The notes under the pieces: generated by a model
What the model was told of the DNA's origin: nothing
The model's database searches: none
The model's input: only the letters and a program-made list of their open reading frames with translations
Made by a program: the position numbers and the translations under genes
Part shown: positions 1 to 23,681 of the stretch, piece after piece
How the letters are laid out: each line of letters starts with the position of its first letter
Numbering within the stretch: position 1 is the stretch's first letter
NCBI GenBank assembly: GCA_015486705.1
Contig: WFRG01000069.1
Span: 1-23,681, forward strand
Length of the DNA: 23,681 nt
Source of the DNA: Hippea sp.
GTDB lineage: Bacteria; Campylobacterota_A; Desulfurellia; Desulfurellales; Hippeaceae
Reading direction: 5' to 3'

Positions 1-440
1 AACACAAAGTTATGCCTATCTAAAAAATCCTTTGCCTCAGCCTTTTTCAAATTTATCGGTATTCCACACGCTTCAAGCACATCAGCAGAGCCAGACTTTG
101 AGCTCACAGCTTTGTTGCCATGCTTTGCAACAGGCACAAACAAACTGCAAACAATGGCCGATGCTGTCGAGATGTTAAATGTATTTTTGCCATCCCCTCC
201 CGTGCCGCATGTATCAAGAAGGTCATAGTCAAGTTTAAGTCCATCTGCATGTTTCTTCAAAGACGAAGCGGCTGCTGCTATCTCCTCTGCTGTCTCGCCT
301 TTATCTGACAAAAGAACAAGAAATTCCGCCATACTATTATCATCAACCGAACCGTCCAACATGTTGTCAAAAACGGCCTCCACAAGCTCAAAACCCAAAT
401 TCTCGCCTTTTTTGAGTCTTTCAATAGCCTCAACTATCAT
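1..440 (-). CDS. trpD: Anthranilate phosphoribosyltransferase TrpD, 5' part only (cut by window edge)
   Basis: TrpD transfers a phosphoribosyl group from PRPP to anthranilate, the second step of tryptophan synthesis. The reading frame is open from the ATG at 440 down to base 1 (146 codons) without a stop. It begins MIVEAIERLKKGENLG and contains the family's PRPP-binding glycine loop (DTCGTGGDGKNTFNIST, about residues 77-93) and the following KHGNKAVSSKSGSADVLEACG segment, with its conserved KHGN, SS.SGSADVLE pattern. The ATG lies inside the end of trpG (11-base overlap), so the two are translationally coupled. The C-terminal half lies outside the window. Identification by motif is firm. Confidence 0.93.
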   Translation of the reverse strand, partial: MIVEAIERLKKGENLGFELVEAVFDNMLDGSVDDNSMAEFLVLLSDKGETAEEIAAAASSLKKHADGLKLDYDLLDTCGTGGDGKNTFNISTASAIVCSLFVPVAKHGNKAVSSKSGSADVLEACGIPINLKKAEAKDFLDRHNFV

Positions 441-1005
441 GAACAACCCCCTTAACAAAATTTCTAACTATCTGCAGCCCAAACTCACTTGTGTAGGATT
501 CCGGATGAAACTGAACGCCAAAAATCAATAGCTTCATATTTTCTATCCCCATCACCTCACCATCAGAATTGGCAGTTGAACTAACAGAAAAATCACCTCG
601 AACACCATCAACAACTAAAGAGTGATACCTTGTCGCTTTGAAACTCTCTGGCAATCCATCAAACAATGGGCTTTTATTCAAAACCTTAATCTCATCCACC
701 TTACCGTGCATGATTTTCTTTGCCTTTCTAATTTCGAAATTAAAATAGTAACCAATAGCCTGCATACCCAAACAGACGCCAAAAATAGGTAATTTTCCTT
801 TAAAAAAATCCAAAACATCCAAAGATAGCATGGAGTTTTTTGGATGCGAAGGACCGGGTGAAATTGCAATGGCACTTAAGTCTTTAACATTTTTAACCGA
901 AGCCAAACCCTCTGTGTTTTTAAAAACCTTCACATCATCGTAAAAACCGATGTAGTGATAAAGGTTATAGGTAAACGAATCGTAGTTATCAATTAAAGCT
1001 ATCAT
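430..1005 (-). CDS. trpG: Anthranilate synthase glutamine amidotransferase subunit TrpG
   Basis: This is a class I glutamine amidotransferase of 191 residues, which supplies ammonia from glutamine to TrpE for anthranilate formation. It starts MIALIDNYDSFTYNL, typical of TrpG/PabA. The catalytic triad is visible: Cys78 in GVCLGMQAIG, and His167 and Glu169 in FHPES. The oxyanion region SPGPSHP (residues 49-55) is also present. The ATG lies 17 bases inside the end of trpE and its own end overlaps trpD, so trpE, trpG and trpD form one coupled transcript. A PabA role shared with folate synthesis cannot be excluded from sequence, but the trp context makes TrpG the main role. Length is normal for a stand-alone subunit, with no fusion to TrpD. 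Confidence 0.95.
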   Translation of the reverse strand: MIALIDNYDSFTYNLYHYIGFYDDVKVFKNTEGLASVKNVKDLSAIAISPGPSHPKNSMLSLDVLDFFKGKLPIFGVCLGMQAIGYYFNFEIRKAKKIMHGKVDEIKVLNKSPLFDGLPESFKATRYHSLVVDGVRGDFSVSSTANSDGEVMGIENMKLLIFGVQFHPESYTSEFGLQIVRNFVKGVVHDS

Positions 1006-2380
1006 CGATACCTCCCGCCTTGAGAAGTGCCTTCAGTTTGTTTATTGTTTCGAAATACTCACTCTCCGGGTTGCTATCGTAGACAATGCCGGCTCCAGCT
1101 TGAAACCTCGCTACATCACCATTAAAGATTGCCGTCCTTATGGTTATTGCCAAATCCACATTCCCAGAAAAGTCTATATAGCCAACGCAACCGCCATAAG
1201 CTCCCCTCGGATGGGTTTCTATTTCATCGATTATCTCAATAGCCCTGACCTTCGGAGCGCCACTCAAAGTCCCTGCTGGAAATGTGTTCGATATGACATC
1301 CATGACAGACATATCGTTGTTAATGTCAGCCTCAACATTTGACGTAAGATGAACAACATGGGAGTAAACCTCAGGTCTCATGAATGATGTAACGGTAACA
1401 GCCCCTGGTGATGAGATCCGCGCAAGGTCGTTTCGTGCAAGGTCAACAAGCATAATGTGCTCTGCTCTCTCCTTCTCATCGTTTAAAAGTTCACTCTTAA
1501 CAGCTTCTAAATTCTCGGTTTTTGGCTTTGTTCCAGCAATAGGCCTGATTGTTGCCACATTTCCTCTGAGTTTCAAGTGGATTTCGGGAGACGAGCCAGC
1601 CATACAGAAATCATTGTGCTTAAAATAAAACATGTAAGGAGACGGATTTATGCGCCTCAAATTCCTGTAGAACCCAAACGGATCAACACCCTTAACATCA
1701 AAAAAATTACTCAAAACAACCTGAATCGCCTCGCCATCTTCAATGAGCCCTTTTACACTTTTAACATGGCTTATAAACTTTTCTTTTGAGAACATCTGGC
1801 TCACAATTTTCGGCTTACCCTCATACCCATTAATGTGATTTTTTAGATTTTCCAATGCTGCACGCATCTCATTAATTGATTGCTGAGCCGCTTTAAAGTT
1901 CTCCTCAGGAGAAGAATTTTTATCCAGCATATGGTGATAACCCAAATAGAGCCTGTTTGTGTAGTTGTCGTAAACAAGAAACTTCTTTACCTCAAAGAAC
2001 AGCCCGTAAATATCAGGTTTTTTCTTTAAAGGCATTCTCAAAATGTCAAAAAGCTCCACAGACTCAAAAGCAAAATAACCAACATAGCCGCCTTTAAAAT
2101 CACCTAAACTTTTTGTCTCAAACACTTTCAAGGTTCTAACAAAGTCCAAATCCTCTTTTGCTCTAATCACAATGACACGCTCAGGCTCGAAACCTAAAAA
2201 AGAAAACCTGCTATAGGTTTTGTCTTCCTTTGCAGATTCAAGAAGAAACAGGTCTTCATACTCAAGCAGTTTGGAAAGGATTGAAACAGGTGTATCCAAA
2301 TCGCCTTCTATTTCCTCATAAACCACAACACTGTCATATCCACCATCCAAAGCCTTAAAAAACGCTTCCCTTAACTCCAT
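989..2380 (-). CDS. trpE: Anthranilate synthase component I TrpE
   Basis: TrpE converts chorismate plus ammonia to anthranilate, the first committed step of tryptophan synthesis, in complex with TrpG. The 463-residue protein has the N-terminal regulatory domain with the LLES motif (residues 46-49), which in this family forms part of the feedback tryptophan site. The C-terminal chorismate-binding domain shows PIAGT (TrpE type, where PabB has PIKGT), RAEHIMLVDLARND, PAGTLSGAPK and GCVGYIDFSG. I chose the ATG at 2380, because GGAGG lies five bases upstream of it. An ATG twelve bases further upstream overlaps that ribosome binding site and is unlikely. The gene sits directly behind a tandem-terminator attenuator (2399-2552). 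Confidence 0.95.
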   Translation of the reverse strand: MELREAFFKALDGGYDSVVVYEEIEGDLDTPVSILSKLLEYEDLFLLESAKEDKTYSRFSFLGFEPERVIVIRAKEDLDFVRTLKVFETKSLGDFKGGYVGYFAFESVELFDILRMPLKKKPDIYGLFFEVKKFLVYDNYTNRLYLGYHHMLDKNSSPEENFKAAQQSINEMRAALENLKNHINGYEGKPKIVSQMFSKEKFISHVKSVKGLIEDGEAIQVVLSNFFDVKGVDPFGFYRNLRRINPSPYMFYFKHNDFCMAGSSPEIHLKLRGNVATIRPIAGTKPKTENLEAVKSELLNDEKERAEHIMLVDLARNDLARISSPGAVTVTSFMRPEVYSHVVHLTSNVEADINNDMSVMDVISNTFPAGTLSGAPKVRAIEIIDEIETHPRGAYGGCVGYIDFSGNVDLAITIRTAIFNGDVARFQAGAGIVYDSNPESEYFETINKLKALLKAGGIDDSFN

Positions 2381-2398
2381 AAACACCTCCATGCAAAT

Positions 2399-2443
2399 AA
2401 AAAAGGCCGCAAACCTTGAATTTTCTTGCCAAGGTTTGCGGCC
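2399..2443 (-). terminator. Second trp leader terminator (segments 5:6), just before trpE
   Basis: A perfect 14-bp stem (2430-2443 with 2405-2418) and an 11-base loop are followed in the transcript by six U (2404 to 2399). The U tract ends only 18 bases before the trpE ATG. Its 5' arm can instead pair with the 3' arm of the preceding terminator (see the attenuator entry), so it is probably conditional. The fold is read directly from the sequence; the regulation is inferred. Confidence 0.85.
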
Positions 2444-2447
2444 AAAT

Positions 2448-2516
2448 AAAAAAGCCGCTTACCCTCGGCAAGCTCTCTGGCTACCCTGCCAGCAAGCCCA
2501 CCAAGAATAAGCGGCT
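2448..2516 (-). terminator. First trp leader terminator (segments 3:4)
   Basis: In the transcript, AGCCGCUUA (2516-2508) pairs with UAAGCGGCU (2461-2453), nine perfect base pairs at the base. The interior continues as a long stem with several G-U pairs (CUUGGUGGGCUU with GAGCUUGCCGAG) and closes with a CUGGC/GCCAG apical hairpin. Six U follow (2453-2448). This is a strong, long intrinsic terminator about 30 bases downstream of the leader peptide stop codon. Its apical part contains a segment complementary to the upstream hairpin, as expected of a transcription attenuator. Confidence 0.85.
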
Positions 2517-2542
2517 CTTACGACAAAAAGCAGGGTAGCTTT

Positions 2543-2605
2543 TTAGCTACCCCACCACCACTGATTACATTCTATCGTCAAAGAGACAAACCTAAACTCA
2601 AACAT
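2543..2605 (-). CDS. trpL: trp leader peptide TrpL (20 residues, Trp-Trp-Trp)
   Basis: A short reading frame ATG...TAA encodes MFEFRFVSLTIECNQWWWGS, with three consecutive TGG codons (2560-2552) five codons before its stop. The stop codon lies in the loop/stem of the first leader hairpin. Runs of Trp codons at this position are the hallmark of ribosome-mediated trp attenuation, as in enterobacterial trpL. Its product should have no function apart from its translation. No convincing ribosome binding site precedes the ATG at 2605, and the predicted transcription start is about one base upstream, so initiation may be leaderless. A TTG at 2581 in the same frame, preceded by AGG at a fitting distance, is an alternative start. 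Too short for ordinary gene finders. Confidence 0.85.
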   Translation of the reverse strand: MFEFRFVSLTIECNQWWWGS

Positions 2606-2612
2606 CCCGGTC

Positions 2613-2641
2613 AGTTTAGAAAAAAACAACTCCCAAGTCAA
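2613..2641 (-). promoter_or_regulatory. trp operon promoter (sigma-70 type)
   Basis: TTGACT (2641-2636) and TAAACT (2618-2613) are separated by exactly 17 bases. Initiation would be expected near 2606, immediately before the leader peptide ATG at 2605. The -35 lies three bases after the U tract of the upstream operon's terminator. I see no TrpR-type palindrome around it. Confidence 0.7.
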
Positions 2642-2643
2642 GC

Positions 2644-2690
2644 AAAAAGCCCCCCCTATTTTTCACACTTCGTAGGTGTGAAAAATAGGG
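2644..2690 (-). terminator. Intrinsic terminator ending the glycerophosphate operon
   Basis: A perfect 15-bp stem (arms 2690-2676 and 2668-2654) with a 7-base loop is followed by G-rich sequence and five T (2648-2644) in minus-strand sense. The kinase stop codon (2665-2663) lies in the 3' arm, so the terminator uses the last codons of the gene as one half of the stem. It insulates the trp promoter just downstream. Confidence 0.75.
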
Positions 2691-4195
2691 CTGAGTTTGC
2701 CTTTAATTGGAACAAAAACCTTTTTAAAAATATTGTCGTAAATTTTTACATTTTCAGGTTTAGGATAAATAAATTCACCATTGGGTTTCATCGCATCAAT
2801 TGCTTCATAGATACTATTAAACTTACCAACACCCAAAGCCGCAAGCATAGCCGCACCGAGTGACGATGTTTCAACGTTGTCTGGTTTAAAAACCGGCAAG
2901 TTCATAATATCGGCAGCACAGTTAACAACCAACCTGCTTTTCGCACCACCACCTGAAGCAAACAATCGTTTAAGTTTTATGTTCATCTTTTTTTCTATAG
3001 CTTCTTTACCTTCCCTTAAAGCAAACATTAATCCCTCAATGAGCGCCTTATACACATGCTCCATCTTATGACTATCTGTAAAACCAATTATGCTTCCTTT
3101 CATTACTTGTTTTTTACCAGCCACACCCTGAGACCAAAACGGATGCAACACAAGCCCATCGCTTCCAGCAGGAATATTGCTAACACGCTTCTCTAACAAC
3201 TCCTCAGCCGCAATACCTAGACTCTCAGCTGCTTTGGATTCCAATTTAGCAAATTGTTCTTTAAACCAGCTAATCAGCCAGAAACCCCTGAAAACTTGAT
3301 ATTCGACATTGAAAGCATTACCTATGGCAGAAGGATAAGATGGGAAAAACCTAAAGGCTTCTAAATACCTGTCGGAGTTAAAATTTATCGTAGCTGTAGT
3401 TCCAAAGCTCAAAGCAGCGTCATACTTGCCATAAGCACCAACTCCAATCAGCTCACAGGCTTTGTCCGAAGCAGCAGCTACAACTGGAACACCTTTTGGC
3501 AAACCTGTATCTTTAGAAGCTCTTTCTGTTACATATCCAATTAAATCTGACGGATTTACAAGTTTAGGCAACATATTTAACCTTACAGAAACAGCTTTAT
3601 ACTTCCAGCTATTTTCAGGCTCCCACTGTTTCTTCTTAAAATTAAAAGGTAAATAGCCCACTTGAGATGCATTGGAATCAAAAAAAGCACCCGTTAGTTT
3701 ATAATTTAAATAGGTTGATAAATAGCATACATACCCCGTCTTTTGCCACAACTCTGGTTCATTTTTTATTACCCAATTAACAGCAGATCTCTTTTGGAAT
3801 GTCTTAACCGTATCAAAAGCCCCCACGAGCCTAAACAAAAACTCATAAAAACCAAGATTGGTCACTTCTTCTGCTTCCCTTTTGTCAAGCCACAAAATAG
3901 CAGGTCTTAAAGGCTCGAAATTCTTATCCAAAAAAACAGTAGTTGCACGCTGTGTTGTTATAGAAACAGCTTCAATATCTTTAGCATCAATACCATTTCG
4001 AAAGAGTTTTTTACATACAGAAACAAGGTCATTCCAATAATCCTCTGCCTCTCTTTCGTAATGCCCTGGTTTAGGAGAAAAATAGGGCTTATCATAAAAT
4101 TGCTTTTCTTTTATGAGCATCTCACCCGAGAAATCATAAACCACACCTTTTATAGTCTGAGTTCCAACGTCAACGGAAAGAATGTATTTACCCAT
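2663..4195 (-). CDS. FGGY-family carbohydrate kinase (glycerol-kinase-like)
   Basis: A 510-residue ATP-dependent kinase of the FGGY family (actin-like two-domain fold). Visible are the N-terminal phosphate loop DVGTQTIKGVVYDF (residues 8-21), GHYEREAEDYWNDL, SITTQRATTVFLD, AILWLDKR, and in the C-terminal domain ASDKACELIGVG (the Asp being the likely catalytic base), LSFGTTA and ASGGGAKSRL. Its neighbours, a GlpD-type dehydrogenase and an AGPS-like flavoprotein, suggest a glycerol or triose substrate. However, true glycerol kinases carry an Arg-Glu pair (NQRET) that binds glycerol, and here the pair is Arg-Ala. The substrate is therefore open and I give no gene symbol. The start overlaps the end of the dehydrogenase by 8 bases, so the genes are coupled. 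The 3' end forms part of the operon terminator. Confidence 0.85.
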   Translation of the reverse strand: MGKYILSVDVGTQTIKGVVYDFSGEMLIKEKQFYDKPYFSPKPGHYEREAEDYWNDLVSVCKKLFRNGIDAKDIEAVSITTQRATTVFLDKNFEPLRPAILWLDKREAEEVTNLGFYEFLFRLVGAFDTVKTFQKRSAVNWVIKNEPELWQKTGYVCYLSTYLNYKLTGAFFDSNASQVGYLPFNFKKKQWEPENSWKYKAVSVRLNMLPKLVNPSDLIGYVTERASKDTGLPKGVPVVAAASDKACELIGVGAYGKYDAALSFGTTATINFNSDRYLEAFRFFPSYPSAIGNAFNVEYQVFRGFWLISWFKEQFAKLESKAAESLGIAAEELLEKRVSNIPAGSDGLVLHPFWSQGVAGKKQVMKGSIIGFTDSHKMEHVYKALIEGLMFALREGKEAIEKKMNIKLKRLFASGGGAKSRLVVNCAADIMNLPVFKPDNVETSSLGAAMLAALGVGKFNSIYEAIDAMKPNGEFIYPKPENVKIYDNIFKKVFVPIKGKLSPIFHTYEV

Positions 4196-5651
4196 CCAAC
4201 CTGTAATACCTCAACACATTTTTATATCTTTCAAGTTCCTCGTCGTACTTTTCGGCACTCCAGCCCAATGAAGATATGACCAACTCTTTCTTTTTTTTAA
4301 GATATTCAATACCACCATCTAGACTCGTTAAACCAAGTCTGCTTCTCCTTATCATAAGGTCGTCCAAATGGACTACAAAACTACTCTTTAAAATTCCAGA
4401 AAAATAACTATCCTCAATTGAACTAAAAAACAGTGCATCGAGCATAGAGACAACACCCATCGCCTCTTTAGTTACAATTTTAAATTTATTGGAATCAATA
4501 TCCGTCGGATTTCTATTTAAAAAACTAAAAATCCTTTTAGCAATTTTTTTTGAAATGTAATCAAAGGTTGTGAGCTTGCCACCAGCAACAAAAATCATCT
4601 TATCCTTGACTCTTAAGATATAATCCCGCGTTTCTTTGGAAGGGTCCTTTTTGTGTGTATTTAAAACACCCCTGACGCCAGAGAAAGTTGAGACAACATT
4701 CTCATTACCTATTTTAGCCTTCGGAAACCAATGGTCTAAAGCTTCAAGCAAATACTCAGTTTCATCTTTTGATATCTTAACTTCGTTATTTAAGTCTTCC
4801 CCGTAATCAATATCGGTTGTCCCAAAAAGCACAGAACCATTCCAAGGGATAATATACAAAGGTCTCTTATCCCTTGGGTGAAATACGGCACAAGCATACC
4901 TTATGGGCACTTTTTCAAAAGGCAAAATCAAATGGCTCCCTTTCAACTTCCTTATGGAAAGCGAAGGGTTGAACTCCCCAATCCATGCCCCTGTGGCAAA
5001 AACAATGCTTTTGGAAGGAATGGTTAAACGTTCCTTTCTAACCTCATCCTCAAATACAACCTCATAGCATGAAGGAGTTTTGTTTACTTTAAGCACTTTC
5101 GCATAGTTTAAGGCTAAAGCCCCATATTTCAAAGCTTCAAACAGAATTTGGAGTGTTAACTTAACATCATCCGTGACTGCATCAAAAAATGTATAAGCAC
5201 CAAATACAGAGTCGTTTATAAACTTAAAATCCATACCTAATTCTGGTCTCGTTACATAACTTACAGTTTTCTTCATGGCAAATAGGTCGTAAATAGACAG
5301 GCCAAACCTATAAACCGCCCTTTTGGCAAATGAATTATCCTCTAAAGGAATTGCAAATCTAAGCGGAAGGATAAGCTTCCTATAGGTTTTAAGTAGTTTT
5401 TCCCTTTCTCTTACGGCATGATAAGTCAAAAGCATCTGCCCCTGTTTTATATACCTAAGCCCTCCATGAACCAATTTGCCAGACCTACTCGAAGTACCCC
5501 ACGCAAAATCCTTCTGCTCAAGCAAAACCACCTTTAAGTCAGACATAGCGAGCCGCCTCAGTATTCCGCTCCCTGTGATGCCGCCACCTACAACTACAAC
5601 GTCAAAGGTTTCGCCCCTTTTTAATTCTTCTATAAAGTTTTCTCTGTTCAT
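4188..5651 (-). CDS. FAD-dependent glycerol-3-phosphate dehydrogenase (GlpD/GlpA family)
   Basis: A 487-residue flavoprotein that should oxidise sn-glycerol 3-phosphate to dihydroxyacetone phosphate, passing electrons to quinone or another acceptor. The FAD dinucleotide fold VVVVGGGITGSGI (residues 18-30) is followed by the family signature WGTSSRSGKLVHGGLRYI, then IIPWNGSVLFGTTDIDY, the substrate-site Arg in FSGVRGVL, and RDYIL. The C-terminal DAO_C domain is present (DLMIRRSRLGL, near residue 430). Length is close to GlpD and shorter than the Cys-rich GlpA, and there is no C-terminal bfd-like [2Fe-2S] domain. It starts 4 bases after the AGPS-like gene and ends overlapping the kinase. The electron acceptor cannot be told from the sequence. 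Confidence 0.88.
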   Translation of the reverse strand: MNRENFIEELKRGETFDVVVVGGGITGSGILRRLAMSDLKVVLLEQKDFAWGTSSRSGKLVHGGLRYIKQGQMLLTYHAVREREKLLKTYRKLILPLRFAIPLEDNSFAKRAVYRFGLSIYDLFAMKKTVSYVTRPELGMDFKFINDSVFGAYTFFDAVTDDVKLTLQILFEALKYGALALNYAKVLKVNKTPSCYEVVFEDEVRKERLTIPSKSIVFATGAWIGEFNPSLSIRKLKGSHLILPFEKVPIRYACAVFHPRDKRPLYIIPWNGSVLFGTTDIDYGEDLNNEVKISKDETEYLLEALDHWFPKAKIGNENVVSTFSGVRGVLNTHKKDPSKETRDYILRVKDKMIFVAGGKLTTFDYISKKIAKRIFSFLNRNPTDIDSNKFKIVTKEAMGVVSMLDALFFSSIEDSYFSGILKSSFVVHLDDLMIRRSRLGLTSLDGGIEYLKKKKELVISSLGWSAEKYDEELERYKNVLRYYRLDG

Positions 5652-5655
5652 CGCA

Positions 5656-7224
5656 TCAATCCACTAATTTGTTGGGGTTCATAATTCCGTATGGGTCAAA
5701 AGCCTCAAAGCTTAATTTCATAACCTTTAACCCCAAATCGCCCTTTAATTGCTTTAAGTAAGGCTTGTGGTCAACTCCAATGCCGTGGTGATGGCTTATC
5801 ACACCACCGTTTTTTACTATCGTCTCGCTTGCTATCTTTTTTAGAGAGCTCCACTTTTTAAATGTGTCGTGCTTATCTTGCTTCAAAGGAAAAACATAGG
5901 TTGTATATATGCTTGAACCGTTTGGGTAAATATGCGAAAGGTGAGAAAAGGCAAACGAACCATATAACGCTTTTTCTATTTTTTTAGCTAAATTTTTAAC
6001 ATTGTCCCATGTCGTAAAAGTTTCAAGCGTATCCACACCATAACCCATATCCCATAGGGTATTTCTTAAGTATGGCATCTTAAACCTATCCTTTAGCCAC
6101 TGCTTACCAACAAAAGTTCCTATATTCAAACCGCCGTATTTTTTAATAACATACTTAATAAAAGATCTGTAAAAATCCACTTGCTTGCTATCCCCGCTAA
6201 CGGCATAAACCATCAAGCACTTATCTTTAGAGTATCCCTTTAATTTAACAGCATTTTCAAGCAAACCAACAAAAAACCTCTTTGAAGCTAAATTTAGGAT
6301 ACCTTCTGTTTCTTTAGACAAACTCAGTCTTATCATTGTTAGTGGAATATTGCTTTGCGATATAAACCTAACAGCCTCTACACCACTTTCATTGTCAGGG
6401 AAAAAGGCAGCCTCAACACTAAGCACATTGGGTAGTTTAGAAACCTTCATATAACACTTTGACACAATTCCAATTCTACCTTCGCTACCCAACACTATCT
6501 CTCTCAAATCCACGCCTTCGGCTGACTTATTGTATGGGTTTATGTGAAAAACTCCACTTGGAGAATACAATGTCCCACCCAAAAACATATCCTCAATCTT
6601 TCCATAACCAAGGGAAAACTGGCCAGAGGAGCGCGTAACAACCCATCCACCTAGCGTAGAAAACTCAAATGACTGGGGAAAATGACCAAGCGTATACCCC
6701 TTGATATTTAAGGCTTTTTCAATCTCAGGTCCTTTTGTACCGGCTTTAATAAGGGCTATATGTGAATACTCATCGAGACTAACAAGCCCCTTCATTTTAG
6801 ACATATCCACAGAAATATTGGGCTTTCTATTATCAACAACTTCAAGATGACCAACTACCGACGTTCCGCCTCCATATGGAATTAGATTCACGTTTCTCTT
6901 TTTTGCCTCATCTACAATAACCTTTAAATCATTTTCGTTTCTCGGATAACACACCAAATCTGGCACATTAAATTCTAATCCCATCTTAAACTTTATCCAG
7001 TCGGGAAAGCTCTGTCCAAAAGAGTGAGTTAACCTTTCAAATTTATCATCAGTGGAAAAAGGAAATTCTTTAATCTTCGGTTCATTTACCCTGCTCAAAA
7101 GTAATGCTTCGCTTATGCTTTTGCTTTTAACCCCTTCACCAATCTTTTTTCTTATAAACTTCTCTGCATGCCTTGACACAGGATAAACAACTTTCTCATC
7201 CCCCCAACCATTCCAACGTTTCAT
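5656..7224 (-). CDS. FAD-linked oxidase of the alkylglycerone-phosphate synthase (AGPS) family
   Basis: A 522-residue protein of the vanillyl-alcohol-oxidase/FAD_binding_4 superfamily, most like eukaryotic AGPS, which exchanges the acyl chain of acyl-DHAP for a fatty alcohol in ether-lipid synthesis. Seen are the FAD phosphate loop PYGGGTSVVGHLE, STLGGWVVTRSSGQFSLGYGKIEDM, a C-terminal SHIYPNGSSIY segment, and ISHHHGIGVDHKPYL, which matches the AGPS active-site triple His (HHHGVG). The C-terminus ends DPYGIMNPNKL, typical of FAD-linked oxidases. Start at the ATG at 7224 because GGGGAG lies five bases upstream; a GTG six bases further up is too close to that site. It is first in an operon with a GlpD-type dehydrogenase and a kinase. 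Bacterial members may instead be dehydrogenases of unknown substrate. Confidence 0.8.
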   Translation of the reverse strand: MKRWNGWGDEKVVYPVSRHAEKFIRKKIGEGVKSKSISEALLLSRVNEPKIKEFPFSTDDKFERLTHSFGQSFPDWIKFKMGLEFNVPDLVCYPRNENDLKVIVDEAKKRNVNLIPYGGGTSVVGHLEVVDNRKPNISVDMSKMKGLVSLDEYSHIALIKAGTKGPEIEKALNIKGYTLGHFPQSFEFSTLGGWVVTRSSGQFSLGYGKIEDMFLGGTLYSPSGVFHINPYNKSAEGVDLREIVLGSEGRIGIVSKCYMKVSKLPNVLSVEAAFFPDNESGVEAVRFISQSNIPLTMIRLSLSKETEGILNLASKRFFVGLLENAVKLKGYSKDKCLMVYAVSGDSKQVDFYRSFIKYVIKKYGGLNIGTFVGKQWLKDRFKMPYLRNTLWDMGYGVDTLETFTTWDNVKNLAKKIEKALYGSFAFSHLSHIYPNGSSIYTTYVFPLKQDKHDTFKKWSSLKKIASETIVKNGGVISHHHGIGVDHKPYLKQLKGDLGLKVMKLSFEAFDPYGIMNPNKLVD

Positions 7225-7360
7225 AGGCACTCCCCAAACAATTTAGTTTAATCCAGATTCTCAAAAGCATCTTAAAATTCACATCTAACAAAAATAAATC
7301 ACTTCTATACACATACAGACAAAACGTATATATTCCATGCCTCGTTTTCACATTTGCTCA

Positions 7361-7389
7361 ATACTACTATAAAAAGTCAATCCTTTCAA
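7361..7389 (-). promoter_or_regulatory. Probable promoter of the AGPS-GlpD-kinase operon
   Basis: TTGAAA (7389-7384) and TAGTAT (7366-7361) lie 17 bases apart in the 229-base gap behind dus, leaving a leader of about 130 bases before the ATG at 7224. The rest of the gap (7225-7453) is AT-rich; I see no terminator for dus, no clear operator and no convincing small gene in it. An overlapping TTGACT at 7380-7375 lacks a good -10. Confidence 0.45.
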
Positions 7390-7453
7390 CTATTATCTAG
7401 ATTTTATGGCACACGGATTAACAAGTGAAGCAAAATGTATATAAAATTGCCGT

Positions 7454-8377
7454 TTAAATTTCTTTAATTATCTCAATAGCCCCTTCAACAGTTTTGCACT
7501 TATTTATCATGTTGTAAAACTTCTTAACATTGGGATAACCTTTCAGGTAGGCGTGGAAAAATTTGCGGAACTTTTGGACTGCCGTCTCGCCCCAGAACTC
7601 TTCCATGTACTCCAGATGCCTGATCATCACCTGTTTGACAAACTCTATGTCCCAAACTCTATCCATACCGTCATTCAAATCCTCAAAGATAAACGGTCTT
7701 CCAATGGCAGCCTGACCAACCATAAAAAATTCACAGCCCGTCTTTTCTTTTATCTCTTTAACTTTAGCGAACGAGTTTATTCCACCGTTATAGACAACAG
7801 GAATTTTTAAAACTTCTCTCACTCTTGCCACATGCTCCAGATCTGGCTCACCTTTAAACTGCTGTGATTTAAGTCTTGCATGTATGGTTATGAAATCCAC
7901 ACCTAAATTCTCAAGCTCCCTGTAAAAATCAATTTTATTGGGTTCGCTATAACCCATTCTAAGTTTCACACTCACAGGCTTCGATATGTGCTTTTTTAGA
8001 AGTTCAACTATTTTAAAAAGTCTTTCCGGTTCTTTCAAAAGGTAAGCACCTGCTTTAATTTTGACCACCTTCGGTGCTGGGCATCCTGCGTTTATGTCAA
8101 TACATTCACAAAAAGGCTCAACTGTTTGCGCAGCATGCAAAAAAATATCGGGGTCAGAGCCAAACAACTGAATGCAATAGGGTCTGTCTATATCATCTCG
8201 CTCAATCAGCTTATAGGTCTTTTGGTTTTTGTAATACAAAGCATTGACGGATATAAGCTCGCTAAATGTTAAACCACATCCAAATTCCCTGCAGAGTTTC
8301 CTAAAGGGTTTATCGGTATAGCCCGCCATTGGGGCTAAAAAGTAAGGGGATTCAACATCCAAAGAGGAAAGTTTCAT
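7454..8377 (-). CDS. dus: tRNA-dihydrouridine synthase (Dus)
   Basis: A 307-residue FMN enzyme that reduces uridines in the D-loop region of tRNA. The TIM-barrel carries the Dus signature: APMAGYTDKPFR (residues 16-27), the catalytic-Cys segment DINAGCPAPKVVKIKAGAYLL, the KLRMGY strand, TIHAR, VYNGGI and MVGQAAIGRP for FMN phosphate binding. The C-terminal helical domain is complete and length is normal. It looks DusB-like, but the subfamily, and so the exact tRNA position, is not settled. Its ATG overlaps the rho stop (TAATG), so it is translated from the rho message by coupling. Confidence 0.93.
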   Translation of the reverse strand: MKLSSLDVESPYFLAPMAGYTDKPFRKLCREFGCGLTFSELISVNALYYKNQKTYKLIERDDIDRPYCIQLFGSDPDIFLHAAQTVEPFCECIDINAGCPAPKVVKIKAGAYLLKEPERLFKIVELLKKHISKPVSVKLRMGYSEPNKIDFYRELENLGVDFITIHARLKSQQFKGEPDLEHVARVREVLKIPVVYNGGINSFAKVKEIKEKTGCEFFMVGQAAIGRPFIFEDLNDGMDRVWDIEFVKQVMIRHLEYMEEFWGETAVQKFRKFFHAYLKGYPNVKKFYNMINKCKTVEGAIEIIKEI

Positions 8378-9711
8378 TAACGATTCATGGAATCAAGAAA
8401 TTCCTTGTTTGTTTTGGTTTTAGACAGTTTATCTAACAAGAACAGCATCGCATCTATGTCATTCATCTCTATCAAAATCTTTCTCAGTATCCAAATTCTG
8501 TTGAGCTGATCTCTTGGAACAAGTAGCTCTTCCTTTCTTGTCCCCGAGCGTGTTATATCAATAGCTGGGAAGATTCTTCTATCCGACAAGCCCCTATCCA
8601 GATGCAGTTCCATATTACCTGTTCCCTTAAACTCCTCAAATATCACATCGTCCATTCTCGAACCTGTATCTATCAAAGCCGTGGCAATAATTGTTAAACT
8701 TCCTTTACCTTCAACATTTCTTGCCGCACCGAAGAACCTTTTCGGTTTTTGCAGTGCATTTGAGTCAAGGCCTCCTGACAAAACCTTACCACTTGGCGGT
8801 ATAACAGAGTTATAAGCCCGTGCAAGCCTTGTTATTGAATCAAGGAGAATCAGTACATCGTAGCCATACTCAACGAGCCTCTTTGCCCTCTCAAGAACGA
8901 TCTCTGCCACCTGAATATGTCTTTCTGGCGATTCATCAAACGTCGAACTGATAACCTCAGCCTTAACAGATCTTTTCATATCCGTCACTTCTTCGGGTCT
9001 TTCATCAATCAAAAGAACAATGATCTTAATTTCCGGATGGTTTGCCGTAATACTATTTGCAATATTTTGTAAAAGCATGGTTTTACCCGTTCTTGGCGGC
9101 GCAACAATCAAACCCCTTTGCCCCTTACCTATAGGTGTTATCAAATCCATGACACGGGCTGGCATATTATCCGGCGCCGTCTCAAGTTTTATCCTTTCCA
9201 TAGGATAAAGGGGCACAAGTTCATCAAAATCTTTTCTTTTTAAAACCTCATTTGGCTCTTTATAGTTAATCTGTTCGATCTTCAACAAAGCATAATACTT
9301 TTCGTTGTCTTTAGGAGTCCTCACCTGCCCATAAATATAATCACCTGTTTTTAAGTTAAATTTCCTTATCTGACTTGGAGAAACATAGATATCTTTGGAA
9401 CCTGATAAATAGTTGTTATTCATATCTCGTAAGAACCCAAATCCATCAGGCAAAATCTCTAACACACCTTCACCTTTTAGCAGACTAACTGGTTCTGCAT
9501 GTTTAACAGGTTCAATTTTTGGTGCTTCATTCTCCTTCATATCGCCTTTCTGCTCCTGTTTTCCTACGTTATTCTTTGAAATCGTTCTTTTAAGAATTTC
9601 ATCTATTAAATCGTTTTTTTTCTTCACTGTCGTTGGAATACCTAAAGACTTGCCTATCTCAACCAACTCAACAAGTTTCTTTTTTGTCAAAACGTCCCTA
9701 TCGTAATCCAT
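8377..9711 (-). CDS. rho: Transcription termination factor Rho
   Basis: A 444-residue hexameric RNA helicase that ends transcription of untranslated RNA. Domains in order: an N-terminal SAP-like helical domain (residues 1-40), a short charged linker (41-75) rich in Lys, Glu and Asn, the cold-shock-like primary RNA-binding domain with [10 protein letters not shown] (88-96) and [14 protein letters not shown], then the ATPase domain. The latter has Walker A APPRTGKT (204-211), the Walker B region [15 protein letters not shown], and the Q/R-loop region down to [11 protein letters not shown]. The linker is small compared with the large inserts of actinobacterial Rho. A ribosome binding site (GGAGAAAG) precedes the ATG at 9711. 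It lies 35 bases behind the phospholipase-like gene, with no terminator between, and overlaps dus. Confidence 0.97.
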
Positions 9712-9746
9712 ACACTTCTTTCTCCTTATATTTTTTCAAAGATTTA

Positions 9747-10481
9747 TTATCTGCTTATAGCGCTAATTTTTACAACTGGGGATTCCATGCCTTTAACTAA
9801 AACGTCTAAACTAAACTGTTCAGAAAGTTTTATATAGGATTTAATTTCTCTAAAGTTCAAATGTATAAACTCAAGGAGCTTTTCATTGTAGACAGCTTTC
9901 TTTATTATCCTTCTACCTAAAGAAACCCTTACCATTCCCTTAAAAATCAATTTGCTTACACCAAAACTAAACAAAGCGCTTTCTACTAATTTTTTATAGT
10001 CATTATCTAACTCCTTGTTGTACCTCTTGAGGATTTGAGCTGCAAGATACTTGAATGTGTTTGGATACATATTGTCCGCAACCAACTCCAAAACCATATG
10101 TTTCGTATTCCTAAGCCTCCCGTTCATGCTGTTTGCCAAAATACCGTGTGCTACAGCATCTTGAGATAGATGAGATAAGTATCCATAAGCAAAAGCCTTT
10201 TTCCTATCACTATCTGCCATCTCCAAAATCCTAAAACCCACATCCCAGTTATGAGAGTGACCCGAAAACTCAGACAGGGTTTTACCTACTATAAAATCAG
10301 GGGCCAGGCTCCCATAAAGATATTCGTTTAAATTGCTCATGATTAAAATTCTCAAATAGTCGGGCAATTGGTCAACTATGGATAAAGAAACCCCAATATG
10401 CACTCCAGGACCCCAAGCAAAACTATTTAGAGGAAAAAATATAATCAAAGCAATGGCAATAAGAGTAGATAATTTAAGCAT
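9747..10481 (-). CDS. Secreted zinc-dependent phospholipase C-like protein
   Basis: A 244-residue protein of the zinc-dependent phospholipase C/S1-P1 nuclease-like fold (Zn_dep_PLPC). A Sec signal peptide is visible: MLKLS, a hydrophobic core and SFA, with likely cleavage before Trp23. The mature protein would start WGPGVH, matching the Bacillus cereus enzyme in which the N-terminal Trp itself binds zinc. Further candidate metal ligands are the Asp in GSLAPDF, His in GHSHNW, the His/Asp set in YLSHLSQDAVAHG, and His and Glu in KHMVLELVADN. The substrate is unknown; a role on lipids or in the envelope is inferred. It has its own promoter and no clear ribosome binding site, so the mRNA is probably leaderless. 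It may be cotranscribed with rho. Confidence 0.8.
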   Translation of the reverse strand: MLKLSTLIAIALIIFFPLNSFAWGPGVHIGVSLSIVDQLPDYLRILIMSNLNEYLYGSLAPDFIVGKTLSEFSGHSHNWDVGFRILEMADSDRKKAFAYGYLSHLSQDAVAHGILANSMNGRLRNTKHMVLELVADNMYPNTFKYLAAQILKRYNKELDNDYKKLVESALFSFGVSKLIFKGMVRVSLGRRIIKKAVYNEKLLEFIHLNFREIKSYIKLSEQFSLDVLVKGMESPVVKISAISR

Positions 10482-10490
10482 TACATTTTA

Positions 10491-10520
10491 AGTATAATAA
10501 TAAAATCCACAAAAAGTCAA
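10491..10520 (-). promoter_or_regulatory. Promoter of the phospholipase-rho-dus unit
   Basis: TTGACT (10520-10515) and TATACT (10496-10491) are 18 bases apart. The -10 ends nine bases before the ATG at 10481, so initiation should fall two or three bases before the start codon. The remaining gap up to galE (10521-10580) holds no terminator that I can see. Confidence 0.65.
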
Positions 10521-10580
10521 ATAAAATCGTACCAACATAATATCTTTAGATACAAAACAAATTTTATCTTGAGGAACTTG

Positions 10581-11588
10581 TCAATCGATTAACTTCTTTT
10601 CCCACTCCAAAGCAGTCTTGCATATTGTATCTAAACTATCATACACAGGATTAAATCCCATTTTCTCTACAATCTTACTACAATTGGAGATCAACACAGC
10701 AGGGTCACCTGCCCTTCTGGGTGCTACTTCAACTTTAAAATCAACCCCACTAACCTTCTTCATTGTGTCTATAACCTCTTTTACTGTATATCCACGTCCG
10801 TAGCCAACATTAAAAACATCATTTTTTCCATTATCTAAATAATAAATTGCGTCAATATGGGCTTTAGCAAGGTCTACAACATGTATATAATCCCTAATGC
10901 ACGTACCATCCCTTGTGGGATAGTCATTACCAAAGATAAACATTTTATCCCTCTTACCTAAAGCGGTTTGAGCTGCAACCTTAACAAGATGCGTTGCATT
11001 CTTAGTTCTCTGTCCAATCTTTAAATCGGGCGATGCCCCTGCTACGTTAAAATATCTAAAAGCTACATATTTAAAATCTGGATTTGCTAACGCCGCATCA
11101 TTCAATATATTTTCGACAAACAACTTACTCTTGCCATAAGGATTTATAGGGTTTTTAGGGAAGTCTTCACCTATACCGCTTTTGGCATCTTCAGGTGCAG
11201 GTTCACCATATACCGCAGCCGTGGATGAAAAAATAAACTTTCTCACACCGTACTTTAAACACATATTAATCAGGTTTGCGCCATTTGCCGTGTTGTTCAG
11301 ATAATACTTAATGGGTTTTTCTACACTCTCAGGAACAATTAAACTTGCAGCAAAATGTATTACAACATCAAAATTTCTTGCTTTAAAAATACCTTCAATT
11401 TCGTCCCAGTTACTCAAATCAGCTTCAATAAAATCAAAATCCCTTACAGTTTTTAGCGCCTCTATGGTTTCCATAAACCCCGTTGATAGGTTATCAATAA
11501 TGGTTAAATTGTGACTTGTATCTTCAAGCAAAAGCTTTACCACATGGCTGCCAATGTAGCCAGCTCCGCCTGTTATGAGAATTCTCAT
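10581..11588 (-). CDS. galE: UDP-glucose 4-epimerase GalE
   Basis: A 335-residue extended short-chain dehydrogenase/reductase that interconverts UDP-glucose and UDP-galactose (possibly also the N-acetyl forms) for polysaccharide precursors. The NAD-binding TGGAGYIGSH (residues 6-15), the FAASL segment, SSTAAVYG with the catalytic Ser/Thr, the YGKSK catalytic Tyr-Lys, and RYFNVAGA, DYIHVVDLA and NVGYGRGYTV are all typical of GalE. The start is the ATG at 11588, preceded by GGAGG six bases upstream; a longer frame extends 24 codons upstream but runs through the promoter. It is divergent from the thioesterase gene. No glycosyltransferase neighbours are present to narrow the sugar. Confidence 0.93.
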   Translation of the reverse strand: MRILITGGAGYIGSHVVKLLLEDTSHNLTIIDNLSTGFMETIEALKTVRDFDFIEADLSNWDEIEGIFKARNFDVVIHFAASLIVPESVEKPIKYYLNNTANGANLINMCLKYGVRKFIFSSTAAVYGEPAPEDAKSGIGEDFPKNPINPYGKSKLFVENILNDAALANPDFKYVAFRYFNVAGASPDLKIGQRTKNATHLVKVAAQTALGKRDKMFIFGNDYPTRDGTCIRDYIHVVDLAKAHIDAIYYLDNGKNDVFNVGYGRGYTVKEVIDTMKKVSGVDFKVEVAPRRAGDPAVLISNCSKIVEKMGFNPVYDSLDTICKTALEWEKKLID

Positions 11589-11619
11589 GCCTATCCTCCA
11601 TAAAAATTTTAGCACAACG

Positions 11620-11647
11620 ATAATATCAGAAAACTTGAAAAAGACAA
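11620..11647 (-). promoter_or_regulatory. Probable galE promoter
   Basis: TTGTCT (11647-11642) and TATTAT (11625-11620) are spaced 16 bases apart, giving a leader of about 25 bases before the ATG at 11588. Its -35 lies within the spacer of the opposing thioesterase promoter. Confidence 0.5.
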
Positions 11648-11663
11648 ATTTTTTTGGCAATAT
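11635..11663 (+). promoter_or_regulatory. Probable thioesterase promoter, divergent from galE
   Basis: TTGAAA (11635-11640) and CAATAT (11658-11663) are 17 bases apart. Initiation would fall at about 11670, next to the ATG at 11671, predicting a leaderless message. The -10 is weak, so this is tentative. Confidence 0.4.
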
Positions 11664-11670
11664 TCAGAAG

Positions 11671-12072
11671 ATGCAAAAGATAGTAAAAGATTATTTAGAA
11701 AAAAACGACAGATTTGCAAAACATAATAACATAAAGTTAATTGAAGTTAAAGAAGGCTATGCTGTAACGGAAATGGAAATAAACGAAAATCACCTGAACG
11801 CGGCAGGAACAGTACATGGCGGAGCTATATTTAGCTTAGCAGATTTAGCGCTTGGAGCAGCTGCTAACTCATTCGGGGTTCTCAACTTAAGTCTAAATGC
11901 AACTATCTCTTACATAAAAACTGCAAAATCTGGAAAATTAAGGGCAATTGCCAAAAAAATCTCAAAAAGTAAAAAAATTTCAGTCTACCAAGTAGAAGTA
12001 AAAGACGATACAAATAACCTTGTTGCTACCATGCAAGGTTTGGCTTATTCAAAGGATAAAAATACACTTTAA
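11671..12072 (+). CDS. PaaI-type hotdog thioesterase
   Basis: A 133-residue single-hotdog-fold protein, probably an acyl-CoA thioesterase of the PaaI/YdiI group. The family motif is clear: NHLNAAGTVHGGAIFSLADL (about residues 41-60), with the HGG turn and the acidic residue in the following helix. The C-terminal strands (SYIKTAKSGKLRAIAKKI) fit the fold. I start at the ATG at 11671; the frame is open upstream for 32 more codons, but these cross the divergent promoter region and are not conserved-looking. No strong ribosome binding site is present. The acyl substrate cannot be read from the sequence. It ends 66 bases before ffh, which has its own promoter. Confidence 0.82.
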   Translation: MQKIVKDYLEKNDRFAKHNNIKLIEVKEGYAVTEMEINENHLNAAGTVHGGAIFSLADLALGAAANSFGVLNLSLNATISYIKTAKSGKLRAIAKKISKSKKISVYQVEVKDDTNNLVATMQGLAYSKDKNTL

Positions 12073-12085
12073 AAACCCAAAAATA

Positions 12086-12114
12086 TTGACAACAATGCCT
12101 ATTTTTAATAGGAT
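12086..12114 (+). promoter_or_regulatory. Promoter of the ffh-rpsP-khpA-trmD-rplS operon
   Basis: A consensus TTGACA (12086-12091) stands 17 bases before TAGGAT (12109-12114). An inverted repeat CCTATT-TTT-AATAGG (12098-12112) overlaps the -10 element. A 5' leader of about 18 bases would remain before the ATG at 12139. Confidence 0.7.
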
Positions 12115-12138
12115 TGTGCGCTACGTGGGGGTGTTTTT

Positions 12139-13464
12139 ATGTTCTCGGATTTGTCCGACAAGCTTAACGATATTTTTAAAAAGATAAAATCAAAAGGTGT
12201 CATAACAGAGGATGACCTCAACAATGCACTTAAAGAGGTAAAGTTTGCTCTCTTAGAGGCTGACGTAAACTACAAAGTCGTTAAGGACTTTATAAAGGAT
12301 ATAAAGGAGGAGCTTAAGGGTAAGGAGTTAGAGAAAAGTCTAACACCCGGCCAGATAATTATTGAAGCCGTACACAAAAAACTCACAGAGATATTGGGCG
12401 GTGAAGCATTCCCGTTTGTAATAAAAGAAACACCATTTATAATAATGCTTGTGGGTTTACAAGGCTCAGGTAAAACAACAACAGCTGCAAAATTAGCAAC
12501 ACATCTAAGATCTAAGGGCAGACAACCACTTCTTGTAGCTTGCGATATCTACAGACCAGCGGCAGTAAAACAATTGCAAGTGTTGGGGAAACAAATAAAT
12601 ATACCGGTCTTTAACGAAGAAAACAAAAAACCTGAAGACATAGCGTATGATGCACTAAATTTTGCGAAAGAGAATGGCAGAGATGTTATAATTATAGACA
12701 CAGCAGGAAGACTACATATAGACGATGAATTAATGGAAGAGCTAACAAGAATTAAAGGAAAGGTTAATCCGCAAGAAATACTGTTTGTAGCAGATGCAAT
12801 GATTGGTCAAGAGGCCGTAAACGTTGCAAAAGTATTCAATGAAAAGGTTGGTATAACGGGCAACATCTTCACTAAACTTGACGGAGATGCCCGTGGGGGT
12901 GCGGCACTATCCATAATGAAGGTTGTAGGGAAACCCATCAAGTTTGCAGGTGTTGGTGAGAAAATTAGTGATTTTGAGTTATTCTACCCAGATAGAATTG
13001 CATCAAGAATTTTGGGAATGGGCGATGTCCTTACACTCATTGAAAAGGTAAGGGAAACAGAAACAGAAAATGAATCCAAAGAACTTGCCAAAAAATTAAG
13101 AAAACAGCAACTTACATTTGACGATTTTCTAAATCAGCTTAAAAAAATACAGAAAATGGGCTCAATTGCCAAAATTATTGGCATGATCCCCGGGTTGAAC
13201 AAGGTAAAAATAGACGATGAAGAAACGTTTAATAAAGAGATAAAGCACATAGAAGCAATAATTTTGTCAATGACAAAAGAAGAAAGACAAAACTATAAAA
13301 TCTTAAATGCGAGTAGGAAAAGACGCATTGCCAAAGGCAGCGGCACACGAGTAAGCGACGTCAATAGATTAATAAAACAGTTTATAGAGATGCAAAAGAT
13401 GATGAAAGGAATGAGTAAATCCAAGGCACTTAATTTAATGAAAAAATTAGGAATAAACGGATAA
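12139..13464 (+). CDS. ffh: Signal recognition particle protein Ffh (SRP54)
   Basis: A 441-residue GTPase that, with 4.5S RNA and FtsY, targets membrane proteins to the inner membrane. The N domain is followed by the G domain with GLQGSGKTTTAAKLA (G1), DTAGRLHIDDELM (G3), TKLDGDARGGAALS (G4) and AGVGEKISDFELF. The C-terminal M domain holds the signal-peptide and RNA-binding helices (MGSIAKIIGMIPG; SMTKEERQN; SRKRRIAKGSG) and ends in Met-rich MQKMMKGMSKSKALNLMKKLG. Length is normal. A GGGGGTG site precedes the ATG. It heads the translation operon; the next gene starts 11 bases after the stop. Confidence 0.97.
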   Translation: MFSDLSDKLNDIFKKIKSKGVITEDDLNNALKEVKFALLEADVNYKVVKDFIKDIKEELKGKELEKSLTPGQIIIEAVHKKLTEILGGEAFPFVIKETPFIIMLVGLQGSGKTTTAAKLATHLRSKGRQPLLVACDIYRPAAVKQLQVLGKQINIPVFNEENKKPEDIAYDALNFAKENGRDVIIIDTAGRLHIDDELMEELTRIKGKVNPQEILFVADAMIGQEAVNVAKVFNEKVGITGNIFTKLDGDARGGAALSIMKVVGKPIKFAGVGEKISDFELFYPDRIASRILGMGDVLTLIEKVRETETENESKELAKKLRKQQLTFDDFLNQLKKIQKMGSIAKIIGMIPGLNKVKIDDEETFNKEIKHIEAIILSMTKEERQNYKILNASRKRRIAKGSGTRVSDVNRLIKQFIEMQKMMKGMSKSKALNLMKKLGING

Positions 13465-13475
13465 GGAGGATAAGG

Positions 13476-13709
13476 GTGGTAGCGATAAGATTGAGAAGAG
13501 GTGGAGCAAAGAAAAAACCATTTTACAGAATCGTTGCGATTGACTCACGCAAAAAAAGGGATGGAGCAGTTTTAGAGATTTTGGGTTATTATGACCCAAA
13601 AACCGAGCCTACCACAATAAAGGTAGATTTAGAGAAATATAACAAATGGGTAGAAAGGGGAGCACAAGTTTCAGAGGCTGTAAAAAACCTTGTGAAAAAG
13701 GCAGGGTGA
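13476..13709 (+). CDS. rpsP: Small ribosomal subunit protein bS16
   Basis: The 77-residue bS16 is a component of the 30S subunit. MVAIRLRRGGAKKKPFYRIV is the family's N-terminal signature (IRL.R.G.K..P.YRIV), followed by DSRKKRDGAVLEILGYYDP. The start is a GTG at 13476 with AAGGAGG six bases upstream, overlapping the end of ffh's 3' flank. It lies in the widely conserved ffh-rpsP-khpA-trmD-rplS order. Confidence 0.97.
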   Translation: MVAIRLRRGGAKKKPFYRIVAIDSRKKRDGAVLEILGYYDPKTEPTTIKVDLEKYNKWVERGAQVSEAVKNLVKKAG

Positions 13710-13715
13710 TAAGAC

Positions 13716-13946
13716 ATGAAGGAATTAATTAGTTGCATTGTAGAAAATCTTGTTGACAATCAAGAGGCGGTTAGGATTAAAGAGATAGGCGGTGAGAAAA
13801 CCACCGTTATAGAGTTAAGCGTTGATAAAAACGATTTAGGAAAAATCATAGGCAAAGAAGGAAAAACCATCAAAGCCATTAGAACAATTCTAAACGCTGC
13901 AAGCAAAAAATCTGGTAAGAAGGCTGTTTTAGAAATTATAGAGTAA
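13716..13946 (+). CDS. khpA: KH-domain RNA-binding protein KhpA
   Basis: A 76-residue single-KH protein (YlqC/KhpA family), known in other bacteria as a small RNA-binding partner of KhpB/Jag. The GxxG RNA-binding loop is GKEG (residues 46-49) inside [16 protein letters not shown]. It occupies the usual slot between rpsP and the tRNA methylase gene. Its TAA overlaps the trmD ATG (TAATG), where many bacteria have rimM instead. Confidence 0.93.
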
Positions 13947-14617
13947 TGGAGTTCTACATTTTGAGCATCTTTCCAAACATGTTTGAAAGCGTTTTTAGTG
14001 AAACAATTATAAAGAGAGCCCAAGAAAAAGGGTTTGTGAAAATTAAACTCATGAATATTAGGGATTTTACACACGATAAACACAGGACAACAGATGATTA
14101 TCCCTTTGGCGGAGGCGCAGGTATGGTCATGAAGCCTGAGCCCATATACGAAGCAATGGATTATGTAAAATCAAAAAGTCCGAATGTTTATAAGATTTTG
14201 CTTACACCGGCTGGTAGGATATTTGACCAACAAAAGGCAAAAGAACTATCCAAAAAGGATTCGGTTGCAATAATCTGCGGTAGATACGAAGGATTTGACG
14301 AAAGAGTCAGGTATTTGGCTGATGAAGAAATATCAATAGGTAAATTTGTCTTATCTGGCGGAGAAATTGCGGCGATGGCCATAGTGGACGCTATAACAAG
14401 ATTAATTCCCGGGGTGTTAGGAAATGAAGAGTCTCTAAAAGAGGAAAGCTTTGAAAACGGATTGATAGAATATCCCCAATATACGAGACCAAGAGAATAC
14501 AGAAATATGAAAGTACCAGAAGTATTGCTTTCTGGAAATCACAAAAAAATCAAAGAATGGCGTGAGAAAGAAGCAAAAAAAAGAACAATAGAATGGATAG
14601 GAGAAGAAAATGGATAA
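13946..14617 (+). CDS. trmD: tRNA (guanine-N1-)-methyltransferase TrmD
   Basis: A 223-residue SPOUT methylase that makes m1G37 in tRNAs and prevents frameshifting. The N-terminal [33 protein letters not shown], the AdoMet-knot residues [11 protein letters not shown] and [15 protein letters not shown], and the C-terminal EYPQYTRP are all present. It is a little shorter than the E. coli protein but complete. It is coupled upstream to khpA by a one-base overlap and downstream to rplS by an 8-base overlap. Confidence 0.97.
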
Positions 14618-14966
14618 GCTAAAGGCATTCAAGGATGAAATGACAAAATCCTTAAACAAGGAAATACCAGAAATTTGGCCAGGTGATACCGTAAAAGTAT
14701 ATACAAAGGTTAAAGAGGGTAACAAAGAAAGAATCCAAATCTTCGCAGGAGTTGTAATCAGAAGAAGAGGCGGAAAAGGATTAGATGGAACATTTACTGT
14801 AAGAAAGGAATCAAGCGGCATAGGAGTGGAGAAAATTTTCCCTTACTACAGTCCATCTATTGAGAAAGTAGAGGTTGTACAACGTGGTAGAGTAAGAAGG
14901 GCAAGACTGTACTACTTGAGAGAGAGAAGAGGAAAAGCTGCTAAAATTAGGAAGAAAGGTTACTAA
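14610..14966 (+). CDS. rplS: Large ribosomal subunit protein bL19
   Basis: The 118-residue bL19 lies at the 30S-50S interface of the ribosome. [53 protein letters not shown] and [18 protein letters not shown] match the family through its C-terminus. It starts inside the end of trmD. A terminator-like hairpin begins 11 bases after its stop codon (14977-15011). Confidence 0.97.
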
Positions 14967-14976
14967 AACAGATATT

Positions 14977-15011
14977 GGTAGGCAGTTTGAAGAGAAAGCT
15001 GCCTACCTTTT
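14977..15011 (+). terminator. Terminator-like hairpin between rplS and yraN
   Basis: GGTAGGCAG (14977-14985) pairs perfectly with CTGCCTACC (14999-15007). The stem extends to about 12 bp with one G-U pair and a 7-base loop, followed by TTTT (15008-15011). The T tract is short, so it may be only a partial terminator. It lies over codons that look like the conserved N-terminus of YraN, so read-through would be needed for yraN expression. Confidence 0.6.
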
Positions 15012-15309
15012 GGAATCAGAAGGATACATCATATTGGAGAGAAACTTTAGATGTAAGGGTGGTGAGTTAGATTTAGTTGCAAGAAAGGGTGATTTGTTGG
15101 TTTTTGTTGAGGTAAAAGCAAGAAAAACTTCTAATTTTGGATACTCGTCAGAATTTGTCAACGGCACTAAAAGGAAAAGAATTTTAAATTGTGCGAAATA
15201 TTTTATTCAAAAAAATAAATTGCACAATTTCGACATTCGGTTCGATGTCATAGGCTTTGACGGTAAAAATTTTGAGTGGATAGAGAATATTCTTATGGAG
15301 GAAGCGTAA
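15010..15309 (+). CDS. yraN: YraN/UPF0102 family nuclease-fold protein
   Basis: A protein of the UPF0102 family with a PD-(D/E)XK nuclease-like fold; its biological role is not established. The conserved part GYIILERNFRCKGGELDLVA, then FVEVKARK, contains the putative catalytic Asp, Glu and Lys (GELD...EVK). The only canonical start is the TTG at 15010, giving 99 residues. In the same frame the codons upstream read DIGRQFEEKAAYL, which is the normal start of this family (G..GE..A..YL), yet no ATG, GTG or TTG occurs back to the stop at 14917-14919. The true start may be a rare codon, for example ATT at 14974 or CTG at 14938. Coordinates given are the conservative ones. Confidence 0.8.
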   Translation: MESEGYIILERNFRCKGGELDLVARKGDLLVFVEVKARKTSNFGYSSEFVNGTKRKRILNCAKYFIQKNKLHNFDIRFDVIGFDGKNFEWIENILMEEA

Positions 15310-15310
15310 A

Positions 15311-15673
15311 ATGAGCATAAAGTTTGTTAAATTAGTAACAGGTGAGACAGTAATTGGAACATACAATCCAGAAAAAAATGGAATTGAAGACGTAGCCCAA
15401 ATTCAGGTTATACCAGGCTCAGCAGGAATTCAAATAGCAATTTTACCCTACGGATTTCCCTTTGAAGAAAAAATTACAGGGTTTGTTAGTATGGATAAAG
15501 TTATTTATGAGTTCAAAAAGGTACCAGAGGATTTAGAAAGTAAATACCACGAAGCAAAAAGCAATATAAAAATAAGCTCTGCAATGCCAAATGCAGACCT
15601 AAACGTTGGAATGGATGAGCAAAGAAGCCAAGAAAAGGTTGTTGATATAGAGAGTTTGTTCAGAAAATCCTAA
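15311..15673 (+). CDS. LSm-like small protein (uncharacterised)
   Basis: A 120-residue protein I cannot assign by name. Its first 75 residues show the pattern of Sm-like (LSm) proteins known from marine phages: VKLVTGETVIGTY, a strand pair with QVIPGSAGIQIAILPYGFPF, then MDKVIYEFKKVPEDLESKYHEA, where the phage proteins have a strand followed by a helix. A low-complexity polar tail (about residues 85-120) ends DIESLFRKS. No signal peptide or membrane segment. It starts two bases after the yraN stop and its TAA overlaps the moeA stop on the other strand. RNA binding is only inferred from the fold resemblance, and the match is from memory. Confidence 0.6.
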   Translation: MSIKFVKLVTGETVIGTYNPEKNGIEDVAQIQVIPGSAGIQIAILPYGFPFEEKITGFVSMDKVIYEFKKVPEDLESKYHEAKSNIKISSAMPNADLNVGMDEQRSQEKVVDIESLFRKS

Positions 15674-16836
15674 TCGTTAAACAGAACAAGTGGCAGTTGT
15701 TGGTCAGCCTCAACACTGCCCCTTTCTTCCTCTATCCCCACAAAACCATCGGCAATGGCTGTGGAATAGAAGTTATCTGTCTTTTGGGAGCCAGCGGATT
15801 TGGCGCAAAACAATCCATCCTTGAATTCTAAGTTGACCCGGTTGAAGTAGAATTTGCCCTCCCTCGATCTCATAGGCTCTGCCAATACACACGTATAATC
15901 AAAATCTCTCTCCTTTAAACCGGCAAGCCTATACAACATGGGTTTTAAGTACACATAGGCCGTGGCATACAAGGCACTTGGCCAACCAGGCATACCAAAA
16001 AAGAGCTTATCCCTAACTACAGCCAAGACAGCTGGCCTTCCGGGTTTTATCGTCGTTGCATCAAACAGAAACTCAGAGTTTGGGATTTCACCTAATATCG
16101 ACTTTACAAAGTCCTTACTACCCATACTCACTCCACCCGTTGTAATCAGAAGATCGCACCTATCTAAGGCGTAAGATATAGCTTTTTTCAATTCATCCTG
16201 TTTGTCCCTTACATGACCAAAATACACGGGTTCACAAAGCCACTTTTTGATAAGCCCGTCCAAAATGAAGTAGTTTGCATTGTATACGCTGTGTTTTTTC
16301 GCATGTTCACCAGGATAAATCACCTCATCACCCGTTGTAATGATTCCAACCATAGGTTTTCGTCTAACCTTCAACAAACTTACGCCGCAATAAGCAAGTA
16401 GAGCCCTTTTTCTTACGCTAACCCTTTCACCCTCTTTTAAAATCACTTGCCCCTTTTTTACCTCTATGCCCTTATGCGTAAAGTTCCTCTCATCCTCTAC
16501 ACGCTTCAACAGTCTCAAGTGATTACCATCTAACTTTACTATCTCAACCTCTGCAACAGCCCTAACCCTCTCGGGTATGGGAAAACCTGTGTTTATCCTG
16601 ATACAGGAGCAATCCTTTAGATCATTCTCCTCTTCAACAACACGGTATTCCTCACAGCCACCAACCAACCCATACCCATCCATTGCAGAACGCAAAAAGG
16701 TGGGTATGTCTATGTCTGATCTCACATCCTCAAAGGCAACCTTGCCCAAAGCATCGTATACATAAACAAAATCAAAGCCATCCACAGGCTCGGTATTCTT
16801 CTTTATCAACTCCAAAGCGTCTTTAACCTTAACCAT
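15670..16836 (-). CDS. moeA: Molybdopterin molybdenumtransferase MoeA
   Basis: A 388-residue enzyme that inserts molybdate (or tungstate) into adenylylated molybdopterin to make the active cofactor. Domain order is normal: N-terminal IDIPTFLRSAMDGYGL, the RINTGFPIP segment, a linker VKKGQVILKEGE, the MoCF domain GIITTGDEVIYPG, LLITTGGVSMGSKDFV, KPGRPAVLAV and FGMPGWPSA, and a C-terminal beta domain. The ATG at 16836 overlaps the upstream gene's stop (TGATG); a GTG three bases upstream is also possible. It is last in a six-gene operon and converges on the LSm-like gene with overlapping stop codons and no terminator that I can see. Confidence 0.93.
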   Translation of the reverse strand: MVKVKDALELIKKNTEPVDGFDFVYVYDALGKVAFEDVRSDIDIPTFLRSAMDGYGLVGGCEEYRVVEEENDLKDCSCIRINTGFPIPERVRAVAEVEIVKLDGNHLRLLKRVEDERNFTHKGIEVKKGQVILKEGERVSVRKRALLAYCGVSLLKVRRKPMVGIITTGDEVIYPGEHAKKHSVYNANYFILDGLIKKWLCEPVYFGHVRDKQDELKKAISYALDRCDLLITTGGVSMGSKDFVKSILGEIPNSEFLFDATTIKPGRPAVLAVVRDKLFFGMPGWPSALYATAYVYLKPMLYRLAGLKERDFDYTCVLAEPMRSREGKFYFNRVNLEFKDGLFCAKSAGSQKTDNFYSTAIADGFVGIEEERGSVEADQQLPLVLFND

Positions 16837-17858
16837 CACACTTTACCAAAAGGACAAAACGGATACACACAAACCTTACAAAAATGACACAGACCACCTA
16901 TTGCATACTCGGCTATCTCTTTTCTTGTAATCCTATCCTTTGCCAATAGCCTCGGCAACATTATATCAAATGCGCTCGCTTTGTAAAACAGAGCTCCAGC
17001 AGGAACAACGCAAACGGTGGTGTCGCCAAAATAGCCGATTGTTAGGTTATTCGCAGGCTGTATAGGATTTCCTTCCCTAATAAACTTGACTCCCGCCTTC
17101 TTTAAAGCCTTCTTTGTAACATCATCTGGATCAACACTTGAACCACCCGTAACAATCACGAGCTCATGATCGGCAAACTTCAAAAAAGCATTCTTTATCT
17201 CCCCAATATCGTCCCTCACTATCGTGTAATCAGCGAGCTCAACGTCGAATTGGGCAAGCTTCCTCTTTATAAGCGGCCTAAACCTATCCTCAACAATACC
17301 GTCGTAAACCTCGCTGCCCGTGATAATCAGCGCCGCCTCTTTGATCTTATACTCCTCAACCCAAATTAAAGGTTTATCAGCAATAGACAACGCTCTATTC
17401 AAAACCGATTTTTTCGCTATAAGTGGTATTATCCTAAAAGCCGCAAGCTGTTGTCCTTTTTTTACAGGAAAATTGTTATGTATTGTAGGAAAAGATGTAA
17501 CAGACATGGAATTTAACTTTATTACCCGTTTCCTATCCAATTTAAATAATCCATCGATTTTAGATTTAAACGTAATCTTGCCTTCTGAGGGTTTTTTACC
17601 AAATTCTATATTTTTTCCAGCCAATCGTGGAGCTAGTGTAATAGAAAACTCATCTTCATGCACATCATCTTGATCCAAAACAAGCTTGTAAATATAATTT
17701 TTACCAATACTTTTTAAAAGAGGAACATCCTCTTTGGTTATAATATGACCACGTTTAAAAAAAGCACCTTTATAACCTTCTTCAGGAGATATTTTTGTAA
17801 AATCATGGGGAATTTCCTCCCCTATAGCTTTCTCAACAGGAATTTTTATCTTTTTCAC
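16836..17858 (-). CDS. Molybdopterin-binding (MoCF) domain protein with Cys-rich tail
   Basis: A 340-residue cytosolic protein. The N-terminal 150 residues have MoeA-like features ([35 protein letters not shown]), and the rest is a MoaB/Mog/CinA-type molybdopterin-binding domain with [49 protein letters not shown] and VVPAGALFY. It ends with four cysteines (Cys324, 327, 330, 335; C-x2-C-x2-C-x4-C), a plausible metal or Fe-S site not found in MoeA. Such proteins are annotated only as molybdopterin-binding; the exact reaction is unknown. The start is a GTG overlapping the ATPase gene's TGA by four bases, and the end overlaps moeA. Confidence 0.82.
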
Positions 17859-18601
17859 AAGATCTGACTTAGAAACTGCTTGAGCCTGTCAGTTTTTGGA
17901 TTGTTAAATATCTCTTCTGGAGCACCCATTTCAACAATCTTGCCAGAATCCATATAAACAATTCTATCGGCAGCTTCTCTCGCAAAACCCATTTCATGGG
18001 TAACTACAATCATAGTTTTACCTTCTTTTGCCAGCTGCTTCATTATATCTAAAATACCGCCCACCATCTCTGGATCTAAAGCACTTGTTGCCTCATCAAA
18101 CAACATAATTTTAGGATGCATAGCCAAAGCCCTTGCAATGGCAACGCGCTGCTTTTGACCACCTGAAAGATTTGTTGGATACTCATCCTTCTTATCCGCA
18201 ATTCCAACCTTCGTTAAAAATTCAATGGCAATACGCCTTGCCTCCTCTTTCTTCCTTTTTCTCACTAAAATCTGTGCAAGCATCACATTCTCTAAAACTG
18301 TCAAATGAGGAAAAACGTTGAAATGCTGAAACACCATACCTATATCAGCTCTTATCTTTGTTAAATTGGTTTTTGGGTCAGTGATATCCACACCTTCAAC
18401 AATTATTTTCCCAGAATCTATCGTTTCAAGTTGATTTATTGTTCTTAAAAAGGTGGTTTTCCCACTACCAGATGCACCTACAATAACTACAACTTCACCT
18501 TTTTTTACACCTAAAGATACATCTCTCAAAGCTTTAACGCCGTTTGGATAAGTCTTATTTACTTCCTCAGCAACAATTATGTAATCACCATTATCATTCA
18601 T
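17855..18601 (-). CDS. Polar amino-acid ABC transporter ATPase (GlnQ-like)
   Basis: A 248-residue ABC ATPase that energises uptake through the neighbouring permease. Walker A is GASGSGKTT (about residues 37-45), the Q-loop [18 protein letters not shown] is of the amino-acid (HisP/GlnQ) type, the signature is LSGGQKQR, Walker B is [12 protein letters not shown] and the switch His is in VVTHEM. The amino-acid specificity cannot be read from an ATPase. The ATG overlaps the permease end by eight bases and its stop overlaps the molybdopterin-binding gene by four. Confidence 0.95.
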
Positions 18602-19535
18602 CGCCAGCCAATCTCCTCTCTAAATACCTATCGAGCAAAGATAAACCATATGTAACAACAAAATATAAAGCAGCCACGGTAAACCATACTTCAAATGGGC
18701 TAAATGAAGAGGATACAACCTCTCTTCCAGCTTTTGTAAGTTCTGTTAACGAAATAATAGATAGTAATGACGAATCTTTAATAAGCGAGATAAACTGTCC
18801 CGCTAAAGCAGGTAAAACCCTTTTGAAAGCTTGCGGAATTATTATGTATCTCATAATTTGAAAATAGTTCATTCCCAAAGCTAACGACGCCTCTGTTTGC
18901 CCTTTAGGAATGGATTGGATGCCGGCTCTAATAATTTCTGCTATATAAGCACCTTCAAAAACAGCCAAAGCAAAAGCTCCAGCAATAAATCTCGTCATAT
19001 TAAACAAGGTTCCAATGAAAAAATACACTATGAATATCTGAACTAATAGAGGTGTTCCTCTAACAAGCTCAATATAAACAGTGGACAAGTTCTTAAACAG
19101 TGGATTTTCGGATATACGCATCAAACCGGTAATTAAACCTATGATAAGAGCAATAATTATGGAAACAATGGAAACTTTGATTGTCATGCACAAGCCTACA
19201 AGCAATGGCCCTGGCTTATATGAGGTGTCGTAGCCTAATTCATCGCCAGTATCTACTATTGCACCTGTTTTTAAGGTTGGGTGTTCAACTTTTATGTATA
19301 CAATTTTATTATCGTTGGCTTTTATAGAGAGTTTACCGTTCTCAAACCCCTCAACAACACCTCTAACAGGAGAATCTATTTCACTTTGGGCTTTATAAAC
19401 TAAATAGGAGGGCACGGCCCTCCAATTCCAAGAATAATTAATTCTCAAACTTGCTTTATAAATAAAAAAGCCTATGCCTATAATGACTATAAAAAATATT
19501 AAATTCCAAAAAAGAGTGTTTTTCTTACGATTCAT
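18594..19535 (-). CDS. Polar amino-acid ABC transporter permease with extra periplasmic domain
   Basis: A 313-residue inner-membrane permease of the HisM/GlnP family. The first membrane helix (about residues 9-28) is followed by roughly 80 polar residues, then the usual core: [38 protein letters not shown], the EAA-loop region [54 protein letters not shown] and a last helix before a basic C-terminus ([10 protein letters not shown]). The loop is much longer than in minimal permeases. I start at the ATG at 19535; a TTG two codons upstream overlaps the stop of the binding-protein gene. Confidence 0.92.
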
Positions 19536-19537
19536 TT

Positions 19538-20365
19538 TCAATGTACCCTATTAATCCAGCCCTTCACATCTACAAACCATTTTTTATAAAGTTTCTCATA
19601 TGTACCGTCGTTTTTTATCTGTCTTAAAAAGTTATTAAGCCAGTTCAAGAAATCTGGATCACCCTTGCTAATAGCCCAACCAAGTGGCTCATAAGTAAAT
19701 GGTTTATCAAGAAATATCAATTTACCCTTGCCCTTTGTCTCATAAAAGATGGTATTGTAAGGTTTGTCATATACAAATGCGTCAGCTCTTCCCTGAACAA
19801 CCTGCATTACAGCATTCTCTTCGTCCTGGAACTCTTCAATCTTAGCCTTAGGCATATACTCCTTGGCTGCAAAATCTCCGGTCGTACCAAGCATAACAGT
19901 AATAGTAAACTTTGGAGAATTTAAGTCTTTATAGCTTTTAACCTTTCCAGCCCATTTCTTATTCAAAAGTATAGTCTGGCCTACAACAAAGTACGGGTCA
20001 GCAAAGTTCACTTTCAAATTCCTCTTCTGAGTTATTGTCATACCACTGATTATGATATCGAATTTATTTGTTAGTAAAGAAGGTATAATTCCGTCCCAAT
20101 CTGTGTTTACAAGTTTTAATTTAACACCCATTGCCTTAGCCATAAGTTTGGCTATATCCACATCGAAACCCACAATTCTTCCTGTTTTTGCCCTCATTTC
20201 AAAGGGCATATACCCAGCATTTAAACCAACCCTCAATACACCCCTTTTTTCAATCTTGTAGAGCGTCGAACTGTGCCACAAATTTATGTCCGCAGCTTTA
20301 GTAGTAAAAACGCCTAATACAGCAAAAGCCACTACAAAAACCAATAGTTTCAAAAAACCTTTCAT
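19538..20365 (-). CDS. Polar amino-acid ABC transporter substrate-binding protein
   Basis: A 275-residue periplasmic binding protein of family 3. A Sec signal peptide (MKGFLKLL, hydrophobic core, TTKA, cleavage near residue 24) has no lipobox Cys, so it should be soluble. LRVGLNAGYMPFEMRAKTG, GFDVDIAKLMAKAMG, DWDGIIPSLLTNKFDIIISGMTIT, R in TQKRNLKVNFADPYF, LGTTGDFAA, and ADAFVYDKPYN form the ligand cleft of GlnH/HisJ-like proteins. The ligand is not certain; polar, probably amino acid. The ATG at 20365 has AGGAGG six bases upstream; a longer frame to 20401 would overlap the upstream gene. It is followed directly by permease and ATPase. Confidence 0.93.
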   Translation of the reverse strand: MKGFLKLLVFVVAFAVLGVFTTKAADINLWHSSTLYKIEKRGVLRVGLNAGYMPFEMRAKTGRIVGFDVDIAKLMAKAMGVKLKLVNTDWDGIIPSLLTNKFDIIISGMTITQKRNLKVNFADPYFVVGQTILLNKKWAGKVKSYKDLNSPKFTITVMLGTTGDFAAKEYMPKAKIEEFQDEENAVMQVVQGRADAFVYDKPYNTIFYETKGKGKLIFLDKPFTYEPLGWAISKGDPDFLNWLNNFLRQIKNDGTYEKLYKKWFVDVKGWINRVH

Positions 20366-20381
20366 ACCAAACCTCCTAAAT

Positions 20382-20534
20382 TTAATAGTATTTTCCTTCA
20401 TCTAATAGCTCACCTATAACCATTTGAGTCCCACATTTGGGACATTTGGGAATTTCCTCTTTAGGCATATAGATAATCATTGTGTATCCACAGTTGGGGC
20501 ATTTAACCTCAACGGGCTCTACCTTCTCGCTCAT
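20382..20534 (-). CDS. Zinc-ribbon microprotein, first gene of the ABC/moeA operon
   Basis: A 50-residue reading frame with two CxxC knuckles (VKCPNCGY at residues 10-17 and KCPKCG at 30-35) spaced as in small zinc ribbons. It starts MSEKVEPVEVKCPNC and ends DEGKYY. The start is supported by GGGAGGGAG directly upstream, and the gene is preceded by a promoter at the expected distance (20547-20575). It ends 16 bases before the binding-protein gene. The function is unknown; a metal-binding or protein-interaction role is likely from the fold. It is too short for most gene finders, but the paired CxxC and the ribosome binding site make it credible. Confidence 0.78.
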   Translation of the reverse strand: MSEKVEPVEVKCPNCGYTMIIYMPKEEIPKCPKCGTQMVIGELLDEGKYY

Positions 20535-20546
20535 ATCTCCCTCCCA

Positions 20547-20575
20547 ATAATAAACAATAAATTTTTTTAATGCAA
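20547..20575 (-). promoter_or_regulatory. Promoter of the zinc-ribbon/ABC transporter/moeA operon
   Basis: TTGCAT (20575-20570) and TATTAT (20552-20547) are 17 bases apart. The start would fall about six bases before the ribosome binding site of the zinc-ribbon gene at 20534. The rest of the gap to the ferredoxin terminator is AT-rich, with no other structure I can see. Confidence 0.6.
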
Positions 20576-20652
20576 ATAAAATTAAGTGTAATCACCGTCT
20601 CTATATACAAAATATTTCTTAAAAAAGAAAGGGAAAATAAACGAAGGAAGGT

Positions 20653-20672
20653 AAAAGGCGCCCTAAGGCGCC
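20653..20672 (-). terminator. Intrinsic terminator of the ferredoxin gene
   Basis: GGCGCC (20672-20667) and GGCGCC (20662-20657) form a 6-bp GC stem with a UUAG loop, followed by UUUU in minus-strand sense (20656-20653). It begins 10 bases after the ferredoxin stop codon. Confidence 0.7.
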
Positions 20673-20681
20673 ACAGAACTA

Positions 20682-20867
20682 TTACTCTTCTACTTTAATA
20701 GACTCAGTTGGGCAAGCTTCAGCAACTTCTTTAATTTCCTCTAAAGATGCACCCTCTGGATTAACAACGTGAGCCTTGCCATCATCACCTATTTGGAAAA
20801 CCTCTGGCAACTCGTCTACACAAGCCTCGCAACCAATGCAAGTATCATCAACCCATACCTTAGCCAT
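20682..20867 (-). CDS. Single-cluster 4Fe-4S ferredoxin
   Basis: A 61-residue soluble electron carrier. Four ligands of one [4Fe-4S] cluster are visible: Cys10, Cys13 and Cys16 (CIGCEAC) and Cys52 (EACPTESI). The acidic composition and length match monocluster ferredoxins of Desulfovibrio and Thermotoga type; the second cluster's Cys motif is absent. The partner enzyme is unknown. AGGAGG precedes the ATG, and promoter and terminator flank it, so it can be a monocistronic highly expressed message, with possible read-through from the response-regulator gene. Confidence 0.93.
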   Translation of the reverse strand: MAKVWVDDTCIGCEACVDELPEVFQIGDDGKAHVVNPEGASLEEIKEVAEACPTESIKVEE

Positions 20868-20880
20868 AAGAACACCTCCT

Positions 20881-20900
20881 CAAAATTCTCTTCAATTTTG
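20881..20900 (-). repeat. Inverted repeat in the ferredoxin 5' leader
   Basis: CAAAATT (20900-20894) and AATTTTG (20887-20881) form a 7-bp stem with a 6-base loop in the leader, ending just before the AGGAGG ribosome binding site. It could be an operator, or an RNA hairpin affecting stability or translation. Only the symmetry is seen. Confidence 0.4.
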
Positions 20901-20908
20901 CCAGACCC

Positions 20909-20937
20909 TTTCTATTAAATTTAGTATAGAATGTCAA
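20909..20937 (-). promoter_or_regulatory. Ferredoxin promoter
   Basis: A consensus TTGACA (20937-20932) and TAGAAA (20914-20909) lie 17 bases apart, giving a leader of about 35 bases that contains an inverted repeat. The -35 starts 12 bases after the stop codon of the response-regulator gene. Confidence 0.55.
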
Positions 20938-20948
20938 GGAGTTTCAAC

Positions 20949-21308
20949 TTAGCCTAAAAGCTCCTTAACTTTATCCTTAAGCTCTGTCAAATCTGGTGAT
21001 TTCACAATATAGGCATCGGCTACATAGGTATAAAAATCGTCTTTATAGTGAGAATAGGCTGTAGACATTATTACAGGAGTTTTAGGAGATTTTTCTTTTA
21101 TCTTACTTAAAACCTCCAAACCAGACATCCCTGGCATTGCAATATCTAAAATAACAATATCCGGCTTCTCTTTTTCAAATATCTCTAATGCTTCGTTTCC
21201 ATTGGAACAAGAAACAACATCGTAACCTTCATCATCAAATTCTTCTTCGTATAGCATTCTTATAGCCTCTTCATCATCTACAACCATAATTTTCTTTTTA
21301 TCACTCAT
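20949..21308 (-). CDS. Single-domain response regulator (CheY-like receiver)
   Basis: A 119-residue receiver domain with no output domain. The acidic pair Asp11/Asp12, phosphoacceptor Asp55 (LDIAMPG), Thr83 (MSTAY) and Lys103 (VKSPD) are all in place, so phosphorylation should work. It would signal through protein-protein contact, not DNA binding. Its start overlaps the end of the histidine kinase gene by eight bases, so the kinase is the obvious partner. It ends just before the ferredoxin promoter without a terminator. Confidence 0.92.
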   Translation of the reverse strand: MSDKKKIMVVDDEEAIRMLYEEEFDDEGYDVVSCSNGNEALEIFEKEKPDIVILDIAMPGMSGLEVLSKIKEKSPKTPVIMSTAYSHYKDDFYTYVADAYIVKSPDLTELKDKVKELLG

Positions 21309-22581
21309 TCTTTCCCTCCATTAGATTTATAGGTAGTTTAATTATACATTCCAATCCACCAGGCACGTTCATAAACTCTATAGAACCATTATGCTTCTCT
21401 ATTATATTATAAACAACAGACAAGCCCAACCCTGTTCCATAATGTTTTGTCGTGAAAAAGGGCTCCGTAATTTTTTTTAGCTCTTTTTCTTCTATTCCAC
21501 CAGAATTATCCCTTATTTTTATAACCAAAAAACCGCCATCCTCTTTAGCAGAAATATCTATCCTGACCCCACCTTTAGAATTAGCCTCTATGGAATTTTT
21601 AAAAAGATTCAAAAAAACCTGCTGCAGTTGCTCTTTATCCGCCATTAATACATAGTTACTCTTATCCAAAGACACAGAGAATGTAACATTTTTATAGAAT
21701 GCCGAAATCATTTCTATAGCATCATCTATCACATCAGAAATATTGACATCTGACAAATTTATAGAATCCTTCAACTTTGAAAAATTATTGACGTCTATAA
21801 CAAAATTATAAAGCCTTTTTAGTTGAGATTCTATTAAACTATAGTATTTCTCGGATTTCTCATCCTTTTGTACATAATCCCCTATTTTATTAAAGAGTCC
21901 TATTATACCCACAAGAGCATTCTTAATCTCATGGGCTATAATCATCGTAGTTTTACCCAATTGATAAATTCTATCGTGTTCGTTAGATTTAGCCATCTCG
22001 TAAGATGTCAGAAGCTGTTCAAGATTTTCTGAATATTTATTAAGCTTTAACTTATCCAATGCACACCCAAAAGCCTCAACATACGGTTCAATTTCTTTGG
22101 CACTGCATGATGGATAAAGAAGCATAAATCCCACTATCTCTTGCCTTGATTTAAAAGGCGCAAGCAAAACTGGACCGTCAAAGCCAAAGTTATCGAACAT
22201 CTCTTTCAATTTGGAAAACGGCAAGTCTTCTTTTGTTACCTCTTTTACACTCCCGTCTATATAAATACCAACAAAAGACCTAATTACATCATTACAAGAT
22301 GAACCAAACGATCTAACTTTCATATTAAAATCAGAGTTAAACAAGGATTTTATATCGTAATTTTCAAATCGACCTTGAGTAATACTATAAACATCATCCT
22401 TGTCCAAGCCAATTTTTATATCATAACACTTCTTTCTTCTACTATATTTGAAGAAAATAAGCTTATCAATACCACATTTATAAAGGAAGAAAGGCAATGC
22501 CCTAAGATATAAGTTCAAAAGGTCATTTTGATGGTTAACTATACTTAAAAATCTATCTAAACTAAGTTCACTCTTGCTCAT
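21301..22581 (-). CDS. Soluble sensor histidine kinase
   Basis: A 426-residue kinase with no membrane helix. The N-terminal third (about residues 15-180) resembles a GAF-type sensor region, with PVLLAPFKSRQEIVGFMLLY typical of that fold; its ligand is unknown. The HisKA helix has the phospho-His in IIAHEIKNALVGI (His217). The HATPase domain has the N box NLFKNSIEAN, G1 DNSGGI, F box EPFFTT and G2 GTGLGLS. It partners the receiver gene downstream. I start at the ATG at 22581, 14 bases inside argB; longer starts use a TTG at 22623. Ribosome binding is weak, so translation probably depends on coupling with argB. Confidence 0.9.
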   Translation of the reverse strand: MSKSELSLDRFLSIVNHQNDLLNLYLRALPFFLYKCGIDKLIFFKYSRRKKCYDIKIGLDKDDVYSITQGRFENYDIKSLFNSDFNMKVRSFGSSCNDVIRSFVGIYIDGSVKEVTKEDLPFSKLKEMFDNFGFDGPVLLAPFKSRQEIVGFMLLYPSCSAKEIEPYVEAFGCALDKLKLNKYSENLEQLLTSYEMAKSNEHDRIYQLGKTTMIIAHEIKNALVGIIGLFNKIGDYVQKDEKSEKYYSLIESQLKRLYNFVIDVNNFSKLKDSINLSDVNISDVIDDAIEMISAFYKNVTFSVSLDKSNYVLMADKEQLQQVFLNLFKNSIEANSKGGVRIDISAKEDGGFLVIKIRDNSGGIEEKELKKITEPFFTTKHYGTGLGLSVVYNIIEKHNGSIEFMNVPGGLECIIKLPINLMEGKNE

Positions 22582-23416
22582 ATATTTGTGTACCAACACC
22601 GCTTTGTGTAAAAACCTCTTCAAGCAATGAATGCCTCTTCGTTCCGTTTATTATGTGAACCTTCTTTACGCCTTTATCTATAGCCTCTTTTGATGATAAT
22701 ACTTTAGGTATCATGCCCCCCGTTATTGTATCGTTATTAATAAGACCATTTATATCATTAGTTTTAATAGAAGATACGAGCTTTCCGCTTTTGTCTTTCA
22801 CTCCATCTGTATCTGTCAAGAAAATCAATTTTTCTGCTTTTAAGCTAACAGCGATAGCAGAAGCTACACTATCCGCATTTATATTATACCTTTTACCGTC
22901 CTCATCAACTCCAATAGGCGCAACTACAGGGATATAACCATCCTCAGACAAATGAAGCAATATATTCGGATTTACCTCATCTACATCGCCAACTAACCCC
23001 AAGTCAACATCTTTCATAAGCTTCTTTTTGGCTTTTATAATATGTGCATCGACGCCGCTTATTCCAACGGCTTTTCCTCCGTTTTTATTTATCTGTAACA
23101 CAATTTCTTTATTTACTTTTCCAGCCAAAACCATAACAACGACTTCCATAGTATCTTCATCTGTGATTCTTAAACCCTGATAAAACTTGCTCTCCATGCC
23201 CAATTTACCCAAAGTATCCCCAATCTCTGGACCACCGCCATGAACAACAATCGGATTTATACCAACATACTTCAATAAAGACACATCCTTAGAAAAGCTC
23301 TCTCTCAACTCTGCATCTAACATTGCGCTTCCGCCATATTTAATAACCATAATTTTGGAGTAAAACTTCTTTATGTAAGGCAAAACTTCAACAAGACAAT
23401 CACCCTTATCAAACAT
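22568..23416 (-). CDS. argB: Acetylglutamate kinase ArgB
   Basis: A 282-residue enzyme that phosphorylates N-acetylglutamate, the second step of arginine synthesis. MVIKYGGSAM, IVVHGGGPEIGDTL, RITDEDTMEVVVMVLAGKVNKE, NADSVASAIA and LTDTDGV are the family's ATP and substrate motifs. The N-terminal helix (VEVLPYIKKFYSK) and the C-terminal HSLLEEVFTQSGVGTQI match the forms that arginine inhibits, so feedback control is likely. AAGGAG precedes the ATG at eight bases. Other arg genes are not next to it in this window; instead a two-component pair follows in the same operon. Confidence 0.95.
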   Translation of the reverse strand: MFDKGDCLVEVLPYIKKFYSKIMVIKYGGSAMLDAELRESFSKDVSLLKYVGINPIVVHGGGPEIGDTLGKLGMESKFYQGLRITDEDTMEVVVMVLAGKVNKEIVLQINKNGGKAVGISGVDAHIIKAKKKLMKDVDLGLVGDVDEVNPNILLHLSEDGYIPVVAPIGVDEDGKRYNINADSVASAIAVSLKAEKLIFLTDTDGVKDKSGKLVSSIKTNDINGLINNDTITGGMIPKVLSSKEAIDKGVKKVHIINGTKRHSLLEEVFTQSGVGTQIYEQE

Positions 23417-23438
23417 ATCCCACGCTCCTTATTTTTGA

Positions 23439-23467
23439 AGTTTAACAAATTAACCAATAAAAATCAA
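23439..23467 (-). promoter_or_regulatory. Promoter of argB-kinase-regulator operon
   Basis: TTGATT (23467-23462) and TAAACT (23444-23439) are 17 bases apart, giving a leader of about 16-20 bases. I see no ArgR-type palindrome nearby, though AT-rich sequence makes this hard to judge by eye. Confidence 0.6.
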
Positions 23468-23542
23468 AAATAGGTTTAGCTATTCTACTGAATTCATAGT
23501 ACTCGTTCACGGATCTTGGCAGTGTAAAATTACTTGTGTCAC

Positions 23543-23605
23543 CCTTTGAAGGGAGAGGGGTTATATGTTATAACCCCTCTTTGAGAAAAATTAACCCTTC
23601 AAAGG
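23543..23605 (+). repeat. Two-part hairpin that overlaps the downstream ribosome binding site
   Basis: A perfect 12-bp inner stem (23554-23565 with 23569-23580, 3-base loop) sits directly on an 11-bp outer stem (CCTTTGAAGGG, 23543-23553, with CCCTTCAAAGG, 23595-23605) with a one-sided 14-base bulge. The outer 3' arm includes the first bases of AAAGGAGG (23601-23608), the ribosome binding site of the next gene. In RNA entering from outside this should hinder translation, as known for some transposase genes. Confidence 0.7.
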
Positions 23606-23616
23606 AGGAAAAACAC

Positions 23617-23681
23617 ATGTATGATCTGATTTTTACACAATTGAAGGAAGAATTCAAGTCAATGATTGAAAAGATTATGAA
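23617..23681 (+). CDS. Start of an unidentified protein, possibly a transposase (cut by window edge)
   Basis: The ATG at 23617, eight bases behind AAAGGAGG, opens MYDLIFTQLKEEFKSMIEKI and runs off the window after about 21 codons with no stop. The charged, helical start and the preceding repeat structures would suit a transposase of the IS256/mutator type, but 21 residues cannot prove it. It is the only plus-strand gene in the last 8 kb and diverges from argB. Confidence 0.6.
   Translation, partial: MYDLIFTQLKEEFKSMIEKIM

Follow-up and report, generated by a model that had tools for sequence, protein, structure and literature searches.

How many terminators can a single stalled ribosome put out of action? 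This question is raised by the DNA in front of trpE in a contig of Hippea sp. (GenBank assembly GCA_015486705.1, contig WFRG01000069.1), where a sequence-only reading had proposed a trp attenuator with two tandem terminators, both of which one stalling event would disable in succession. Herein the window means the whole stretch of DNA that was analysed, 23,681 nucleotides in length, and the trp genes and all parts of their leader lie on its minus strand. Hippea stands under Campylobacterota in the NCBI taxonomy, which is the phylum of Campylobacter, and we take the Desulfurella/Hippea group to be thermophilic and sulfur-reducing.

Anatomy of the trp leader in the window

The regulated gene is trpE (989..2380), whose ATG at 2380 has a GGAGG directly 5' of it; trpG (430..1005) follows, and then the start of trpD, which runs past the end of the window. 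The best NCBIfam model for the trpE product is trpE_most, with a score under the curated cut-off, while the trpG product is trpG_papA above its cut-off and the truncated trpD fragment stays below. Upstream of the leader, a sugar-kinase-like gene has its own terminator at 2690-2654, separate from the leader terminators T1 and T2, which are thus not needed to end that gene. The kinase terminator overlaps the end of its own ORF (stop at 2663), and its loop region is shorter in the related locus L001. Elsewhere in the window, at 15670-17858, two neighbouring ORFs resemble by eye molybdopterin-biosynthesis (MoeA-like) genes.

Transcription of the leader is predicted to start from a sigma-70-type promoter at 2641-2613, consisting of TTGACT (2641-2636), a spacer of 17 nt and TAAACT (2618-2613). 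The leader ATG is found 7 nt downstream of the -10 box, and a start site about 7 nt past that box would place the 5' end of the RNA at the ATG or immediately before it. In fact, in all 19 leaders with tandem terminators (the window and 18 relatives, described below) a TTGAC box is followed at 15-17 nt by a -10-like box and, 6-10 nt past the latter, by an in-frame ATG (the second ATG in L036 and L037). Judged by this promoter-to-ATG spacing, the start of the leader peptide is probably leaderless, and conserved as such in the 19 tandem leaders.

The predicted leader peptide ORF (2605-2543) has 20 codons and encodes MFEFRFVSLTIECNQWWWGS, with the C-terminal residues NQWWWGS before the stop. Its three tandem Trp codons (2560-2552), the putative stall site, are overlapped by segment 1 (2556-2545), so that the footprint of a stalled ribosome would cover this segment. 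Segment 2 (2540-2529) is the partner either of segment 1, in a 12 bp hairpin, or of segment 3 (2490-2480, GGCAGGGUAGC), which forms the apex of T1; the 2:3 pairing joins 2539-2529 with 2490-2480 by 10 Watson-Crick pairs and one G-U. Within the 2:3 loop a local hairpin (2521-2492, GUAAG..CUUGC plus CCGCU..GGUGG) would occupy the base of the T1 5' arm in the antiterminated fold. T1 itself, the 3:4 hairpin, extends over 2519-2448, with a stem at 2519-2450 (26+5 = 31 bp in the whole-leader fold), a U6 tract at 2453-2448 and an energy of -49.5 kcal/mol for its 29-pair core. T2, the 5:6 hairpin, extends over 2443-2399, with a stem at 2443-2405 (15 bp including one G-U), a U6 tract at 2404-2399 and an energy of -25.6 kcal/mol. 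Segment 4 (2472-2453), the T1 3' arm, can pair by way of 2472-2463 and 2458-2453 with segment 5 (2443-2425), which comprises the T2 5' arm and the first loop bases: the first part joins 2472-2463 with 2434-2425 (10 bp, one of them G-U), and the second part joins 2458-2453 with 2443-2438 (5 Watson-Crick pairs and one G-U). The Trp-codon leader, the two terminators, each with its U6, and the competing 2:3 and 4:5 pairings are present as the sequence-only reading had claimed.

The whole leader folds with -103.9 kcal/mol against -62.2 +/- 4.5 kcal/mol in shuffled sequences (z = -9.25; 0/200 as good). A consensus terminator scan, in which loops of 3-8 only were allowed, shows of T1 just a small inner hairpin and misses T2 because of this limited loop range. 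The same scan scored the 1:2 hairpin (2556-2525), which is followed by a U run, as terminator-like, and this hairpin may act as a pause site that couples polymerase and ribosome. At 2544-2525 segment 2 can also form a hairpin of its own, AAAAAGC-UACCCU-GCUUUUU, whose loop is the exact complement of the six-base T1 loop AGGGUA (2487-2482); a matching pair of loops was seen by eye in L030, and a kissing-loop start of 2:3 from the segment 2 and T1 loops is possible. The whole window gave no match to Rfam at the gathering threshold, and below it the stretch 2380-2660 has 11 matches with E values of up to 5, none of them an amino-acid leader. The best of these puts RybB on T2 (2397-2458; E 0.016), and with 22.5 bits against a cut-off of 40 a relationship of T2 to RybB was judged to be chance.

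The anatomy, the complementarities and their conservation point to a ribosome-mediated attenuator of trpEGD with serial antitermination. We hold this reading to be fairly probable; its response to tryptophan, the stops at the two sites and the sequence of steps would be as follows. With ample tryptophan the ribosome would traverse the leader ORF and segment 2 would be masked or paired to segment 1, so that T1 would form and halt most polymerases, and T2 would halt those slipping past. With scarce tryptophan the ribosome would stall at the Trp codons and cover segment 1; segment 2 would then pair with segment 3, the hairpin in the 2:3 loop would occupy the base of the T1 5' arm, and T1 would be missed. 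Segment 4, left without a partner, would pair with segment 5 once the latter is made, and T2, having lost its 5' arm, would be missed as well. A single stall would in this way disable both terminators in succession.

Conservation of the layout and of the pairings

A search with TrpE gave 23 loci, including six from Desulfurellales/Hippea metagenome bins, and a survey of the class covered 25 genomes (which are also all those reached in the phylum), of which 20 have TrpE and five gave no match. The leaders examined were 20, namely the window and 19 others; L043, cut before the leader, and the secondary TrpE-like loci L044-L046 were left out. A WWW peptide followed by T1 and T2, each terminator with a U tract, is present in 19 of the 20 trpE leaders of the Desulfurella/Hippea group, that is, besides the window, in 18 of the 19 group genomes that have TrpE and a readable leader, and the layout persists down to 41% TrpE identity. 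T1 energies range from -24 to -50 kcal/mol and T2 energies from -18 to -32 kcal/mol in these tandem leaders. The remaining leader, L042 (genome G020; 38% TrpE identity), combines a GWW peptide with just one U-tract terminator upstream of 1501, and is possibly an ancestral or reduced form. Outside the group, no WW leader was seen within 400 bases upstream of 17 TrpE relatives (L007-L023), among which the true upstream stretch is lacking for L015, L018 and L023. At one of these loci, L019 from a Streptococcus bin, a pair of terminator-like hairpins separated by about 150 nt lies some 45-200 bases upstream of the trpE-like gene, and a WW peptide is lacking. A pattern search of the same 25 genomes across the phylum gave one match, the pattern being too strict.

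The sequence-only reading had staked its chain of pairings on related species keeping both complementarities, and all 19 tandem leaders have 2:3 as well as 4:5, with compensatory changes. The best duplex between segments 4 and 5 has -17 to -32 kcal/mol in 19/19 leaders, and in L030 it consists of 21 uninterrupted pairs. To ask how often such a duplex arises by chance, the pairs and loop bases of T2 were permuted with the fold kept, in versions with and without pair flips, 2000 times each. Across the 19 leaders at most 118/2000 randomised T2 sequences match the real 4:5 with flips, and at most 161/2000 without (the maximum without flips being in L033); with flips the count is at most 3/2000 in 10 of the 19, and for the window 0/2000 are as good in both versions. 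A harder randomisation, of the T2 loop only, gave a graded result, where the number as good in 2000 is 22 for L035, 27 for L030, 52 for L041, 76 for L040, 124 for L039, 157 for L002, 160 for L031, 185 for the window, 279 for L036, 423 for L033, 469 for L003, 476 for L032, 688 for L001, 1185 for L034 and 1674 for L037, and reaches 2000/2000 in L004, L005, L006 and L038.

Swapping the arms of 4:5 across lineages gave poorer duplexes for lineage A (0 or 1 of 13 as good), L030 (0/18 both ways) and L041 (0/16 both ways), intermediate results for lineages B, E, F and L036, and many equally good non-cognate partners in lineage C, L037, L038, L039 and L040. When 248 genomic terminators were used as partners, between 1 and 83 of the 5' halves, depending on the leader, reached the 4:5 energy with segment 4, and between 0 and 16 of the 3' halves did so with segment 5; long 5' halves give this comparison a bias, as does the presence of the G014 trp leader among the terminators, and the T2-preserving randomisation was given more weight.

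Covariation is seen at individual positions. In the alignment one base of segment 4 is C in the window, L001 and L002 and U in L003, L031 and L032, and its partner base in segment 5, which is G in L001-L003 as in the window, has changed to A in L031 and L032; this gives the series C-G, U-G, U-A with L003 as the U-G intermediate; according to the folds, the T1 partner of that segment 4 base remains G. For ten leaders (lineages B, C, D, E, F and H) the pairs could be counted in a fixed register; the window's lineage, whose six leaders have an internal loop, and L039-L041 have no gapless register and were left out. In this register 79 of 100 cells pair, as against 56, 44 and 37 when one arm is slid by 1, 2 and 3, and 7 of the 10 columns vary on both sides (5, 3 and 6 when slid). 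Permutation of whole arms reaches 79 paired cells in 50/5000 cases, a figure to be taken as support and not as a probability, the leaders being related.

T1 and T2 are alike at their start, since GCCG, or nearly so, opens both in 16 leaders other than L039-L041. Among terminator-like hairpins of two relatives, GCCG occurs within the first eight bases in 6/176 (the trp T1 and T2 lie in that stretch) and in 1/91, and by this rarity an artefact of generic terminators is unlikely. With hairpins detected at -15 kcal/mol and a TTTTT tract, five same-strand pairs no more than 110 nt apart were found in 800 kb, and both members reach -18 kcal/mol or lower only in the G014 trp leader. The 4:5 pairing is conserved, yet partly a consequence of the stem sequence common to T1 and T2.

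The 2:3 pairing has energies of -14 to -29 kcal/mol, and it is better than randomised 1:2 hairpins allow in 17 of the 19 leaders (at most 81/2000 as good; 1/2000 in the window). It is present in 19/19, but in L039 (566/2000) and L040 (232/2000) it is no better than chance. Non-cognate partners are often equal or better, for example 17/17 in L034 and 14/16 in L038. Covariation is found here too, UACCC/GGGUA in the window and L001-L003 being replaced by UAUCC/GGAUA in L005, L006, L036 and L037.

Proposed escape from the first terminator and rival explanations

That 2:3 disables T1, as had been claimed, could hold for 2:3 only together with a further hairpin. By itself 2:3 contacts just the top of T1, which could still form at its base, in what would formally be a pseudoknot. 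In folds of the RNA that lies between the ribosome edge and the 3' end of segment 3, 2:3 encloses a further hairpin, which in 16 of the 19 leaders pairs part of the first ten bases of the T1 5' arm locally (2 of the ten in L037, 5 to 8 elsewhere); in L005 it is ACCGCC-UCA-GGCGGU. In L039-L041 seven of those ten bases are paired, none of them locally. The first antiterminator could thus be 2:3 plus the enclosed hairpin tying up the base of the T1 5' arm, as these folds suggest.

At the completion of T1 in the window the minimum fold is T1 (-52.7 kcal/mol) and not the first antiterminator (-29.9 kcal/mol), T1 being about 20 kcal/mol the stronger; T1 alone is about equal to the antiterminator in energy only in L039-L041. 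The escape from T1 must therefore be kinetic, and 4:5 would then lock the escape in. For the window 4:5 has -28.6 kcal/mol, which with the first antiterminator makes a total of -58.5 kcal/mol. For RNA that starts at the edge of a Trp3-stalled ribosome and extends through segment 5, the minimum fold contains 2:3 together with 4:5 in 8/19 leaders, namely the window and 7 others, and is still T1 in 11/19.

Co-transcriptional folding, which the earlier reading had proposed as a check, was simulated by a home-made DrTransformer-like script, crude and limited to nested structures, so that it holds no pseudoknots of the kind that the T1 base and 2:3 would form. The window was run at a k0 of 1e5, six leaders at 1e6 (24 runs) and all 19 at 1e7, the fastest (95 runs). 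At 1e5, at or just past the T1 U tract of the window, the T1 structure reaches at most 0.63 without ribosome and at most 0.52 with a Trp2 footprint, and with a Trp3 or stop footprint it is absent among the structures listed. At 1e6, T1 is off at Trp3 in 5/6 leaders and on at the stop in 4/6; the window has T1 under a Trp2 stall but lacks it when the ribosome is at the stop, the opposite of the prediction. At 1e7, T1 stays below 0.5 under a Trp3 stall in 16/19 leaders and reaches at least 0.5 with the ribosome at the stop in 15/19, both states being correct in 12/19; without ribosome it is on in 10/19. The expected T1 switch is thus reproduced in these 12 leaders and fails in the window, since at 1e7 the T1 of the window and of L001-L003 never rises to 0.25, whatever the ribosome state; in L030-L032 T1 forms despite the stall. 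Under the Trp3 stall both terminators are off in 8/19, and T2 still forms in 9/19. When T2 was randomised, it formed in 12/18 runs against 0/6 native leaders, which had been preselected for T2 off, and in 8/18 segment 4 found a partner in the random T2 as well, so that this control is not clean. Altogether the simulation offers weak evidence, and is proof in neither direction.

Such a persistence of simulated T2 in nine leaders would suit a single-step trp attenuator with a fail-safe, in which regulation is confined to T1. T2 would then serve as a backup, or be what is left of a duplicated T1 stem, and would owe its complementarity with segment 4 to the shared stem. The GCCG common to T1 and T2 in 16 leaders, the equal pairing of non-cognate 4:5 arms that is frequent in lineage C, L037, L038, L039 and L040, and the T2 loop that contributes nothing to 4:5 in L004, L005, L006 and L038 are all consistent with this explanation. 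However, the shared stem is kept inside lineages while its sequence differs among them, which needs selection or gene conversion; in L030 and in the window's lineage 4:5 takes in 3-4 bases that T2 leaves unpaired; and the segment 4 U of L003, L031 and L032 is matched in L031 and L032 by a change in segment 5, not in segment 3. Moreover, if T1 were regulated but a strong T2 always terminated, the operon would be expected to stay off. We regard the fail-safe explanation as unlikely.

Two further explanations would each give the pair of terminators another task. They could mainly end upstream transcription or block read-through into trp, without any sensing of tryptophan, as two strong terminators in an intergenic region would allow; but the upstream gene already has the terminator at 2690-2654, and the gene 5' of the leader varies (kinase-like in the window, a tRNA-Arg gene in L032) while promoter, WWW peptide, T1 and T2 stay linked ahead of trpE in 19/20 leaders, and we find this explanation hardly credible. 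Alternatively each terminator could have a signal or level of its own to respond to, T1 for instance the stalling by Trp-tRNA and T2 a protein or translation near trpE, for which the position of T2 just 5' of the trpE ribosome-binding site and the known tandem two-signal attenuator of mgtCBR (PMC3641672) may be adduced. Against such a two-input switch, the other minus-strand ORFs of at least 20 aa in the leader are just two, TTG-started, of 24 and 38 aa, which extend from T1/T2 into trpE and have no codon run; Rfam gave no match at gathering, the sub-threshold RybB being judged chance; and 4:5 already links T2 to the state of T1 without extra input. A switch with two inputs seems very improbable. 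Serial antitermination, with its reliance on one stalled ribosome, is the reading that we carry into the comparison below.

Comparison with known attenuators

In E. coli the trpL leader, ahead of trpE, has a peptide with tandem Trp codons, a 1:2 protector, a 2:3 antiterminator and a 3:4 terminator. The Hippea leader shares with it the tandem Trp codons, the scheme of 1:2, 2:3 and 3:4 and the position before trpE, as an ORF with Trp codons is found between promoter and trpE together with mutually exclusive 1:2, 2:3 and 3:4 and an intrinsic terminator. In contrast to the four segments and one terminator of trpL, it has six segments, two terminators and an additional 4:5 antiterminator, its first terminator is much longer and its leader peptide is apparently leaderless; two U-tract hairpins, instead of the one of the classical four-segment attenuator, are present in 19/20 leaders.

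A leaderless peptide and a single Trp codon are known from other trp leaders. In Sinorhizobium meliloti the trpLE(G) RNA begins at the ATG of trpL, whose peptide is leaderless (PMC7298713), and both are trp attenuators with a leaderless peptide, predicted in the case of Hippea; unlike the Hippea leader, the legend in PMC7298713 names one terminator hairpin and mentions no chain. The TrpL of Campylobacter jejuni, reported only from C. jejuni, C. coli and C. doylei among the genomes searched in PMC3847290, is likewise a trp leader peptide, with a single Trp codon according to that paper in place of WWW.

Tandem terminators are also on record. The rimP leader has a second terminator in tandem with antiterminator potential (PMC2965389), in front of other genes, and the description given there leaves a stalling peptide unmentioned. 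Nearer to the present case is ermK of Bacillus licheniformis, a macrolide-induced attenuator described with two adjacent Rho-independent terminators (PMC4335068), which gives a precedent for a single stalling peptide with two terminators. By that description the likeness is one of anatomy, one stalling leader peptide and two adjacent intrinsic terminators, while ermK senses a drug and controls a methylase gene and the Hippea leader has Trp codons and controls trpEGD. A published description of the Hippea/Desulfurella trp leader was not found among the matches listed from the open-licence literature (titles and the beginnings of abstracts, with subscription papers mostly outside). What appears to be new, with ermK compared by its description alone, is the conserved chain of 2:3 and then 4:5, in a trp operon and across the Desulfurella/Hippea group.

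From a general point of view, such leaders may be understood as a relay, in which successive strand exchanges, 2:3 and then 4:5, carry the signal of one stall down the nascent RNA. One sensor could in this way serve a chain of several terminators, with a tighter off state, a single input and conservation as a group trait. To this wider notion we give a somewhat better than even chance. Textbook attenuation makes one decision at one terminator, and the leader of the Hippea group, if this is true, would make two chained decisions from one stall. The nascent RNA would then relay a signal from switch to switch without a second sensor, as a natural cascade; attenuation by Trp codons would be extended to a group for which the passages cited do not describe it; and a simple route toward tighter RNA switches would be at hand.

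A single sensor would also set the Hippea leader apart from the tandem systems reviewed in PMC3641672, the tandem attenuators of Salmonella mgtCBR and the tandem riboswitches of Bacillus clausii metE, which are described there as two sensors for two signals that act independently, with two predicted intrinsic terminators in metE and stem-loops unlike intrinsic terminators in mgtCBR. Each of these leaders has two switch steps. Two leader ORFs for two signals belong to the mgtCBR type, whereas in the Hippea leader one ORF with a codon run is found among the minus-strand ORFs of at least 20 aa, and the two independent sensors of mgtCBR and metE would be replaced by one stalled ribosome.
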